Notes under the pieces: model-generated
What the model was told of the DNA's origin: nothing
Seen by the model: only the letters and a program-made list of their open reading frames with translations
Database searches by the model: none
Source: Halanaeroarchaeum sulfurireducens
GTDB lineage: Archaea > Halobacteriota > Halobacteria > Halobacteriales > Halobacteriaceae
Length of the DNA stretch: 64,000 nt
Assembly: GCF_001011115.1 (NCBI RefSeq)
Contig: NZ_CP008874.1
Span: 682,001 to 746,000, forward strand
Direction: 5' to 3'
Shown here: positions 1 to 64,000 of the stretch, in pieces
Numbering within the stretch: the first letter of the stretch is position 1
How the letters are laid out: every line of letters starts with the position of its first letter
Made by a program: the position numbers and the translations under genes

Positions 1-888
1 CTGAGCCTCGTCCAGAACTGGCTGATCGGGCCGACGGTCATGTTCGCGCTGGCCCTGGTCTTCTTCAGCGGACTGGTGCCGGGTCTCCCTGCGCGGCCGG
101 AGTTCTTCCTCGGACTCGTGTTCATCGGGATGGCGCGATGTATCGCTATGGTGCTCGTCTGGAATGACCTCGCGGAGGGCTCGGCGGAGTACGCCGCCGG
201 TCTCGTGGCGTTCAACAGCGTCTTCCAGATCTTCACCTACGGCGTCTACATCTGGTTCTTTGCCCTCTTCATGCCAGGTCTGCTCGGACTCGAGGGGCTC
301 GCCGCGGGCATCGAGGCGTTCGGTATCACGCCGATGCAGGTCTTCCAGGCCATCGCCGTCTTCCTGGGTATCCCATTTGCGGCCGGCATCCTCTCGCGGG
401 TGGTCGGCACCCGCCGGAAGGGCGTCGAGTGGTACGAGGAGACGTTCGTGCCGACCATCAGCCCGGTGACGCTGATCGCGCTCCTCTTCACCGTCATCGT
501 GATGTTCGCGATGCAGGGCGAGCGCATCGTCGGCACGCCGAGTGACGTCCTCCTCATCGCCGTGCCGCTGACCATCTACTTCGTCGTGATGTTCTTCGTC
601 AGCTTCGGAATGGGCCGGGAGATCGGCGCCGACTATTCGACGACCACGGCCATCGGATTCACGGCCGCCTCGAACAACTTCGAACTCGCCATCGCCGTCG
701 CGGTGGCCGTCTTCGGGGTCGGCTCCGGCGTGGCGTTCACGACGGTCGTCGGCCCCCTCATCGAGGTGCCGGTCCTCCTCGCGCTGGTCAACGTGGCGCT
801 GTACCTCCAGCGGAAATTCGACTGGCGCGGGTACACGACCGGGTCTCTCGAAGAGCCGACGGGACAACCGACGGAGGGGGGTAACTGA
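1..888 (+). CDS. acr3: Arsenite efflux permease, ACR3 family (5' end outside window)
   Basis: Integral membrane arsenite exporter, truncated at the window start: the frame is open from base 1 and no start is visible. The remaining ~295 residues are a series of hydrophobic helices with the family-typical stretch GPTVMFALA and the conserved block [15 protein letters not shown], which holds the Cys used for As(III) passage in ACR3 proteins (family knowledge). The TGA stop overlaps the arsC ATG by one base, so the two genes form an operon in which arsenate is reduced and the arsenite is then expelled. Identification is strong; only the N-terminal helices are missing. Confidence 0.93.
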
Positions 889-1313
889 TGGGGGCGACGA
901 CGGTCGCTTTCGTCTGCGTGCAGAACGCCGGCCGATCTCAGATGGCGTACGCGTTCGCCAAGCGGGAGGTCGCCGACCGTGGTCTCGGTGCGGACCTCAA
1001 ACTCCTCACGGGTGGAACCCGTCCGGCGGACCACGTCCACGCGAACGTCGTCGACGCGATGGCCGAGGTGGGCTTGGACATCGTCGACCGAACGCCACGC
1101 GAGATAACCTTCGAGGAGACCCGCGACAGCGACTACGTCATCACGATGGGCTGTTCGACCGAGGACGTCTGCCCGGCCGGCTGGGCCGGAGAGAACCGTG
1201 ACTGGGACCTCGAGGATCCTGACGAGAAGTCGCCCGAACAGGTGGCCAAGATTCGCGACGATATCGAGTTTCGCGTCACGGCGCTCTTCGACGAACTCGA
1301 GGTCTCACCGTAG
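888..1313 (+). CDS. arsC: Arsenate reductase, low-molecular-weight phosphatase type
   Basis: Cytoplasmic protein of 141 residues reducing arsenate to arsenite. The phosphatase loop CVQNAGRS (Cys10 to Arg16, CX5R) lies at the N-terminus; two further cysteines at 89 and 95 (MGCSTEDVCP) match the three-Cys thioredoxin-coupled ArsC mechanism, and DPDEKS near 110-116 follows as in the family. The start overlaps the ACR3 stop by one base (TGATG), indicating translational coupling. It would supply arsenite to the upstream exporter. The chemistry is inferred from the Cys triad; a tyrosine phosphatase role is less likely in this context. Confidence 0.93.
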   Translation: MGATTVAFVCVQNAGRSQMAYAFAKREVADRGLGADLKLLTGGTRPADHVHANVVDAMAEVGLDIVDRTPREITFEETRDSDYVITMGCSTEDVCPAGWAGENRDWDLEDPDEKSPEQVAKIRDDIEFRVTALFDELEVSP

Positions 1314-1331
1314 CGGCTCTCGATTTTCGGT

Positions 1332-1348
1332 GCCCGTGCTTCTCGGGC
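1332..1348 (+). terminator. Small hairpin after arsC
   Basis: GCCCG and CGGGC flank a 7-nt loop shortly after the arsC stop. There is no clear T-tract behind it, so a terminator role between the acr3-arsC unit and the arsR unit is only a possibility. Confidence 0.3.
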
Positions 1349-1359
1349 CCCTGGAGCCG

Positions 1360-1382
1360 TCGATACTATTAAGTCGTATCGA
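1360..1382 (+). promoter_or_regulatory. arsR promoter with candidate ArsR operator
   Basis: A perfect 7-bp inverted repeat, TCGATAC (1360-1366) and GTATCGA (1376-1382), encloses a 9-nt spacer that contains the TATA-like TATTAA (1367-1372). The box sits about 28 nt upstream of the ATG at 1398. A repressor bound here would cover the TATA box, which is the usual way ArsR/SmtB proteins autoregulate. The repeat is seen directly; binding by the ArsR encoded at 1508 is inferred. Confidence 0.65.
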
Positions 1383-1397
1383 GGATTACCGATATGT

Positions 1398-1505
1398 ATG
1401 TCGCTACTCGACAGACTCCTCGGCCGTGAATCGGACCAGAACAGTGCGGACAGTTGCTGCGGTGGCATGGAAATCGAGGAAGTGGACGCCGACGAAACAG
1501 ATTGA
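1398..1505 (+). CDS. 35-residue peptide with CCGG motif, first gene of the arsR unit
   Basis: A short frame encodes MSLLDRLLGRESDQ, then SCCGG at about residues 19-23, then an acidic tail ending in DADETD. Support for it being real: its ATG lies at leaderless distance (about 28 nt) from the TATA box, its TGA is 2 nt before the arsR ATG, and the vicinal Cys pair fits the thiol-rich theme of the neighbours. It may be a metal-binding peptide or metallochaperone for As(III) or another soft metal, but I recognise no named family and the function is inference. Confidence 0.6.
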   Translation: MSLLDRLLGRESDQNSADSCCGGMEIEEVDADETD

Positions 1506-1507
1506 AT

Positions 1508-1906
1508 ATGTCCGATTCGAACGGCCCGGGTTTGGCCGGGGACACCGAGTCAGTCAGCGGAACGTTGCGCAGAGTCACCGGCGAGTCGTGCTGTGAGGCG
1601 TCGTTCCCGGAGAACCGCCGGGTAGACGAAAAAGCGGTCGGGGGCACCGTCTCGGTCTTCAAGGCGCTGGCGAACGAAAAGCGCGTCCGGATCGTTGAGG
1701 CGCTCCGCGGGGGCGAGCTGTGCGCCTGCGAACTGGAAACCATACTCGACGCCCCGCAGTCCACGGTCGCATCGCACCTGTCCGAACTCCGTGACGCCGG
1801 CATCGTCAACACCCGGAAGGACGGAAAGTGGACGTACTACCGGATCGCGGACACGGCGAGTCTCCAGTTGCTCGACCTGGCCGCGGCCCTCGGGGAGGAC
1901 GAATGA
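1508..1906 (+). CDS. arsR: ArsR/SmtB-family metalloregulatory repressor
   Basis: Winged-helix repressor of 132 residues. The ATG at 1508, 2 nt after the preceding peptide, is preferred over an upstream in-frame extension that would overlap it. The DNA-recognition segment carries ELCACEL (Cys72, Cys74), the ArsR metal box, and STVASHLSELRDAGIV is the recognition helix. An N-terminal vicinal pair Cys28-Cys29 suggests a CadC-like site built from N-terminal and helix-3 thiols (inference). The stop overlaps the permease ATG (ATGA), so repressor and transporter are co-translated. The likely operator is the inverted repeat at 1360-1382. Confidence 0.9.
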   Translation: MSDSNGPGLAGDTESVSGTLRRVTGESCCEASFPENRRVDEKAVGGTVSVFKALANEKRVRIVEALRGGELCACELETILDAPQSTVASHLSELRDAGIVNTRKDGKWTYYRIADTASLQLLDLAAALGEDE

Positions 1907-2865
1907 TCCCGGCGGGCACCGAGACCGCGCTGCTCGACTCCTGGGACTACTTCGTCCACCTGGCGATGGTCCTCACGCCGCTGTTCATCGGGGCGTCGTT
2001 CCTCGTGGGCCTCGCACAGGAGTACCTCCCGCCCGAACGCGTTGAAGCGATGCTCCGCTCGCGAGACCAGGGGACCGGGAACGTCCTCGCCGCTGGACTC
2101 GGTGCGGTGACGCCGTTCTGTTCGTGTTCGACCGTTCCCGTTCTCGCTGGCCTGCTGGGCGCCGGTGCTCCGGTGGGCATGTCGTTTTCGTTCCTGCTCG
2201 CCTCACCCATCGTCAACTGGATCGCTGTGTTCTTGCTGTTCGGCCTCTTCGGCGCGGGCGTCACTGCCGCGTACGTCGTCACGGCGCTGTTCGCGGCGAT
2301 CGTCGGTGGCCTCGTTATCGGCAGTCTGGACCTGGATGGCCACGTCAAGGACGTTCGCATCACGGCGGGTGGACGGGAGATCACGACCGATGGTGGGACC
2401 GCGACGGGGTGTGCGTGCAGTACGGTGCCGAAGCGAACCCATCGCCAGCGGATCACCGCTGCAGCGGAGGGGGCGCTTTCGTTCTTCCGGGAGACGCTTC
2501 CCTACATCGTGGTCGGCATCGCGATTGGCGCGCTGATTCACGGCGCGGTCCCGGCCTCGTTCCTCCAGCGCATCGCCGGGCCGGGGAACCCGCTCGCGAC
2601 CCCGCTCGCCGCGCTCGCGGGTGCGCCCCTGTACGTGAGTATCAGCGGGATGCTCCCCATCGCGCACTCGCTGGCGGAGCAGGGAATCCCCATCGGGACG
2701 GTGATGGCGTTCGTCATCGGTGGCGCCGGCATCAGCATCCCGAATCTTATCCTCCTGAACAAGCTGTTCGAACGGCAGTTGCTGGTCATCTACGCGAGCA
2801 CCGTCGTCACCACCGGCATCGTCGTCGGCGTCCTCTTCAACACGGTGCTGGCACCGATATTCTGA
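1903..2865 (+). CDS. DUF318/YraQ-family permease (ArsP or SO_0444 type)
   Basis: Polytopic membrane protein, 320 residues, about eight to ten hydrophobic segments. The signature TPFCSCSTVP lies near residue 70 and GAPLYVSISGMLPIA in the second half; both are typical of the DUF318 permease family. A hydrophilic central loop contains GCACSTVP, adding another Cys-X-Cys. Family members export trivalent organoarsenicals (ArsP) or copper/zinc (SO_0444 group); the sequence alone does not choose between them. The ATG overlaps the arsR stop by 4 nt. A thiol-reactive metal or metalloid substrate is likely because peptide, repressor and permease are all rich in Cys pairs. Confidence 0.85.
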   Translation: MIPAGTETALLDSWDYFVHLAMVLTPLFIGASFLVGLAQEYLPPERVEAMLRSRDQGTGNVLAAGLGAVTPFCSCSTVPVLAGLLGAGAPVGMSFSFLLASPIVNWIAVFLLFGLFGAGVTAAYVVTALFAAIVGGLVIGSLDLDGHVKDVRITAGGREITTDGGTATGCACSTVPKRTHRQRITAAAEGALSFFRETLPYIVVGIAIGALIHGAVPASFLQRIAGPGNPLATPLAALAGAPLYVSISGMLPIAHSLAEQGIPIGTVMAFVIGGAGISIPNLILLNKLFERQLLVIYASTVVTTGIVVGVLFNTVLAPIF

Positions 2866-2973
2866 GTCGGGCGCGGCCCAGTGAACCCCGACTCCGGTCG
2901 TGCCCTTGCACCGACGGACCGCCCAGAGGAGTACCTGGATGGTGTTTTGGCCCGAATACCGCGGAATGGTGTG

Positions 2974-2980
2974 TTTTTTA
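2974..2980 (+). promoter_or_regulatory. TATA-like box for the glycosyltransferase gene
   Basis: TTTTTTA centred about 28 nt before the ATG at 3005; supports that start and a leaderless transcript. Confidence 0.5.
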
Positions 2981-3004
2981 CCGGTACCAGTCCTGACCCA
3001 TGAT

Positions 3005-4057
3005 ATGCGCGTGGCGTTCGTGTCGGCGTCGACGAGACAGCACGAGCCGACCGATAGAGCAGAGCGCCTGCACACCCTCGCCACGGAACTGGCCGACCGG
3101 GGCCACGAAATTGACGTCTTCACGACGCAGTGGTGGGACGGTGACCCGGATACGTTCGAGCACGACGGCATCGAGTATCGGGCGGTCACCCAGCAGTCCA
3201 CCGACTGGCAGTTTCCGTTTCGAGTGCCGGGACTTCTCAACAAGTTCGACCCCGATGTGATCCACGCGGACTGCAACCCGTCGGGCTATCTGCTCGGCGC
3301 GAAAGCGGGCGGATCGCTCGCCAGGACACCGGTGCTCGCCGAGTGTTACGATCCGCCGACGGCCCAGGGGACGGTCGGACAGACGCTTTCCTCACTTGCC
3401 GTTCGCTCGGCCGGGGCGGTCGTCACGCCCTCGCGGACCGTCCGGACACGGGTCCGGGAACTGGGCGTATCGACAGAGGCCGTCGACGTCGTCCCGACCG
3501 GCATCGAGATGGAACGTATCAGGGCACTCGAGCCCGCGGACGGAGGCGACATCGTCTACTCCCGGCGCCTCGACGAGGCGGCGAACCTGGAGACGTTACT
3601 GCTTGCGCTCGCGGAGTTCAGGGAGTACGACTGGACGGCCACGGTCATCGGCGACGGTCCCGAGCGGGCCAGCTACGAGCGACAGGCCCGCGACCTGCGC
3701 ATCCAGGACCGGGTGGACTTCGTCGGCGAGCGCTCGATCGACGAGCGCATCGCACTCTTCAAGAACGCCCACGTCTACGTCCACACGGCCGAGTACACGC
3801 CCTTTGCGGTCGATCTGCTTCGAGCCCTCGCCGCCGGTTGTGTCGGCCTCGTGGAGTATCATGCCGAATCGAGCGCCCACGAACTCGTCGAACAGCGTCG
3901 CCGTGGGTTTACAGCAACGAGCGCCCAGGAACTGACCGAGCGCCTGGCCGCCGCAGGGGACCTCGAGCGCCTGAACGTCGACGAATCCTTTGCCGAGTTC
4001 GATCGTCGGACGTTCCTCGAGCGGTATCTCGAACGATATCGCGAGCTACAGTCCTGA
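3005..4057 (+). CDS. Glycosyltransferase, GT-B fold (GT4-like)
   Basis: 350-residue protein starting at the internal ATG MRVAFVSAS, the usual beginning of the Rossmann-type N-domain, and placed at leaderless distance from a TATA box. N-domain: LATELADRGHEIDVFT; C-domain: DVVPTGIEMERIRAL, then IVYSRRLDEAANLETLLLAL and VIGDGPERASYERQARDL, the nucleotide-sugar binding half of family GT4. The terminal block HVYVHTAEYTPFAVDLLRALAAGCVGLVEY is where the retaining GT4 acidic residue normally lies. No transmembrane segment. Acceptor and sugar donor are unknown; neighbours give no hint, so glycolipid or glycoprotein synthesis is only a possibility. Confidence 0.85.
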   Translation: MRVAFVSASTRQHEPTDRAERLHTLATELADRGHEIDVFTTQWWDGDPDTFEHDGIEYRAVTQQSTDWQFPFRVPGLLNKFDPDVIHADCNPSGYLLGAKAGGSLARTPVLAECYDPPTAQGTVGQTLSSLAVRSAGAVVTPSRTVRTRVRELGVSTEAVDVVPTGIEMERIRALEPADGGDIVYSRRLDEAANLETLLLALAEFREYDWTATVIGDGPERASYERQARDLRIQDRVDFVGERSIDERIALFKNAHVYVHTAEYTPFAVDLLRALAAGCVGLVEYHAESSAHELVEQRRRGFTATSAQELTERLAAAGDLERLNVDESFAEFDRRTFLERYLERYRELQS

Positions 4058-4074
4058 GCGGCGTATGTCCGCGC

Positions 4075-6501
4075 TCACCCGTCGTCGCTTCGTGTGGCGA
4101 GTACCGTCTTCACCGCGTCGACGTTCTCTTTGACGTCGTGAACTCTGACGATGTCCGCGCCCCTGTCCGCAGCGAGCGCCGTCGCAGCGACGGTCGCTGG
4201 GCCGCGTTCGTCGGCGTCGAGGTCGATCGCCTCGAACATCGACTTGTGTGAGTGACCGACGAGAACGGGGCCACCGAGCGCGTGGAACTCGTCGATGCGA
4301 TCGAGGAGCGCGAAATTCTCTCGCTGGGTCTTGCCGAAGCCAAGCCCGGGGTCGACGATGATCTGTGATCGGTCGAGACCCGCCTGTTCGGCGCGGTGGA
4401 CCGTCTCGGCGAGTTCGGCCAGTACGTCGTCGACCACGTCGTCGTACTCGACGTCGGCAGTCGGGTCGACCGGCGCGTCGATGCTATGCATGACGACGAG
4501 GGGCACGTCGTGCGTCGCGGCCACGAACCGCATCTCCGGGTCGTCGAGCCCGGTCACGTCATTGAGGATGTCTGCCCCGGCCTCGAGCGCCGCACGGCCG
4601 ACCGCCGCTCGTCGGGTGTCGACGGAGAGGAGAACGTCGTGGTCCTGGAGGGCCTCGACGACGGGTACGACCCGATCTCGCTCGATTTCTGGTGGTACCG
4701 GGTCCGCCCCAGGGCGCGTACTCTCCCCGCCCACGTCGATGATATCCACGCCCGCCGCGATCATCTCCTCGGCCCGCTCGACGGCCGCCTCGGTCGTCTC
4801 GTACAGTCCGCCATCGTGGAAGCTGTCGGGGGTCACGTTCAGGATACCCATGACGGCCGTGCCCGTCTCCCAGGGATAGGCCGTCTCCGGTGAGTCGCTC
4901 CTGATGTCCAGCGTGTCTTGGAGTTCGTCGGCGAATACCGAGAGCCCGAAGGGTTGCCCGTCGAGTTTGTCGAGCAGGCGGTTGTACTGTGCCAGCGTGC
5001 CCATGAGGACGACATCCAGGTATTCCTCGTGCTGATCGTTGAGCCCGGAGATGGCACATTCCCCGCCGAGCGAGAGCATCTCTTCTTTGAGATACTGTGC
5101 CTGGCGCTTTTGCACGCGGGTCGAGATCACGCGGTGATCGCCCTTCGCTCGCATTCGCCAGATCCCCGGCGACGTCACGTGTGCGCGTTCCAGAACCCGG
5201 GCCGCGTCGTTCAGCGAATCGACTGTTCGGGGGACGAGACACCGGGTCCACCGGCGCCTGGCTTCGGCGACGGTGGAAAGCGAGCCCGTCACGAGAACGC
5301 AGTCGTCGTCATCGGCTCCCTCGATCGCCCGGTCGACGGCCCCCTCCACGCTGCTCCTCGCGCGCACGTCATCGCTATGGCGCTCGAAGACGGTCGACAG
5401 GACGTCCTGATCCTCCGCACGATCGGTGTCGGGCCGGCAGGTGAGGACGGAGGCCGGCTCGGGAAGCGCGTCGGCCATGCCGGCGTGATCTTTGTCTTGC
5501 ATCGAGCCCACGACGACGTGCAGGTCGTCGTAGGACAGGTCGGCGAGCGTCTCGGCGACCGCAGTCATGCCGCCCGGGTTGTGCGCGCCGTCCAGGACGA
5601 CGAGCGGTTCCCTGTCCACGACCTCGAATCGGCCGGGCCAGGTCCCCTTTCGGAGGCCACGGGCGAGGTCTGCGTCGGTCACGTCCGCGACCTGTCGGGC
5701 GAGCGCCGCAGCGATCCCGGCGTTTCTCGCCTGGTGGGCGCCCAGCAGCGGGATCGTCGTCTCGACAGCCCAGTCTTCGGCATCGAGGTCGACCCGTCCT
5801 TCGTAGTGCTCGGTGGCGCCTCCGTACCGGGCGGTCACGTCGGCGTCGGGGCCGCCGACGGTCACCACCCGACCAGCCGTCTCGGAAACAGCCTCGAGGG
5901 CTGCTCCGGTCGTCCCAGTCACGAGCGGCCGTTCCGCGGGGGCGACCGTTGCCTTGTCCCGGGCGATCTCGGCGATGGTGTCGCCGAGCACGCTCGTGTG
6001 TTCCAGCGTCACACTCGTGACCCCGCTAGCGACGGGATCGACCACGCTCGTCGCGTCGTAGCGGCCGCCGATGCCGACCTCGAGGATGGCGACGTCGACG
6101 TTCTCGGTACCGAAGTACCACAGCGCCATCGTGGTCAACACCTCGAAGAACGTGGGGGCGTCGTTGTCCGCTGCCTGCTCGGTGACCCGTGGTTGGATAC
6201 GCTCCGCGAACGCAGTCACGGCGGACTCGGGGATGATGCGATCGTTCACGCGGATTCGTTCGCGAACGTCGTCCAGGTGTGGGGAGGTGTACAGGCCGAC
6301 GTCGAGGTCCGTCTCGGCGAGCACTCGTTCGAGCATCCGCGCGGTGCTCCCCTTGCCGTTGGACCCGGCGATCTGGACGTATTCCGGCCCCTCGTGGGGA
6401 TCGTCGAGCCACGAGAGGAGGTCCGCCGTCGACTCCGTGCCGGGGCTGGGTCGATAGCGACGGAGGTCGAGGAGGAAATTCGCCGCCTCGTCGTAACGCA
6501 T
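4075..6501 (-). CDS. folCP: FolC-FolP fusion: folylpolyglutamate/dihydrofolate synthase plus dihydropteroate synthase
   Basis: Bifunctional folate enzyme of 808 residues. N-terminal half (about 1-420) is a Mur-ligase-type FolC: P-loop IAGSNGKGSTARMLE, TSPHLDDVRERI, and LDGAHNPGGM. C-terminal half (about 540-808) is FolP: MGILNVTPDSFHDGG, DVGGESTRPGADPV, ILNDVTGLDDPEM, and IIVDPGLGFGKT. A linker near 430-540 with ARVLERAHVTSPGIWRMRAKGDHRVIST contains no motif I can assign. This fusion is known from haloarchaea (established knowledge). It joins pterin to pABA and then adds glutamate, using folate made from the cell's own precursors. Divergent from hemE with 93 nt between starts. Confidence 0.93.
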   Translation of the reverse strand: MRYDEAANFLLDLRRYRPSPGTESTADLLSWLDDPHEGPEYVQIAGSNGKGSTARMLERVLAETDLDVGLYTSPHLDDVRERIRVNDRIIPESAVTAFAERIQPRVTEQAADNDAPTFFEVLTTMALWYFGTENVDVAILEVGIGGRYDATSVVDPVASGVTSVTLEHTSVLGDTIAEIARDKATVAPAERPLVTGTTGAALEAVSETAGRVVTVGGPDADVTARYGGATEHYEGRVDLDAEDWAVETTIPLLGAHQARNAGIAAALARQVADVTDADLARGLRKGTWPGRFEVVDREPLVVLDGAHNPGGMTAVAETLADLSYDDLHVVVGSMQDKDHAGMADALPEPASVLTCRPDTDRAEDQDVLSTVFERHSDDVRARSSVEGAVDRAIEGADDDDCVLVTGSLSTVAEARRRWTRCLVPRTVDSLNDAARVLERAHVTSPGIWRMRAKGDHRVISTRVQKRQAQYLKEEMLSLGGECAISGLNDQHEEYLDVVLMGTLAQYNRLLDKLDGQPFGLSVFADELQDTLDIRSDSPETAYPWETGTAVMGILNVTPDSFHDGGLYETTEAAVERAEEMIAAGVDIIDVGGESTRPGADPVPPEIERDRVVPVVEALQDHDVLLSVDTRRAAVGRAALEAGADILNDVTGLDDPEMRFVAATHDVPLVVMHSIDAPVDPTADVEYDDVVDDVLAELAETVHRAEQAGLDRSQIIVDPGLGFGKTQRENFALLDRIDEFHALGGPVLVGHSHKSMFEAIDLDADERGPATVAATALAADRGADIVRVHDVKENVDAVKTVLATRSDDG

Positions 6502-6594
6502 ATGGGAGAGTCCGGGCGGTCGCGGTTAGACCTGTCGGAGTTGGTCCGGCGCCGACGACCAGCCTCATTACCCCGCCCCTCCAACGCACTCTCC

Positions 6595-7602
6595 ATGAGA
6601 GAACGGTTCCTCCGTGCCGCTCGCGGCCAGCGCACCGATCGACCACCGGTGTGGTTGATGCGACAGGCCGGGCGGTACCTTCCGGAGTACCGCGAACTGC
6701 GTGCCGATCACAGCTTCCGCGAGGCGATCTCGACGCCGGACGTGGCCGAGGAAATCTCCTTGCAGCCCTGGGAACGCTTCGGGGTCGACGGGGTCGTGAT
6801 GTACTCCGATATCCTCGTCGCGCTCGAACCGCTCGGCCTCGACTACCACATCGAGTCCGGCGTCGGCCCGGTCGTCGCCGACCCCATCGACGGTCCGACA
6901 GACGTCCCGGGCTCCCACGATCCCGTCGACGACTCGCTGGACTACGTGGGCGACCTGCTGGAGCGGTTGACCGAACGGGTCGGCGAGGAGGCGGCTGTCA
7001 TCGGGTTCGCGGGCGGCCCGTTCACCCTCGCCTCCTACGCAGTGGCCGGCGAGCCCTCGCGGTCCCACGTCCCGGTTCGTGGTTTCCGCGCCGCCCACCC
7101 GGCCGCCTTCGACGACCTGCTTGCGGCCTTCGCGGATGTCGTCGTCGAGTTCCTGCAGTACCAGGTCGAACACGGCGCCGACGTCGTCCAGCTGTTCGAC
7201 ACCTACGCGGGCCTGCTTGGCCCCGAGGATTACGAGGAGTACGTCCTGCCGGTCCACCAGCGGATCCTCGACGCAGTCGACGTCCCGACGATCATCTTCG
7301 TCCGGAATATGGCGGGCCGGCTGGACCAGCTCGCGGCGAGCGGAGCCGACGTCGTCTCTCTCGACTGGACGGTCGACATCGATGCGGCACGGGAACAACT
7401 GGGTGACCTCCCGGTGCAGGGGAACCTCGATCCTTCCTATCTCCTCGGCGACCCCGATTTCGTGGCCGAGCGCACCCGGGAGCTGATCGACCGGGCGGGA
7501 TCGAGCGGGCACATCCTGAATCTTGGCCACGGCGTGGACCGGCGGACCGATCCGCTGGCCGTCGAGGCGTTCGTCAGAACCGCGAAGTCGATCGAGCGCT
7601 GA
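6595..7602 (+). CDS. hemE: Uroporphyrinogen III decarboxylase
   Basis: 335-residue cytosolic enzyme removing four acetate carboxyls of uroporphyrinogen III to give coproporphyrinogen III. The N-terminal signature PPVWLMRQAGRYLPEYRELR is complete and FAGGPFTLASYAVAG, the second UroD signature region, follows. The ATG at 6595 opens directly into the conserved N-terminus, so the much longer open frame upstream (antisense to folCP) is not used. Converges on hemH, whose stop is only 8 nt away. Together they imply a ferrochelatase-based haem or haem-like route rather than only the sirohaem (Ahb) route known in many archaea. Confidence 0.93.
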   Translation: MRERFLRAARGQRTDRPPVWLMRQAGRYLPEYRELRADHSFREAISTPDVAEEISLQPWERFGVDGVVMYSDILVALEPLGLDYHIESGVGPVVADPIDGPTDVPGSHDPVDDSLDYVGDLLERLTERVGEEAAVIGFAGGPFTLASYAVAGEPSRSHVPVRGFRAAHPAAFDDLLAAFADVVVEFLQYQVEHGADVVQLFDTYAGLLGPEDYEEYVLPVHQRILDAVDVPTIIFVRNMAGRLDQLAASGADVVSLDWTVDIDAAREQLGDLPVQGNLDPSYLLGDPDFVAERTRELIDRAGSSGHILNLGHGVDRRTDPLAVEAFVRTAKSIER

Positions 7603-7609
7603 CGTCCCC

Positions 7610-8656
7610 TCACTCGAAATCCGCGTTCAGACAGTACGTCCCCGGCTCGTCGCGACACTCACATTTCCGGAGCTGGTAGTGGTGTGGGTCGAAGCCGGCC
7701 ACGAACGGTTCGACCAGATCTGCCATGATGCCCGCGAGACGCGGTTCGCCGTGCGGGACCGGCACCCGATAGAACTCCAGGCCGGCCGCCTCGGCCTCCG
7801 CGGCCAGTTCCAGGTCGAGCTCCGAGAGCGTCTCGGACTGTTCGTGGAGGAAACTCGCCGGCTCGACGACCACCCGGTCGGCGTCGACCGATTCGATGGC
7901 CGTCTCGATATCGGGTTCTGTCCACGAGACGTCCCGATTTTCGTGGTTCTGAAACCCGAGCGTGTACTCGTCGACACCGAGCAGCGCCGCAATCGTTTCG
8001 GTGTACTCCTCGACGTATTGGTCGTAGCGGCTTCCCTCCTCGAGGTAGGATAGCGCGGTCCCGTGAGCCGAAAAGACGAGTTCCGTGTCGGGGGCCTGGA
8101 GGTCCAGGCCGGCCTCCGACACGAACGACTGGACGTTCTCGGCGCGCATGCGTGGATAGGTCGGGTGGCGGTGCCACCCCGTGACCGCGTGCCACTCCAC
8201 CTCCCGATCGCGTTCGTCGACCGCGGCCTCGAGGTCGTCGACGGCGAAGACGTTCGTCGAGGGGCCGCTGAGCGGATAGACGGGCAGGCCGATGACGTGG
8301 CCGACGCCGTCGTCGAAGGCGGTCGCGACGGCATCCCCGATGAGCGGTTCGACGTACTGATAGCCGAGGTAGGTCCTCGCGTCGAATCCGCGTCTTTCGA
8401 GTTCCGACTGAAGTCGCTCGGCCTGTGCGGCGGCCTGTTCTTTGAGCGGCGATCCACCAATCTCCTCGTACTCCTCGAGGAGTGCCGGCGCGCGCCGCTC
8501 GGCCAGCGTCCGGGCGCGCTCGCGAGCCGCCGACTCGCTGTCGTAGCGCTCGAGGTCAGCGTTGTCGAAGAAGATTCGTTCGAGATATTCCGTCACGGCC
8601 TCTCGGTCCGGTCCCGCGGGTTCGCCGAAATTCAACAGGACGACGCCGACGTTCAT
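7610..8656 (-). CDS. hemH: Ferrochelatase family protein
   Basis: 348 residues, inserting Fe(II) into a porphyrin. MNVGVVLLNFGEP is the canonical start, and a TATA-like CCTATACG lies about 29 nt upstream, so the ATG at 8656 is chosen over a longer frame. Catalytic landmarks: VFSAHGTALSYLEEGSRYDQYVEEY (metal-site His) and PASFLHEQSETLSELD. All three cysteines of the protein lie in the last ~20 residues (KCECRDEPGTYC), a possible iron-sulfur or metal-binding tail. Substrate (protoporphyrin or coproporphyrin) cannot be told from sequence. Convergent with hemE; no hemG, hemY or hemQ is visible nearby. Confidence 0.9.
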   Translation of the reverse strand: MNVGVVLLNFGEPAGPDREAVTEYLERIFFDNADLERYDSESAARERARTLAERRAPALLEEYEEIGGSPLKEQAAAQAERLQSELERRGFDARTYLGYQYVEPLIGDAVATAFDDGVGHVIGLPVYPLSGPSTNVFAVDDLEAAVDERDREVEWHAVTGWHRHPTYPRMRAENVQSFVSEAGLDLQAPDTELVFSAHGTALSYLEEGSRYDQYVEEYTETIAALLGVDEYTLGFQNHENRDVSWTEPDIETAIESVDADRVVVEPASFLHEQSETLSELDLELAAEAEAAGLEFYRVPVPHGEPRLAGIMADLVEPFVAGFDPHHYQLRKCECRDEPGTYCLNADFE

Positions 8657-8783
8657 GGCCCAGACGTCGGGTGCGACGGGCGTATAGGCTTCGGTGTGGG
8701 CGATTCGCGTGGCACTCAAGCCCTCGCTCACTGCGTTCGCTCGCCCGTGGAGATTCCGCCAGGGACGTTCGATGGCCGACAGT

Positions 8784-10394
<1,611 letters not shown>

Positions 10395-10560
10395 ACTGGT
10401 ACCACCGTATGCGAGGGAGAAAGTAATTGTGGTTGTGTTCGCGTCGGTATCCACGAACGCGGATCGAATCGGTGGAAATGGGTGCGAAATGCCCTAAAGA
10501 TATGCACGCCTGTGGGTGAATACCGACACGCTTTTGCGGTAACCGCCGTCTTTGCGGAGT

Positions 10561-11943
10561 ATGCACTCCGATCGACGGCCGCTGGACGCGGTCTCGCCAC
10601 TCGACGGCCGGTACGCGGGTCGAACGGCCCCGCTGTCGTCCTACGCGAGCGAGGCGGCGCTCATGCGGGCGCGCGTCCGTGTTGAAGTGGAGTACCTCAT
10701 CGCCCTCGCCGATCTCGATGCGATCCCGCTCTCCTTCGACCCCGGGGAGCGTGATGCCCTTCGCGAATCCTACGAGAGCTTCGACGGGGAGGACGCCGAT
10801 CTCGTCAAACGCATCGAGACCCAGGGCGCCCGCGGCTACGCGGCGACCAACCACGACGTAAAGGCCGTCGAGTACTTCGTTCGCGAGTACGCGCCCGAAC
10901 GTGTTCATCCCTGGATTCACTTCGGACTGACCAGCGAGGACGTCAACAACCTGGCCTACCGACTGCTCGTCGAGCCGGCAGTTGAGGCGGTCCTCCTGCC
11001 AGAACTCATGGCGATACGAGACGAACTCGTCGGGATGGCCCACGAGCACGCCGACCTGCCGATGCTCGCGCGCACGCACGGCCAGCCCGCGACGCCAACG
11101 ACGTTCGGCAAGGAGATGGCCGTCTACGCGTCCCGACTCGGACGCGCCATCGGACGAATCGAGGCGGCCCTCGACGATCTTCAGGGCAAGCTCGGCGGCG
11201 CGAGCGGAACGCTCGCCGCCCACGACGTGGCCTATCCCGCGGTCGACTGGCGGGCGTTTGCACGCGAGTTCGTCGCCTCGCTGGGGCTCGATCACGTCGA
11301 ACCGACGACCCAGGTCAACCCCAGCGACGACCTCGCGACGGTGTTCGACGCGCTCCGTGGCGCGAACGCCATCCTTCTCGACCTCGACCGCGACGTCTGG
11401 CGATACGTCAGCGACCGCTATCTCGGCCAGGAAGCTGCCGACGGCGAGACCGGCTCGTCCACGATGCCCCACAAGGTCAACCCCATCGACTTCGAGAACA
11501 GTGAGGGCAACCTATCCAAGGCCAACAGCGACCTGGCGTTCCTCGGCGAGTACCTTACCACCTCCCGCCTCCAGCGCGATCTCTCCGACTCGACGGTGAA
11601 ACGCAACGTGGGTGCCGCCTTCGCGTACTGTCTGCTCGGCTATACGAAACTCGGGGACGGTCTGGAGACCGTCGTTCCGAACGAGGAGGTCATGCGCCAG
11701 GAGTTGGCGGAGACTCCCGAGGTCATCGGCGAGGCGGTCCAGACAATCCTGCGCCGCGAGGGTAAATCCGATGCCTACGAGCAGGTAAAAGCGCTCACAC
11801 GGGGACAGCGCGTCGATCTCGAGGACTTCCGCGAGCTCTTCGAGGACCTGGACGTTTCCGAGGCGGTGCGAGAAGAACTGCGGGCATTGACCCCCGCGAC
11901 GTACACCGGCGTCGCCGCCGACCTGGCTCGCGACGTGGAGTAA
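10561..11943 (+). CDS. purB: Adenylosuccinate lyase
   Basis: 460 residues, fumarase/aspartase superfamily. It cleaves SAICAR to AICAR and adenylosuccinate to AMP. The superfamily signature GSSTMPHKVNPIDFEN is present at about residue 300, and NHDVKAVEYFVREY and ARTHGQPATPTTFGKEMAVY are the other conserved boxes. The ATG at 10561 (MHSDRRPLDAVSPLDGRY) is the usual start. The divergent arrangement with purNH across 166 nt suggests joint control of two successive inosinate-pathway steps: PurB makes the AICAR used by PurNH. Confidence 0.95.
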   Translation: MHSDRRPLDAVSPLDGRYAGRTAPLSSYASEAALMRARVRVEVEYLIALADLDAIPLSFDPGERDALRESYESFDGEDADLVKRIETQGARGYAATNHDVKAVEYFVREYAPERVHPWIHFGLTSEDVNNLAYRLLVEPAVEAVLLPELMAIRDELVGMAHEHADLPMLARTHGQPATPTTFGKEMAVYASRLGRAIGRIEAALDDLQGKLGGASGTLAAHDVAYPAVDWRAFAREFVASLGLDHVEPTTQVNPSDDLATVFDALRGANAILLDLDRDVWRYVSDRYLGQEAADGETGSSTMPHKVNPIDFENSEGNLSKANSDLAFLGEYLTTSRLQRDLSDSTVKRNVGAAFAYCLLGYTKLGDGLETVVPNEEVMRQELAETPEVIGEAVQTILRREGKSDAYEQVKALTRGQRVDLEDFRELFEDLDVSEAVREELRALTPATYTGVAADLARDVE

Positions 11944-11949
11944 CTCCGC

Positions 11950-13020
11950 TCAGGCGTCGAACAGCGTGGTGAGCGCGTCTCCGAGCACGTCGCCCGCCCG
12001 TTCGACGTCCGGGATGTCGACGTATTCTCGTTCGGCGTGTGCGACCGGCCCGTCGTCGTCCTGGAGGTGGCCCGGACCGAACACGACCGTGGGGGCGTCC
12101 GCCGCGAAGTACGAGGCCTCCGTCGCCGCGCCGAAGGCCCGGACCGCACCACCGCTCGCCTCGTGAAGGGCGGTCACGACCGGGTTGTCGCGGTCGGTCT
12201 CGAAGGCCTCGAGAAATGGCGTCTCTCGCTCCTCTGGTTCGACGGTGACCGAGACCGGGTCCGGTACGTGATCGCGAAGGTGCCGACCGAGCAGGTCGAA
12301 CAGCCGGTCGGCGGACTCGGGCGGGACGCTTCGCCGGTCGAACGTGATCGTCACGTTCGATGGAATGCGATTGGATGTCTCACCACCCTCGATCAGCGTG
12401 GGCGTGAGTGTCGGCGGACCGAGCCGCGGGTGTGGTGCGGGGCCGAATTCTGCGTCGAAGGAATCCATCGCCGCGATGACCTGGGCGGCTGCGGAGATCG
12501 CGTTGACGCCCGCGTCGGGTTCGGCCGCGTGGGCGCCGGTCCCGCCGACGGTCACCGTGCCCTGGAACCGACCGCGCGCGGCGACGCAGACGTCGAGGTC
12601 GGTGGGTTCTCCGACCACGTAGGCGTCCGCGTCGAGGTCGAGGTGGGCCGCACCGGTCGATGCGGTCTCCTCGTCCGGGGTGATCGCGAGCGTGAGCCGT
12701 CCCGTCTCCGGCGTCGTCGTGACGAAGGCAGCGAGCATGGCTGCCAGGGGGCCTTTGGCGTCGCAGGACCCGCGCCCCCGAATCACGTCGCCGTCGCGCT
12801 CGAAGGGGACGTGTGGCGGAACCGTGTCGATGTGGGTGTTCAGGACCACGTGGGGCGATCCCGATCCCACAGACGTGAGGACGTTGCCGGCCTCGTCGAC
12901 CGTCGGATCGAATCCCTCCTCGTCGAGCGTCGAGACGAGTAGCTCCCGCATTGCATCGACCCCGTCGTGAGAGGGGGTCTTTACCGCCCGCTCCAGGAAC
13001 GTGATGGGGTCGACGCTCAT
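11950..13020 (-). CDS. dapE: Succinyl-diaminopimelate desuccinylase (M20 family)
   Basis: 356-residue zinc amidase, last gene of the lysine operon. Metal-site motifs: VVLNTHIDTVPPH (His, Asp), RGRGSCDAKGPLAAM (bridging Asp), DEETASTG (catalytic and metal Glu), and GEPTDLDVC. The dimerisation domain lies near residues 160-270, and the closing His is in DDDGPVAHAEREYVD. Its ATG overlaps the dapF stop by 4 nt. Peptidases of this family include ArgE, DapE and LysK; DapE is chosen because dapD, which makes the succinylated intermediate, is in the same operon. Ends 7 nt from the convergent purB. Confidence 0.9.
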   Translation of the reverse strand: MSVDPITFLERAVKTPSHDGVDAMRELLVSTLDEEGFDPTVDEAGNVLTSVGSGSPHVVLNTHIDTVPPHVPFERDGDVIRGRGSCDAKGPLAAMLAAFVTTTPETGRLTLAITPDEETASTGAAHLDLDADAYVVGEPTDLDVCVAARGRFQGTVTVGGTGAHAAEPDAGVNAISAAAQVIAAMDSFDAEFGPAPHPRLGPPTLTPTLIEGGETSNRIPSNVTITFDRRSVPPESADRLFDLLGRHLRDHVPDPVSVTVEPEERETPFLEAFETDRDNPVVTALHEASGGAVRAFGAATEASYFAADAPTVVFGPGHLQDDDGPVAHAEREYVDIPDVERAGDVLGDALTTLFDA

Positions 13021-13853
13021 CGCGTCTCACCCACCTGGGTTCCCGGGTCCCGCGGCGCGGTGTCTGAGAACTCGAAGGCGGTTGGCCCGCGGAGGGTGGC
13101 CGTCCAGTCCTCACGAACGGTGACGGTGAGGTCGCCCCCCGGCGGACTGACGACTGTCGATTCCCCGGGAACGATCGTTCCCAGCCGTGTCGCGACGGCC
13201 GCGACTGCTACCGCGCCCGTGCCACAGGACTGAGTCTCGCCCTCGATACCCCGTTCGAACGTGCGCTGGTCGAATCCCCGTTCGGACTGGGACGCGAAGG
13301 TGGCGTTCGCCCCCTCCGGAAAGACGTCGGCGTGTCGGATCGGCGGCGCGTCCGTCGCCACGTCGACGTCCTCGACGTCCTCGACGAAGGCCACCGCGTG
13401 GGGGACGCCGGTATCGACGGCGGTTATCGGATACCCCGCCAGCTCCGTCTCGATCATCGGTTCGTCGGCGTCGACCGGCACGTCGTCGGGATCGAACGAC
13501 AGCGACCCCATCTCAACCGTGACGCTCCAGTCCTCGTGGATTCGGGTGTGCCGGGGGCCGGCGCCCGTTTCTAGCCGGATCTCGTCAGCGCCGGTCCGCT
13601 CCGAGCCCCACCGGGCAGCCACCCTGGCCCCGTTCCCGCACATCGCGGCGGTGCTCCCGTCGGGCTGGAACAGCGCCATCTCGACCACGGGGGGATCGCC
13701 CTCGTCGAGATCGAGAAAGAGGACGCCGTCGGCGTCGAGATCCGCACACAGGGCGATCGCGAACGCGGCGCGGTCCGACACAGCCTCGTCGGCCTCCACG
13801 ACCGCGAAGTCGTTTCCCGTTCCGTGGTACTTCAGGAAAGGGACCTCGCTCAT
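13017..13853 (-). CDS. dapF: Diaminopimelate epimerase
   Basis: 278 residues; converts LL- to meso-diaminopimelate without cofactor, using two cysteines as acid and base. Both are visible: FQPDGSTAAMCGNGARVAAR (about residue 72) and GETQSCGTGAVAVAA (about 212). The N-terminus MSEVPFLKYHGTGNDF is canonical. Overlaps lysA upstream and dapE downstream by 4 nt each. Since haloarchaea lack murein, its product serves lysine synthesis alone, through LysA. Confidence 0.95.
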   Translation of the reverse strand: MSEVPFLKYHGTGNDFAVVEADEAVSDRAAFAIALCADLDADGVLFLDLDEGDPPVVEMALFQPDGSTAAMCGNGARVAARWGSERTGADEIRLETGAGPRHTRIHEDWSVTVEMGSLSFDPDDVPVDADEPMIETELAGYPITAVDTGVPHAVAFVEDVEDVDVATDAPPIRHADVFPEGANATFASQSERGFDQRTFERGIEGETQSCGTGAVAVAAVATRLGTIVPGESTVVSPPGGDLTVTVREDWTATLRGPTAFEFSDTAPRDPGTQVGETR

Positions 13854-15088
13854 GGTTCCTCCATGGCCGTGATATCTTCCGTGGTCTCGCGGCGCCTGAC
13901 GATTCGGTCCTCGCCGTGTTCCAGGGCGACGACGGCCGGCCGGGGGCGAGAGGTATACTGGTTCGCCATCTCGATGCCGTAGGCCCCAGCGTTGCCGATC
14001 GCGAGGCGGTCGCCACGGTCCGGCTCCGGAAGGCGGCGCCCCTCTGCGAGGACGTCGGTGCTTTCACAGACCGGGCCGACCACGGTGACTGCCGTCTCCT
14101 CGCGGTCCGCCGTGTCGGGTTCGAGGGATCGGACGTGGTGGAAGGCGTCATACAGCGCCGGTCGCAGAAGGGTCGTCATTCCGGCGTCGACACCGGCAAA
14201 CGTCCCCTGCTCGCCGGCCGGCTTCACGGTGTTTACGGTCGTGAGCAACACGCCAGCGTCGGCCACGAGGTAGCGGCCCGGTTCGACCACGAGGTCGACG
14301 TCCAGGTGGGCCAGCGCCTCTCGGGTCGCCTCCGCGATCGGGTCGAGGTCGAGAGGCGGCTCCTCGGGCCGATAGGGGACACCGAATCCCCCGCCGACGT
14401 CGACGAACTCGAGGTCGACGGTCGTCCGCTCGGCGACCGATGCGAGCGTCTCGACGACGGCCAGATGGGATTCGCGGTCCTCGTTCGAGAGGCCGCTTCC
14501 GGTGTGCGCGTGAACCCCCACGACGTCGAAGCCGCGATCCGACGCGTCTTCGAGGAGGGCTGGCACGTCCGCGGCCGGGACGCCGAAGGACGCGTCGCCG
14601 CCGGTGGCCACCGATTCGCCATGACCCGCGCCCGTGCCTGGGTGCACTCGGAGACAGAGCCGGCCGTCGTACCCTCGTTCGGCCAGTCGGTCGACGGTGT
14701 CACGCGCGCCGGCGGTGATCGTTAGTTCGGGCCGATCCCGGGCGAGTGCGACAACGGTGTCGAGGTCCGCCGCCGGTGGGTTGACCGCCGTGTAGAGGAC
14801 GTCCTCTCCGGCGAATCCCGCTTCGAGGGCTCGTTCGACCTCGCCAGCCGAGGCGCACTCGACGCCCGCCCCCTCGGTGGCGAGTCGTGAGAGCACCGCG
14901 CGCCCGGCGTTCGCCTTGGCGGCGTAATGGACCGCTGCATTCGGGAACGCCGCCTGCACGCGCTCGAAATTTCGTGCGACCCGATCGAGGTCCAGGACGT
15001 AAAGCGGCGTTCCGTACTCATTCGCGAGGTCGCGCAGTTCGGGTGCGCCCCAGTCGTCGAGTCGGCGGACGGCCGGGTCGCGTGTCAC
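13850..15088 (-). CDS. lysA: Diaminopimelate decarboxylase
   Basis: 412-residue PLP enzyme catalysing the last step to L-lysine. PLP lysine in AAVHYAAKANAGRAVL; phosphate-binding GVHAHTGSGL and DVGGGFGVPY; C-terminal barrel with VEPGRYLVADAGVLL and the catalytic Cys in VVGPVCESTDVLAEGR. The start is GTG at 15088, overlapping the dapD TGA (GTGA), the only non-ATG start in this operon. The downstream stop overlaps the dapF ATG. Confidence 0.95.
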   Translation of the reverse strand: MTRDPAVRRLDDWGAPELRDLANEYGTPLYVLDLDRVARNFERVQAAFPNAAVHYAAKANAGRAVLSRLATEGAGVECASAGEVERALEAGFAGEDVLYTAVNPPAADLDTVVALARDRPELTITAGARDTVDRLAERGYDGRLCLRVHPGTGAGHGESVATGGDASFGVPAADVPALLEDASDRGFDVVGVHAHTGSGLSNEDRESHLAVVETLASVAERTTVDLEFVDVGGGFGVPYRPEEPPLDLDPIAEATREALAHLDVDLVVEPGRYLVADAGVLLTTVNTVKPAGEQGTFAGVDAGMTTLLRPALYDAFHHVRSLEPDTADREETAVTVVGPVCESTDVLAEGRRLPEPDRGDRLAIGNAGAYGIEMANQYTSRPRPAVVALEHGEDRIVRRRETTEDITAMEEP

Positions 15089-15918
15089 GATCGAAGGACC
15101 TCTTCTCGCTGTGCGTTCTCGAGCGTGCTCGCCTCGAGATCGGTCGCGACGACTGCCGGCTTGTACGCGCCCCCCTCGAAGAGGTCGTGCTCGCCCATGC
15201 TCGACTCCACGAACCGGGTGAACGCCCGGCGCTCAGGCGGAAGATGGCCGTAGATCACTTCCTCCTCGACGAGGTCGTAGATGGGGATGCGCGGCGTGAG
15301 CAGGGTGTTCTCGCCCACGATGCTGTTCTCGCCGACGACGAAGCCCGAGGTCACCCGTACCCCGGCCCCCAGCGCGACGCCGTCCTCGATGACGACCGGT
15401 GCGTTCTCGATGGGCTCGAGGACTCCCCCCAGAACGAGGTTCGCACCCAGCTTGACGTCCGAACCGATCTGCGCGGCCGACCCGATGGTGTCCGAGGAGT
15501 CGACGAGGGTCCCGTCGCCGACGTAGGCGCCGATGTTCACGAAACTCGGGCTCATCAGGATGGCGTCCTCGCCGATGTAGGCGCCCCGGCGGACGACCGT
15601 TCCGTCGGGCGTGTTGCGCGTCCCCTTCGCGAGGAGGTCGTCGTTCTCCCGGAGCGGGAGGACGTCGTGATAGGTGACGTCGCCGTATCGCCGGGGTTGG
15701 ATGTCCCGTAGCGCGAAGTTGAGGAGAATTCCTTCCTTGACCCAGGAAATCGCCTCCCACGTGCCGTCTCGCTTTTCTGCGGCCCGGACCTCCCCGCGTT
15801 CCAGTGCCTCCAGGAACGCGTCGAGGGTGTCGCGTTCGTCCGACCCGGCCGAGTCGGCGTCGAGGTCGTCGTTCTCGTAGCGGCGGTGCAGTTCGTGAAT
15901 GTCTGATTCGAGTGTCAT
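15085..15918 (-). CDS. dapD: Tetrahydrodipicolinate N-succinyltransferase
   Basis: 277 residues; transfers succinyl from succinyl-CoA to tetrahydrodipicolinate. The second half is a left-handed beta-helix of hexapeptide repeats (for example GAYIGEDAILMSPSFVNIGA, then VGDGTLVDSSDTIGSAAQ). The ATG at 15918 (MTLESDIHEL) overlaps the dapB stop by 4 nt, which favours it over a longer in-frame start. Its presence defines the succinylase branch of the DAP pathway. The next enzyme, a succinyl-DAP aminotransferase, is not in the operon. Confidence 0.93.
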   Translation of the reverse strand: MTLESDIHELHRRYENDDLDADSAGSDERDTLDAFLEALERGEVRAAEKRDGTWEAISWVKEGILLNFALRDIQPRRYGDVTYHDVLPLRENDDLLAKGTRNTPDGTVVRRGAYIGEDAILMSPSFVNIGAYVGDGTLVDSSDTIGSAAQIGSDVKLGANLVLGGVLEPIENAPVVIEDGVALGAGVRVTSGFVVGENSIVGENTLLTPRIPIYDLVEEEVIYGHLPPERRAFTRFVESSMGEHDLFEGGAYKPAVVATDLEASTLENAQREEVLRS

Positions 15919-16682
15919 GTGAGTTCGTCTGCGATGTCCGAAAAGCGGTAGTAGTTCGGTTCCTGCTCTGTGAGCCACGCGGCCGCGTCCACGGCGCCTG
16001 CGGCGAAGACCGCACGCGATCCCGCGCGGTGGGAAAGCGAGACGGTCTCGCGGTTGCCCGCCAGGAGGACCTCGTGTTCGCCGGTCACGTCGCCGGCGCG
16101 ACGGGCGTGAACGCCGATCTCGTCGTCACTACGAGGGGCCTCCCCCTCTCGGCCGTGCACGCGAGTCGCCTCGGTGCCACGCGCCGCGTCGATCCGGTCG
16201 AGGATCACGTTCGCGGTCCCACTTGGGGCGTCGCGCTTGCCGTTGTGGTGGGTCTCGGTGAGTTCCACGTCGTACTTCGGGAGTGACGCGACTGCCGTCT
16301 CGACGGCCGAGATGAGCGCCTGGACGCCCCGAGCGAAATTCGCCCCCACGAGGACCGGGGTTCGTTCGCCCGCCGATTCGAGGGCTTGGATTTCCTCGTC
16401 GGCAAATCCCGTCGTCCCGACGACGATGGGGACGCCCGCATCTGCGGCTGCCTCCGCGTATCCGACGCTCGCAGCCGGAGCGGAGAAGTCCACGACGACG
16501 TCGACGTCGTGGGCCGCGAGCAGGTCACCAAACCCGTCGGCGGATTCGATGGATTGGTCTGCCGGTCCGTTCGCCGGCCCGCTCCGGGAGACCGCGAAGG
16601 CGACCGCGACATTCCGGTCGTCGAGCACGTCGAGGACGGTCCGGCCCATGCGTCCCGTGGCGCCGGTGACGCCGACGTTCAT
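15915..16682 (-). CDS. dapB: 4-hydroxy-tetrahydrodipicolinate reductase
   Basis: 255 residues. NAD(P)H-binding GVTGATGRMGRTV at the N-terminus; VVDFSAPAA and VPIVVGTTGFADEE follow; the catalytic block is VELTETHHNGKRDAPSGTA with the His and Lys of the family. The ATG at 16682 overlaps the dapA stop by 4 nt, so the long N-terminal extension of the open frame is discarded. Acts directly after DapA. Confidence 0.95.
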   Translation of the reverse strand: MNVGVTGATGRMGRTVLDVLDDRNVAVAFAVSRSGPANGPADQSIESADGFGDLLAAHDVDVVVDFSAPAASVGYAEAAADAGVPIVVGTTGFADEEIQALESAGERTPVLVGANFARGVQALISAVETAVASLPKYDVELTETHHNGKRDAPSGTANVILDRIDAARGTEATRVHGREGEAPRSDDEIGVHARRAGDVTGEHEVLLAGNRETVSLSHRAGSRAVFAAGAVDAAAWLTEQEPNYYRFSDIADELT

Positions 16683-17581
16683 GCAGTGGGTGCCCCCTCC
16701 TCCAGTTCGGCGAGGATCGCCTCGAGCTCCGGTCGGTGTTCGTCGCTCAGTCGGGTCATGGGTAATCGGAGGTCGGCGGGGCCGTAACCGCGAATCTCCA
16801 TCGCTTCCTTCACGGGGATCGGGTTGGTTTCGACGAACAGTGCCCGGAACAGCGGACCGAGTTCCTGGTGAATCGCTCGCGCCTCCTCGAACCGTCCCTC
16901 GAGTGCCGCCCACGTCATACGGGAGACGCGTTCGGGCTCGACGTTTGCCGCCACGCTGATGACGCCGGTGCCGCCCGCGGCGATGACGGGGAGGGTCATG
17001 CCGTCGTCGCCCGAGAGCACGGAGAACTGTTCGTCCGCTGTCCGCTCGACGACCTCGCTGATGCGATTTGGGTCACCGCTCGCGGCCTTGTACCCGACGA
17101 TGTTCTCGTGGGCAGCGAGATTCGCCGCCGTCTCGACGGCGATATTGCGCCCGGTTCGCGAGGGGACGTTGTAGATGATCTGTGGAATGTCGACTTCGTC
17201 GGCGACGCGCCGGTAGTGAGCCTCCATGCCCTCGGGTTCGGGCTTGTTGTAATACGGGGAAATGAGCAACAGGGCATCCGCGCCGGCCTCCGCCGAGCGT
17301 CGAGAGAGCGAGACCGCTTCGTGCGTCGAGTTCGAACCGGACCCGGCGATGACCGGGACTGAGTCGCGCGCCTCTACGACAGTCTCCACGACCTCGATGT
17401 GTTCGTCGTGGGTCACCGTCGCGCTCTCGCCCGTGGAACCGACGGGAACGAGGCCGTCGACGCCGGCGTCTTCGAGGCGCCTGACGTCTGCTGCGAGCTG
17501 GTCGTGGTCGATGCGTCCGTCGTCGTCGAACGGCGTCGTCATCGCGGGGTAGACGCCGGTCGTGAGATCGTCTGGTGTCAT
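16679..17581 (-). CDS. dapA: 4-hydroxy-tetrahydrodipicolinate synthase
   Basis: 300 residues, class I aldolase condensing pyruvate with aspartate semialdehyde; first gene of the lysine operon. GVYPAMTTPFDDDGRID starts the barrel; VGSTGESATVTHDEH is the GTTGE-type carboxylate site; the tyrosine region is ISPYYNKPEPEGM; the Schiff-base lysine is in NIVGYKAASGD. Two ATGs are possible (17617 and 17581); the inner one gives the normal family length and N-terminus. The 294 nt upstream separate it from the divergent phosphoesterase gene; TATA-like stretches near 17754-17790 suggest a leader of over 150 nt if used. Confidence 0.93.
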   Translation of the reverse strand: MTPDDLTTGVYPAMTTPFDDDGRIDHDQLAADVRRLEDAGVDGLVPVGSTGESATVTHDEHIEVVETVVEARDSVPVIAGSGSNSTHEAVSLSRRSAEAGADALLLISPYYNKPEPEGMEAHYRRVADEVDIPQIIYNVPSRTGRNIAVETAANLAAHENIVGYKAASGDPNRISEVVERTADEQFSVLSGDDGMTLPVIAAGGTGVISVAANVEPERVSRMTWAALEGRFEEARAIHQELGPLFRALFVETNPIPVKEAMEIRGYGPADLRLPMTRLSDEHRPELEAILAELEEGAPTA

Positions 17582-17875
17582 GTCGGTGGTATGTGTCGGT
17601 TTGGTCGATTGGGTCATTCGAATGGGAACGGTCGACGAAACGCCCGAAACGGAGACGCCACTTCCGCAACGAGCATTTCAGTCGCGTTTGCCACGTTTGC
17701 CGGAGAAAACGACGCCGCTCCCGGGGATCCGTGGGCGACGGGCGGGAGCCACGTGCATATACCAAGGCTCTCCCTCTATCCATTTATGCCTTGTGCCGTT
17801 CACAAAGGATGCCGAAGTCACCGACGGCGGTGGTTTCACCGGGTTTTTTCTCTATTCGCTCCCGAGTGACACGCG

Positions 17876-18517
17876 ATGCTCGTCCTGGGAGACGCACACG
17901 CGAACGATCCGGACCGCCGCCGAGCGCTGTTCGCGGCGTTTCGGGACGCTGGGGAAGACGTGGCACTCCAGGCCGGCGACCTCTTCTACTACGATCTGCC
18001 GGTGGAAACGTATTTTATTGCCGGTAATAACGAGGATTTCGACGTCATCGACGCCCTTCGGCATGGCCGGCTGGAGAGTTCCCAGGTCAAAAACGCCCAT
18101 CTCATCGCGAGCGAGGTGGTCGAGGTCGAGGGGTTGCGGATCGGCGGGCTCTCGGGAAACTTCGCGCCGACGCAGTACCAAAAATCTCGCGAGACACTCT
18201 ACCAACAGCGCCGCCGCCACTTCGTGCGGGACGACGTCGAACGAGCGAAGGAACTGATGGACGTGGACGTGTTCCTCGCCCACGAGGTTCCCCACGGGAC
18301 TCCGGTCACCGAAGAGTACGAGGTGGGCTGTACCGCCGTCGACGAGATTCTCGAGGCGGTCGAACCCGAGCTCTGCCTGGCTGGCCACCACCACCAGCAC
18401 ACCGAGAGCACGTTTGGATCCACGCGTGTCATCACGCTGGCACCTGCGTGGGAGTCCTATTACCTGCTCGATCCGGAGACGCTGGAGATCACCCGTCACG
18501 ATACCCCATCGGCATGA
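17876..18517 (+). CDS. Metallophosphoesterase family protein
   Basis: 213 residues of calcineurin-like phosphoesterase fold. Metal-ligand motifs run in order: LVLGDAHAN (GDxH), LQAGDLFYY (GDxx), FIAGNNEDF (GNxE), FLAHEVPHG (His), and CLAGHHHQHTES (GHxH). All five are intact, so it is likely an active phosphatase or phosphodiesterase. The short length leaves no additional domain. It stands alone, divergent from the lysine operon; substrate unknown. Confidence 0.85.
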   Translation: MLVLGDAHANDPDRRRALFAAFRDAGEDVALQAGDLFYYDLPVETYFIAGNNEDFDVIDALRHGRLESSQVKNAHLIASEVVEVEGLRIGGLSGNFAPTQYQKSRETLYQQRRRHFVRDDVERAKELMDVDVFLAHEVPHGTPVTEEYEVGCTAVDEILEAVEPELCLAGHHHQHTESTFGSTRVITLAPAWESYYLLDPETLEITRHDTPSA

Positions 18518-18668
18518 CTCGAAGCATTCGGGTGCCAGTCGGCGTCTCTTCTGGTGTTCTCGCCGTCGGGACGACGTCTTGGCACACACGGTCGACGACC
18601 CGATTCCGTCCGGAACAGTCGACCGGGCTCTGCCTAGGTACTTAGGTGAGGACGAGCAAATCGTTCGT

Positions 18669-19166
18669 ATGGTTTCGATTCATCCGGCACAGCGCGTCGC
18701 CGTGCTGGCGGACGCGCAGAATCTCTATCACTCCGCCCAGAGTCAGTTCTCTCAGAACGTCGATTACGCCGCGCTACTCGAGAAGGCCGTTCAGGATCGC
18801 GAGCTCACTCGGGCCATCGCGTACGTCATCCGCGCCGATTCTCCCGACGAGGAGCGGTTTTTCGAGGCGCTGACGGACATCGGCTTCGAGACGAAGATCA
18901 AGGACATCAAGACGTTCGCCGACGGGACGAAAAAAGCCGACTGGGACGTCGGGTTGAGTCTCGACGCCGTAACGCTCGCCGACCACGTGGACACGCTGGT
19001 CCTCGTCACCGGTGACGGGGACTTTTCGCGGCTCTGCTCGCACCTGCGTCACGAGGGCGTTCGCGTCGAGGTCATGGGCTTCGGGTCCTCGACGGCCGAG
19101 GAATTGATCGAGGCGACCGACTCGTTCATCGACCTGAGCGAACGCAAGGAGACGTTCCTCCTGTGA
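18669..19166 (+). CDS. NYN-domain protein (LabA/DUF88 type), putative ribonuclease
   Basis: 165-residue single-domain protein with PIN-like NYN fold. Acidic residues for metal binding: AVLADAQNLYHSA near residue 14, KKADWDVGLSLDA near 94-103, and VTGDGDFSRLC near 116. The ATG at 18669 follows a TATA-like CTTAGG region at leaderless distance; the longer frame upstream overlaps the phosphoesterase gene and is not used. Family members are thought to act on RNA. No toxin or antitoxin partner is visible next to it. Confidence 0.82.
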   Translation: MVSIHPAQRVAVLADAQNLYHSAQSQFSQNVDYAALLEKAVQDRELTRAIAYVIRADSPDEERFFEALTDIGFETKIKDIKTFADGTKKADWDVGLSLDAVTLADHVDTLVLVTGDGDFSRLCSHLRHEGVRVEVMGFGSSTAEELIEATDSFIDLSERKETFLL

Positions 19167-19204
19167 GTCCACGGCGAGAAATCCTGGGACCGTTCCGAAG
19201 CGGC

Positions 19205-19212
19205 TTTATTTA
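19205..19212 (+). promoter_or_regulatory. TATA box of the PUA-NAC-trmI cluster
   Basis: TTTATTTA centred 26 nt before the ATG at 19234; one of the best matches to the archaeal TATA consensus in the window, predicting a leaderless mRNA. Confidence 0.7.
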
Positions 19213-19233
19213 CCTCAGGTCGACGATCTATCG

Positions 19234-19710
19234 ATGAACGGTGCGGACCTTCCTGCGCTTCGAACGCTCGCCGACTACCAGTTCGGAGCCGGAGCGGGGA
19301 CGGGGCTGTTTCCGTCGGCCGGTTCCCTGCGGATACAGCGATCGAGTTCGGGGCGGCCCCGTCAGGTGCTGGCCGAAGACGGGCGCATCGTCTCGCTGGG
19401 GCTCGACGGACGGTTCACGCTCGGGATCGAGGGTGGCCGACGGCTGGTCGCGACCCTCGACCCGCCGGCCTATCGGGTCGTGGTCGGCAACGAGAGCGAA
19501 CCGTTCGTTCGCGACGGGAAGAACGTGTTCAACAAGTTCGTCAGCCGGGTCGACGACGCGGTTCGGGCCGGGGACGAGGTGGCTGTCGTCCACGAGGGGG
19601 GAGACGTACTCGCGGTGGGTCGGGCCGAACTCGATGCGGCGGCGATCCGAGACTTCGAGACCGGCATGGCCGTCAGCGTCCGCGACGCCGCCGGGTCGAT
19701 CGACCGCTGA
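19234..19710 (+). CDS. PUA-domain protein, stand-alone relative of the archaeosine TGT C-terminal region
   Basis: 158 residues. The N-terminus LRTLADYQFGAGAGTGLFP and the C-terminal PUA domain (about 80-155: YRVVVGNESEPFVRDGKNVFNKFV and GDEVAVVHEGGDVLAVGRAEL) match the C2-PUA part of archaeal tRNA-guanine transglycosylase, but no catalytic barrel is present. RNA binding is likely. First of three genes with NAC and the tRNA m1A methyltransferase TrmI, pointing to a role near tRNA or nascent-chain handling (inference). Confidence 0.82.
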   Translation: MNGADLPALRTLADYQFGAGAGTGLFPSAGSLRIQRSSSGRPRQVLAEDGRIVSLGLDGRFTLGIEGGRRLVATLDPPAYRVVVGNESEPFVRDGKNVFNKFVSRVDDAVRAGDEVAVVHEGGDVLAVGRAELDAAAIRDFETGMAVSVRDAAGSIDR

Positions 19711-19754
19711 TCGGGTTCGCCACGCTTTTTTCCCCCGGTATCGAGTGTTCGGGT

Positions 19755-20132
19755 ATGTTTGGAGGCGGCGGCATGAACCCACGCAAGATGGAACAGATGA
19801 TGGAACAGATGGGAATCGACGTCGACGAACTCGACGCGACGGAGGTCATCATTCGACAGAGTGACGGGACCGAACTCGTCTTCGACGACCCCGACGTCAC
19901 CCGGATGGACGCTCGCGACCAGCAAACCTATCAAATAGTCGGGGAGCCGACCGAACGCGAGGCTGCCGAACCCGCTGAGACGGCGGAGAGCGAGGAAACC
20001 GCCGAGGACGCGATCCCTCAGAGCGACGTCGACCTCGTGCGCGAACGCACGGGTGCGAGCGAGGACGACGCCAGGGACGCACTCGAAGCGACCGACGGCG
20101 ATCTCGCCGCCGCCATCGACTACCTCGAGTGA
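19755..20132 (+). CDS. nac: Nascent polypeptide-associated complex protein
   Basis: 125 residues. N-terminal Met/Gly-rich helix GGGGMNPRKMEQMMEQMGI, then the NAC beta-barrel (EVIIRQSDGTELVFDDPDVTRMDA and QTYQIVGEP), an acidic linker, and a C-terminal UBA domain (about 85-125: IPQSDVDLVRERTGASEDD). Archaeal NAC is a homodimer that contacts the ribosome tunnel exit. The stop overlaps the GTG of trmI. Confidence 0.93.
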   Translation: MFGGGGMNPRKMEQMMEQMGIDVDELDATEVIIRQSDGTELVFDDPDVTRMDARDQQTYQIVGEPTEREAAEPAETAESEETAEDAIPQSDVDLVRERTGASEDDARDALEATDGDLAAAIDYLE

Positions 20133-20848
20133 TTCTTCTCGTCCGTGACGGCCGGGAGTTTCTCTGTGCGCCCGGCGACGAGGTGCATACGGATCTCGGG
20201 GTCGTCGACGTTCCGACGGACGTCTCGCCGGGTGACGTCGTCGAGTCGCATCTCGGCGAGTCCTTTGCCGTCAGGGCACTCCGGGGCCCCGATCTCTTCC
20301 AGCACTTAGAGCGCACGGGCGCACCGATGATGCCCAAGGACGTCGGGCTCGTCATTGGACACACGGGCGCGGCCGCTGGCGATCAGGTGCTCGACGCGGG
20401 CACCGGAACGGGCGTCCTCGCCGCGTATCTCGCCAGGGTGGGCGCGGAGGTTCGAACGTTCGAGGAGGACCCGGAGTTCGCGGCGGTCGCGCGGGAGAAC
20501 ATGGACCTCGCCGAGGTGGCAGACCGCGTGACCGTTCAGGTCGGCGACGTGACCGACCATCTCGACGACGCCTCCGGGTTCGACCTGGTGACACTCGACA
20601 CGGCCGACGCCGTCCCGGTCGTCGAACGAGCGCAGGACCTGCTGGTGTCTGGTGGGTTCGTCGCCGTCTATTCACCATTCGTGGAGTCGGCCCGTGAGGT
20701 CGAACTCGCGGCCCGCGAGGCCGGACTCGAGTCGATCGAGACTGTCGAAACCATCCAGCGCGAGATGGACTTCGACGACCGCGGATCGCGCCCCGCGACG
20801 AGGGGCGTCGGGCATACGGGCTATCTCACCTTTGGTCGGAAATTGTAG
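20129..20848 (+). CDS. trmI: tRNA (adenine-N1)-methyltransferase TrmI
   Basis: 239 residues, starting at GTG overlapping the NAC stop (GTGA). N-terminal small barrel (VRDGREFLCAPGDEVHTDLGVV), then the SAM-binding Rossmann domain: VLDAGTGTGVLAAYLARVG (motif I), RTFEEDPEFAAVARENM (motif II), and LVTLDTADAVPVVERAQDLL. GAPMMPKDVGLVIGHTGAAAGDQ before motif I is typical of TrmI. Archaeal TrmI makes m1A57/58 in the T-loop. Last gene of its cluster, followed by the accessory region. Confidence 0.92.
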   Translation: MILLVRDGREFLCAPGDEVHTDLGVVDVPTDVSPGDVVESHLGESFAVRALRGPDLFQHLERTGAPMMPKDVGLVIGHTGAAAGDQVLDAGTGTGVLAAYLARVGAEVRTFEEDPEFAAVARENMDLAEVADRVTVQVGDVTDHLDDASGFDLVTLDTADAVPVVERAQDLLVSGGFVAVYSPFVESAREVELAAREAGLESIETVETIQREMDFDDRGSRPATRGVGHTGYLTFGRKL

Positions 20849-21257
20849 CGAACAGGCGGTGGCACACGCTCCACGAGGGGGCCACCGCGCTCCCGCCACG
20901 CCCCCGTGGCCGGTCTCAGAGCACACACCGCCCTGGACCGGTCTTCGTATGTGAAGGTTCGTTCCGTGCTGTCCGTCGCGGGGCGGTTTTGCCGATCATC
21001 CGAAAGGGGGGAAGGCGGACCCCGCCCGAATCGATTGCGTCGCGCCGAAAACGCGGCTTTTTGGTCCAGATTTTTAGTCGTCGCGAGGGACCGGAGGTCC
21101 CTTGGACCGTGCGAACGGGGGATGAGCGACGACCGAAGGGAGTCGCTTGCAAAACGAGCGGAGAACGAAGTGAGCCGTGAGTTAGAGCGCGCCGTGAGCA
21201 GAAGGGGTTCCCGCAGTGCCGAAGGCACGAGGAAACCCCTCGTCTAAAGGAGAGACA
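20849..21257. repeat. Gene-free stretch with structured haloarchaeal-type intergenic repeat
   Basis: No credible coding frame. The first ~120 nt show nothing clear. From about 21050 it holds a TTTTTGGTCCAGATTTTT-like segment, then nested inverted repeats: AGGGACC/GGTCCCT (21086-21092 with 21096-21102, 3-nt loop) inside GGTCCA (21063-21068)/TGGACC (21103-21108). It continues with purine-rich GAGCG/GAAGTGAGC phrases and a hairpin at 21203-21240 whose tip is GTGCC-GAA-GGCAC. I have seen this kind of composition between haloarchaeal genes, but no function is known to me. It may be the insertion platform for the adjacent IS. Confidence 0.55.
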
Positions 21258-21297
21258 GCGCGAGTTCCCCACCCCACCGTGGGCGGGGGTGAAGCGC
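21258..21297. repeat. Candidate left-end subterminal hairpin of the IS
   Basis: GCGC (21258-21261) pairs with GCGC (21294-21297); inside, CCCC and CCCA (21267-21270, 21273-21276) pair with TGGG and GGGG (21280-21283, 21285-21288). Imperfect hairpin one base from the tnpA stop; could be recognised by TnpA and could also end the tnpA transcript. Confidence 0.55.
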
Positions 21298-21298
21298 G

Positions 21299-21706
21299 TC
21301 ACTCCGGCGCGTGTTCCGTCTCTTCAATATACCGCTCAACCACCTCCTTCGATACTGCACCCGTCGTTCCCACGTAGTACCCGACCTTCCAGAACCCACC
21401 ACCCCAGAAATACGACTCCCGAATCTCGGGGTCCCGCTCCAGCAAGTGCTTTCCTGAGTACGACTTGAACTGTCGAGCGATGTTCGAAGGGCTATACTTC
21501 GGATCTGTTTGCACGAACAGGTGAACGTGGTCGTCTGCAATCTCCAACGCCAGAATCTCGTGTCCAAAGTGGTCAGCAGTCTCATCAAACAACTCCCGCA
21601 CATCGTTCTCAACCACATCGAGAACAGGGTGGCGGTACTTCGGACACCACACGAAGTGATACTTGCAGGAACTAACCGAATGTGCATGACTGCGATACTC
21701 CTCCAT
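21299..21706 (-). CDS. tnpA: IS200-type Y1 (HUH) transposase
   Basis: 135 residues. The HUH pair is in EIADDHVHLFVQ (His60, His62) and the catalytic Tyr is Tyr126 in EVVERYIEE, as in IS608-type TnpA. N-terminal SSCKYHFVWCPKYRHPVL and GGGFWKVGYYVGTTGAVS are typical. It would cut single strands at the left and right ends next to the hairpins and move the element by peel-and-paste. Starts divergently from tnpB with about 45 nt between the chosen starts. Confidence 0.93.
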   Translation of the reverse strand: MEEYRSHAHSVSSCKYHFVWCPKYRHPVLDVVENDVRELFDETADHFGHEILALEIADDHVHLFVQTDPKYSPSNIARQFKSYSGKHLLERDPEIRESYFWGGGFWKVGYYVGTTGAVSKEVVERYIEETEHAPE

Positions 21707-21750
21707 CCCTAATCCCTACATTTATGACAGTATGGAACGATTGTCAATGT

Positions 21751-23055
21751 ATGGGTGAAGAAGCCACGAAAACGATTCAGACGCGCCTTCACGTCGCGTC
21801 TGGTAAACGGTCGTGGCTTCACGACGCCCGCCTCGCATCACGCGAGATCTTCAACGACACCATCCGCCTCACACAACAGGGATACACGCGCACCGAGATA
21901 CAGGAAGCGGTTGACCGCGACGACTTCTTGCGGAACAACAAGTGCGCAGTCGTCGGCAAAGCCCTCCAAACGTGGGACTCCTACCAATCACTCCTCGACT
22001 GGTGGCACGAACAACACGACCCTGACGGAGGGAAACCGACACCACCCAGCACCGACACATCTGGTGCGTATCCGCTCGTGATGGCGCACACGGAAGGCTA
22101 CCGCCTCACCGTGGACGACGACACCAACCGCGTACAAGTCCGCATCAGCCCGAAACCTTACAAGAAAGTGAAAGGGAACCTGCGCGGTGAACAGGACGCG
22201 ATGGATAAACTCCGAGATGCCATCACGTCGGACGGGGTAGATGTGGGGCAGGCCGAACTCCTGTACCGCGATGGCGTGTACTACCTACACGTCACGGTCA
22301 CACGCGAGTTCGACGTGCCCGACCCCGACAACAGCGACACACTCGTCGGCATGGACATCAACGAGCGCACCGTCGCACTCACCGCCCTCGACCGCGAGAC
22401 AATGCGGACGAAGGGCACACTCGTCCTCGATTATGGGCGGGTCAAGCAGGAACGACAACGTTACCATACGATTACGAAACGCTGTCAGGAACACGGCAAG
22501 ACGAGCATCCACCGGAAACTCGGTGACAAGGAAGAACGATTCACCGAGTGGGTGTTACATCGGCTCTCCCGTGCTGTCGTGGAGTTCGCAGACCAGTTCT
22601 CGAACCCGGTCATCGTGTTCGAGGAAATGAGCGGAATCCGCGAGGAAATCAAGTACGGGTCGTATATGAACCGCCGATTGCACAAACTCCCATTCCACAC
22701 GTTCGAGACGTTCGTCTCGTACAAGGCGACGTGGCGAGAGATTCCCACGGATACGGTGGATTCATATTATAATTCGAAGACGTGTTCCTGCTGTGGTGAG
22801 CGCGGGTATCGGCAGGGACGGCGGTTCCGGTGTCCCAACGACGAGTGTGACGTGATGCAAGACCACGCTGACCGAAATGCGTCGGTGAATATCGCGTGGC
22901 GTGAGAAAGCGAAACTCGATGGTAACGAGTCGGATTACCGGACTCACAAAACCCAGCCACAAGTACGGTTGGTGCGTCTGTCCGGGTCGGGGCGTGTAAG
23001 CCGCCCAACCTCATCCCGCTCGCTTGCCGAGCAGGGAGTGCTAGCGCACAGCTGA
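21751..23055 (+). CDS. tnpB: TnpB, RNA-guided RuvC nuclease of the IS
   Basis: 434 residues from the ATG at 21751. Longer starts at 21724 and 21682 exist, but a TATA-like CTACATTTA just before 21724 puts transcription start close to 21751. RuvC-I Asp202 in VGMDINERTVAL, RuvC-II Glu291/292 in VIVFEEMSGI, zinc finger Cys345/348 and Cys361/366, and RuvC-III Asp374 in QDHADRNASVNIA are all present, so the nuclease should be active. TnpB homologues are guided by an RNA ending in the element's right end and protect the element by cutting empty donor sites (established for IS605 TnpB). Confidence 0.93.
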   Translation: MGEEATKTIQTRLHVASGKRSWLHDARLASREIFNDTIRLTQQGYTRTEIQEAVDRDDFLRNNKCAVVGKALQTWDSYQSLLDWWHEQHDPDGGKPTPPSTDTSGAYPLVMAHTEGYRLTVDDDTNRVQVRISPKPYKKVKGNLRGEQDAMDKLRDAITSDGVDVGQAELLYRDGVYYLHVTVTREFDVPDPDNSDTLVGMDINERTVALTALDRETMRTKGTLVLDYGRVKQERQRYHTITKRCQEHGKTSIHRKLGDKEERFTEWVLHRLSRAVVEFADQFSNPVIVFEEMSGIREEIKYGSYMNRRLHKLPFHTFETFVSYKATWREIPTDTVDSYYNSKTCSCCGERGYRQGRRFRCPNDECDVMQDHADRNASVNIAWREKAKLDGNESDYRTHKTQPQVRLVRLSGSGRVSRPTSSRSLAEQGVLAHS

Positions 23056-23095
23056 GGGAACTACAAAAGCCTCGGGCCACCGCGCCCGAGGTTGT
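22950..23095 (+). ncRNA. Candidate omega/reRNA scaffold at the 3' end of tnpB
   Basis: TnpB guide RNAs usually overlap the tnpB 3' end and run to the right end of the element. Here the stretch after the stop (23056-23095) ends in a perfect hairpin, CCTCGGGC (23070-23077), loop of 6, GCCCGAGG (23084-23091), preceded by ACTACAAAAG. The 5' limit is arbitrary. The guide would lie immediately after the element's right end, at roughly 23096-23120. Inferred from position and structure only. Confidence 0.45.
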
Positions 23096-23122
23096 TTACG
23101 GTGTTCTTTGCGTGGTAGTGCT

Positions 23123-23179
23123 TTCAATGGTAGCATTGAAGGTGTCCTAGGATAGTGTGCATACTCCGCGCACGCGGAG
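23123..23179. repeat. Two further hairpins between tnpB and fic
   Basis: TTCAATG (23123-23129) and CATTGAA (23134-23140) form a perfect 7-bp stem with a GTAG loop; CTCCGC (23164-23169) and GCGGAG (23174-23179) form a 6-bp stem. They lie in the convergent space after tnpB and fic and may end one or both transcripts or belong to the IS right end. Confidence 0.5.
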
Positions 23180-23258
23180 GTGTTGGATATGGAACGCGGT
23201 GAATCAGGCGCTTGTGGGGACTGCTCACCGGACGAGTCAGGGTGGGGGATGAGGGTTT

Positions 23259-24407
23259 TCAGGGGTTACTATTGCTGAGGATGTCGAAAATATCGACAGC
23301 CTTCCATTCTTTGTATCGCTGTTTCCCGGTTGTTTCCTCGAGAACACCGTCAGCTTCCAGCTGAGCGATGGCATTCCGCGCCGTTTGGCCAGAGACATCC
23401 AGCAGTTCGCTGACTTTGTTCGCATCGACGTAGGGCTCCTGGAAGAGTCTGATTCCGAGTCTGTCAGCAGCTGTTTTACCGCTTCCGTACCGTTGTTCGT
23501 ACTCTTGTCTGAGTTCGCGGAGGTCCTGCGTTCGATCGTATGCGGCTTTGGCCTGCTCTCGGATTCCATTGACGAAAAACTCTATCCATGGGCCCCATTC
23601 CCCACGTTCGCTCACAGCCCGCATTTTTCGAACGTACTCGATCTTGTGTTCGTTGAAGTAGGCACTAGGGTAGAGATATGGCTGTTCCAGATATCCGTGC
23701 TGGATTAATTGTAGTGTGATCAGGATCCGGCCCAGCCGACCGTTCCCATCTTCAAATGGGTGAATTGTCTCGAATTGGTAATGTGTAACTCCTATCTCAA
23801 CGAGTGGTTCGTCACCACTCTCGCTGGTAATATAGTCTACGAGGTTCTGCATGAGACTTGGGACTTCTCTCGGAGGTGGGGGTATGAATGGCTCTTCGCT
23901 GGCAGATGGAGGCGGTATGTGTACTGACGAACTGCGGAATTGACCTACTTCATTCGCATGACCCCGAGCTTTATCCATGAGTGTTTGATGAAGAGCTTGT
24001 AACAGCCCAATGTCAATTGTCCCGCCCTCCTGAACCTCCTCTGCACCGTCGCGAATAGCTGATTCGTAATTAAGTGCCTCTTTGACACTTGTATCTGTTA
24101 TCGGGCCGTCGCCCACTTCACGCGGCTTGAACATTTTCTCCATGTTGATGTCTCCGCCCTCTATGAGGATAGATTCGACTGCTTCACGCCGAACCATTGT
24201 CGTATACAGCAATGGGCTTGTGTCAGATTCGGCCCCAATGGCAGCTAGTCTTCCCAGTTGGAAAATCGCATCACGTAGTGTCGATTCAAACCCGTCTGGG
24301 AGCGAGATCTCCTTAGCAGGGGGTAGGGGATCTGGAATGTACCACTCACCGTCTCCAAATGACCGGTATTCTCCTGGTACAGATTCTGGGAGCGAAGGTG
24401 GAGCCAT
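23259..24407 (-). CDS. Fic-family AMP-transferase with N-terminal inhibitory helix and C-terminal winged helix
   Basis: 382 residues. The Fic core motif HPFEDGNGRLGR (216-227) is complete, so the enzyme is predicted to transfer AMP from ATP to a protein hydroxyl. An inhibitory motif (S/T)xxxE(G/N) is seen as SILIEG (79-84), the class II arrangement that blocks the ATP site from within the same protein. The flap region includes HANEVGQFRSSSVHIPPP. The C-terminal ~70 residues (VDANKVSELLDVSGQTARNAI) look like a winged helix, suggesting self-regulation. Lower G+C than core genes and position next to an IS point to transfer. No antitoxin partner is needed or seen. Confidence 0.9.
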   Translation of the reverse strand: MAPPSLPESVPGEYRSFGDGEWYIPDPLPPAKEISLPDGFESTLRDAIFQLGRLAAIGAESDTSPLLYTTMVRREAVESILIEGGDINMEKMFKPREVGDGPITDTSVKEALNYESAIRDGAEEVQEGGTIDIGLLQALHQTLMDKARGHANEVGQFRSSSVHIPPPSASEEPFIPPPPREVPSLMQNLVDYITSESGDEPLVEIGVTHYQFETIHPFEDGNGRLGRILITLQLIQHGYLEQPYLYPSAYFNEHKIEYVRKMRAVSERGEWGPWIEFFVNGIREQAKAAYDRTQDLRELRQEYEQRYGSGKTAADRLGIRLFQEPYVDANKVSELLDVSGQTARNAIAQLEADGVLEETTGKQRYKEWKAVDIFDILSNSNP

Positions 24408-24431
24408 TTTGGCTACATTGATTTGAGTTCG

Positions 24432-24438
24432 CTATATC
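24432..24438 (-). promoter_or_regulatory. TATA-like box of fic
   Basis: Minus-strand GATATAG centred about 28 nt upstream of the fic ATG at 24407. Confidence 0.55.
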
Positions 24439-24462
24439 CAAAAAACCCCCCGGTAAATTTGT

Positions 24463-24523
24463 CTTAGAACTGCCCCGGCACCGTGGTTACATATACTTCG
24501 ATCCTTACTTTCCTTGTTCTAAG
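24463..24523. repeat. Inverted repeat upstream of fic
   Basis: CTTAGAAC (24463-24470) and GTTCTAAG (24516-24523) are perfect complements 45 nt apart, lying 56-116 nt upstream of the fic start. Spacing suits a two-site operator with looping; the rest of this 182-nt region is A+T-rich and holds no gene. Confidence 0.5.
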
Positions 24524-24589
24524 CCAAATCCCCTTCTCCATCTAGGATTGAGGCCAATTTCCCATCACGCTGATCTAAAAAGGTGGGTT

Positions 24590-24901
24590 TTAGTGATCGT
24601 CTTCGCGCCACTTGTGCTCGCACTCGGTGCAGACGAAAAACCGCGTCTCCGATTCGTCCGCCGCGCGAATCTGCTGTAAGTACCAGTACGCCGTATCGTT
24701 GCCACACTCCGGGCACCTGGCGTCAGTCGTCGGGAGGCCGGTCTCGCCCTCGTCGCTTTCGATGATCTCGCTCACTTCCTGCTCCTCGGAGACGACGAAC
24801 TCCTCGTCCGGGTCCTTGACCTGGGTGTTGTCGCAGTTCGCACACACCCAGACGCCGTCTTCGGCTCGCATCATCGAGCCGCATTCGTCGCAGAATTCCA
24901 T
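24590..24901 (-). CDS. tfs: Transcription elongation factor TFS (TFIIS/RPB9-like)
   Basis: 103 residues with two zinc ribbons: N-terminal EFCDECGSMMRAEDGVWVCANC and C-terminal ARCPECGNDTAYWYLQQIRA. The hairpin tip ADESETRFF carries the acidic DE pair that stimulates RNA cleavage by RNA polymerase. The ATG at 24901 is supported by TTTATC at 24925-24930 (minus strand). A longer frame upstream overlaps the divergent MFS gene and is not used. Confidence 0.93.
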   Translation of the reverse strand: MEFCDECGSMMRAEDGVWVCANCDNTQVKDPDEEFVVSEEQEVSEIIESDEGETGLPTTDARCPECGNDTAYWYLQQIRAADESETRFFVCTECEHKWREDDH

Positions 24902-24924
24902 GTATCGGAACACACCGCCGAGCC

Positions 24925-24930
24925 GATAAA
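24925..24930 (-). promoter_or_regulatory. TATA box of tfs
   Basis: TTTATC on the minus strand, centred about 27 nt upstream of the tfs ATG; suggests a leaderless transcript. Confidence 0.6.
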
Positions 24931-25013
24931 CGCCTTGCGCTCTCTTAGCAACCCATGCCGATCGGGCACGCCCTTCACAACTGGCAAGGGTCGGGACGCG
25001 CAACCCGGATCCG

Positions 25014-26264
25014 ATGAGCGTTCTCGGCACCGACCGGCGAGTGCTGGTCCTGGCGTTCGCCCGGATGGCCGACGCGATGGGAAACTCGTTTCTCATCGTG
25101 ATCCTCCCGCTCTATATCGCGTCGGGTCAGATCGCGATCGACGCCATCGTGGGCACGAGCGTCCTCGGCGTCCAGGTCACGGAGTCGCTGCTCATCGGAA
25201 TCGCGCTCTCGCTGTTCGGCTTTCTGAATAGCTTCAGCCAGCCGTTCGTCGGCCGACTGTCGGACCGACTCGCGAAGCGGAAGGCGTTCATTCTGGTCGG
25301 ACTCGCGCTTCTCGGAACGGCCAGCGGCGTGTACATCTTCGTCTCCTCCTACTGGGCCGTCCTCGTCCTCAGGGCCCTCCAGGGGATCGGCGCGGCGCTG
25401 ACGATTCCGAGCACCGTCGCGCTGGTCAACGAACTCGCGACGTCGGCCTCCGAGCGGGGCGGGAACTTCGGCGTGTTCAACACGTTCCGCCTCATCGGGT
25501 TCGGCTTCGGACCCGTCGTCGCCGGGCTTGTCGTCGATATCTGGGGCTATCACGCGGCGTTCGGCGTGGCCGTCGCCGGCGCGTTTTTCAGCTTCCTGCT
25601 CGTCGCCGCCCTCGTTTCGGACACCGAGGAGACCAAATCCCAGGCGGGTGAGGACCTCTCGATCGCCGTACTGGGGCCGGGCGATCGATTGCTCGACCCG
25701 GTGTTCGCCCTCGGGATCGGGACGGTCGTGATGGGAATCGCCATCGCGATGTTCGCCACACTCGAGGCCCAGATCAACGCCCGCCTGGACCAGCCCACGT
25801 ACCTGTTCGGGCTCCAGTTTGGCGCGGTGACGATCGCGAATCTCGTCGCTCAGATCCCGGTCGGGCGCGCGAGCGACGTCTACGGGCGCCGCCCATTCCT
25901 CCTCGTTGGATTCCTCTTGCTCGTGCCCTCGACTGCCGCCCAGGGATACGTGACGACGATCGCGGGAATGGTCGTCGTGAGGTTGGTCCAGGGCGTCGCC
26001 GTCGCGATGGTCTTCGCGCCGTCGCTCGCCCTCGCGGGCGACCTTGCCAAAAAGGGGGCCTCGGGGACGACGCTATCCGTTCTCACCATGTCGTTCGGGC
26101 TTGGAACGGCGCTGGGACCGCTCACGTCGGGGTATCTCGTCTCGTTCGGGTTCGCCGTCCCCTTCGTGGTTGGCGCCGTGCTCGCGGTCGGCGCGACGTG
26201 GCTCGTCTACTCGCAGGTCGATGAGACCCTCGAGTCGGCCCGTTCGCTGCCGTTTCCGAAGTGA
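25014..26264 (+). CDS. Major facilitator superfamily transporter
   Basis: 416 residues, twelve hydrophobic segments. The loop 2-3 signature is visible as GRLSDRLAKRKAFIL, and the equivalent in the second half is GRASDVYGRRPFLLV. RALQGIGAALTIPSTVALVNEL resembles the motif found in multidrug and sugar effluxers. Substrate cannot be read from sequence. Divergent from tfs, convergent with the enoyl-CoA hydratase gene (stop codons adjacent). Confidence 0.88.
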   Translation: MSVLGTDRRVLVLAFARMADAMGNSFLIVILPLYIASGQIAIDAIVGTSVLGVQVTESLLIGIALSLFGFLNSFSQPFVGRLSDRLAKRKAFILVGLALLGTASGVYIFVSSYWAVLVLRALQGIGAALTIPSTVALVNELATSASERGGNFGVFNTFRLIGFGFGPVVAGLVVDIWGYHAAFGVAVAGAFFSFLLVAALVSDTEETKSQAGEDLSIAVLGPGDRLLDPVFALGIGTVVMGIAIAMFATLEAQINARLDQPTYLFGLQFGAVTIANLVAQIPVGRASDVYGRRPFLLVGFLLLVPSTAAQGYVTTIAGMVVVRLVQGVAVAMVFAPSLALAGDLAKKGASGTTLSVLTMSFGLGTALGPLTSGYLVSFGFAVPFVVGAVLAVGATWLVYSQVDETLESARSLPFPK

Positions 26265-27038
26265 TCACTCGAATTCCGGCTCGCGGTCCTCCAGGAAGGC
26301 GGCCATTCCCTCTTGCTGGTCGTGTGTGCCGAACAGGCTCGACCACATCCGGCGCTCGAAGGCGAGTCCGGCGGCCTGTGACCCCTCGTGGGACTGGTTG
26401 ATGGCCTCCTTGGCGGCCTCGAGTGCGAATGCGGGTTGTGCAGCCAGTTCACTCGCGAGTTCGTTGACACGATCGTAGAGTTCCTCGTGAGCGACGACCT
26501 CTCCCACGAGGCCGATCTTGTTCGCGTCGGTCGCGTCGACTCGATCGCCGAAGTAGATGAGTCGTCGTGCGGTTTCGTCGCCCACCAGTCGCGGGAGTCG
26601 CTGGGTCGCGCCCCAGCCGGGAATGATGCCGAGATCGATCTCGGTCTGTCCGATGATGGCGCGTTCGCTCGCCACGCGCAAATCACAGCCCAGGGTAATC
26701 TCGGCGCCGCCCCCGAACGCGTAGCCGTTGATGGCCGCGATGACGGGTGCGGGGAAGGTCTCGATCGCGTCGATGAGGTCGTGCCCAAGCGAGGCGTACT
26801 CGTGGGCTTCGTCCGGGTCGAGGTCTTTCAGAAACGAGATGTCCGCTCCGACGATGAACGACTCCTCGCCGGCCCCCGTGATGACGAGCGCTCGGGCACC
26901 GTCCTCTTCGGCCGTCGCGACGGCGTCCTGAAGTGCGGAAAGCGTCTCCGTGGTGAGCGCGTTGAGTTTGTCTGGGCGGTCGACGGTGACGGTGGCGACC
27001 TCGTCAGCGTCGATATCGTACCGAACGGTATCGCTCAT
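26265..27038 (-). CDS. Enoyl-CoA hydratase/isomerase family protein
   Basis: 257 residues, crotonase fold. Oxyanion-hole segments are ADISFLKDL and GYAFGGGAEITLGCD; the catalytic glutamate region is IGQTEIDLGIIPGWGATQRL. The ATG at 27038 (MSDTVRYDIDADEVATVTVDRPDKLNALT) gives the normal N-terminus. Likely hydrates 2-enoyl-CoA in fatty-acid or amino-acid degradation; no partner genes lie beside it. Confidence 0.9.
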   Translation of the reverse strand: MSDTVRYDIDADEVATVTVDRPDKLNALTTETLSALQDAVATAEEDGARALVITGAGEESFIVGADISFLKDLDPDEAHEYASLGHDLIDAIETFPAPVIAAINGYAFGGGAEITLGCDLRVASERAIIGQTEIDLGIIPGWGATQRLPRLVGDETARRLIYFGDRVDATDANKIGLVGEVVAHEELYDRVNELASELAAQPAFALEAAKEAINQSHEGSQAAGLAFERRMWSSLFGTHDQQEGMAAFLEDREPEFE

Positions 27039-27117
27039 GGTGGAACGGACGGTCGTCCGTCGCATAAACGTCCGGGATACAGAAAGTCGAAATACCTGCG
27101 CGATCCAACCGACGTTC

Positions 27118-27591
27118 ATGCCACTCTCCGAGGAGGCGCGCGAGCGTCTCGCCGACATCGTCGAACTGCAACCGACGAAGAACAAGGAACTACAGGAGCG
27201 GTGGGGGATGGAGAGCGGCAGCGAGGTCCACCAGTACCTGGAGTCCGAACTTCGCGATTACTACTACCGGGACGAGAACTCGTTGATCCGGGCCAACGCG
27301 GAGGGCGTCGCCCTCGCGACGGGTGAAGAGGTGGCCGACGAACTCGAGGTCCACCTCTCCGATCTGGAGCACGAGATCCTCCCAGTGCTGGCGGGACCGG
27401 ACGAACGAGCACAGAGCGTCGTGTCGGTGCTCCACGATCTCCAGGATCGCACCGGAGCGGAGTACGACGTGGGCGAGGTCCGGCGCGCCGTGCGCACTCT
27501 CGCGAGAAAGGGCGTCGCCGAGAAGGTCGAACGGACCGTCCCCACGTTCCGGCTGGCCGTCGACCGGGACGCGATCGTCGTCGACGACTGA
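27118..27591 (+). CDS. Haloarchaeal DUF5797-like protein
   Basis: 157 residues, soluble, acidic. Starts PLSEEARERLADIVELQPTKN, followed by KELQERWGMESGSEVHQYLE and a C-terminal segment EVRRAVRTLARKGVAEKVERT resembling a winged helix. I believe it belongs to the haloarchaeal family DUF5797, from memory. Two HTH-like parts suggest a DNA- or RNA-binding regulator (inference). It converges, 9 nt apart, on the DUF5787-like gene. Confidence 0.75.
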   Translation: MPLSEEARERLADIVELQPTKNKELQERWGMESGSEVHQYLESELRDYYYRDENSLIRANAEGVALATGEEVADELEVHLSDLEHEILPVLAGPDERAQSVVSVLHDLQDRTGAEYDVGEVRRAVRTLARKGVAEKVERTVPTFRLAVDRDAIVVDD

Positions 27592-27600
27592 TCGGCAGCG

Positions 27601-28629
27601 TTACCGTTGTCGGGCCCGTCGGTCCGCGAGAATTCGCTGGATGGCGGTTCCAGGGCCGCCATCGATCGGCCAGCCACGCTGGCGCCACGCCGGCGGTTCC
27701 GGCTCGAACTCCGAGCAGGAGCCGCGACATTCCACGGCCGATTGCACCGCTCGTTTCGCTCGACACACCGGAACGTAGCCGTTCTGGTCCCGTTCGAGGT
27801 CGAATTGCCGACAGTCGGGTCGCATCGTTTCGACGTACGACCGCCAGCCTCGCTCGTAGGCCCGCTCCGCGATGGCCAGCCGTTTCGTGCGCTTCGTTGT
27901 CGGATCCACGTAGCGAAATCGTGCCGCTCTCTCGCCGTACTCACTCGTCGAGGCACGTTCCTCGACGACCGTCCCCGGACGGTCGGTCGCGAGCGAGTGG
28001 GGATGCCACAGCACCTCGGCCGATCCGTCGTCGAGCGCCAGGATGCCAACCTCGATCGGCAGGTCCTCGAGGAGTGCCGGCTCGACTCGGTCGCCCGTGC
28101 GTCTCGTCGCGACCCAGACCTCGTCGGCGAGGCTGACGGCGACGTCGCGTTCCATCTGGTCGCGCAGGGCGCGAGCCGCGCTGGCGTCCAGGTCGGGCTT
28201 GTTCTCGATCGCGATGACGCGCTCGATCCAGTCGGGGTAGGGCGCGATTCGTCTGATTTCAATTCGGTTCGCTCGCTTTCTCGTCTCGACCGCGCCGCGG
28301 TCGTTTGCACGGTGAATGGCCTCGCGGACATAGCGCCAGGGATAGCCTGGATGGGGGAGGGCGTCCCGGTAGAACGTCCACGAGGGGGGCGCGTTCCGAA
28401 CCACGTGGAGGAGGTCTTCGTCGAGACGATCCGAACCGAAGACGGCCCGCCGACGGAGGGCCTCGGGGTCGGTTTCGATTACGACCGTATCCCACCGACG
28501 ACGCTCGGTACCGAGTTGTCTCGCGACCACGACCGACATCGGTTCCTCGCTGTCCGGCGGCCAGCGTCGCTCTGCCCATGCGCAGACGCGAAGCTCGAAT
28601 CCGAATTCGTGGTCGGCGGGTGCGGGCAC
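27601..28629 (-). CDS. DUF5787-like protein, candidate PD-(D/E)XK nuclease with Cys cluster
   Basis: 342 residues from GTG 28629 (no upstream ATG in frame). Motif YPDWIERVIAIENK gives Asp133, Glu142, Lys144 in PD-X8-E-X-K spacing, followed by Gln157 in RDQMERD, as in RecB/Cas4-like nucleases. Cysteines at 16 and 273, 289, 301, 305 copy the one N-terminal plus several C-terminal layout of iron-sulfur RecB-type nucleases, though spacing differs. DUF assignment is from memory; the nuclease reading is inference from motifs. Convergent with the DUF5797-like gene. Confidence 0.7.
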   Translation of the reverse strand: MPAPADHEFGFELRVCAWAERRWPPDSEEPMSVVVARQLGTERRRWDTVVIETDPEALRRRAVFGSDRLDEDLLHVVRNAPPSWTFYRDALPHPGYPWRYVREAIHRANDRGAVETRKRANRIEIRRIAPYPDWIERVIAIENKPDLDASAARALRDQMERDVAVSLADEVWVATRRTGDRVEPALLEDLPIEVGILALDDGSAEVLWHPHSLATDRPGTVVEERASTSEYGERAARFRYVDPTTKRTKRLAIAERAYERGWRSYVETMRPDCRQFDLERDQNGYVPVCRAKRAVQSAVECRGSCSEFEPEPPAWRQRGWPIDGGPGTAIQRILADRRARQR

Positions 28630-28719
28630 GGTGCCGTGTTCGGGCCCGGGAGAGATAAGGATTCGACTCTCCGTCCCGCGGCTATCGGGTCGGCGATGGG
28701 GACTACCCGCGGTAAGCCG

Positions 28720-29145
28720 TCACACGTCTTTTTCGTCCAGGTACCCACGGGCGTCCCGGAGGATCTCCCGGGGCCCGTCCTGGGTGATGGTGTTGATCGC
28801 TTGCTCGTAGTCCCGCCACTGGAGATCGCGGTGTTCGGAGGAGAGCTCGGCGCTGGCCTCGAAGGACTTCGCGATGAACAGGTGAACCGTCTTGTGAATC
28901 CGGTCCCCGTTCGCCTCGAAGACGTAGTCGTAGTCTTGGCGGAAGCCGTCGATCAGGCGGAACTCCTCGATGCCGGCCTCCTCAGTGACCTCCCGTATGG
29001 CGGTCTGTTGTAATTCTTCGTTCCCTTCCACGCCTCCCTTGGGGAACTCCCAGTCCCCCGGTCGGGATTTGAGGAGGAGGTACTCGCGCCGGCCCCGCGT
29101 ATTGCGGAACAGGATCGCACCGGCGCTCGTGGCTTCAACCGTCAT
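28720..29145 (-). CDS. Nudix hydrolase, diadenosine-tetraphosphatase-like
   Basis: 141 residues. The Nudix box is complete: GGVEGNEELQQTAIREVTEE with AGI following (GX5EX7REUXEEXGU). The N-terminus TSAGAILFRNTRGRREYLLLKSRPGDWEFPKG and length resemble the archaeal and NUDT2-like Ap4A hydrolases. The ATG at 29145 precedes the first strand; an alternative ATG 7 codons earlier exists. Divergent from the uS10-like gene. Confidence 0.88.
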   Translation of the reverse strand: MTVEATSAGAILFRNTRGRREYLLLKSRPGDWEFPKGGVEGNEELQQTAIREVTEEAGIEEFRLIDGFRQDYDYVFEANGDRIHKTVHLFIAKSFEASAELSSEHRDLQWRDYEQAINTITQDGPREILRDARGYLDEKDV

Positions 29146-29257
29146 TGGCGAGGAGTAAATGGTCATGGAATAAGAGAATGTCGGAGTGAGCGACGAATCC
29201 TCGTAATCGCGCAAGCACACGGTTTTTGAGGGGCGCCCCCCTCTCCAAATAGTATCT

Positions 29258-29566
29258 ATGACCGTCGTCACGCGCATCTCCTTCAGAAGCGGCGATCGTG
29301 ACCTCCTCGATTCGGTCGTCGAAGACATCGTGGAAACGAGTCGCCAAAAGGGCGCGGAGTTCAAGGGACCCCATCTCGATCCGCCAGAAGACCACGAGGT
29401 AGCGCTGTACCGTCGGCTCGACGGCGATCCCACGAACGAATTCGACGCCTGGACGTACACGGTATTTCAGCGCCGAATCGAACTGCGAGGGTACGACGAC
29501 CTCGCCAGGGACTTTCTCGAGCGGGACTACCCCGACAGTGTCCAGGTCGAGGCGGAAGTGGAGTGA
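29258..29566 (+). CDS. uS10/mL48-family ribosomal-protein-like protein
   Basis: 102 residues of small alpha-beta fold: TVVTRISFRSGDRDLLDSVVEDI, GAEFKGPHLDPP, and YTVFQRRIELRGYDDLARDFLE match the uS10 arrangement of strands and the PPxp loop. It is not the canonical S10 gene, which normally sits beside EF-1 alpha. A ribosome-associated or paralogous role is inferred. Confidence 0.75.
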   Translation: MTVVTRISFRSGDRDLLDSVVEDIVETSRQKGAEFKGPHLDPPEDHEVALYRRLDGDPTNEFDAWTYTVFQRRIELRGYDDLARDFLERDYPDSVQVEAEVE

Positions 29567-29600
29567 CCGTGCGGGTCACACCGCCGAGACAATCGATACG

Positions 29601-29861
29601 CTAGAAGCTACTCTCTCCGATCGTCTCGATGTACCTCGCGGTTCCGCGGTGGGTCTCGTCGTCGAAGTCGATCACTCGCGCCCTGATGCGGGTGTCGACG
29701 GCGCCCCCGGGAGCGTCCTCGATGTGAAGGATCGAATCGCCGACGCGAGCGATGTATCCCTCGTCCGTTTTGCCGGTGACCATCAGTTCGATCTCTTGAT
29801 CGGGGTCGAACGACGGCGTTTTCGACCGAAAACCGATCCCGAAGAGGAACGAATTCGTCAT
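29601..29861 (-). CDS. Small TRAM/OB-like protein coupled to nhaC
   Basis: 86 residues; after SFLFGIGFRSKTPSFDP a compact beta-barrel (IELMVTGKTDEGYIARVGD, then RIRARVIDFDDETHRGTA) resembles a TRAM domain, which usually binds RNA. The ATG overlaps the nhaC stop by 4 nt. Not a family I can name. Its co-translation with an antiporter is odd; the domain reading is inference. Confidence 0.65.
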   Translation of the reverse strand: MTNSFLFGIGFRSKTPSFDPDQEIELMVTGKTDEGYIARVGDSILHIEDAPGGAVDTRIRARVIDFDDETHRGTARYIETIGESSF

Positions 29862-31405
29862 ACCCTGGCCACCTCCCCGGAGGTACGGTCGGTGATATAC
29901 TCGCGACCGAATCCAGTCAGCGCCGCGAAGAGGAACACCCCGACGAGGAACCACCCGTGGAAGACGAACGGAACGACGGTGGCCGGTCTGACCATCATCT
30001 GCTGACCGTAGGTGGCCACCAGCCCGCCCATCTCCGCGTATCCGACGAGCACGCCGCCGGCCCACGGGAAGATGTAGCCGAGCGCGGAGGTATTCGCGTC
30101 GAGGATGTTTGCGCGACGGTAGCCGTTGATGTTGTAGCGCTCGCCGATGCGTGCAATGTACGGCGCGATGGCGATTTCCGCTGCGGTGTTGATGGTGATC
30201 ATCGCGTTCATGAGCCCCGTCCCGACCACCATGGTGGTCTCCGCGCGGGTGACGTTCGTGGCCACCGTCTCGAGCAGCCAGTCCTGCATCGCCTCGAAGC
30301 CGCCGCCCCGGATCATGATCCGGGCGCCGGCGACGATGAGAAGGGTCAGGACGATGAGCGGGAAAAAGCCCAGCGCCCCCTGATACAGGCTCCCGGCGAC
30401 GCCAGTCTCCTCCATCGGGACGAGTGTCACGAACGGAAGCCAGGACAGCGTCTGGGCCGTCGCGAGTTCTGCCGGTGCCTGGAAGGCCAGGATGTCCGCA
30501 ACCGTCGAGAGGCCGAAGGCCAGGTTGACCACGATGGCTGTGAGGATGCCCCACGAGATCGCCTCGACGATGTGCCGGCCGCGGACTGCAGTCACGATGA
30601 CGACGGCGATGGAGAGGAGGTGGATCAGTCCGAAGGGATTGCCGCTGAAACTCTCGGGAATGCTCCCGATCGACGCGCTCGTCGGGAGCGCGAATCCGGC
30701 GATGATATACGCCGAGAACGCCAGTACTGCCGCGATGATGGCGTACTTGAACCGGGAGGCCACGACTCCACCGATGTCGGAGTTCTGGGTGACCGCACTC
30801 ACGATGGTGGTGTCGCTCACCGGGGCCAGGTTGTCCCCGAAGACGGCCCCCGAGAGGATCGCCCCGAAGAGCAACGTCGGGTTAGCGCCGATCAGGACGC
30901 CAGCGGGGAAGAACAGGCCAACGAACAGGATGACCGTCCCGTAGCCGGTGCCGATACCCGTCGCGAGCAGTCCCGCCAGGATGAACGTGATAGCGGGGAA
31001 CAGTTCCGGGCTCACCTGGAGGACGTCTGCCGCCCAGAACAGCCCCTGCACGAAGGCGCCGTCCTGCAAGACCTGTGAGAACATGCCCGCCCAGAGCCAC
31101 GCGACGATCGCCGTCGCCGCGACGCGCTGGGTCATCCCCTCGAAGATGGTGTTCGCGTATCCAGTCCACGACCCCTTCACGAAGAACATGCCGACGATGA
31201 GCGCCACCAGCATACCGGCCACCAGTCCGGTCGTGTCGCCGATCTGCAGGATGCCGCTCTGGAAGATGGCCCAGACGATGAAGAGTCCGAGCGGAATGGC
31301 GCTCGCCATGCGTCCGCCGTAGAACTCGATGTTGGGCTCGTCGCCGTGACCGCCCGCGAACCCGTCTGATACGTCGCTATCGGGGTCAGTTTCGTTACTT
31401 GCCAT
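29858..31405 (-). CDS. nhaC: Na+/H+ antiporter, NhaC family
   Basis: 515 residues with about twelve hydrophobic segments, soluble N-terminal ~40 residues. Family landmarks include GAVFGDNLAPVSDTTIVSA, the conserved Asn/Asp/Thr cation site, and TGIGTGYGTVILFVGLFFPAG. Expected to expel Na+ in exchange for protons at the cell membrane, important in high salt. A GGAG sequence lies 11 nt upstream of the ATG and a GTTTTTAAC box about 39 nt upstream, suggesting a short leader instead of a leaderless start. Followed by the TRAM-like gene. Confidence 0.9.
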   Translation of the reverse strand: MASNETDPDSDVSDGFAGGHGDEPNIEFYGGRMASAIPLGLFIVWAIFQSGILQIGDTTGLVAGMLVALIVGMFFVKGSWTGYANTIFEGMTQRVAATAIVAWLWAGMFSQVLQDGAFVQGLFWAADVLQVSPELFPAITFILAGLLATGIGTGYGTVILFVGLFFPAGVLIGANPTLLFGAILSGAVFGDNLAPVSDTTIVSAVTQNSDIGGVVASRFKYAIIAAVLAFSAYIIAGFALPTSASIGSIPESFSGNPFGLIHLLSIAVVIVTAVRGRHIVEAISWGILTAIVVNLAFGLSTVADILAFQAPAELATAQTLSWLPFVTLVPMEETGVAGSLYQGALGFFPLIVLTLLIVAGARIMIRGGGFEAMQDWLLETVATNVTRAETTMVVGTGLMNAMITINTAAEIAIAPYIARIGERYNINGYRRANILDANTSALGYIFPWAGGVLVGYAEMGGLVATYGQQMMVRPATVVPFVFHGWFLVGVFLFAALTGFGREYITDRTSGEVARV

Positions 31406-31500
31406 TGCTGGCTAACTCCTGTCTTAGCCATCGCCGAGGTGGGTTAAAAACTCGCTGTTGTCACATCCGATCGTCGGTTGACCTGGCACTCGCCTCGGTG

Positions 31501-31540
31501 GTGGGGTCGCTCGGTCCTTCGCGGGTGGGGCCGCTCGGTC
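31501..31540. repeat. Direct repeat at the 3' end of the first geranylgeranyl reductase gene
   Basis: GTGGGGTCGCTCGGTC (31501-31516) and GTGGGGCCGCTCGGTC (31525-31540) differ at one base, 24 nt apart. The second copy includes the first bases of the gene's stop codon region. Confidence 0.8.
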
Positions 31541-32906
31541 AGTACTTCGGCTCTGCGCCCGTTACTGCGTAGATGTCGTCCATGATTTCGTCGCGTTCGT
31601 CCTGCCACCCCGGAAGCCCCGCCGGTGACGTTGGGTAGTCGTCATAGTGCTCGATGAGGGCGTCGGCGTGGCGTTTGGTCCGATAGAGCGAGAACGCGGT
31701 GTCCCAGTACCCCAGCGCCTTGATCGCCGTTCGGAGCTTGAGCGCCAGGTCGAACTCGGCAGTCCCGGAATAGAGCGCCTCGGAGAGCTTGCCCGTCGGC
31801 ACGGAGGCCAGTAGCCCCGTCAGCGTGTCCACGTCCACCGCCGTCGTGAAGATGTTGTAGACGTCGAGACCGGCGTATCGGCCACCGAAGTGGTCCATCA
31901 CTCGTTCGTTGTATTCCCAGAATGCGGCCTCGGAGAGGTCCCCCGCTTCGATGGCTTCGATCACCTGTTCGCCGGCGTACTCGCCCGCGTAGGCTGCACC
32001 GGCGATGCCACCCCCCGTCGTCGGGTTGACGTGTGCCGCGGCGTCACCGACGGCCACGTAGCCGGGCGCGACCGCGGAGTCGTAGGGCCGGCGGGTCGGC
32101 AGGGCCCCGCCAAGTTTGTCCGTCACGGTCGCTCCCTCGAACTCGGACCGATTGCGCAGGTCGTGTTTGAGGTGGTCGACGAGGTGCATCGGTTCCTCGG
32201 TCATCTGGAAGCCGACGCCAGCGTTGATGGTCGTTGGCGTGCGCGGGAAGTACCAGACGTACCCGGCGGCTCGGGTGGTCGGTTTGAACACGAGGGCATC
32301 GTCCCACGCGACTGGCTCCGGGACCTCCAGCACTTCCCGGTAGGCGGACGCGAAATGGCGGTAGGTGACGTTCGTATCGAAGTTCGTTCCCGAGAAGTCC
32401 ACGGAATCTTGCAGGATCGAGAGCGTTCCGGCGGCATCGACGACGACATCGCCACGGTAGCGGACGTACTCGCCGTCGCGGATTCCCTCCACGCCCACGA
32501 CCTGGTCGCCGTCCTGGAGCACGTCTTGTACGACAGTGTCGTAGTGGAACTCGACTCCGACGTCGTCCGCCGCGTCGATGATGCGGCGGCCGTACTCCCA
32601 TCGATCGACGACGGCAATCTCTCCGGGGACGGGGATATCGAGTACGACGTCCCTCTCAGGAATCTCGAAGCGGCCGTGGTCCACTTTCGTGTTCGTCATC
32701 GCCGGTTCGATCCTCGACTTGGGGATGACCGACGGGAACGCGTCGGCACTCTTGATGGCGTCCCCGCAGGCGATGTGACCGGCTTCCTCCGCGCTCTTTC
32801 GTTCGAGGACGACCACGTCGTACCCGGCATCTGCGACGGTCGCGGCGGCGTAGGCGCCCCCCGTCCCCGCCCCCACGACCACGACATCGTACTCCAGAGT
32901 GGACAT
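31539..32906 (-). CDS. Geranylgeranyl reductase family flavoprotein (copy 1)
   Basis: 455 residues. FAD-binding VVVGAGTGGAYAAATVADAG, conserved SAEEAGHIACGDAI, and VGDAAAHVNPTTGGGIAGA. These FAD enzymes saturate the isoprenoid chains of archaeal membrane lipids or menaquinone. The ATG follows a strong Shine-Dalgarno-like GGAGGGG. The window's second copy at 41461 shares the same architecture and many identical blocks (VAPGYVAVGDAAAHVNP), so the two may divide lipid and quinone substrates (inference). Confidence 0.88.
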   Translation of the reverse strand: MSTLEYDVVVVGAGTGGAYAAATVADAGYDVVVLERKSAEEAGHIACGDAIKSADAFPSVIPKSRIEPAMTNTKVDHGRFEIPERDVVLDIPVPGEIAVVDRWEYGRRIIDAADDVGVEFHYDTVVQDVLQDGDQVVGVEGIRDGEYVRYRGDVVVDAAGTLSILQDSVDFSGTNFDTNVTYRHFASAYREVLEVPEPVAWDDALVFKPTTRAAGYVWYFPRTPTTINAGVGFQMTEEPMHLVDHLKHDLRNRSEFEGATVTDKLGGALPTRRPYDSAVAPGYVAVGDAAAHVNPTTGGGIAGAAYAGEYAGEQVIEAIEAGDLSEAAFWEYNERVMDHFGGRYAGLDVYNIFTTAVDVDTLTGLLASVPTGKLSEALYSGTAEFDLALKLRTAIKALGYWDTAFSLYRTKRHADALIEHYDDYPTSPAGLPGWQDERDEIMDDIYAVTGAEPKY

Positions 32907-32979
32907 ACCCCTCCTTTAGGCCGGGGTGAAAAATGCCTGTTGCACCGGCGGGTCCCAAATTCCTTCTGGGGACAATCTA

Positions 32980-32986
32980 TTTATTA
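32980..32986 (+). promoter_or_regulatory. TATA box of uspA-like gene
   Basis: TTTATTA centred 25 nt before the ATG at 33008; supports the internal start and a leaderless transcript. Confidence 0.7.
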
Positions 32987-33007
32987 CATCAAAAACATGT
33001 TGTTAGT

Positions 33008-33442
33008 ATGGTGGAACCATCCTTCGAGGAGATCCTCGTCCCCACGGACGGGAGTGCGGCAGCGAAACGTGCTGGCGAGCACGCGATCGATCTCGCGAAA
33101 CGATACGACGGTACGGTCCACACGTTGTACGTCATGGACATGGGTGACGCGGGGTTCGTCGCAACGCCATCCGATATCGGTGAGACCCGAAACCGGCTTG
33201 AGGAGAAGGGACAGGAGTACACGGACGAGATCAAACTACTCGCCGTCGACGAGGACGTGGACGTGGTCACCGAGATCAGAACCGGCATCCCGGAAGACGA
33301 GGTGATCGAGTACATCGACGAGGAAGACATCGACCTCCTGGTCATGGGAAAACGCGGACGGTCGGATCCTGACAAACCACTGTTCGGCACCCTGACGGGG
33401 CGACTCATCGGCCATCTGGACATCCCCGTTCACACGGTTTGA
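33008..33442 (+). CDS. Universal stress protein (UspA domain)
   Basis: 144 residues, one Usp domain. N-terminal EEILVPTDGSAAAKRAGEHAIDLA, and the nucleotide-binding end LLVMGKRGRSDPDKPLFGTLTGRL, which departs from the usual GX2GX9G spacing only slightly. A longer frame begins at 32933, but the TATA box at 32980 lies inside that extension, so the ATG at 33008 is right. Likely ATP-binding stress protein. Confidence 0.9.
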   Translation: MVEPSFEEILVPTDGSAAAKRAGEHAIDLAKRYDGTVHTLYVMDMGDAGFVATPSDIGETRNRLEEKGQEYTDEIKLLAVDEDVDVVTEIRTGIPEDEVIEYIDEEDIDLLVMGKRGRSDPDKPLFGTLTGRLIGHLDIPVHTV

Positions 33443-33484
33443 TGGTCGCGGGCGACGGATCGAGGACCGGCGACAAAACAAGAG

Positions 33485-33490
33485 TTTTAG
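33485..33490 (+). promoter_or_regulatory. TATA-like box of the ferredoxin gene
   Basis: TTTTAG centred about 27 nt before the ATG at 33515. Confidence 0.5.
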
Positions 33491-33514
33491 TTTTCGTCGT
33501 CTTAGACCGGGCAT

Positions 33515-33838
33515 ATGACCGAGTACACGGTGGAGTTCGTGGGGGCTGGCGAGACGATCCAGGTCTCCGAGAACGAGACGATCCTCACGGCTGCGGTTCG
33601 CGAGGGAATCTCCCAGGAATTCTCCTGCCGGGTTGGGATGTGTCTCGCCTGTAGTGCCGAAATCGTCGAGGGCGAGGTGACCCAGCCGGCAGCACGGGGA
33701 TTCACCGACGAGGAGGCCGAGGACTACGCCCTGACCTGTGTGGCCAGACCGGAGAGCGATTTGCGGATCGAACGGGGCCAGTATCCCCCGAGCATCGAGG
33801 AGGAGGCCACGGGGGCAAACGCCGCGGCGGACGACTAA
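33515..33838 (+). CDS. Plant-type 2Fe-2S ferredoxin
   Basis: 107 residues. Cluster ligands: SCRVGMCLACSAEI (CX4CX2C) and LTCVARP (fourth Cys about 30 residues later). Soluble electron carrier; acidic C-terminal tail. Shorter than the ~128-residue main haloarchaeal ferredoxin, which has an acidic insertion, so this is probably an accessory ferredoxin. Its last codons and stop are repeated in the following intergenic stretch. Confidence 0.9.
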   Translation: MTEYTVEFVGAGETIQVSENETILTAAVREGISQEFSCRVGMCLACSAEIVEGEVTQPAARGFTDEEAEDYALTCVARPESDLRIERGQYPPSIEEEATGANAAADD

Positions 33839-33905
33839 TTGGGCCCCGTCACGGCGGACGATTGATCGGGACCCCGTCACGGAACGACTGATTGGGCCCC
33901 GTTCA
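33824..33905. repeat. Degenerate tandem repeat spanning the ferredoxin stop and reaching the phoU stop
   Basis: Three units of about 26-28 nt, starting CGGCGGACGACTAATT, CGGCGGACGATTGATC and CGGAACGACTGATTG, each continuing with GGGCCCC or GGACCCC and GTCA or GTTCA. The first unit contains the ferredoxin's last codons and its TAA; the other two show TGA at the same place; the third runs into the phoU stop. Confidence 0.8.
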
Positions 33906-34583
33906 GTAAATGAGCGCGTCGTCGTTTTCGACCATGTAGAGCGTGCGTGCCGCCACGTTGACCGCGTGATCGCCGACTCGCTCGAGGTCACGGATTGTGA
34001 GCAGGAGCCGCGAGACCTCGTGCATCAACATCTCGATGTCCTCCTCGGCCGTCTCCGCGTCGATTTCGCGTTCGATGAGGTCCCGGACGACCGTCTCCGA
34101 AGCGACCCGACACTCCTCGTCGAGGTCGCCATCGCGCTCGGAGATGGCAAAACACTGCTCGGCGTCCTCTTCTTTGTAGGCAATCATTGCGTTATCGACC
34201 ATCTCCAGGGTCGTGCTCCCGATGGACTGTATGTTGACCTCCGGGAACATGTCCCGTTCGGCTTCCAGGGTGTAATCGGCCAGGTTAACGGCCAGGTCGC
34301 CGATGCGCTCGAGGTCGGTGATGATCTTGAACGTCGCGGCGATGAACCGGAGGTCGGTTGCAACCGGCTGCTGGAGGGCGAGGAGGTCGACACAGTCCTT
34401 CTCGAGGTCGAGATAGAGTTCGTTTACTTCGTGGTCGCCTTCGATGACTTTTCTGGCGCGCTCGCGATCTTTTTGCTCCATCGCGTTGAGCGCAATTCGC
34501 AGTCGATCGATGACGACCTCGCTCATGTACAGGACGTCACTGCGCAGTTCGTCCAGTTGGTCCTGGTAGCTCTTGCGCGCCAT
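33903..34583 (-). CDS. phoU: Phosphate-signalling protein PhoU
   Basis: 226 residues made of two PhoU three-helix repeats. Metal-binding motifs are TDLERIGDLAVNLADY (first) and RDLERVGDHAVNVAART (second). Starts MARKSYQDQLDELRSDVLYMSE, a canonical PhoU N-terminus. Last gene of the pst operon, 5 nt after pstB; restrains the PstSCAB transporter and its signalling when phosphate is plentiful (family knowledge). Confidence 0.95.
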   Translation of the reverse strand: MARKSYQDQLDELRSDVLYMSEVVIDRLRIALNAMEQKDRERARKVIEGDHEVNELYLDLEKDCVDLLALQQPVATDLRFIAATFKIITDLERIGDLAVNLADYTLEAERDMFPEVNIQSIGSTTLEMVDNAMIAYKEEDAEQCFAISERDGDLDEECRVASETVVRDLIEREIDAETAEEDIEMLMHEVSRLLLTIRDLERVGDHAVNVAARTLYMVENDDALIY

Positions 34584-34588
34584 AATTA

Positions 34589-35434
34589 TTACCCGAACTT
34601 ACCCGTGATGTAATCTTCGACTCGCTGGCTCTCGGGGTTCTCGAATATTTTGTCGGTATCGTCGAACTCGACCAGCTCCCCGCCAGTGAGAAACACCGCG
34701 GTCTTATCGGAGATCCGTGCTGCCTGTTGCATATTGTGTGTGACAATCACGACCGTGTAGTCTTCAGCGAGTTCCTCGATGAGATCCTCTATCTGGCTCG
34801 TCGCCACCGGGTCGAGCGCCGACGCCGGTTCGTCCATCAGGATCACTTCCGGGTCCACCGCGATGGCACGCGCGATACAGAGCCGCTGCTGTTGTCCACC
34901 CGAGAGGTCGAGGCCGCTCTGGTCCAACTGCCCTTTGACCTCCTCCCACAGGGCGGACCGTCTGAGAGCGGTCTCGACCATCTCGTCGTAGTCCCCTTCT
35001 TTGCCCTGAATGTCGAGCCCGTAGGCGACGTTGTCGTAGATGCTCTTCGGGAAGGGGTTGGGCTTCTGGAAGACCATTCCGACTTGCCGACGGAGCGCGA
35101 CGGGGTCGACGTCGTCGTCGTACACGTTCTTTCCATGAAGGTACAGCTCACCCTCGACTCTGGCGGATTCGATCAGGTCGTTCATCCGATTGATGCTCCG
35201 GAGGAACGTCGACTTACCGCAGCCCGAGGGGCCGATGATGGCGGTGACCTTCCGTTCGGGAATCTCGAGATCCACGCCATTCAGGGCTTGCTCGTCATCG
35301 TAGTAGACGTTCAAATCCTCGGCCTTGATGACCGTTCGGTCGGGTCGGTCCGAACTCGCGGTGGTATTCGATACCGCCGGCGACTGCACCGACGTGTCCG
35401 AGAAGGGGTCCGGCGACCCGTTTTGTTCGCTCAT
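34589..35434 (-). CDS. pstB: Phosphate ABC transporter ATPase
   Basis: 281 residues. Walker [10 protein letters not shown], signature LSGGQQQRL, Walker [14 protein letters not shown], and switch His in [13 protein letters not shown]. Energises phosphate import. The N-terminal ~35 residues before [19 protein letters not shown] are Ser/Thr/Asp-rich and outside the domain. Follows pstA by 18 nt. Confidence 0.96.
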
Positions 35435-35452
35435 TGTTGGGTATGGTGGTAG

Positions 35453-37075
35453 TCAGCGTTCATTTTCGTATCGGTTCCGCATCACGATCGCGATGGCGTT
35501 CATCGTCAACATCAGGGCGAGCAACACGACGGCCGTCGCCGCGACCACGCCGGTTCGGAATGCTGGTCTGGCGTTCGACGCCGAGGCAAAGATCTGTAGG
35601 GGGAGAGCGGTCGCACCGTCGAAGAGGCCGCTCGGCGGCGAGTAAGTCGTCGTGGCCACGGCGATGATGACGAGGGGCGCGGTCTCTCCGATGGCTCGTC
35701 CGAGCGCCAGGATGGTTCCGGTGAGGATGCCGGGGATCGACTCGGGGATAACCACCTCTCGAAGCGTCTGCCACCGACTCGCGCCCATCCCGTAGGAGGC
35801 CTGGCGCAGCGAGTCGGGCACCGACCGGATGGCCTCCTGGGCCGAGACGACCACGATCGGGAGGATCAACAGTCCGAGTGTTGCGGCGGCCGAGACCACG
35901 AGGCCGGGACCGAACCCGAGCGCGTTGCGGAACAGCGCCAGTCCGAGCAGGCCGTACACCACCGAGGGGACGCCGGCGAGGTTCGAGATGTTGACCTCCA
36001 GGACGGTTGCGAGCCACCCGCCGAGGCCTGTCGACGGGGCGTACTCCTCGAGGTAGATGGCCGCCCCTGCACCGATGGGGAACGCCATGATCGCCATGAA
36101 TCCGACGATGATTATCGACCCGACGATCTGCGGGTAGACGCCCGCGTTGCTGGCGGTCAGTCCGTCCCAGGAGTTCGTCAGGAGGGTCGGAGTCAGATAG
36201 CCGTCGGGCCCTCGAATGGCGAGGGTCCGTTCGATCGCCACACCGACGAGGACTCCACCGAGCACCACCAGGGGTCCCAGGACGCCGACTGTTCCCTCTC
36301 TTTTGATGGCGATTTCGTCGACAGCCACGTAGCCGAACGGGACGACGCCGGCCGAAAAGAGAACGATCCAGAACGATGGCTCGATGTCCACGGCGATGCC
36401 GGCCACGGCAATGAGAAGGGCGCCGGCGAGCACGACGGCGGCGGCAAGGAGGCCCTGGCGGTTCGACCGACGACGGGCCGTCCAGCCCCCGACGACCATG
36501 GCGACCGGGACTGTGATGAGCAGAAGGTAGGCGATCCACTGGGCCAACACGCCAACGAAGGGCCGAAGGCCCGCGTAACTCACGGCCCCGAAGGCGAGTC
36601 CCCCAACGATGGAGAGCGGAATCGACGGGCCGATGTAGGTGGTGGCACCCGTCCGTCGTCCGACCGCCCACACCAGCACGGGGGGAACGGTCGCGAACGC
36701 GGCGTAGATCAACACGTCGTACGGGCTGAGGGCATCGATGACCACGAACGCGGCGAGGGCGAGTACGGTCCCGCCGAACGCCGCCGTGAATGCCCTTGCG
36801 TTGGCGTCCCTGGCAGCCGGTCGCTTGCGGACGTAGAGTGTGTACACGGCCGTGGGGGTGACCACGGTGCCGAGGTACACGACAAACCACTGCGGCGACG
36901 CGGCGAAGGGACCGACGGCGTCGACGGTGATCTGGGCAAAGAGGAGCACCAACGAGAGGATGCCGACCAGCGTCGCCGCGATCAGTGACACCTCGAACAG
37001 CTGTCCCTTGAGTCGTGCGATCCTGAGCCGTCTCCCGCCGCTGTAATCCAGTTCCGGGTCGCTTTCGGCGGCCAT
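35453..37075 (-). CDS. pstA: Phosphate ABC transporter permease, enlarged PstA
   Basis: 540 residues against about 290 in bacteria. The C-terminal ~250 residues are the permease proper (AIMAFPIGAGAAIYLEEYA, VYGLLGLALF, and the ATPase-contact EAIRSVPDSLRQASYGMGAS). The N-terminal half adds roughly seven hydrophobic segments, including YLGTVVTPTAVYTLYVRKR and a cluster of basic and small residues, with no motif I recognise. The ATG overlaps the pstC stop by one base. Confidence 0.9.
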   Translation of the reverse strand: MAAESDPELDYSGGRRLRIARLKGQLFEVSLIAATLVGILSLVLLFAQITVDAVGPFAASPQWFVVYLGTVVTPTAVYTLYVRKRPAARDANARAFTAAFGGTVLALAAFVVIDALSPYDVLIYAAFATVPPVLVWAVGRRTGATTYIGPSIPLSIVGGLAFGAVSYAGLRPFVGVLAQWIAYLLLITVPVAMVVGGWTARRRSNRQGLLAAAVVLAGALLIAVAGIAVDIEPSFWIVLFSAGVVPFGYVAVDEIAIKREGTVGVLGPLVVLGGVLVGVAIERTLAIRGPDGYLTPTLLTNSWDGLTASNAGVYPQIVGSIIIVGFMAIMAFPIGAGAAIYLEEYAPSTGLGGWLATVLEVNISNLAGVPSVVYGLLGLALFRNALGFGPGLVVSAAATLGLLILPIVVVSAQEAIRSVPDSLRQASYGMGASRWQTLREVVIPESIPGILTGTILALGRAIGETAPLVIIAVATTTYSPPSGLFDGATALPLQIFASASNARPAFRTGVVAATAVVLLALMLTMNAIAIVMRNRYENER

Positions 37076-38076
37076 TACTCGTACGCCTCCCTGAAGTACT
37101 GCCTGACGATTTCGGCGAGAATGTTCATGAAGAGGGTGATGACGAACAGCGTCATGCCGAGTGCGAACATCGCCTCGTACGTGACCCCGCCCAGCGAGTC
37201 GGCCTGGGCGATCTGGACCATGGCCGCGGTGATGGTCTGTCCCGATTCGGCCAGATTTCTGAGGACGTTCGGGAAGTACGGCATCTGTGAACTCATCCCC
37301 ATCGCCATGGTGACCGCCATCGTCTCCCCGATGGCCCGGGAGATCGCCAGGACGTACGAGGAGACGATCCCGGAGGTCGCGGCGGGGACGACGATCTTCG
37401 TCGAGACGTCGAACTTCGTCGATCCGAGGCCGTAGCCCGCCTGCCGAAGGCTATCGGGAACCGCGTTCAGGGCGTCCTCGCTGATCGAGGAGACCATCGG
37501 GATGATCATGATGCCAACCACGATGCTCGCGGAGAGGACGTTGAACGTCCGGAGTTCGGGAACGTAGAAGGTGAACTCCGGGAGGACACCGACGCCGGCG
37601 GGGATCACCGTGACGGATATCGGGAGCACGGACTGGAACGCCGGCGTGATGTACACCAGCGCCATGTATCCGTAGATGACCGTTGGAACCCCCGCGAGGA
37701 TCTCGAGGGCGGGTTTGAGGTACGATCGCGCCCGGTCGCTGGCGTATTCGCTGAGGTAGATGGCGGCTGCGAGGCCGATCGGTAACGCGATGATTGCCGA
37801 GAAGACCGTCACGAGGAGGGTTCCGCTCACGAGCGGCAGGACCCCATACGCATTGCCGATGATGGGACTCCACGTCGTTCCGGTGAAGAAGGCGACCGGC
37901 GATACTTCGAGGAAGAACGTGATCGTGCGACCCGACAGCGAGAGGACGATTCCCACAGTGATCAGTATCGTGAGAAGCGCGCTCGTGGAGAACAGGAGCT
38001 TGTAGAGACGCTCTTTACGGACCACGAAGTCCTCGCGCGAGAGCGGTATCTCGTCGGGCTGTGGGGTCCCACTCAT
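37075..38076 (-). CDS. pstC: Phosphate ABC transporter permease PstC
   Basis: 333 residues, about six to seven transmembrane helices. ATPase-coupling loop EDALNAVPDSLRQAGYGLGS and the export/import core IYGYMALVYITPAF are typical. Follows pstS by 56 nt and overlaps pstA by one base (TAATG), so subunits are made together. Confidence 0.95.
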   Translation of the reverse strand: MSGTPQPDEIPLSREDFVVRKERLYKLLFSTSALLTILITVGIVLSLSGRTITFFLEVSPVAFFTGTTWSPIIGNAYGVLPLVSGTLLVTVFSAIIALPIGLAAAIYLSEYASDRARSYLKPALEILAGVPTVIYGYMALVYITPAFQSVLPISVTVIPAGVGVLPEFTFYVPELRTFNVLSASIVVGIMIIPMVSSISEDALNAVPDSLRQAGYGLGSTKFDVSTKIVVPAATSGIVSSYVLAISRAIGETMAVTMAMGMSSQMPYFPNVLRNLAESGQTITAAMVQIAQADSLGGVTYEAMFALGMTLFVITLFMNILAEIVRQYFREAYE

Positions 38077-38132
38077 TCTCTGTTTAGACTCAGCGAGTTC
38101 ATACCAATATAGACAGCGAATTCACTCCGTCG

Positions 38133-39107
38133 TCAGCCCGTGTACTCCTCGAGGGCCGTGAGGTTCTCGTCGACCATCTCCTGGCTGCTCGGAACGTACC
38201 CGATTTCGGAGGCCACGAAGTCCTCTGCGGCCGATTCGACGTAGAACCGGATAAACTCCTGGAGGTGGGGTTTCGCCTGGAGTTTCTCGCTGTTGGCGTA
38301 GAAGAAAAGCGGCCGGGCGAGGGGATAGTTGCCGCTCTGTGCGCCCTCGAGGCTGGGCGCGACGGGGTCGGACCCCTCCTCGCTCAACGCGAGTGCCTTT
38401 ACGGTGTCCGGGTTGTTCGTGTAGTACGCGAAGGGCAGATAGCCCATGGCGTATCGGTTACCCTCCACCCCCTGGGCGATGAGATCGTCCTCCTCGGTCC
38501 CCTCGAAGTCGGACCGGATCTTGCCCTCCTCGCCGATCACCGTCTCCGTGAAGTAATCGAAGGTACCCGAGGTCGTCGCCGGGCCGTAGAGGTCGAACGG
38601 TTCGTCCGGCCATTCCTCGTTGACGTCCGACCACGACTCGGGACTGGTCTCCGGAGACCAGATTTCCTTGAGTTCCGCCAGCGTGATCGAGTCCATCCAG
38701 TCGTTTTCGTTGTTGACGACCACCGTGAGTGCGTCCTGGGCGATGAAGAACTCGACCGGCGTGAAGCCGTTGTCCTCGCAGGCCTGGATTTCTTCCTCGG
38801 CGATCGGCCGACTCGCGTTGTTGATGTCGCTGTCGCCAGGGATGAAGACGTTCTTGAATCCGCCGCTGCTACCGTCGCGGGTCAGATCGAAATTCACGTC
38901 GGGGTGGTCCCGGGCGAACCGTCGGGACATCTCCTGGGCGATCGGGTACACCGTGCTGCTGCCCGAGATGCGAATGTCTCCCGAGAGCGAATCGCCGTTC
39001 CCTGGTGCCTGGTCCGACGTACACCCAGCGAGCGCGATTGCACCCGCAACGCCGGCGCTCGCCACGAACGATCGTCGAGACACCCTGCCGGTATCGGTTT
39101 CTGGCAT
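38133..39107 (-). CDS. pstS: Phosphate-binding lipoprotein PstS (Tat substrate)
   Basis: 324 residues. Twin-arginine signal RVSRRSFVASAGVAGAIALA followed by lipobox LAGC: exported folded and lipid-anchored. Phosphate-site blocks are SGSSTVYPIAQEM, TRDGSSGGFKN and GPATTSGTFDYF. A GTG one codon upstream is possible, but the ATG at 39107 sits 27 nt from the TATA-like box. First gene of the pst operon. Confidence 0.95.
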   Translation of the reverse strand: MPETDTGRVSRRSFVASAGVAGAIALAGCTSDQAPGNGDSLSGDIRISGSSTVYPIAQEMSRRFARDHPDVNFDLTRDGSSGGFKNVFIPGDSDINNASRPIAEEEIQACEDNGFTPVEFFIAQDALTVVVNNENDWMDSITLAELKEIWSPETSPESWSDVNEEWPDEPFDLYGPATTSGTFDYFTETVIGEEGKIRSDFEGTEEDDLIAQGVEGNRYAMGYLPFAYYTNNPDTVKALALSEEGSDPVAPSLEGAQSGNYPLARPLFFYANSEKLQAKPHLQEFIRFYVESAAEDFVASEIGYVPSSQEMVDENLTALEEYTG

Positions 39108-39130
39108 CACCTGTATCGAAACGAGGTCCG

Positions 39131-39138
39131 AATAAGTA
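39131..39138 (-). promoter_or_regulatory. TATA-like box of the pst operon
   Basis: Minus-strand TACTTATT centred about 27 nt upstream of the pstS ATG. Confidence 0.6.
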
Positions 39139-39152
39139 CTCTGCTATGATGA

Positions 39153-39170
39153 CTATATAGACGAATATAG
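39153..39170. promoter_or_regulatory. Inverted repeat upstream of the pst TATA box
   Basis: CTATAT-AGACGA-ATATAG, a perfect 6-bp inverted repeat with 6-nt spacer, placed 15-39 nt upstream of the pst TATA box. Candidate site for a phosphate-responsive activator; no protein identified. Confidence 0.6.
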
Positions 39171-39301
39171 AGTGTACAACCGAAACTCTCCTGCTCCACC
39201 CGTTGTCCGTGGTGGGTCCTACCTCGGCAGACACTCACACGAACGAGCTGCGATGGTAGTGGTCCGACGCGTCCGATCGCAAGAACCGATCTACGCTAGC
39301 T

Positions 39302-39329
39302 ATATAGATTACGCACAAGATCTATATTT
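39302..39329 (+). promoter_or_regulatory. Inverted repeat over the TATA box of the AbrB-PhoU gene
   Basis: ATATAGA (39302-39308) and TCTATAT (39321-39327) are perfect complements 12 nt apart. The right arm is also the TATA box (TCTATATTT), centred 26 nt before the ATG at 39351, so a bound factor would block the promoter. Confidence 0.6.
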
Positions 39330-39350
39330 CATTGGCCCCTTCCCCTCCTC

Positions 39351-40355
39351 ATGGACAGACGAAAAGTGCAGGTCACCGGCGGTTCGACGTTTACCGTTTC
39401 GATCCCGAAGGAGTGGGCCGACGATCGGGATCTCGCCGCCGGCGACGAGGTGGGATTCCTCGCGGACAGCGGTTCGCTGTTGCTCACGCCGACCCCTGAC
39501 GGTGACGTCGACGAGGGGACCCTCGACATCGAAGATCTGGACGAAGAGGACCTCAGACGTGCAGTGATGACGATGTACGTGAGCGGGTTCGACGTCATCA
39601 GGCTGACGTCGGATCGGATTAGCGCCTCGCAGCGACGGGTCATCAGGAACGCGGCCCAGGGACTCGTCGGCCTGGAGATATTGGAGGAAACGACCGACCG
39701 GGTGGTCGTTCGGGACCTCCTCGATTCCTCAGAGCTGTCGATTCACGACGCCGTGGGGCGGATGCGCCTCATCGCGCTCTCGATGCTCGACGATGCGATC
39801 ACGGCATTACGACGCGGTGACGTCGAACTGGCCGCGGACGTGATCGAGCGCGACGACGACGTCGACCGCCTCTGGTACGTCGTTTCCCGCATTTTCCGCG
39901 GCGCGCTCCGATCGCCACGGATCGCCCAGGAGATCGGCCTTCCCCGGGAGGATTCGTTCGATTATCAATCCAGTGCACGACAGCTCGAGCGCATTGCCGA
40001 CCACGCCGCGAAGATCAGCCACGTGCCCCTGGAGATGGAGGGGGACGTTCCACAGGAGGTGGGCGCGTCGCTCTCGGAACTCCACGAGGCGGCCGCCACC
40101 GTCGTCGATACCGCGATGGACGCTCTGTTCACGGACGACCCGGAGCGCGCGATGGAGCTGGCGAACGAAGCACGCAGAAAGGTCGATGCCGTCGACGACC
40201 TGGTCCGTTCGACCGACGATCTTCTCCGGGACCTGGAGCCAAGACAGGCCCAGCGGATCGGGCTTGTCGTCGACTCGCTTTCCCGGAGCGCGGACTACGG
40301 CGGGAACGTCGCGGAGACCGCCCTCCAGATGGCCGCACCGGCGCCGAACCCGTAA
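39351..40355 (+). CDS. AbrB-PhoU phosphate uptake regulator
   Basis: 334 residues. N-terminal SpoVT-AbrB DNA-binding domain (1-50: RRKVQVTGGSTFTVSIPKEW), then two PhoU-like repeats (about 115-220 and 235-330: SARQLERIADHAAKI and DSLSRSADYGGNVAE). This haloarchaeal architecture combines a DNA-binding domain with PhoU sensing. It is divergent from pstS, and the two share a 240-nt region with similar A+T-rich inverted repeats, so it is the best candidate for binding them (inference). Confidence 0.88.
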   Translation: MDRRKVQVTGGSTFTVSIPKEWADDRDLAAGDEVGFLADSGSLLLTPTPDGDVDEGTLDIEDLDEEDLRRAVMTMYVSGFDVIRLTSDRISASQRRVIRNAAQGLVGLEILEETTDRVVVRDLLDSSELSIHDAVGRMRLIALSMLDDAITALRRGDVELAADVIERDDDVDRLWYVVSRIFRGALRSPRIAQEIGLPREDSFDYQSSARQLERIADHAAKISHVPLEMEGDVPQEVGASLSELHEAAATVVDTAMDALFTDDPERAMELANEARRKVDAVDDLVRSTDDLLRDLEPRQAQRIGLVVDSLSRSADYGGNVAETALQMAAPAPNP

Positions 40356-40489
40356 CCGGTACTGCCGTCGTTTTGCGGAAAACCGCTACTCACCGATCCC
40401 TGTGAGAGGAATACCCCGATTACGTCGACGTGGATTAGGTGACGGTTGGGAACCCGACGAAACGACTGTGACCTCGGACCCCTGCCGCG

Positions 40490-41317
40490 TCAGTTCCAGG
40501 GGCCGAAGTCCGGGTCGACCTGCCGTTCCTCGCGGTCGATACCGTCGATGGTTTTCAGGTCGTCCGCGTCCAGTGTGAGGTCCCGGCTCGCCCAGTTGTC
40601 ACGGATGTGCTCCTCGCTCGTCGCCTTCGGGATGACCGTCACGTCATTATCGCGGAGCCACGCCAGGCTGACCTGGGCCTCGCTGACGCCGTGTTTCTCG
40701 GCGACAGACTGGATCTCCGGCACGTCGAAGACGGCACCGCGGGCCAACGGCGAGTAGGCGACCAGTTCGATGTCGTGTCGGTTGCTGTACTCCCGGAGTT
40801 CTTCTTGTGGAAGCAGGGGGTGCATCTCCACCTGATTCGCGGCGATCGGGGCGTCGAGAACTTCCCGTGCCCGGTCGAGGTGACGCGGTTCGAAGTTGCT
40901 GACGCCGATCCGCTCGATGACGCCGTCATCGTAGAGTTCCTGGAACGCGGGGAGCGTGTCCTCGGGGTCGTATGCCTCGGCGGGCCAGTGGACGTAGAGT
41001 AAATCGAGGTATCCGACGTCAAGCTTCTCGAGGCTTTCCCGTGTCGACTCCAGAACGTCGTCGTACCCGAGGCTGTCGATCCAGACCTTGGTCGCGAGGA
41101 AGATGTCCTCGCGATCGACGTCCGCTGCTGCGATCCCCTCTCCGACGTGCTCTTCGTTGTCGTAGGCCTGGGCGGTATCGACGTGTCGATACCCCATCTC
41201 CAGGGCCTGTTCGACGGCGTTCGAACACGCCGCGGGATCGGTGTTTTGCCAGGTTCCAATGCCGAACGGCGGGATCGTCGAACGACGGCTCGCGCTGGAT
41301 CTATCGTCCTGGGACAT
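40490..41317 (-). CDS. Aldo/keto reductase
   Basis: 275 residues, TIM barrel. Catalytic tetrad visible: VDTAQAYDNE (Asp, Tyr), FLATKVW (Lys), and LYVHWP (His). NADPH-binding end VTVIPKATSEEHIRDN. Resembles 2,5-diketo-gluconate-reductase-type AKR5 enzymes. Substrate unknown. Isolated; starts right beside the 31-bp tandem repeat. Confidence 0.92.
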   Translation of the reverse strand: MSQDDRSSASRRSTIPPFGIGTWQNTDPAACSNAVEQALEMGYRHVDTAQAYDNEEHVGEGIAAADVDREDIFLATKVWIDSLGYDDVLESTRESLEKLDVGYLDLLYVHWPAEAYDPEDTLPAFQELYDDGVIERIGVSNFEPRHLDRAREVLDAPIAANQVEMHPLLPQEELREYSNRHDIELVAYSPLARGAVFDVPEIQSVAEKHGVSEAQVSLAWLRDNDVTVIPKATSEEHIRDNWASRDLTLDADDLKTIDGIDREERQVDPDFGPWN

Positions 41318-41363
41318 GAGTGATAGTCGCTACTCGCCCGAACGGAAAAGCGATTTGGGTACC

Positions 41364-41470
41364 GGAATCAGTGCTTGGGTGGCACCTGGGGACTGGAATC
41401 AGTGCTTGGGTGGCACCTGGGGACTGGAATCAGTGCTTGGGTGGCACCTGGGGACTGGAATCAGTACTTG
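41364..41470. repeat. 31-bp tandem repeat, three full and one partial unit
   Basis: Units begin at 41364, 41395, 41426 and 41457 with GGAATCAGTGCTTGGGTGG and continue CACCTGGGGACT; the full units look identical. The partial fourth unit enters the last codons of the second geranylgeranyl reductase gene, with one base changed (GTACTT for GTGCTT). Read on the gene's strand each unit repeats the gene's final codons and TGA stop. Confidence 0.95.
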
Positions 41471-42831
41471 GGTGTCGCGTCACTGATGTCGTAGACGTCC
41501 TCGAGGACCTCGTCGCGACGATCGCGCCAGTCCTCGAACCCGGCGGGGCTTCTGGGATAGTCGTCGTAGATGGATTTCAACTCGGCGGCCTTCCGGTGAA
41601 CCCGATAGAGTTCAGCGATCGTTCGCCAGTGGCCGAACGTCCCGACGAGCGTCTGGAGTTTCATCCCGAGCCCCATCGCCTCGGTGCCGCCTTCAGAGAG
41701 GGTATCGATGAGTGCCTGACCCGGGATTGCCGTGATAATACTCGTGAGTTCGTCGACGTCGTGGGCGGTGGCCCAGATGTTGTAGACGTCGATGGCCGCA
41801 AACCGCTTCCCGAAGTTCGTCATGACGTCCCGGTTGTACTTCCAGAGGGCGGCCTCGCTCGGATCGCCCTCCTCGAGGGCCGTAACGATCTCCTTTGCGG
41901 CCCAGTGACCGGCCTTCGCCGCGCCGGGAATTCCCCCACCCGTCGCTGGGTTGACGTGGGCAGCGGCGTCGCCGACGGCCACGTAGCCAGGTGCGACCGC
42001 GGAGTCGTAGGGCCGTCGGGTGGGCAGGGCCGCCCCGAGTTTGTTCACGACCGTGGCGTTCTCGAACTCGGGACGGGCCTGGAGATCGCGCTTGAGGGCG
42101 TCGACGAGCTGTATCGGTTGCTGGTCCATCTGAAAGCCCAGTCCCGCGTTGATCGTCGTCTCGTCGCGGGGGAAGTACCACAGATACCCCAGCTCCTCGG
42201 TCGGGGTGAAGACGATGGCATCGTCGTAGTCGACCGGTTCGTCGACCTCGATGATCTCCCGGTAGGCCGAGCAGTACTGCTGATAGCTGACGTTCGTATC
42301 GAAGGTCGAATTTTCGAAGTCGACCCTGTCCTGGAGGATCGACAGTGAACCGGCGGCGTCGACGACGACGTCGCCCTCGTAGGTTTTCGGCTCGCCGTTC
42401 CGAGAGGCGGTGACGCCAACCACCTGCCCGTCCTCCTGAAGGACGTCCTGGACGACCGTATCGAAGCGGACGTCAACACCGACGCGGTCGGCTTCCTCCA
42501 GCAGCACTTCCCCGTAGCGTTTGCGGTCGACGACCGCACCGCTCTCGTCGAATGGGATGTCGAGCGATTCCCCGGTCTGTGGGTTCTCGAATCGGGCGTG
42601 GCGGATGTTCTCGTTCGTAAACGCCTCGTTTCGGAGGTACTCCCGGTCGATCACGTCGGGGAAGGTACTCTTTCCCTTGATCGCGTCGCCGCACGCGATG
42701 TTGCCGGCCTCCTCTTCGGGTTTGCGTTCCAGCAGCACGACGTCCAGGCCGGCATCGGCAACTGTCGCCGCCGCAAAGACACCGCCAGTCCCGCCGCCGA
42801 CGACGACCACGTCGTGTGTTTCCGCGCTCAT
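41461..42831 (-). CDS. Geranylgeranyl reductase family flavoprotein (copy 2)
   Basis: 456 residues; FAD site VVVGGGTGGVFAAATVADAG, EEEAGNIACGDAI and VGDAAAHVNPATGGGIPGA. Paralogue of the copy at 31539, same length and C-terminal layout (DVYDISDATPKY against DIYAVTGAEPKY). Substrate is probably a polyprenyl chain of a lipid or quinone. Its 3' end is the source of the 31-bp repeats. Lies downstream of korAB, beyond a T-tract. Confidence 0.88.
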   Translation of the reverse strand: MSAETHDVVVVGGGTGGVFAAATVADAGLDVVLLERKPEEEAGNIACGDAIKGKSTFPDVIDREYLRNEAFTNENIRHARFENPQTGESLDIPFDESGAVVDRKRYGEVLLEEADRVGVDVRFDTVVQDVLQEDGQVVGVTASRNGEPKTYEGDVVVDAAGSLSILQDRVDFENSTFDTNVSYQQYCSAYREIIEVDEPVDYDDAIVFTPTEELGYLWYFPRDETTINAGLGFQMDQQPIQLVDALKRDLQARPEFENATVVNKLGAALPTRRPYDSAVAPGYVAVGDAAAHVNPATGGGIPGAAKAGHWAAKEIVTALEEGDPSEAALWKYNRDVMTNFGKRFAAIDVYNIWATAHDVDELTSIITAIPGQALIDTLSEGGTEAMGLGMKLQTLVGTFGHWRTIAELYRVHRKAAELKSIYDDYPRSPAGFEDWRDRRDEVLEDVYDISDATPKY

Positions 42832-42917
42832 CTGGTTTTGATTTTTCGCACGTCACCAAAAAGGTCGCGGGATGTCTATTCGAGCGAAGTGAACGCGTGG
42901 CTGCCCGGTTAGCCGTC

Positions 42918-42927
42918 AAAAAAAAAA
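42918..42927 (-). terminator. T10 tract after korB
   Basis: Ten T on the minus strand, 18-27 nt after the korB stop. Archaeal RNA polymerase terminates at such oligo-T runs, so this probably ends the korAB mRNA. Confidence 0.65.
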
Positions 42928-42944
42928 CGAACCGACGTGTCTTC

Positions 42945-43811
42945 TCAGTAGAACTCGTCGAGGAGTTCGTTGACGACTTCGGGCGGTTTCTCTCCGACGT
43001 CGACTTTCGGCTCGTTGACGCCCTGACGAACCTCGTAGGGGTCACGGCTGTCGTCCTCGTAGATCACGCCGACGTACTCGCCATCCCGATCGAGGATCTT
43101 CTCTTTGGCCTGATCGTAATCCGTCCGGTCGAAGTCCTCGTCCTCGCCCAGGTCGACGACCGTGTCCTTGTAGTAGTCGTAGGTGTCCACGTCGTTGAAC
43201 GTAACGCAGGGGCTGAACGTGTTGACGAGCGAGAAGCCGTCGTGTTCGAGCGCCTGTTCGACGATCTCGACGTGACGCTTGGCGTCCGCGGAGAACGACT
43301 GTGCGATGAAGGTGCCGCCGGCCGCCAGCGCGAGTGCCAGTGGGTTGACCGCCGGTTGCTGGGGCCCTTCGGGCGTCGTCCCGGTCTCGAAGTCCTCGTG
43401 AGACGTCGGGGACGTCTGTCCCTTGGTGAGACCGTAGATGCGGTTGTCCATGACCAGGTAGGTCATGTCGACGTTGCGGCGCACTCCGTGGATGAAGTGA
43501 TTCGTCCCGATGGAGTACCCGTCGCCGTCACCGCCGGCCGCGATGACCTCGAGATCGGGATTGGCGAGTTTCACACCGGTGGCGACCGGAACGGCGCGAC
43601 CGTGGACACCGTGGAGGGCGTGGGTGCCCATGTAGGTGCCGAACTTACCGGAACAACCGATGCCGGCCGCGACGAATGTGTTTTCGGGGTTCCGTCCCGT
43701 GTTCGCGAGTGCCTTCGTGAGGCCGTTCAACGTACCGTAGTCACCACAGCCGGGACACCACTGAACCTCTTCGTCGGACTTGAATGCGGTGGGGCTGACT
43801 TCCGAGCTCAT
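42945..43811 (-). CDS. korB: 2-oxoacid:ferredoxin oxidoreductase, beta subunit
   Basis: 288 residues, thiamine-diphosphate subunit. EVQWCPGCGDYGTLNGLTKAL, IGCSGKFGTYMGTHALHGVHGRA, and the TPP/Mg motif AAGGDGDGYSIGTNHFIHGVRRN are complete. With KorA it oxidises 2-oxoglutarate (or another 2-oxoacid) to acyl-CoA while reducing ferredoxin, replacing the NAD-linked dehydrogenase in haloarchaea. The length pair 288/588 fits KorB/KorA better than the pyruvate enzyme. ATG overlaps the korA stop by 4 nt. Confidence 0.93.
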   Translation of the reverse strand: MSSEVSPTAFKSDEEVQWCPGCGDYGTLNGLTKALANTGRNPENTFVAAGIGCSGKFGTYMGTHALHGVHGRAVPVATGVKLANPDLEVIAAGGDGDGYSIGTNHFIHGVRRNVDMTYLVMDNRIYGLTKGQTSPTSHEDFETGTTPEGPQQPAVNPLALALAAGGTFIAQSFSADAKRHVEIVEQALEHDGFSLVNTFSPCVTFNDVDTYDYYKDTVVDLGEDEDFDRTDYDQAKEKILDRDGEYVGVIYEDDSRDPYEVRQGVNEPKVDVGEKPPEVVNELLDEFY

Positions 43812-45574
43812 GCTGTTTCCTCCGTGTCCGCACCGATGATGTCTTTGATCTCTTCGGCGAGTTCGTCCGCCTTGAAGCGGATGCCCGTGTATTTGTTGAT
43901 GCGATCCACCCGTTCGAGGACGTCGTGTTCGACGAGGTCGGCGAACTGACCGGTCGCGTTAGCTTCCGGAATGATGACCGTCTCCGCCCCCTCGACCGCG
44001 TCGGAGAGGTCCGGACGCGGGAAGATGTACGGAACCGAGAGGAACCGCACGTCGATGCCATCCTCGGCCAGGAAATCGAGCGCCTCGACCATTGCGCCCT
44101 CGGTGGACCCCCAGCCGATGACGAGGGTATCGGCGTCTGGGTCGCCGTACTCTCGCGGGGTGAAGTCCTCCCGTTCGCGTGCGGTCTCGACCTTCCGGTA
44201 GCGCTTTTGTACCTGCTCCAGTCGGACATCGACGTCTTCGCTCCGGCGACCGAGTTCACTGTGCTCCAGACCCGTACTCATGTGAACGCCGCCTTCGATG
44301 CCGGGCCTCGTGCGCGGACTGATGCCGTCGTCGGTGACCTTGTGCGGCTGGAACCGGCCCTGGTCGTCCTGCCACTGTTCGATCTCGTCTGCGTCCTCGA
44401 CGAATTTGCCCCGGTCGAGTTCGATCGCGTCGAGGTCGAACTCGTCCGGATCCACGGTCTGCTCCGTGACGGCCATCGCGAGGTCGATCGAGAGGTAGAC
44501 CGGGATCTGGTACTTCTCGGCGAGGTTGAACGCCTCGACGGTCTTGTGGAACGCGTCGGCGATGGTGGTCGGCGTGACGACGAACCGCGGAACTTCGCCG
44601 TGGCCACCGTAGAGCATCATGTTGATGTCGCCCTGCTCTTGCTTGGTCGGCATCCCGGTCGATGGCCCGGCACGCATGACGTTGGCGATGACCAGCGGCG
44701 TCTCGCTCTGTGCGACCAGTCCGAAGGTCTCGGACATCAGGTCGATGCCGGGACCGGAGGTCCCCGTCATCGCCCGGGCGCCGCCTCGGGCGGCGCCCAG
44801 TGCCACGTTGATGGCTGCCAGTTCGTCCTCGACCTGGACGACGTGGCCGCCAGTTTTCTCGAGTTTGCCCGCCATGTACTCCATGATGTCGGTCGCCGGG
44901 GTGATCGGGTAGCCGGCGTACACGCCACAGCCTGCGGCGATAGCGCCGAGACCGATCGCCTCGTCACCGTTGAGGAGGAGGTAGTCGTCGTCCGTCGTGT
45001 CGAGATCGTACGGGAACGTCTCCTCGAACTCTTCGGCGACGTATTCGGCGCCCTTCCGGGCCGCCTCCTTGTTGTTCTCCACGATCTGTTCGCCCTGGTC
45101 ACCGAACTGCTTCTCGAGTGACTCGCCCAGGTACTCGACGTCGAAGCCCGCGACCTCGCAGACCGCGCCGAGGGCGACGACGTTGCGCATGATGGCGCCG
45201 CCGGCCTCCTCGGCCAGGTCGGAGAGCGGAACCGGGAGACCGGTCATCTCCTCCGGTGCCTCGTAGTCCGTCATTCCCCGCTGTTCGCCATCGTAAATGA
45301 TGACGCTGTCCTCGTGGAGTTCGTCGAGGTTCTCCTCGACGGTGCGTTCGGTCAACGCGATGAGGATGTCCAGTCGATCGACGACCGACTGTACCTCGTC
45401 GACGCTGGTGCGGAGCTTGTATGCGGTGTAGCCACCACGGATCCGCGAAGCGAAGTCTTTTGATGTGAAAACGTGTCGCCCGGCTCGGGAGAGAGCGCGA
45501 GCGAAAATCTTTCCGGTCGAAGCGATTCCATCGCCGGCCTCTCCGCCGATGGCCCAGTTCAGGTCCTCGTGCAT
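43808..45574 (-). CDS. korA: 2-oxoacid:ferredoxin oxidoreductase, fused gamma-alpha subunit
   Basis: 588 residues. N-terminal gamma domain (1-190: LNWAIGGEAGDGIASTGKIF and SRIRGGYTAYKLRTS), then the alpha domain (about 200-588: GDEAIGLGAIAAGCGVYAGY, ITPATDIMEYMA, RAMTGTSGPGIDLMSE). ATG at 45574 gives the canonical N-terminus; the longer frame is dropped. Forms an alpha-beta enzyme with KorB. Confidence 0.94.
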   Translation of the reverse strand: MHEDLNWAIGGEAGDGIASTGKIFARALSRAGRHVFTSKDFASRIRGGYTAYKLRTSVDEVQSVVDRLDILIALTERTVEENLDELHEDSVIIYDGEQRGMTDYEAPEEMTGLPVPLSDLAEEAGGAIMRNVVALGAVCEVAGFDVEYLGESLEKQFGDQGEQIVENNKEAARKGAEYVAEEFEETFPYDLDTTDDDYLLLNGDEAIGLGAIAAGCGVYAGYPITPATDIMEYMAGKLEKTGGHVVQVEDELAAINVALGAARGGARAMTGTSGPGIDLMSETFGLVAQSETPLVIANVMRAGPSTGMPTKQEQGDINMMLYGGHGEVPRFVVTPTTIADAFHKTVEAFNLAEKYQIPVYLSIDLAMAVTEQTVDPDEFDLDAIELDRGKFVEDADEIEQWQDDQGRFQPHKVTDDGISPRTRPGIEGGVHMSTGLEHSELGRRSEDVDVRLEQVQKRYRKVETAREREDFTPREYGDPDADTLVIGWGSTEGAMVEALDFLAEDGIDVRFLSVPYIFPRPDLSDAVEGAETVIIPEANATGQFADLVEHDVLERVDRINKYTGIRFKADELAEEIKDIIGADTEETA

Positions 45575-45901
45575 GTGTATCGGCCTTATACGGCAACTCG
45601 CAAAAAGCCTTCTAAACACACGAAGCGCCTGATTATCGGCGTTTGGCGATTGTTGCCGTTACTTTCCTGAGTTTCACGAACGTCCAATGGAATCGCCATA
45701 TGTCCCTAACACTACCACCTCCGTCGGAAAACACTGAGGGATTGTCCGATTGTCGACTCGGGCCGGAGTACCGCTCGAATTCGTCACCGGTGTGTCAAAA
45801 CGTTCGCCCGCCGTCGTCATTTCAATCCACCTCGAAGGACAACTATCTTGACCTGGCGCTCCTAACGAAACCCGTTCGGAGTCGCCGGACCGAGACACGT
45901 C
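45575..45901. other. Divergent intergenic region between korA and the DtxR-type regulator
   Basis: 327 nt without a credible gene. TATA-like GCTTTTTGC (minus strand, near 45600-45608) may serve korA. I see no strong box at leaderless distance for the regulator and no clear inverted repeat that would be its operator. Confidence 0.5.
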
Positions 45902-46345
45902 ATGAGTCACGAACGCCAGAGCCAGTTCACGGAGAGCGTCGAGATGTACCTCAAGGAGATTTACTTGCTCACCCGCGACGACGAGTCGGCCAAGACGGGA
46001 GCGATCGCCGACGCACTCGGGGTGTCACCGCCGAGTGTCAGCGACCGACTCGACCACCTCGAAGAGGGTGGGCTCGTCGAACACGAGAAACGGCGCGGGA
46101 CGACGCTCACGGACGACGGGGAGGAGGCGGCTCGACGTCTCCTCCGAAAGCACTGTCGTATCGAACGATTCCTCGTCGAGCAGTTGAACGTCACCGAGGA
46201 ATTTCACGAGGAGGCCTGTCGAATGGAACACGCGATGAGCGATGACGTGGCCCGACGCCTCGATGCCTTCGTCGACCTGCCCCCGGAGTGCCCGGACTGC
46301 TACGACCACGAAGCCCAGCACTGTTCTCGCCTGTTCGAGGACTAG
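45902..46345 (+). CDS. DtxR/MntR-family metal-dependent regulator
   Basis: 147 residues. Winged helix (1-70: AKTGAIADALGVSPPSVSDRLDHLEEGGLVEHEKRRGTTLT) plus dimerisation/metal domain (LRKHCRIERFLVEQL, FHEEACRMEHAMSDDV) with the Glu/His ligands of the MntR-type site. No SH3-like third domain. An extra Cys cluster at the C-terminus (C130, C133, C141) could bind metal. Regulates iron or manganese genes by analogy. Its TAG is shared with the convergent GNAT gene in a CTAG. Confidence 0.9.
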   Translation: MSHERQSQFTESVEMYLKEIYLLTRDDESAKTGAIADALGVSPPSVSDRLDHLEEGGLVEHEKRRGTTLTDDGEEAARRLLRKHCRIERFLVEQLNVTEEFHEEACRMEHAMSDDVARRLDAFVDLPPECPDCYDHEAQHCSRLFED

Positions 46346-46908
46346 CGACGGCCGGTATCGTACTTGTACGTCGCCGACTCGGTGTCGATACCGAAGTCCT
46401 CCGTGGCGGCTTCCTCGCGTCTCTCGTCGTCGGCGAATCGACGTCGGAGCCGCCTCGGCATCGAAAACTCGTCGACGCCCACCCGGAGGGCGACCGCGTT
46501 CGGGTCGGACGACTCCCGAACCGTCTCGAGTCGGTCTCGCTCCGAGGCCGCCAGCGAGGCGTCGCTCACCTCCTCGAATCCGAACTGCTTCAGATAGCCG
46601 GTCTTCGAGGTGAACACGACCACACGGTCGAAGCCCTGATCGCGACCGAGTTCGACCAGTCGCTCGAGGATGTGGGCCCCCACGCCCTGCCCGCGCCAGT
46701 CCTCGAGTACGCCCACACACGTCACCTCGCAGACGGGTGGATCACTCGAATGAACGCGGATGCGGCCGAATCCGACCTTGCGTCCCGCCTCCTCGTCGAT
46801 CGCGATGACGTAGTCGCGGGAGCGAAACGCCGGATCCTCGAAGCCGAAGGCCTCGAGTTGATCGAGCAACCACACCTCCTCTCGGTTTTTCGCATCCCGG
46901 ACGTGCAT
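46342..46908 (-). CDS. GNAT-family N-acetyltransferase
   Basis: 188 residues. Acetyl-CoA motif A: EVTCVGVLEDWRGQGVGAHILERLVEL with the RGQGVG loop. GNAT beta-4/alpha-4 end FGFEEVSDASL. The ATG at 46908 (MHVRDAKNREEVWLLDQ) starts the fold. The C-terminal ~55 residues (PRRLRRRFADDERREE) form an unrelated charged tail. Substrate unknown. Its stop uses the same four bases, CTAG, as the convergent regulator gene. Confidence 0.88.
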   Translation of the reverse strand: MHVRDAKNREEVWLLDQLEAFGFEDPAFRSRDYVIAIDEEAGRKVGFGRIRVHSSDPPVCEVTCVGVLEDWRGQGVGAHILERLVELGRDQGFDRVVVFTSKTGYLKQFGFEEVSDASLAASERDRLETVRESSDPNAVALRVGVDEFSMPRRLRRRFADDERREEAATEDFGIDTESATYKYDTGRR

Positions 46909-46993
46909 ACGCGGTCGAAGGACGCGGGGGCGGATAAGGGTTTGCGCGTCGCGGATCGGGGTCGAAACGATGGGCCCGGACCGCCACGACCCA

Positions 46994-48247
46994 TCACCCG
47001 CCGCGTCGAATCGTGGCTGCTCCCGCGCTCCAGACCAGGCCGGCACCGAGAAGTCCGACCGCGCCCGCCGCCCAGAAAACTGGGGTGTAACTGCCGACTG
47101 TCTCGAAGAGCAGGCCCGCCAGTACAGGTGCGCTCAGACCGCTGACGGCGAACGCCACGGACGCGAGCCCGAAGACGGTTCCCAGGTTCTCGGCGCCGAA
47201 CAGTTCGGCGACGAGCGGGGACAGCAGGGCGCCGGCACCTCCGTAGCCGATACCGAAGACGACCGTCAGCGCGAAAAAAACGGGACGACCATCGACCAGG
47301 GTCAACGCTGGCACGGCCAGGGCGATGAGCGCCGCCGAAACGACGAAGGTCCGGACCCGCCCCAGGCGGTCGGAGGCCGATCCGACGCCGATCCGCGCCA
47401 GGCTCGTCGTCACGCCGATGAGGCTGATGGCGGCGACACCGGTACCAGTCGGCAGCGACGCCTCGGTCGCGAATCGAACCACGTGGTTCATCAGAACGTA
47501 AAGCGGCGTCCAGACGAACAGCCAGCCGATCAGTATCCCGAGAAACGCTCGCGAGGTGGCGATATCGGAGACGGCCCTGACCTGCTCGCGCAGCGGGGTG
47601 CGGGTCACAGCGGGCGGTTCCCCGTACGGAAACTCGTGCTCGGTGTTCTCGCCGATCTCCTGTGGGCTATCGGCCAGGAGATAGGTCGCGGCGAGCAATA
47701 CCGACCCCGCGCCGATCCCGAGCCAGAGGTATGCGCCGCGCCAGCCGAGCCGTTCGACGAGCCACGCGGCCACGGGCGGGATCACGAGCAGCCCGATGCC
47801 CAGTCCGGAACTGGCAAAGCCGGTCGCGAGCCCCCGATGTCTGTCGAACCACCGCGGCACGGCGGTATACGCGACGACGTAGAGCAGACTCATTCCCAGG
47901 CCGGTCACGACGCCGTACCAGCCGAGCAAGACCACAAATCGCTGTGCGACACTCGCGCCGACGAGCCCGCCGACAACGAGGACGGTCGCGAGGAGTGCCG
48001 ACCGGCGGGCACCGACGGTGTCGACGACCGTGCCGCCCGGGACAGAGCCGGTGTAGAGGACGAACGTCTGGACGCCGAACACGAGTGAGACCGTCCCGCT
48101 TCCGACCGGAAATGCTTCCAGCAGCGGGTCGAGAAAGACGGCGAACGAGAACGACAGGCCGAAGAGGACGGTCGCGGCGCCGAACCCGGCGGTGGCGACG
48201 ACCCACCCGTAGTACACGTCCGCGTTCAGCAGCCGCTTTCGCACCAC
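46994..48247 (-). CDS. Major facilitator superfamily transporter, OFA/MCT-like
   Basis: 417 residues, twelve hydrophobic segments. N-terminal YYGWVVATAGFGAATVLFGLSFSFAVFLDPLLEAF and GYGGAGALLSPLVAELFGAENLGTVFGLAS are typical of the oxalate/formate and monocarboxylate branch. Starts at GTG 48247 (a second GTG follows), with a TATA-like GGTTTTTC about 26 nt upstream. Probably carries an organic anion (inference). Confidence 0.87.
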   Translation of the reverse strand: MVRKRLLNADVYYGWVVATAGFGAATVLFGLSFSFAVFLDPLLEAFPVGSGTVSLVFGVQTFVLYTGSVPGGTVVDTVGARRSALLATVLVVGGLVGASVAQRFVVLLGWYGVVTGLGMSLLYVVAYTAVPRWFDRHRGLATGFASSGLGIGLLVIPPVAAWLVERLGWRGAYLWLGIGAGSVLLAATYLLADSPQEIGENTEHEFPYGEPPAVTRTPLREQVRAVSDIATSRAFLGILIGWLFVWTPLYVLMNHVVRFATEASLPTGTGVAAISLIGVTTSLARIGVGSASDRLGRVRTFVVSAALIALAVPALTLVDGRPVFFALTVVFGIGYGGAGALLSPLVAELFGAENLGTVFGLASVAFAVSGLSAPVLAGLLFETVGSYTPVFWAAGAVGLLGAGLVWSAGAATIRRGG

Positions 48248-48292
48248 AGCACCCAGTTCAGCGAGGACGATGAAAAACCCTGCCCGTCCCGC

Positions 48293-48988
48293 TCAATCGT
48301 GGTGTGGCGGTCGGGTCGGTGCGTCGAGCACCCGGTTTTCGGGCGGGTCCGTCGTGCCGACCGCCACTGTACCGGTCTGGTCGTCGTCGGGAAGCAGGAT
48401 CGTCGCACCCGCAACCAGGGGTGCCAGTACGCCCGCCACGAGTGTCGGCGAATCCTCCAGCGAGCCACGGACGGCGACCACGTCGTCCGATGACAGGTCG
48501 GCGGCGACGTCCCGGGCAGCTCGCAGGGCGGCTTCCTGGGACCATTCCCCGACCAGCGTCGTGTCACCCGCGACGTCGGTCTCCGGGAAGAACGGGTTTT
48601 CACTCCAGATCTCGCGCTCGAAGTACGCCCACGTCGGATCCTCCGGTTTCCGACCGTAGGCGATGCGCTTACACCCCCCCTGGACCTCGTAGTCGTCCAC
48701 CTTCTCTGTGGGGCCGAACAGGACTGCGTCTTCCACGGCTCCGTCGGGGGCGAAGCGGACGTGGCCGCCGAGCAGTCCGGCGCCGAGGACTCCGAAGATG
48801 GTTTCGGGCGCGGCATCGGTCAGGATGGAGACGGTCGCGTGCGGGCCGACGCCGTTGTAGCGCAGGTAGTTTCCAGTCTTGAACGCGGTGGCGCGAAATC
48901 GGTGATACTCGTATCGTCGTCTCCCGTGTCGCAGTGCCAGATCGTCGTCGGGATGCGGAAGATCGAGGAGATCGCCAACGGTGTTCAT
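48293..48988 (-). CDS. Reduced AMP-ligase-like protein (N-domain only)
   Basis: 231 residues resembling the start of acyl/acetyl-CoA synthetases: YEYHRFRATAFKTGNYLRYNGV, ATVSILTDAAPETIFGVLGAGLLGGHVRFAP, and VAGVLAPLVAGATILLPDD. The ATP-binding TSGTTG-type loop and the whole C-terminal domain are absent, so it cannot be a working ligase in the usual way. It has no internal stop and looks maintained. ATG at 48988, 62 nt after dnaJ, is chosen over a frame overlapping dnaJ. Confidence 0.72.
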   Translation of the reverse strand: MNTVGDLLDLPHPDDDLALRHGRRRYEYHRFRATAFKTGNYLRYNGVGPHATVSILTDAAPETIFGVLGAGLLGGHVRFAPDGAVEDAVLFGPTEKVDDYEVQGGCKRIAYGRKPEDPTWAYFEREIWSENPFFPETDVAGDTTLVGEWSQEAALRAARDVAADLSSDDVVAVRGSLEDSPTLVAGVLAPLVAGATILLPDDDQTGTVAVGTTDPPENRVLDAPTRPPHHD

Positions 48989-49050
48989 GCTACCCGATGC
49001 GTGATCCAGCGAAAAACCGCTTGCCATCTCGACGCCCGACCTTTCCCCGC

Positions 49051-50193
49051 TCAAAGGGTGTTCTTGATGCGCTCGAAGAAGCCGTCTTCGACGTCGACGG
49101 ACTCGCCACCGGCCTTTGCGAACTGCTCGAGAGCCTCTCGCTGTTCGTCGCTGAGCGATTCCGGCGTGACGATCTGGACGTCGACATAGAGGTCCCCGTA
49201 GCCATGGCCGCGAAGCCGCGGCATGCCCTTGCCACGGAGCCGAAAGGTTTCGCCGCTCTGGGTGCCTGCGGGAACCTCGAACTCGGCCCCGCCGTCCAGC
49301 GTCGGCACCGTGATGGTGTCACCGAAGACGGCCTGCGGGAAGGATATCGGCTGCCGTCGTCGGAGGTCGTTGCCATCACGCTCGAAGTCAGGATGGTCCT
49401 CGACTGATACCTTGATGAGGAGGTCGCCGTCCGGAGCGCCCCGATCGCCGGGCGCGCCTTCGCGTTCCATCCGGAGGGTCTGTCCGCTGCGGATGCCGGC
49501 CGGGACGTCAACGGAAAGCGTCGCCTCGCGGCGAATCGTTCCCTGGCCCCCGCACGTCGAACACGTCTCCTCGTAGAGTTCCCCGTCACCGCCACAACGC
49601 GGGCAGGTCCCGGTCTGTTGGACCCTGCCGAACGGGGTCTGCTTGACCTGTCGGACCTTTCCGCGCCCCTCACACTCCGGACAGGTTCGGGGGTCAGCGT
49701 CTGGGGGATGCCCGGTGCCGTTACAGTCCTCACAGCGTTCCGGACGCCGGATGGTGACCTGCTTGGTAACACCCTCGTAGGCCTCTTCGAGGTCGATGCT
49801 GAGGTTCGTCCGGAGGTCCTGTCCTTTCGAGGGACGCGACCCGCCGCGGCCGCCACCGAAGAACTGATCGAAAATGTCTCCGACGCCGCCCATGCCGCCA
49901 CCGCCGGCGGCACCGCCAAATGGGTTCCCCCGTCTGGCGCCACCCTGGTCAGTGGCGCCCTGTTTGTCGGCTTCGACGAACCGTTCGTGCCCGAGCTGGT
50001 CGTACATCTGACGCTTCTCGTCGTCCGTGAGGACCTCCTTTGCCTTCTGGAGTTTCTTGAACGTCTCCTCGGCGTCGGGATCGTCGCTCACGTCCGGGTG
50101 ATTTTTGGCGGCCTTCTTCCGGAAGGCTCGGTTGATCTCGTCCTCGTCCGCGTCCCGGCTTACGCCGAGTACGTCGTAGAAGTCCTCGGGCAT
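49051..50193 (-). CDS. dnaJ: Chaperone DnaJ (Hsp40)
   Basis: 380 residues. J-domain with KAAKNHPDVSDD (HPD motif), Gly/Phe-rich linker (RRGNPFGGAAGGGGMGGVGD), four zinc motifs (CEDCNGTG, CPECEGRG, CPRCGGDG, CSTCGGQG), and C-terminal substrate domains. Stimulates DnaK ATPase. Follows dnaK by 22 nt. Confidence 0.96.
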   Translation of the reverse strand: MPEDFYDVLGVSRDADEDEINRAFRKKAAKNHPDVSDDPDAEETFKKLQKAKEVLTDDEKRQMYDQLGHERFVEADKQGATDQGGARRGNPFGGAAGGGGMGGVGDIFDQFFGGGRGGSRPSKGQDLRTNLSIDLEEAYEGVTKQVTIRRPERCEDCNGTGHPPDADPRTCPECEGRGKVRQVKQTPFGRVQQTGTCPRCGGDGELYEETCSTCGGQGTIRREATLSVDVPAGIRSGQTLRMEREGAPGDRGAPDGDLLIKVSVEDHPDFERDGNDLRRRQPISFPQAVFGDTITVPTLDGGAEFEVPAGTQSGETFRLRGKGMPRLRGHGYGDLYVDVQIVTPESLSDEQREALEQFAKAGGESVDVEDGFFERIKNTL

Positions 50194-50215
50194 CAGTGGT
50201 GGCTATGGATGTGGG

Positions 50216-52156
50216 TTATGCCTCGTCCTCGTCGCCGTCCTCAGACTGCGTCTGACCGGCTGACGAGCTCTCCTCGTCGACGTCCTCGAAGTCGGCATCG
50301 ACGTACTCTTCGCCCGCGTCGGCGTCGGCCGCTCCCGCGCCAGGCCCGGCACCGGCCGCTCCGGGGCCCGCACCTGCCGCGCCGGGTCCTGCGCCCGCGG
50401 CGCCCTGCTGGGCCGCCTGCTGCTGGTAGGCCTGTTTGCCGATCTCCTGGAGTTGCTCGGAGAGTTCCTCCGTCGCCTCCTGGATGGTCTCGAGGTCGGC
50501 GTCCTCGTCCTCGAGAACTTCACGAACCGTCTCGATCTCGACCTCGATATCCTCGCGGAGGTCGTCGTCGACCATGTCCTCGTTCTCGTCGAGGAGCCGT
50601 TCGGCGCGCGTGATGGCGCCCTCGGCTTCGTTGCGCGCCTCGATGCGCTCGCGGCGTTTCTCGTCCTCCTCGGCGTGCTCTTCGGCCTCCTGTTTCATCT
50701 CCTCGATCTCCTCGTCGTCGAGGCCGACGCCACCCTCGATGGTGATATCTTCGCTGTTTCCGGAGCCCTGGTCCTCGGCCTCGACGTTCACGATCCCGTC
50801 GGCGTCGATGTTGAACGAGACCTCGATCTGCGGGGTCCCGGCCGGTGCAGGCGGGATGCCGGTGAGCATAAACTCACCGAGCAGCTCGTTCTCCTCGGCG
50901 ATCTCCCGCTCGCCCTGGAAGATGCGAATCTGGACTGAGGTCTGGTTGTCGGCCGCCGTCGTGAAAACCTTCGATTCCTCGGTCGGAATGGTCGTGTTCT
51001 TCTCGATGAGCCGCTCGAAAAGGCCGCCCTTGACCTCGAGACCCAGCGAGAGCGGAGTGACGTCGAGGAGAACGATGTCGTCGACGTCGCCAGCGAGGAC
51101 GCCGCCCTGGATGGCCGCGCCCAGGGCCACCGCCTCGTCCGGATTGACGTTCTTTTTCGGCTCCTGGTCGGTCAGCTCCTCGACTTTCTCCTGTACCTGC
51201 GGCATGCGGGTCGAACCGCCGACGAGGATCACCTCGTCGATGTCGGCCTTGGAGAGGTCGGCGTCGGCGAGGGCCTGCTCGGTGGGGTCGACCGTGCGCT
51301 CGATGAGATCGGCGGTGAGCGACTCGAACTTCGCGCGGGTGAGGTCTTTTTCCAGATGGACCGGACCGTCGTCGGTTGCCGTGATGAACGGGAGGTTGAT
51401 GGTCGTCTCCTTGCGGCTGGAGAGTTCGATCTTGGCCTCCTCGGCGGCGTCCTTGAGTCGCTGGAGCGCCTGCCGATCCTCGCGGAGGTCGATGCCGTGT
51501 CCGTTTTCGAAGTCGTCGGCGAGCCAGTCGACGATCGCGTCGTCCCAGTCGTCGCCGCCGAGATCGTTGTCCCCGTTGGTCGCGACGACCTCGTAGACGC
51601 CCCCGCCCAGTTCGAGGATGGAGACGTCGAAGGTGCCGCCGCCCAGGTCGTAGACGAGCACGGTCTGTTCGGTCTCGTCGTCGAGCCCATAGGCCATGCT
51701 GGCGGCCGTGGGCTCGTTGACGATGCGCTCGACCTCGAGGCCCGCGATTTCGCCGGCGTCCTTGGTCGCCTGACGCTGTTTGTCGTTGAAGTACGCGGGT
51801 ACCGTGATGACGGCCTTCTCGACGTCCTGGCCCAGGTATTCCTCCGCGTCTCGTTTGATCTTCTGAAGGATCATCGCGGAGACCTGCTCGGGCGTGTACG
51901 TCTCGCCGTCCATCTCCACCTCGTAGTCATCGCCCATGTGCCGTTTGATCGACTGGACGGTCTCCTCCGGGTTTTGAACGGCCTGGTTTTTCGCCGCTTT
52001 GCCGATCAACTGTTCGCCGTCGTCGAAGGCAACCACCGACGGTGTCGTCCGATCGCCTTCGGTGTTGACGATGATTTCCGGGTCCCCGCCCTCCATCATC
52101 GCGAACGCGCTGTTCGTGGTTCCGAGATCGATCCCGAGAATCTTCTCACTCGCCAT
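50216..52156 (-). CDS. dnaK: Chaperone DnaK (Hsp70)
   Basis: 646 residues. ATPase signatures [25 protein letters not shown] and [15 protein letters not shown]; substrate domain from about 370 ([14 protein letters not shown]). The C-terminal ~65 residues begin with repeated GAAGAGP units and end in a very acidic tail ([10 protein letters not shown]), a halophilic version of the flexible DnaK tail. Works with DnaJ and GrpE encoded alongside. Confidence 0.97.
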
Positions 52157-52335
52157 CTTGAGCGTTTCTTACCGGCTTGTGGCCTTTAAGCCTTGCTAGT
52201 GAGAGGTCGACATACCAAATCCCACCCCCACGCATGCTTGCGATTATGTTCGCAACCGCTCCCGACTGCCACAGCATATATTACGACCGCAATGCCATCG
52301 GCGGTCGGCCCGCTGGCCAATAGCGCCGCGAGCGG

Positions 52336-52986
52336 CTACTCGGGTTCGTCTCCGTCGGTCTCCGCGTCAGCTTCCTGGTCCCCTCCACCCTGGTCTGACT
52401 CACCGTCTTCCTCGGCCGGACCGTCACTGACAGTTACCTGTGCGGTTCGCAGGACCGCGTCTTCCATCTCGTACCCCGGTCGGAAGACGTCCGCGACGGT
52501 GTCCGCGGGCTCGTCGCTGTCGACGCGCATCATCACTTCGTGCCGGGTGGGATCGACGTCCGATCCCGGTTCGGGGTCCACTTTCCGCACGTCCTCGGCG
52601 TCGAGGACCCTATCGAACTCGTTTCGGGTCACACGAACGCCCTCCTCCAGGGACTTCAGGTCGTCCGACCCGTCCTCGAGCGCTCGTGAGAGGTCGTCCC
52701 TGACGGCGAGAAACCGCTCGATCAGGTCGCCCTTCGCGCTATTCACGAGTTCCGACTGTCGCTCTTTGGTGCGTTTTTTGTAGTTCTGAAAATCGGCCTG
52801 AGTCCGCTGGAGCCGTTCGGTCAACTCATCGATCTCCTCGTCTTTTTCCGCGACGGTCTCTTCGAGGTCCTCGATACGCGCTTCGAGGGCGGCGACCGCC
52901 GCTCCGAGTACCTCGTCGTGGGTCCCAACCTCGGCTACCAGGTCGAGCGTTTGCTCAGTATCGGCGTGCTCGTCGGCCGCTGTCAT
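52336..52986 (-). CDS. grpE: Nucleotide-exchange factor GrpE
   Basis: 216 residues. Long N-terminal coiled coil (about 30-75: LEARIEDLEETVAEKDEEIDE), then the GrpE core (FQNYKKRTKERQSELVNSAK) and C-terminal beta domain ending RPGYEMEDAVLRTAQVTVS. The ATG at 52986 is used; a longer frame overlaps the lipoprotein gene. First of grpE-dnaK-dnaJ, with 179 nt before dnaK that may hold a second promoter. Confidence 0.93.
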   Translation of the reverse strand: MTAADEHADTEQTLDLVAEVGTHDEVLGAAVAALEARIEDLEETVAEKDEEIDELTERLQRTQADFQNYKKRTKERQSELVNSAKGDLIERFLAVRDDLSRALEDGSDDLKSLEEGVRVTRNEFDRVLDAEDVRKVDPEPGSDVDPTRHEVMMRVDSDEPADTVADVFRPGYEMEDAVLRTAQVTVSDGPAEEDGESDQGGGDQEADAETDGDEPE

Positions 52987-53048
52987 GTGGGTTGTGAAAA
53001 CCGACGAAGCGGTAAAAGGGTATAGAACTCGTCCGGCCAGAGGCCGAC

Positions 53049-53399
53049 TCAGGAGGTCGCTGGTTCGAGTTCGGTCTCGATCGAGAAATTGCTGACGTCC
53101 TCGTACGCGACATCGTACGTAATGGCGTACTCGCGGGTCTGGTGTGCCGGGAGCGAGACGTTCCGCGTTCGAACGATTCGATCCCCGTCCAGGTCGCCGT
53201 GGACGTACACCGTTCCCGTCTGGTGTTCGTTTCCGACGTTCGTGACGGTCAGTTTCACCTCGAGATATCCCGCATCGTTTTCGACGAACGACGTGTCCAC
53301 GATGCTGAGTGTGAACCGATCGTCGTTTCGTCCGAGACACCCGCCGAGTGCGGTTGCGCCGGCGAGGGCCCCAGTCACGACGAACGTTCGGCGATTCAT
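53049..53399 (-). CDS. Small Tat-type lipoprotein with Ig-like domain
   Basis: 116 residues. Signal MNRRTFVVTGALAGATALGGC has twin Arg and a lipobox LGGC. The exported part (FTLSIVDTSFVENDAGYLEVKLTVTNVGNE) looks like a FxLYD/CARDB-type beta-sandwich. Probably anchored on the outside of the membrane; function unknown. Confidence 0.8.
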   Translation of the reverse strand: MNRRTFVVTGALAGATALGGCLGRNDDRFTLSIVDTSFVENDAGYLEVKLTVTNVGNEHQTGTVYVHGDLDGDRIVRTRNVSLPAHQTREYAITYDVAYEDVSNFSIETELEPATS

Positions 53400-53439
53400 A
53401 GTGGATTCTCCGGGTAGACCGACAAGAAGGTTCCGCGTC

Positions 53440-53982
53440 TCAGAAATCGCGTCGGCGTCCCTTCGGGACCATCGACTGGAGCGTCCCGTAGGTGTACAGG
53501 CCGACGCCGATGGGCTCCAGTTCGCCCGCGAGGCGGTGTGCCGCGATCACGTATCCCCAGTCGCCGTCCCATTCGATGTCGTGATCTTCGCCCGCGACGA
53601 ACCGCTTTGCTGCGGCACCGTCGAGTTCGATTACGTTCCGCGTCGCCTCGGTGCCGAACCGCTGGGCCGCGTTGGTCGTCGGTTTCCAGAACTCCTGGCG
53701 CGTGCGGAGGATCGGCAGGCCGAGTGACTCCACGGCCACCGGTCCGGTCAGGGTGTGATGGAGCGCCCAGACCCGTCCGGCACCCTTCTCCCAGAACGTA
53801 TACGCCGAGAAGGTCGCCGGATCGATGTCGAACCGTTCGCTCCACCACTCGACGACGGCGTCCCGGGTCGGTCGTCCCGGGACGCGTCGCTCCGGTTCGG
53901 TGGCCGGGAGCCGCTCGAACCGGTCGCTGCGATTTTCGGGTTCCCCACCGTCGGGGGCGAGTGGAACGCCAGAATCGTTCAT
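53440..53982 (-). CDS. DUF7122-like protein, PUA-like partner of the adjacent methyltransferase
   Basis: 180 residues. The C-terminal ~75 residues (LDGAAAKRFVAGEDHDIEWD, then GDWGYVIAAHRLAGELEPIG and LYTYGTLQSMVPKGRRRDF) resemble the PUA domain at the end of NSUN/NOP2-type methyltransferases; the middle has WALHHTLTGPVAVESLGLPILR. Its ATG overlaps the methyltransferase stop by 4 nt, so the two products are likely made together and may form one functional enzyme (inference). DUF number from memory. Confidence 0.75.
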   Translation of the reverse strand: MNDSGVPLAPDGGEPENRSDRFERLPATEPERRVPGRPTRDAVVEWWSERFDIDPATFSAYTFWEKGAGRVWALHHTLTGPVAVESLGLPILRTRQEFWKPTTNAAQRFGTEATRNVIELDGAAAKRFVAGEDHDIEWDGDWGYVIAAHRLAGELEPIGVGLYTYGTLQSMVPKGRRRDF

Positions 53983-54887
53983 GCCGTCACCTCCAGTTTA
54001 GCAACGTAGAACCCGCCGGTGTCGTTTTGATGGGGGTAAAAGCGCTTGGTGCGCTCGAGTGTCGGTGTGTACGACGTCCCGTCCCACTGCGTGAGCCCGG
54101 CACTGGAATCGAGCGGGACATCGAACGGGACGACCGCTGCATCCCCTTCGTCCAGGACGGAATCGACGACGGCTTCGTTCTCCTCGGGGGCGAAGGTACA
54201 GGTCGAGTAGACGACCGTCCCGCCCGGTTTCGTCAGCTCGATCGCCCGGGAGAGGATGTCCCGCTGGACCGTCGCGATGTGCCGGCTGCTCTCCGGCCCC
54301 GCTCCCTCGAGCGCGTCGGGGCTCTTTCTGAGTGTCCCCTCGCACGTGCACGGGGCGTCCACGAGGGCCCTGTCGACTCGCTCGACGTCGAAGGGCTCGA
54401 AAGTCTGGAATCTGGCGTCCTCGTTCGTCACGGCCATCGACGTGACGCCGAGGCGGTCTGCGTTTCCCCGGAGCGCCGACAGCCGGCCCAGGTTGTCGTC
54501 GTTGGCGATGACGAGGCCCGTGTCGTCCATCTGCGCGGCCACCTGCGTCGCCTTGCTCCCCGGCGCTGCGGCAGCCGCCCATACGACCTCGCCCGGTTGT
54601 GGATCGAGCACCCGCGGCGGGATGACTGAGACTTCCTCCTGCCCGTGAATCCAGCCGTGAACGTACGGCCAGGTGTTACCGGGCTTCGCCGTGTCGACTT
54701 CCAGTACGGCGGCGTCCCACGATCGGCGAGTGGCGGAGACGCCCTCGGCGTCGAGGGCCTCGACGACCCGGTCGACCGTGGCCTTGATCGTGTTCACCCT
54801 GACCGTGGTGGGGAGCGGCCGCATACACGCGTCGAGGAAGGCGTCGTAATCGTCGATGATCGATTCGTACCGGGCGAGGACGTCCAT
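53979..54887 (-). CDS. RsmB/NOP2-family RNA cytosine-5 methyltransferase
   Basis: 302 residues. SAM site VWAAAAAPGSKATQVAAQM, motif IV VDAPCTCEGTLRKSP, motif VI with the catalytic Cys TVVYSTCTFAPEENEAVV. ATG at 54887 (MDVLARYESIIDDYDAFL) is the natural start; the much longer open frame upstream is antisense to the aminotransferase gene. Modifies tRNA or rRNA. RNA-binding PUA part appears to be supplied by the overlapping downstream gene. Confidence 0.9.
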   Translation of the reverse strand: MDVLARYESIIDDYDAFLDACMRPLPTTVRVNTIKATVDRVVEALDAEGVSATRRSWDAAVLEVDTAKPGNTWPYVHGWIHGQEEVSVIPPRVLDPQPGEVVWAAAAAPGSKATQVAAQMDDTGLVIANDDNLGRLSALRGNADRLGVTSMAVTNEDARFQTFEPFDVERVDRALVDAPCTCEGTLRKSPDALEGAGPESSRHIATVQRDILSRAIELTKPGGTVVYSTCTFAPEENEAVVDSVLDEGDAAVVPFDVPLDSSAGLTQWDGTSYTPTLERTKRFYPHQNDTGGFYVAKLEVTA

Positions 54888-55042
54888 TAACCGTACGTAC
54901 GCGCGGCTCGGTTTGTCCGTTTCGACTGCGTTTTCGTGTTTCGTTGCGGTTTGCCCATTCCAATTGAGCGAGTCGACAGATCCATCGTTCGCGATGGTGT
55001 GCCCGTCTCGACCGCGAAGGCGTTGCCGATTCAATTCCCTAC

Positions 55043-55049
55043 ACTTATC
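55043..55049 (+). promoter_or_regulatory. TATA-like box of the aminotransferase gene
   Basis: ACTTATC centred 28 nt before the ATG at 55074. Confidence 0.55.
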
Positions 55050-55073
55050 CGCCATTGTGACCCCCCATACCAC

Positions 55074-56195
55074 ATGACGACGTTTTCCGACCGCGTGGAA
55101 TCGGTCTCGATCAGCGGCATCCGCGAAGTCTTCGAGGCGGCCAGCGAGGACGCCATCAACCTCGGGCTGGGTCAGCCCGACTTCCCGACACCCGAACACG
55201 CCCGGCAAGCAGCGGTCGACGCGATCCAGGCGGGGGACGCAGACGGATACACGTCCAACTACGGCATCGAATCGCTTCGCGAGGCGATCGTCGATAAACA
55301 CGCCAGGGACAACGATCTGGAGCTTCGATCCGAGCAGGTCATCGCCACCGCGGGCGGGAGCGAGGCGGTCCACCTCGCGCTCGAGGCGCACGTCGACGCC
55401 GGCGAGGAGGTACTCGTCCCTGATCCCGGGTTCGTCTCTTACGACGCGCTGACGCGACTCGCCGGCGGAACGCCAGTCCCACTTGCGTTGCGGGAGGATC
55501 TCACATTGGATCCGGCGACCGTCGAGGCGGCCATCACCGAGAATACCGCGGCGTTCGTCGTCAACAGCCCCGCCAACCCCACTGGAGCAGTCCAGTCGGC
55601 TGCGGACATGCGCGAGTTCGCCCGCATCGCCGACGAACACGACGTCCTGTTGATCTCGGACGAGGTCTACGAGCAGATCGTCTTCGAGGGCGAGCACCGC
55701 TCGCCGATGGAGTTCGCCGAGACGGACAACGTGGTCGTCGTCAACGCCGCCTCGAAGACCTACTCCATGACCGGCTGGCGACTGGGATGGGTCGCGGCCA
55801 GCGAGCGCCGCATCGAGCGCATGCTACGCGTCCACCAGTACGTTCAGGCGTGTGCGAGCGCCCCCGCCCAGTACGCGGCGGAGGCTGCGCTGTCGGGTCC
55901 GCAGGACCGGGTCGACGAGATGGTGGCCGCCTTCGAGAATCGTCGGAACGTCCTGCTCGACGGCCTAGAAGACATGGGGCTGGACGTTCCGACACCGAAG
56001 GGTGCCTTCTACGCGATGCCCGCCGTCCCCGACGGATGGGTCGACGCCGTCATCGACCGGGACGTTGTCGTCGTCCCCGGAGACGCGTTCGGGGACCACG
56101 GCGAGGGGTACGCCCGAATCTCGTACGCGGCGGGGATGGAGGAGATCAGGACGGCACTCGACGCGATGCGAGCGGCAACCCGTGCGATGGAGTAA
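55074..56195 (+). CDS. PLP-dependent aminotransferase, class I/II
   Basis: 373 residues, fold type I. INLGLGQPDFPTPEH, SNYGIESLREAI, VNSPANPTGAVQ, and the Schiff-base lysine in VVNAASKTYSMTGWRLGW; the carboxylate Arg is in YARISYAAG. Aspartate/aromatic-type aminotransferase. It could supply the missing succinyl-DAP aminotransferase step for the lysine operon, but nothing in the sequence shows this. The ATG at 55074 follows a TATA box. Confidence 0.92.
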   Translation: MTTFSDRVESVSISGIREVFEAASEDAINLGLGQPDFPTPEHARQAAVDAIQAGDADGYTSNYGIESLREAIVDKHARDNDLELRSEQVIATAGGSEAVHLALEAHVDAGEEVLVPDPGFVSYDALTRLAGGTPVPLALREDLTLDPATVEAAITENTAAFVVNSPANPTGAVQSAADMREFARIADEHDVLLISDEVYEQIVFEGEHRSPMEFAETDNVVVVNAASKTYSMTGWRLGWVAASERRIERMLRVHQYVQACASAPAQYAAEAALSGPQDRVDEMVAAFENRRNVLLDGLEDMGLDVPTPKGAFYAMPAVPDGWVDAVIDRDVVVVPGDAFGDHGEGYARISYAAGMEEIRTALDAMRAATRAME

Positions 56196-56716
56196 ACTCC
56201 ATCCGTCGGCGAAAATGCGCGAATCGCGGTATAGACCTGGACGGGAGACGTTTTCCCCGTCCCACGCGGCCGTCTACGGCTTTACCCGGAATCGCACCGG
56301 GATTTCGAGGTCGACTGATCCGTTCGTCGACGATGGTCGACGGTCGTGGTCGCTCGACGAAGCCGAGTGACCTCGTCGTCCTCGTTGGAGCCGGTTTTTT
56401 CCGGCGTTGCCGTCGGTGTTTCCCGAAAGTCGCTTGCGCGTATTCCGGTACTCGGCCTTGTCCCCGATCCACCATGGTGGCTCGGTACTGGGACGGCGCG
56501 GTTCTCCTTCGGAGCTGTTTCCTTTGGACCGTGTTACCGGCCCCTCGGTTATCGCCCCTACCACGTACCGTTTCGACCGACCATAGCCGATCGATCTGGT
56601 CCGTTGGCGTCCAGTATGTCTCCGCGCCTCGCGGCATGAGAACAAATGCCGGGATCTATTGTAAAGCTATCTAAATGTAACTGATACAACTCGTTCGGAA
56701 CGATCATCGCCTTCGA
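56196..56716. other. 521-nt gene-free region with several palindromes
   Basis: Two convergent genes border it, and no frame looks coding. It holds GCCGG-T6-CCGGC (56390-56405), the perfect palindrome CCACCATGGTGG (56469-56480), CCCGG/CCGGG (56285-56301), and CGGCAT (56632-56637)/ATGCCG (56646-56651). The last ~80 nt are A+T-rich. May hold two terminators or a small RNA; none can be named. Confidence 0.5.
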
Positions 56717-57898
56717 CTACGTCGCCGTACTCACGATCTTGATAACGTCGCCCTCTTCGAGTTCGTAACTGTCGCCGACCTCGCGGTCGGTCCGGGCGTT
56801 GACTGCGTGGAGATATCCTTCTCCGATATCGCTGTGAACGGCGAACGCGAGGTCACGCGGCGAGGACCCGGTCGGTAACAGGAAGGCGTCGGGCAGCATG
56901 TTCCCCTGTCCGTCCGTCCAGTGGGTGGCGTCCTGAACGGGATAGACGGTCACCTGGTCGAGCAGGTCGTAGACTGCATAATCGAGGGCGCCCTGGACGC
57001 CGGTCCCGCCCCATCGATCCATCGTTTTACGGAGCTTCGTGAGGGCGGCTCGCTGCTGATCCGAGATCTCGTCCATCATTTCGAATGACTCGTCGCCAGG
57101 ATCGTAGCTGACCGCACCCTGTTCGACCCCGCGACGGAGCGCGAGTTCGCCCTGCGCGGTGGCCGGAACGACCGGCTTGTCCAAATCGAGCAATCGCTCG
57201 ACGTTCTCTTCGGGGGCGACGTCGATCTTGTTCGCGACGACGACGATCGGTTTCGTGCGCTCCCGGATCTGCGTCGCCAGTTGCTCGCGGTGGTCGTCAG
57301 TCCACTTCAACGGGTCCTGGGGGTAATCGATCTCCCGGAGACTGGCGGTCACATCGTATTCCGTCGCGCCGAAGCCCGTCAGCAACTCGGTGATCGCCTC
57401 CTCGATGTCGAAGCCTGGCGAGCGCGACTGTCGCTGGATTTTCTCCCAGTTGCGGTCGACGATGCCGGCCAGCCACATGTCCATCTCCGTCTCGACGAAG
57501 TCGATGTCCTCGATCGGGTCGTGTGTACCTATCTCGACGGGTTCGCCCTCCTCGTTCGTGCCGCCTGAGGCGTCGACGACGTTGAGGATGGCGTCGGCGT
57601 TGGTCAGTTCGTCGAGGAACTGATTGCCGAGGCCACGTCCCTCGTGGGCGCCAGGAACCAGTCCCGCGACGTCGAGTACCTCGATGGGGACGTATCGCTT
57701 CCCGTCGTGGCAGGTGTCGTTCCCACACCGATGATCGCGGTCGAGACAGGGGCACCTGGTGCGGACGTGGCTAACACCCCGATTGGCGTCGATCGTGGTG
57801 AAGGGGTAGTTCGCCACGTCCACCTCCGCCATCGTCGCCGCCGTATAGAAGGTCGACTTGCCGGCGTTCGGTTTACCGGCAAGCGCGAGCGAAAGCAT
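56717..57898 (-). CDS. YchF/OBG-related GTPase with TGS domain
   Basis: 393 residues. G1 [16 protein letters not shown]3 [21 protein letters not shown]4 VVANKIDV; a C-terminal TGS domain (about 310-393: [21 protein letters not shown], then [16 protein letters not shown]). An archaeal-type Cys cluster [15 protein letters not shown] follows the switch region and could bind zinc. Ribosome-associated role by family. Confidence 0.92.
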
Positions 57899-57949
57899 GC
57901 AAAAGGGTATCGGGGACCGGGGAAATTACCTTTCGGTTCGCCGACGCAG

Positions 57950-58795
57950 TTACTCGGGGTCTCGTTGGGCGTCCCGGCCAAGCCGCATCGCGCCCCGGGC
58001 CCGAATCGTCCCGTCGACGTCTGCATCCTGGTGAATCGTGATGTCTTCACCCACCACGTCGCCCAGGATTGTCGCGCCCGACTCCACGGTGACGTCGCCG
58101 CCTCGCGAGGTGACGTCGCCGTGAATTTTCGTCCCCGACCCGACCACGATGTCGTCGCGTGCCCTGAGGCTCCCGAAGAGATTGGTGTCTTCACCGACCG
58201 AAATTTCGTGGGCCCGGATGTTGCCGTGGAGGCGACACGCGTCCCCGATGGTCGCCGGGGTCGAGACCTGCCAGGTTTCGTCGCTGACCCGTGCGCTTCG
58301 GGGGATACGGAGCGGCTCGTCGTCCGGGTCGTGGGTGAGAGCGTCGACGAGTTCTTCGGCCTCTTCTTCTTCGCCGAGGCGGAGGAGGTGGGTGAGATAC
58401 ACGACGAAGAAGGTAATGGTCGGCATCGGGTTGCGGATGACGATCCAGCCGCTGGCCTCGAACCCCTCCTCGATTTGCACGTCGTCGCCGATGTCCAGGT
58501 CGCCGCCGACGACGAGACGTCCGTCCACCTGAACTCGCTCGCCCAGGTAGGCGTCTGCACCGACCAGGGCGTTTCCGTCGACCGAACACCACATGTCGAG
58601 TCGACAATCTCCCTCGAGTTCGATGTTGCCCCCGAAATCGACGCGTTCGCCCGCGATGAGCGTCTGGCCGCGGACGCCGAATTCGACCGTGCTCTGGCCC
58701 CCAACCAGAACGTCCCCATCGGTGACGAGGTCGTGTTCTTCTACCGTCGTCCCGTCCGGGATGGCCAGTTCGTCGATCGGATCGCGTCCAAACAC
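57950..58795 (-). CDS. Hexapeptide/bactofilin-like polymer-forming protein
   Basis: 281 residues, dominated by short beta-solenoid repeats (for example VLVGGQSTVEFGVRGQTLIA, GGNIELEGDCRLDMWCSVDG, and RARDDIVVGSGTKIHGDVTS), separated by an acidic helical insert (LLRLGEEEEAEELVDALTHD). Start set at GTG 58795, 28 nt from TATAAA; a longer frame lies upstream. Could be a cytoskeletal or surface scaffold, or an acyltransferase-like fold without catalytic His. Function unknown. Confidence 0.8.
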   Translation of the reverse strand: MFGRDPIDELAIPDGTTVEEHDLVTDGDVLVGGQSTVEFGVRGQTLIAGERVDFGGNIELEGDCRLDMWCSVDGNALVGADAYLGERVQVDGRLVVGGDLDIGDDVQIEEGFEASGWIVIRNPMPTITFFVVYLTHLLRLGEEEEAEELVDALTHDPDDEPLRIPRSARVSDETWQVSTPATIGDACRLHGNIRAHEISVGEDTNLFGSLRARDDIVVGSGTKIHGDVTSRGGDVTVESGATILGDVVGEDITIHQDADVDGTIRARGAMRLGRDAQRDPE

Positions 58796-58820
58796 AGTTC
58801 GTGGGGAGCACCTACAGCGG

Positions 58821-58826
58821 TATAAA
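58821..58826 (-). promoter_or_regulatory. TATA box of the bactofilin-like gene
   Basis: TTTATA on the minus strand, about 28 nt upstream of the GTG at 58795; favours that start. Confidence 0.65.
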
Positions 58827-58862
58827 CATCCCGAGAACGGCAGACGGCCGTCCGACGCGGGG

Positions 58863-58868
58863 CTTATA
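58863..58868 (+). promoter_or_regulatory. TATA box of the DUF5800-like gene
   Basis: CTTATA centred 28 nt before the ATG at 58894. It and the divergent TATA box at 58821 are about 40 nt apart. Confidence 0.6.
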
Positions 58869-58893
58869 CCCGCTGACCGAATACCCGCATTCA

Positions 58894-59091
58894 ATGACTG
58901 CACTCTCATTCGACGATCACGGCGTCGACGTGGTGTTCGACGGGACGGAGTTCCGCATGAAACGCTCTCTCATCGAGGAGGCGACCGAGAAGTCATACAC
59001 CGACGTCACCGATCACGAGGTGCTCAAACTCGTGGAGCCCGACCCCTCGCTCTCCGGTGAGCCCCGCCGCATCGCCGATATCATCGACTGA
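58894..59091 (+). CDS. Small haloarchaeal DUF5800-like protein
   Basis: 65 residues: TALSFDDHGVDVVFDGTEFRMKR, then SLIEEATEKSYTDVTDHEVLKLVE and a C-terminal EPRRIADIID. No Cys, no membrane segment. DUF5800 assignment is from memory. The ATG at 58894, behind a TATA box, replaces a longer start that would overlap the divergent gene's promoter. Function unknown. Confidence 0.78.
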   Translation: MTALSFDDHGVDVVFDGTEFRMKRSLIEEATEKSYTDVTDHEVLKLVEPDPSLSGEPRRIADIID

Positions 59092-59135
59092 CCGTCGGTT
59101 CGAATTCACGTTCTCGACGACCGAAAATTCCTGGA

Positions 59136-60347
59136 TCAGGCAAACGTCCGCGAGACGTCCTCGTCGCCATCCCCGGTTTCGAGTTTTTCGCTAGCGCGGC
59201 GGAAGTCTTTCGCCTGTACCGTGGTGCGGTCATCACGAATGGCGAACATGCCGGCTTCCGTGCAGATGGCCTTGATGTCGGCGCCGCTCATGCCATCGGT
59301 CTCGCCCGCCAGGACTCCGTAGTCCACGTCGTCCGAGACGTTCATATCTCGGGTGTGGATCCGGAAGATCTTCTCCCGGCCCTCCTCGTCGGGGTGGGGC
59401 ACCTCGATGAGACGGTCGAAGCGCCCGGGACGAAGGATGGCCCGATCCAGCATGTCGAAGCGGTTGGTCGCCGCGATGATGCGGACCTCGCCGCGCTCGT
59501 CGAAGCCGTCCATCTCGGAGAGGAGTTGCATCATCGTGCGCTGGACCTCGGCGTCCCCCGATGTCTTCGAGTCGGTGCGCTTCGAGGCGATCGCGTCGAT
59601 CTCGTCGATGAAGACCACTGCGGGTTCGTGGTCGCGGGCGACCTGGAAGAGGTCGCGGACCAGTTTCGCGCCCTCGCCGATGAACTTGTGGACCAGTTCG
59701 GAGCCCGCCATCTTGATGAAGGTCGCGTCGGTCTGCTGGGCGACGGCTTTCGCCATGAGCGTCTTGCCGGTACCCGGCGGACCGTAGAGGAGGACCCCGC
59801 TCGGGGGATTGATGCCGACGTCTTTGAAGAGATCCGGTTTCTTCAGGGGCATCTCGACCGTCTCGCGAACTTCGTTGAGTTGCTCTTCGAGGCCACCGAT
59901 ATCTTCGTAGCCGACGTCGGGGCTCTCCTCGACCTGCATGACCCGTGCGCGGACGTCGGCCTCGTCGTCGAGTCGCTTCACGATGGAAAGCGAGTTGTTG
60001 ACGGCGACGCGTGACCCCGGTTCGATTCCCTCGAGCATCTCGTCGGTGACCTCCGTGAGCGCCTCCTGGTTGTTTCCGTGTTGTTTGATGATGACGCCCT
60101 GGTCGCCGACCTCCTGGACGGTCGCGACGAACAGCGGCGACTGTTTGAGTTTCTCGTTCTCGTGGGACAGTCGCTCCAGTTTCTGCTGATACTTGTTGTT
60201 CTCGGCGTTGGCGTCGAGGAGGCGATCGCGCATCTCCTCGTTTTGCTGTTCGACGACCTCCAGTCGCTCCTGGAGGGCTTCGATCTTCTCCTGGTGGGAG
60301 GCTTCCTCCGTATAGGGAAGATCGACGTCGTCGACGGTATCGGTCAT
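59136..60347 (-). CDS. pan: Proteasome-activating nucleotidase PAN
   Basis: 403 residues. N-terminal coiled coil (about 15-75), OB domain (VATVQEVGDQGVIIKQHG), AAA+ module: Walker A GPPGTGKT, Walker B VVFIDEIDAI, arginine-finger region ATNRFDMLDRAILRPGRFD, sensor-2 end. Unfolds proteins for the 20S proteasome. The C-terminus is TFA, not the classic Hb-Tyr-X that docks to the 20S ring, so docking could be modified. A TATA box at 60371-60377 supports the ATG. Confidence 0.95.
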   Translation of the reverse strand: MTDTVDDVDLPYTEEASHQEKIEALQERLEVVEQQNEEMRDRLLDANAENNKYQQKLERLSHENEKLKQSPLFVATVQEVGDQGVIIKQHGNNQEALTEVTDEMLEGIEPGSRVAVNNSLSIVKRLDDEADVRARVMQVEESPDVGYEDIGGLEEQLNEVRETVEMPLKKPDLFKDVGINPPSGVLLYGPPGTGKTLMAKAVAQQTDATFIKMAGSELVHKFIGEGAKLVRDLFQVARDHEPAVVFIDEIDAIASKRTDSKTSGDAEVQRTMMQLLSEMDGFDERGEVRIIAATNRFDMLDRAILRPGRFDRLIEVPHPDEEGREKIFRIHTRDMNVSDDVDYGVLAGETDGMSGADIKAICTEAGMFAIRDDRTTVQAKDFRRASEKLETGDGDEDVSRTFA

Positions 60348-60370
60348 TGCCAGCGGCTACGGCGCTAATT

Positions 60371-60377
60371 CTTAAGA
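60371..60377 (-). promoter_or_regulatory. TATA-like box of pan
   Basis: Minus-strand TCTTAAG-like sequence centred about 27 nt upstream of the pan ATG. Confidence 0.5.
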
Positions 60378-60589
60378 GCGTTCGGGTAACCACATCTCCT
60401 GTAAATATGGATTGCGAAAATAAAATATTGCCAATATATTACCATCCGACATCCCATACGCGGTCCCGATGAGTGCATCGATGATTCGAACGGCGGACGG
60501 CAATGGGGAACACGGCGTCGTCCGTTCCCGTGTCCACTTCGGATGCACGGAAACGACTGTATTCGCTCGCTGAGTGGCCGGACCTGTCA

Positions 60590-60666
60590 CGACCGAATCG
60601 TCAATTTCGTCTCGACCGAATCGTCAAGACCGGATCATCAATTGCCTCTCGACTGGTTCGTCAATT
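60590..60666. repeat. Direct repeats upstream of mre11
   Basis: CGACCGAATCGTCAA at 60590 and 60613 are identical; CCGGATCATCAATT (60630) and CGACTGGTTCGTCAATT (60650) are degenerate copies. Units are 17-23 nt apart and all precede TTC or TTG stretches. Confidence 0.75.
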
Positions 60667-60726
60667 CCGCGCGAATATGACACGACCAGCGCGTTTTTGG
60701 CGCGTGGTTGTTAATTCATTCATATC

Positions 60727-61965
60727 ATGAGCAGGGTCGTTCACACGGGAGACACCCACATCGGCTACAGACAGTATCACTCTCCCGTGCGCCGGCAGGA
60801 CTACCTCGACGCGTTTCGCCAGGTCGTCGAGGATGCTGTCGCGTCCGACGTCGACGCCGTCGTCCACGCCGGAGACCTGTTCGACGACCGCCGCCCGGAT
60901 CTCCCCGACCTCCTCGAGACGATCGCCATCCTCCGCGACCTGGACGGGGCGGACATCCCCTTCCTGGCCATCGTCGGGAATCACGAGGACGCCAGGCAGG
61001 GTCAGTGGCTCGACCTCTTCGAGACGATGGACCTGGCGATCCACCTCGACGACGAGGGAACCGTCGTGGGGGACACCACCTTCTATGGCCTCGACTACGT
61101 GCCACAATCGCGGCGAGACAGCCTTCGCTACGACTTCGCGCCCTCCGAATCCGATCACGCGGCGCTGGTGGGTCACGGTCTTTTCTCTCCGTTCCCTCAC
61201 GGCGACTGGGACCTCGAGGAAGTCCTCGAATCGGCGACCGTGGACTTCGACGCGGTCCTGCTCGGGGACGACCACACCCCGGAGACCAAACGCATCGGGG
61301 ACACCTGGGCGACGTACTGCGGATCCACCGAGCGGACGAGCGCGTCCGAGCGTGACCCGCGAGGATACAACCTCGTCGAGTTCGACGACGACGTGACCAT
61401 CACCCGGCGCGGCCTCGACACCAGGGAGTTCGTGTTCCTGGACATCTCCCTCGCCGCGTCGGAGGGTGCCCCACTCGTGCGCGAGCGCATTCGCGAGGCC
61501 GACGTCGAGGATGCCGTCGTCGTGGTGACCATCGAGGGCGAGGGTGAGGAGATCACACCGGCCGAGATCGAACAGTTCGGACAGGAACGCGGCGCGCTGG
61601 TGACCAGGGTCAACGATCGGCGGGAGTTCGACGAGGATGCCGACGTCGAGGTGTCGTTCGCCGACCCGGACGAGGCGGTGCGAGAGCGCGTCCGGGAGAT
61701 GGGTCTCAGCGACGCGGGGCGAACGATCGACGAGATCGTGCGAGAGACAGACGTGGCCGACGCGAACGTCCGAGAGCGGGTACAATCTCGCGTCGAGTCG
61801 CTCCTCGACGAACCCGCAAAATTCGATACGACGGCGACGACCGACACCGCCGCCGATGTCGACGCGGGGGCGGGCGACGAACCGCGAGACGGCGACGAAC
61901 CGCGAGACGGCGACGAACCGCGAGACGGCGACCATCACGAGACGACCATGGAGGATTTCCTATGA
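60727..61965 (+). CDS. mre11: DNA double-strand break repair nuclease Mre11
   Basis: 412 residues. Metallophosphoesterase motifs: [41 protein letters not shown], and [12 protein letters not shown]. The last is usually GHxH; here Asp replaces the first His. The C-terminus carries DEPRDG three times over, then ends in MEDFL, a probable interaction end. With Rad50 it processes broken ends. Overlaps rad50 by 4 nt. Confidence 0.94.
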
Positions 61966-64000
61966 GGTTCGAACGGCTCCGACTGCACAATTTCAAGTGC
62001 TACGAGGATGCCGACGTCTCCCTGGGCCGGGGCGTGACCGTCATTCACGGCCTGAACGGGAGTGGCAAATCGTCGCTGCTCGAGGCGATATTCTTCGCGC
62101 TCTACGGGACGACGGGGCTCGACCGGACACTCGAGGAGGTGGTCACGATCGGGCAGGACGAGGCAGAGATCGAGCTCTGGTTCACCCACGACGGGGACGA
62201 CTACCACCTCCGGCGCCGCGTCCGGGCTACCGGGGAGCGCGCCACGACCGCCGACTGCGTGCTCGACGGGCCGGCAGAGACCTTCGACGGCGTGAGAGAC
62301 GTGGAGGACGCCGTCACGGGAATGCTGCGGATGGACGCAGAGGCGTTCGTCAACTCGGCGTTCGTGCGTCAGGGCGAGATCAACAAGCTCATCAACGCAA
62401 CTCCCCGGTCCCGCCAGGAGATGATCGACCGCCTCTTGCAACTCGGCACGCTCGAAACCTATCGTGAGCGGGCCGCTGAGGCGAGATTAGGCGTCGAAAG
62501 CGTCCTGGATCACTGGACGGGACGACTCGAATCACTGGACGACCAGATCGACGAGAAAGAAGACCGAGACCTCTTCGAAGTGCGATCGCGGTTGCAAAGC
62601 GAGTTGAACGAAGTCCAAGCCGAGATCGAGCGCCTGGAGACGAACCGATCGGAGGCGGAATCCACGCTCACGGAGGCCGAGTCCGTTCTGGAGTCCTACG
62701 AGGATGCCCAATCCGACCTCGAGGAGGTCAAAGAACGGATCACGTCGATCCGCGAGGCTATCGCGGAGACCGAAGCCGAGCGGGACGACCTCTCGGAGGC
62801 GATCGCCGAGCACCGGGAGGCCATCGCGGATCTCGACGAGCGTATCGAGTCGCTCACGGGGACGACTATCCTGGAAGAGGCGACGGAAACGGCTGTCGCG
62901 GACCGGCGGGCGTCCCTGGTCAGGGAACGCGAATCCCTTCAGGAGGAGATCGCGACGATCCGCGAAACGGTCACGGCGAACGAGCAGACCATCGAGCGGC
63001 TGCGCGAGAAGGCCGACGACCACGAAGAGCGCGCGGAGGCGAAACTCGAGGAGGCGTCGGCGCTGGAATCCGAAGCTGAGGAGGCGGCGGCCCGGGTCGA
63101 CGAACTCGAGTCACGCCTGTCATCGATACGGGAGGATATTGCGGCCCTCCGCGAACGATTCGAGGATGCCCCCGTCGACGTGGGGGAGGCCGACGAACTG
63201 GTGACGTCGGCCGAGGCCGAACTCGAAACCCTGGAAGCGGAACGGAGCGAGATCCGTGAATCACTGGCGTCGGCGCGTTCGCGCGTCGACGATGCGAGAG
63301 CCCTCATCGAGGAGGGGAAGTGCCCGGAGTGTGGCCAACCTGTCGAGGGATCGCCCCACGTCGAATCGCTGTCGGAGTACGAGACGACCGTGGCGGAACT
63401 TGAGGCCGATCTGTCCGATGTCGAGTCGGAAATCGAAGACGCCGAAGAACGTCTCGATACCGCCGAGTCCCTCGTGGAGGCCGAACGAACACTCGACCGC
63501 CTCGAGGGAGAGCGCGAGGACGTCGAATCGTTGCTCGAGGAGCGGCGCGCGGCCGTGGAGGAAAAACGGGAACGAGCCGCGTCGCTGCGCGAAACGGCGG
63601 ACGAGCTCGCGATCTCTGCCGCCGAAGCCCGCGACGAGGCTGCGGCCGCTCGAGGGGATATGATGGAAGCGCGCGAGTGCATCGGCTTGATGAACGACAG
63701 GCGCGAGCGCATACAGTCTACGATCGAAACCCTGGACGAGATCGACCAGGCGCTCGAACGACGGAGCGACCACGAGGAGGCGATCGAACGGGCGCGGGAC
63801 GAACGCGAATCGCTCGCCGACCGCAACGATGAGCGCCGCGACCACCTGGCCGCCGCGCGGGACCGAAAACAGGAACTGGAGGAATCGTTCGACGATACGC
63901 GCATCGAGGCGGCCAGGGAAAAACGAGAACGGGCGACGGACTACCTCGAGGAGGTCGAGGGTGAACTCGAGGAACTGACCGAACGGCGGGACAGCCTCCA
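61962..64000 (+). CDS. rad50: DNA repair ATPase Rad50 (3' end outside window)
   Basis: The first 679 residues are in the window. Walker A is GLNGSGKSS near residue 33, with the Q-loop region [15 protein letters not shown] at about 125-140, then a long coiled coil from about 180 onward. The zinc hook is GKCPECGQP (CXXC) at about residue 453, and the coil then runs back toward the C-terminal ATPase half, which lies beyond the end. No stop is present. ATG overlaps the mre11 TGA (ATGA). ABC-type ATPase that tethers DNA ends with Mre11. Confidence 0.95.

Follow-up and report, generated by a model that had tools for sequence, protein, structure and literature searches.

An intact haloarchaeal IS200/IS605 element and related protein-free PATEs as candidate guide-only transposons

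The window, meaning the whole 64,000-nucleotide stretch of DNA that was analysed, covers positions 682001-746000 of the 2.21-Mb genome of the haloarchaeon Halanaeroarchaeum sulfurireducens. It carries an IS200/IS605 element, the features of which are given below in window coordinates, with the evidence for each in brackets.

21243-21246, plus strand: TCTA target tetranucleotide, retained left of the element, and predicted TAM (homologue left ends; empty sites)
21247-23099, no strand assigned: IS200/IS605 element of 1853 bp, with divergent tnpA and tnpB (conserved homologue boundaries; empty sites of other copies)
21266-21290, no strand assigned: left-end imperfect hairpin (palindrome in the sequence; three PATEs of this genome carry the 71-bp left end as well)
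21299-21706, minus strand: TnpA, Y1 HUH transposase of 135 aa, with H60, H62 and Y126 (Pfam, NF033573, structure alignment)
21751-23055, plus strand: TnpB, RNA-guided nuclease family, 434 aa, with D202, E291 and D374, and zinc residues C345, C348, C361 and C366 (NF040570, structure alignment, homologues)
22934-23099, plus strand: omegaRNA scaffold, overlapping the tnpB 3' end (Rfam sot2652; fold and covariation across 33 aligned RNAs)
22996-22999, plus strand: hairpin 2 loop sequence GUAA, pseudoknot partner (helix with 99.2% pairing across 31 distinct rows)
23068-23093, plus strand: right-end hairpin (conserved in aligned RNAs)
23096-23099, plus strand: UUAC, the four terminal bases of the element (TEM), pairing with 22996-22999 (alignment, pseudoknot helix)
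23100-23119, plus strand: predicted native guide, derived from the flank, with a length of 20 bases assumed (flanks vary between copies after GTTTAC)

Both genes are intact, as the original prediction had proposed from their catalytic residues. TnpA matches Pfam Y1_Tnp (E 1.4e-39) and NF033573 (158.3 bits; cut-off 55), and has the two histidines and one tyrosine of a Y1 HUH transposase, with H60, H62 and Y126 aligning to the HUH and tyrosine region of the solved IS200-like transposases 2ec2 and 2f4f. TnpB scores 124.5 bits with NF040570 (guided_TnpB; cut-off 100), aligns with solved TnpB and Cas12f proteins across the RuvC and zinc part, and keeps both the RuvC D-E-D residues and the zinc ribbon complete. 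Among 36 homologous loci in genome contigs, 23 have a full-length open frame (24 including the window), the remaining 13 being disrupted, truncated or located at the edge of a contig. All 24 full-length sequences retain D202, E291 and the four cysteines, residue 374 is D in 23 of them and E in one, and dN/dS values of the full-length homologues relative to the window copy are 0.10-0.16. The window TnpB is predicted to be a guided DNA nuclease. In the whole genome (G000) there are 20 TnpB matches, 18 of them over the cut-off, compared with four TnpA matches.

The ends of the element had been placed at 21258 and 23120, and both have been revised. On the left, the element starts at 21247, directly after TCTA, and the same arrangement is found in 31 of the 33 IS copies whose left end could be read, the exceptions being L047 and L061. 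On the right, alignments of the window to five close family copies stop at 23099 in four cases and at 23100 in one, and GTTTAC forms the RNA end in 33/33 aligned RNAs (the window and 32 homologues), after which the flanks are dissimilar. Two of the homologous loci, L054 and L075, share a common insertion site. The end at 23120, which the Rfam match also gives, is ruled out because homologues diverge after 23099, and because the sot2652 model fits poorly in its final part; 23100-23120 is flanking sequence, corresponding to the predicted guide.

A comparison with empty sites had been suggested as a means of fixing the ends. No empty site of the window copy was found in 25 other family genomes, but other copies provided ends, which differed from those originally placed: for a Halobacterium IS copy (L042), a joined-flank query with base alignment found the empty-site joint spanned in 4/8 relatives, with TTCTA kept. 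On these other copies, the end hairpins, lack of target duplication and insertion 3' of a fixed short target that define IS200/IS605 elements are all seen. Hence the conserved homologue boundaries, together with the empty sites of other copies, place the element at 21247-23099, with TCTA as its target and predicted TAM, and with its putative guide beginning at 23100. A search for a second genomic target of this guide gave one site with two mismatches, one of them in TCTA, compared with two matches to a reversed-pattern control, and so gave no sign of such a target.

Several further observations concern the surroundings and variability of the element. A dispersed palindromic repeat, GGGGTTCCCGCAGTGCCGAAGGCACGAGGAAACCCC, adjoins its left end at 21203-21241, with near copies at L005, L006 and L007 and in genomes G001 and G004. 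A Fic-family protein, encoded on the minus strand at 23259-24407, also adjoins the element; its best model is SoFic, with a score under the cut-off of that model. At the left ends of eight loci (L044, L046, L057, L062, L063, L065, L159 and L177), inserts of around 50 nt consisting of small palindromes break the left-end hairpin.

The guide RNA of the element is of an already known type. Rfam family RF02657 (sot2652) matches 22934-23120 with 180.3 bits, well over its gathering score of 61, although the last ~22 positions of the model align poorly at 23100-23120, and appear to represent the guide of the founding copy rather than scaffold. The hairpin originally noticed 3' of tnpB is real, and is conserved among homologues at 23068-23093. 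Alignment A3 comprises 33 of 37 RNAs (the window and 36 loci, with L067, L073, L078 and L079 left out), and its 31 distinct rows have 98.5% of cells paired in the scaffold fold, with 15 cells changed on both sides against 4.4 in shuffles. The number of pairs with such both-side changes (3) is not above that in shuffles (2.9), because the sequences are very alike. The loop 2 motif is GTAA in 32/33 RNAs, and ATAA in L068.

Haloarchaeal omegaRNAs, including sot2652, have already been studied in Halobacterium salinarum, and parts of that work describe both a pseudoknot between loop 2 and the end of the RNA and a right-end hairpin (PMC12558985). The window element resembles the Halobacterium VNG2652H/RF02657 IS200/IS605 elements in its TnpA and TnpB families, the position of its scaffold over the tnpB 3' end and its right-end hairpin, and shares with the sot2652-type omegaRNAs the pseudoknot joining loop 2 to the terminal motif, as parts of PMC12558985 describe it. 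There is no difference of kind, the divergent gene order and TCTA of the window element being details. Hence, given the sot2652 match and the portion of the Halobacterium omegaRNA work cited (PMC12558985), the window system is of a known kind, and taken alone is one more haloarchaeal TnpB. The original prediction of an intact IS200/IS605 element with a flank-read TnpB guide is therefore well supported in all but its exact ends; the testable haloarchaeal TnpB system that it proposed, with an omegaRNA of the sot2652 type, would be a further member of a kind for which parts of PMC12558985 already report work in H. salinarum. In short, the window element is intact, but ordinary once its ends are corrected, and the new part would instead be a set of related elements elsewhere.

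Three other places in the same genome, all outside the window, carry the 71-bp left end of the IS at 93% identity. Each of these copies opens a 400-bp protein-free element, or PATE, terminated by a related hairpin and TTCAC. These three elements share the IS-type left end, the right hairpin type and the TCTA target, and have unique flanks; two copies are identical, and the third has two differences. No TnpA or TnpB match lies within ~1.5 kb of any of them, and a joined-flank query found no empty site for the three. Across genomes, 59/64 PATE loci, some of which are redundant, likewise have no tnpA or tnpB match within ~1.5 kb. Mobility is evident from a Halobacterium PATE (L106), whose empty site is spanned in 3/8 relatives, in one case cleanly (..GACTTCTA|ACGCAC..), in one with an extra A and in one weakly. 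These sequences therefore have the IS605-type palindromic ends, absence of a transposase gene and mobility by which PATEs are recognised.

The interior of the PATEs resembles an omegaRNA of the same lineage as that of the IS, consisting of a 5' domain, a hairpin forming a pseudoknot, the right-end hairpin and a terminal pentanucleotide. Of four PATE loci compared with Rfam, three have sot2652 as their best family, at 23-31 bits, which is under the gathering score of 61, such that PATEs are not counted as sot2652 members, and are related to them only through a second model, R1. This covariance model was trained on the 33 TnpB-linked RNAs, using their 5' domain and including no PATE. Across the whole genome, in a first look that scored 150 of 1332 candidates, R1 gave exactly four matches at E<=0.05: the IS itself, at 106.8 bits, and the three PATEs, each at 28 bits (E 0.012). 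This first look missed two Halobacterium PATEs that are found by R1 with filters off, at 34.5 bits, alongside a Halarchaeum PATE at 20 bits. Among 19 further PATE loci, R1 finds 13, at ~20-44 bits (19.6-44.5), and misses six, four of which have a ~54-nt insert in stem 1. Inserts of ~50 nt, made of the same kind of small palindromes as those in the left ends above, also break stem 1 of the PATE RNA in PATEs L161-L166 and L211. The 3' half of the PATE RNA is unlike that of the IS RNA.

An alternative is that TnpA simply mobilises PATEs as ordinary end-only derivatives, with interiors that fold as single-stranded DNA for transposition and resemble RNA without any TnpB function. This would accord with parts of PMC3119063, which describe PATEs as transposase-free derivatives of IS605-type ends. 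However, a model trained on TnpB-linked RNAs picks PATEs out of the genome (with 150 of 1332 candidates scored), and the pattern of substitutions argues for a structured RNA extending well beyond the ends. Alignment A5 contains 17/25 PATE RNAs; the other eight, five with long inserts and three that are divergent, were inspected singly. RNAalifold predicts 72 pairs for these 17 RNAs, of which 30 have a compensatory change. With the pseudoknot included, there are 77 pairs, with 97.7% of cells paired against 86.7 in shuffles, and with both-side changes in 31/77 pairs and 146 cells against 18.8 and 50.9 in shuffles, a level reached in 0 of 500; when partners are slid, at most 7 pairs and 19 cells have both-side changes. 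This covariation spans ~290 nt, going beyond the end hairpins.

The pseudoknot links the interior to the end of the element, its loop co-varying with the last five bases, which again is at odds with end-only derivatives. It is paired in 17/17 PATE RNAs, as GUGAA:UUCAC in 15 and GUAAA:UUUAC in two, although independent switches are few, because the rows of the alignment are related. The divergent PATE L181 also has GUAAA:UUUAC, L206 has GUGGA:UUCAC, and the TnpB loci L183 and L184 have GUGAAC opposite GUUCAC. Hence sequence and covariation together reveal the 5' domain, loop-to-end pseudoknot and right-end hairpin of an omegaRNA scaffold in PATEs. They are well supported as RNA genes by this covariation and by homology, whereas their role as working guides is putative. 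That a close TnpB was not found in 8/18 PATE genomes also fits end-only derivatives, an explanation that we consider unlikely overall.

A TATA-like box lies 48-49 bases upstream of the CCTC motif in 21/30 PATE rows, presumably, from the spacing rule, where a haloarchaeal promoter for the PATE RNA is to be expected. The predicted transcript would run from ~20 bases before CCTCGCAAAAC, past TTCAC and into 15-20 bases of the flank, which would thereby be transcribed as a guide.

PATEs recur in multiple copies across haloarchaea. Two DNA searches matched 30/391 and 23/391 genomes of the class, with a union of 35/391 in which some matches are only pieces, or the ends of TnpB elements. There were matches in 14 plasmid records, two of them over >=80% of the query, and no match in phage records. 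A close TnpB (E<=1e-100) is present in 64/391 class genomes. It was found in 10/18 genomes with strong full-length PATEs, which were chosen by inspection of matches, against 54/373 others (p 1.1e-4, ignoring kinship), or in 9/17 once this genome is excluded (p 3.7e-4, likewise ignoring kinship). For genomes with any PATE match, the corresponding figures were 15/35 and 49/356 (p 8e-5, again with kinship ignored). A close TnpB at this threshold was not found in the other 8/18 strong PATE genomes, in which the partner may therefore be more distant, may have been missed or may not be needed.

The PATE RNAs might also serve a TnpB other than that of the window. TnpBs of a related line, including L183 (40% identity), have RNAs that score 42-58 bits with R1 (57.8 bits at L183 and 42.4 bits at L184), and these RNAs end in TTCAC, as PATEs do; within this genome, L080 also ends in GTTCAC. 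Against this, R1 returned a single match, of 14.7 bits and E 0.29, when applied to the genome's other 19 TnpB-like loci, L080 included. Hence the window's TnpB is, on the R1 result, the only one in the genome with an RNA related to that of the PATEs, and service to another TnpB seems quite unlikely.

The window element is therefore best read as the autonomous member of a system in which TnpA would use the end hairpins to excise the IS as single-stranded DNA, with insertion then directed to the 3' side of TCTA. The omegaRNA bound by TnpB would derive from the 3' end of the tnpB gene and have host flank, from 23100 onward, as its 3' tail; TnpB would cut the re-sealed donor site, consisting of TCTA and the guide; it is proposed that recombination would therefore copy the element back. 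We infer that the PATEs are moved by TnpA in trans, while they probably use TnpB in trans, most likely that of the window. If TnpB does use PATE RNA, then each PATE would therefore make its own guide and protect its own site. Overall, we consider it reasonably probable that the PATEs are guide-only transposons, employing TnpA in trans, and with their RNA used by a TnpB that is most likely the window's.

Alternatively, PATE RNAs could be decoys or regulators, which bind TnpB and keep it off the IS guide without directing any cuts. The elements of the scaffold are kept, and the guide is whatever flank adjoins, with binding by TnpB and cutting being predictions. Yet the pseudoknot and the junction between scaffold and guide are also kept, which a decoy would not obviously need, and insertion directly 3' of TCTA makes TCTA and the guide the empty site. 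Hence we regard decoys as very unlikely.

Stand-alone omegaRNA loci were reportedly found for IscB by Altae-Tran and colleagues in 2021. These would be similar to PATEs in being guide RNAs without an adjoining nuclease gene, and would differ in that the PATE omegaRNA would be the sole cargo of a TnpB-type transposon. PATEs themselves were defined in Haloquadratum (PMC3119063, in part), and a PATE of the virus HRTV-DL1 is described in a portion of PMC10544981 as strongly transcribed at one end, and compared with an H. salinarum ncRNA. The elements described here are like both in being protein-free and multicopy with IS605-type ends, and the relevant portions of these two papers (PMC3119063 and PMC10544981) do not describe PATEs as omegaRNAs.

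The HRTV-DL1 PATE had no R1 match above 6.7 bits, and is therefore taken to belong to another PATE family and rejected as direct support, with nothing carrying over but the transcription of a PATE as such. Its strand in the part of PMC10544981 concerned (antisense to ORF3) also conflicts with the right end being read on the plus strand. HgcC (RF00062) matches this PATE weakly, at L219:972-1101 (21.4 bits; cut-off 50). The 3' consensus of HgcC resembles the right ends of other TnpB elements in this genome (L082, L083, L084 and L091), for example GGGCGGGGAGGATGTCAA; hence HgcC may represent either an omegaRNA or the right end of an IS605 element.

The Sulfolobus islandicus TnpB (PMC10640517) is likewise archaeal, with a TAM from the left flank and a guide-matched target beside it, although that TAM is TTTAA rather than the TCTA predicted here, and the part of the paper concerned notes no guide-only elements. 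A short section of PMC7290912 deals with a PATE-like, ends-only sequence, and the word PATE is absent from the main text of PMC12558985, PMC12477157 and PMC10278001. A literature search found no paper combining TnpB, PATE and guide RNA as whole words, while TnpB and PATEs do co-occur. No paper listed by further searches names guide-only PATEs in its title or the opening of its abstract, although they may be reported in Meers et al. 2023, Altae-Tran et al. 2021 or Gomes-Filho et al. 2015.

More broadly, we judge it slightly more probable than not that haloarchaea harbour widespread guide-only transposons, the sole cargo of which is an omegaRNA expressed from its own promoter, and which rely on a complete element at another genomic site for the TnpA that moves them and the TnpB that cuts their donor sites. 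If this is true, then many elements, each supplying its own guide, would share one TnpB, in the way that many crRNAs share one Cas protein. This would explain how protein-free IS605 derivatives survive despite the loss inherent in single-strand excision, and would bear on the many TnpBs and few TnpAs in this genome (20 matches against four). Guide-only PATEs would also represent natural in-trans guide RNAs for a salt-adapted TnpB, which could be tested in haloarchaea that are both growable and transformable.

Follow-up and report, generated by a model that had tools for sequence, protein, structure and literature searches.

The pst operon and the divergent AbrB(MazE)-PhoU gene of a haloarchaeal genome of 2.2 Mb carry in their promoters the same 8-bp palindrome, CTATATAG, which probably serves the AbrB-PhoU protein (gene at 39351-40355) as operator, both at its own gene and at pst. 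Both copies lie in the 240 bp intergenic region between pstS (minus strand) and the regulator gene (plus strand), in the 64,000 nucleotide stretch of this genome that was analysed (the window). A first-pass annotation of this DNA had proposed regulatory sites shared by pst and the divergent gene; this proposal is supported, in that the same box is found on both sides and recurs in relatives. The gene context described there, a divergent pair of pstS and AbrB-PhoU, is also correct, as confirmed by gene reading and profile matches.

The pst operon is read leftward from 39107 to 33903 in the order pstS-pstC-pstA-pstB-phoU. It encodes the phosphate-binding lipoprotein PstS (38133-39107; TIGR02136, 253.8 bits, cut-off 206.6), the PstC permease (37075-38076; TIGR02138), the PstA permease (35453-37075; TIGR00974 on residues 293-536 of 540), the PstB ATPase (34589-35434; TIGR00972, 386.5 bits) and, as the last gene, a PhoU without a DNA-binding domain (33903-34583; TIGR02135, 161.8 bits), all on the minus strand and all above the respective cut-offs. 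PstA has a long N-terminal extension, with approximately 290 additional residues ahead of the family-matching region. The start of pstS should be the ATG at 39107 rather than the GTG at 39110, judging from the conservation of the ATG across relatives, and the gene is probably leaderless at this codon. The regulator gene (39351-40355, plus strand) encodes a 334 amino acid protein with a Pfam MazE_antitoxin domain (residues 7-49) and PhoU domains.

Box A (39153-39160) is the copy of the palindrome in the pst promoter and box B (39300-39307) the one in the regulator's own promoter. Two of the seven copies of CTATATAG in the genome thus fall in these 240 bp, while shuffling of the region gave a mean of 0.01 copies and never two in 500 shuffles. 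No phosphate gene is evident in the vicinity of the five other copies, and a single CTATATAG was for this reason rejected as insufficient, alone, to mark a genome-wide regulon. On the pst side the palindrome is part of a composite box of 20 bp, CTATATAG-N5-ATAGCAG (39141-39160, minus strand; plus-strand reading CTGCTATGATGACTATATAG), which adjoins the TATA box ACTTAT (39132-39137, minus strand; ATTTAT in most relatives) at a fixed distance that is conserved. The second element, in its general form ATAGYAG, is confined to the pst side, where it stands against the TATA box at the place expected for a BRE, and it could be here that the pst and regulator promoters differ in their response. In the regulator promoter the TATA box is CTATATT (39322-39328, plus strand), with ATTTAT at the corresponding place in most relatives.

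The sites had at first been described as two spaced inverted repeats, forming a switch in which pst is activated and the regulator gene repressed. Both repeats do exist to the letter, each once in the window: CTATAT-N6-ATATAG at 39153-39170, upstream of the pst TATA box, and ATATAGA-N12-TCTATAT at 39302-39327. Their left arms belong to one and the same palindrome, CTATATAG. The definitions fail at the second arms: ATATAG (39165-39170, plus strand) is not conserved as such and overlaps a weakly conserved TA step, and TCTATAT (39321-39327) coincides with the TATA box of the regulator gene. In literal form the first repeat is present in one of 67 pstS regions and the second in one of 111 regulator regions, in both cases solely at this locus, with one loose match in a congener. 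Inverted repeats with arms of at least 6 occurred twice in the region compared to 0.9 per dinucleotide shuffle (P=0.23), and with arms of 7 once compared to an expected 0.25 (P 0.22). Given this chance-level frequency and the lack of conservation of the second arms, the literal repeats were rejected as a functional unit; as exact structures they are mostly coincidence, and coincidence is likely for their second arms. Neither can opposite effects be deduced from site position, since the centres of boxes A and B are at nearly equal distance from the start codons (49.5 bp and 47.5 bp, respectively, thus about 48-50 bp for both). A switch of this kind, for which the existence of the literal repeats and the ordinary occurrence of negative autoregulation in such regulators can be adduced, is thus improbable.

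Conservation was assessed on upstream regions of the orthologous regulator gene, read in 30 relatives and then at 80 loci, and on 67 haloarchaeal pstS upstream regions collected by a protein motif, independently of the box. Box A is found in 42 of the 67 pstS regions, and in an alignment of 56 regions the information content at its positions 2-7 is 1.65-2.0 bits. For the composite box, 50 of the 67 scored 13 or more out of 15, compared to 39 of 4000 windows drawn at random from these loci, some of the 39 being real sites; the remaining 17 pst promoters scored below 13. The exact form CTRCTAT-N5-CTATATA gave 58 matches in 55 of 116 Halobacteriales genomes, with zero matches for the reversed control. 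Out of thirty loci with the composite box that were read, 28 had it directly before a Tat-lipoprotein PstS. The suggestion of the first-pass annotation to search for the motif before other phosphate genes is therefore borne out, the composite box being a marker of pstS promoters. The two other loci had the box before a low-molecular-weight phosphatase or arsenate-reductase-like gene, and a third such case was found elsewhere. In these cases (L161, L169 and L130, genus g20) the composite box is just upstream of the arsenate-reductase-like ORF, which in one g20 genome is followed by the gene of an ArsR-type regulator. Control of arsenate handling by phosphate would be sensible, since arsenate can enter through Pst. 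The existence of the boxes, the constancy of their geometry and their association with pstS and AbrB-PhoU genes are read from the compared sequences themselves. That the whole be a functionless coincidence of AT-rich DNA, for which the chance-level number of inverted repeats as such might speak, has next to no probability, as strong conservation and gene specificity in more than 100 genomes refute it for the CTATATAG core.

In 84 of 111 haloarchaeal genomes the regulator gene has TATATA[G/T] at the place of box B, 30-75 bp ahead of its start codon, compared to 93 of 2220 shuffles. Control genes of the same loci carry it in 14 of 204 cases (Fisher P about 1e-37, uncorrected for kinship). As the box on this side, the best match within a narrow interval was taken, by which the apparent per-position conservation is inflated; shuffles and control genes put through the identical best-match test fall short of the regulator box. 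These controls also bear on the idea that CTATATAG is a second, alternative TATA box serving a leadered transcript and not an operator. TATATA does resemble archaeal TATA boxes, and the two are easily confused in AT-rich genomes. Each promoter, however, has its own TATA box at leaderless distance, the flanking C/G and the fixed N5-ATAGYAG are conserved without being required by TFB/TBP, and the motif occurs in 6% of control genes of the same genomes, all of which leaves this explanation very improbable. A search of eight genomes for TATATAG-N6-12-TTTAT, which combines the box with the TATA spacing, retrieved the regulator gene itself and otherwise scattered matches. An element CTATATAGCGAAATAC(A/G)GTTTAT is conserved in two genera just beyond the 3' end of a tyrosine-recombinase gene (G000:C1:1287964-1287971, L036/L180; L182), with no evident protein gene downstream of it, and is possibly the promoter of a small RNA or a recombination site.

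Relatives of AbrB-PhoU are present in most of the phylum sample, and are often divergent from pst. The last 130 bp before 57 non-haloarchaeal orthologues (best match per genome) were scanned, and CTATATA or TATATAG was found before 35 of them, compared to 9.3 expected from shuffles; 18 of the 57 had at least two boxes, compared to 1.6. The spacing of paired boxes is most often 11 or 19-20 bp, corresponding to approximately one or two helical turns. As archaeal TATA boxes could mimic the box, a control set of 207 other genes was taken from 20 of these genomes; 12 of them had one box and none had two. In twelve of the sixteen non-haloarchaeal families the box is present in at least half of the genomes; no box was found in three families of four, five and two genomes, and a further family has it in one of four genomes. 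At least two matches are also present before 8 of 20 AbrB-PhoU paralogues, several of them with the full CTATATAG. Before pstS, 18 of 28 non-haloarchaeal regions have a match within 250 bp, an interval wider than that of the controls, some of the matches being the full palindrome. The genomes are related to each other, so that none of these counts are independent.

In haloarchaea the two kinds of site are maintained separately: the composite box is preserved at pst operons located away from the regulator gene (L139-L148), and regulator genes without an adjacent pst retain theirs (L020, L021). A diffusible factor should therefore act on both. In some haloarchaea the AbrB-PhoU gene is present as two close copies (G030:C3:322000 and 190964; G056:C1:2320394 and 2765200); both copies of G056 are accompanied by a divergent pstS of their own, each with an exact composite box. 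The box follows the AbrB-PhoU family and not the neighbourhood of pst, which supports the AbrB-PhoU protein as binder and self-regulator; this is consistent with the first-pass annotation, in which the AbrB domain of the protein was already named as a possible binder. Conservation of a box before a gene does not prove that the product of that gene binds there. The boxes might be true pho-boxes bound by another transcription factor, with AbrB-PhoU merely co-regulated and its AbrB domain otherwise employed, and haloarchaea do have several AbrB-PhoU paralogues and many other regulators. Against this, the box precedes orthologues and paralogues of AbrB-PhoU throughout the phylum, be pst near or not, and we regard another binder as unlikely.

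The AbrB-PhoU orthologue is present in 114 of 116 Halobacteriales genomes, including all 96 of good quality. Its N-terminal AbrB/MazE domain matches PF04014 with 34.9 bits (cut-off 24.7), with a weak match to TIGR01439 below the cut-off, and is of the type of the AbrB/MazE/SpoVT factors (Pfam MazE_antitoxin), here fused to PhoU. The PhoU domains match PF01895 with 87.7 bits, and their fold is related by Foldseek to PhoU crystal structures with a TM score of up to 0.81 by target length. The match to the classical PhoU family TIGR02135 is 67.2 bits, below the cut-off of 130.25, and going by these profiles the protein is a fused relative and not a classical PhoU. Residues 3-23 of the AbrB domain show 94% mean column identity, compared to 76-81% for the domains as wholes. 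In a monomer model residues 1-50 have a pLDDT mostly under 70, and this low-confidence structure of the AbrB domain was considered too uncertain to be used as an argument. A lead from the AbrB-fold protein Sso7c4, which had been mixed with CCTATATAGG (PMC5222340), was rejected: the binding tests of that study used other palindromes, the crystals were without DNA and the affinity was compared with that of nonspecific binders.

From these data we infer the protein that binds, the sensing step and the sign of control as follows. AbrB-PhoU, probably as a dimer, would bind box B in its own promoter and the composite box of pst through its N-terminal AbrB domain, and on the pst side ATAGYAG would cover the expected BRE place beside the TATA box. 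The PhoU part may sense phosphate sufficiency, perhaps by contact with the Pst transporter, with an effect on binding or on promoter recruitment; pst would thereby be turned on when phosphate is scarce, and the regulator gene would control itself. Assisted recruitment of TFB/TBP at pst in starvation appears somewhat more likely than repression in plenty through occlusion of the BRE, as activation in starvation best fits the report on the pho-box of Halobacterium salinarum.

Furtwangler et al. are said to have described in 2010 this pho-box (P-box) in the pst1 and pst2 promoters of H. salinarum R1. According to another report, the pho-boxes in both pst promoters of H. salinarum are essential for upregulation (PMC6560208), and this cis element of haloarchaeal pst promoters is there likewise attributed to PhoU regulators. 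The P-box may be identical in sequence to CTATATAG-N5-ATAGYAG. In H. salinarum DSM 3754 the pst promoter beside the regulator gene deviates from the composite box by one mismatch (CTGCTATTACGTATATATAG); more generally, haloarchaeal pst promoters have a conserved element immediately ahead of the TATA box, as expected of a pst pho-box promoter. Deletion of phoU in H. salinarum, the gene being unspecified in the part of the report available, changes growth even in standard conditions (PMC5605881). In Haloferax volcanii a PhoU with an N-terminal DNA-binding domain (HVO_2374, PhoU2) is encoded beside pstS1 (HVO_2375), and it is known from hypochlorite-tolerant transposon mutants and not from promoter work (PMC6267482). 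In a related Haloferax (L067), pstS is preceded by the exact composite box and the regulator gene by a box as well.

The bacterial PhoR-PhoB-PhoU/Pst system with its PHO boxes similarly combines Pst and PhoU with a starvation regulon that has pst at its head. It differs in its box and in that here the DNA-binding domain is fused to PhoU, so that sensing and DNA binding may reside in one AbrB-PhoU protein; furthermore a search of six genomes yielded no full-length PhoB, nearly all matches being to the receiver domain only and none exceeding the cut-off. We give about even chances to the wider view that AbrB-PhoU is a one-component phosphate regulator, a DNA-binding PhoU, which replaces PhoR-PhoB in most of the phylum, with CTATATAG as its recognition site before its own gene, before pst and, in one genus, before an arsenate-reductase-like gene. 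The pst pho-box is already published for H. salinarum; the self-box of AbrB-PhoU, the full palindrome and the spread beyond haloarchaea were not found in a literature search covering sources outside the subscription journals, and may tentatively be taken as new. Phosphate sensing in archaea without PhoR-PhoB is poorly known, and with a candidate operator of 8 bp, a promoter unit of 20 bp and one candidate protein the question becomes testable, the boxes being conserved in genetically tractable haloarchaea and related ones in methanogen-side families of the phylum.

Beyond the regulator gene, a 31-bp unit, TGGGGACTGGAATCAGTGCTTGGGTGGCACC, is repeated in tandem at positions 41356-41474 of the window (3.8 copies, 96% matches). 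The array has an aldo/keto reductase gene on one side and, on the other, the 3' end of the next leftward gene, into whose last codons it extends.
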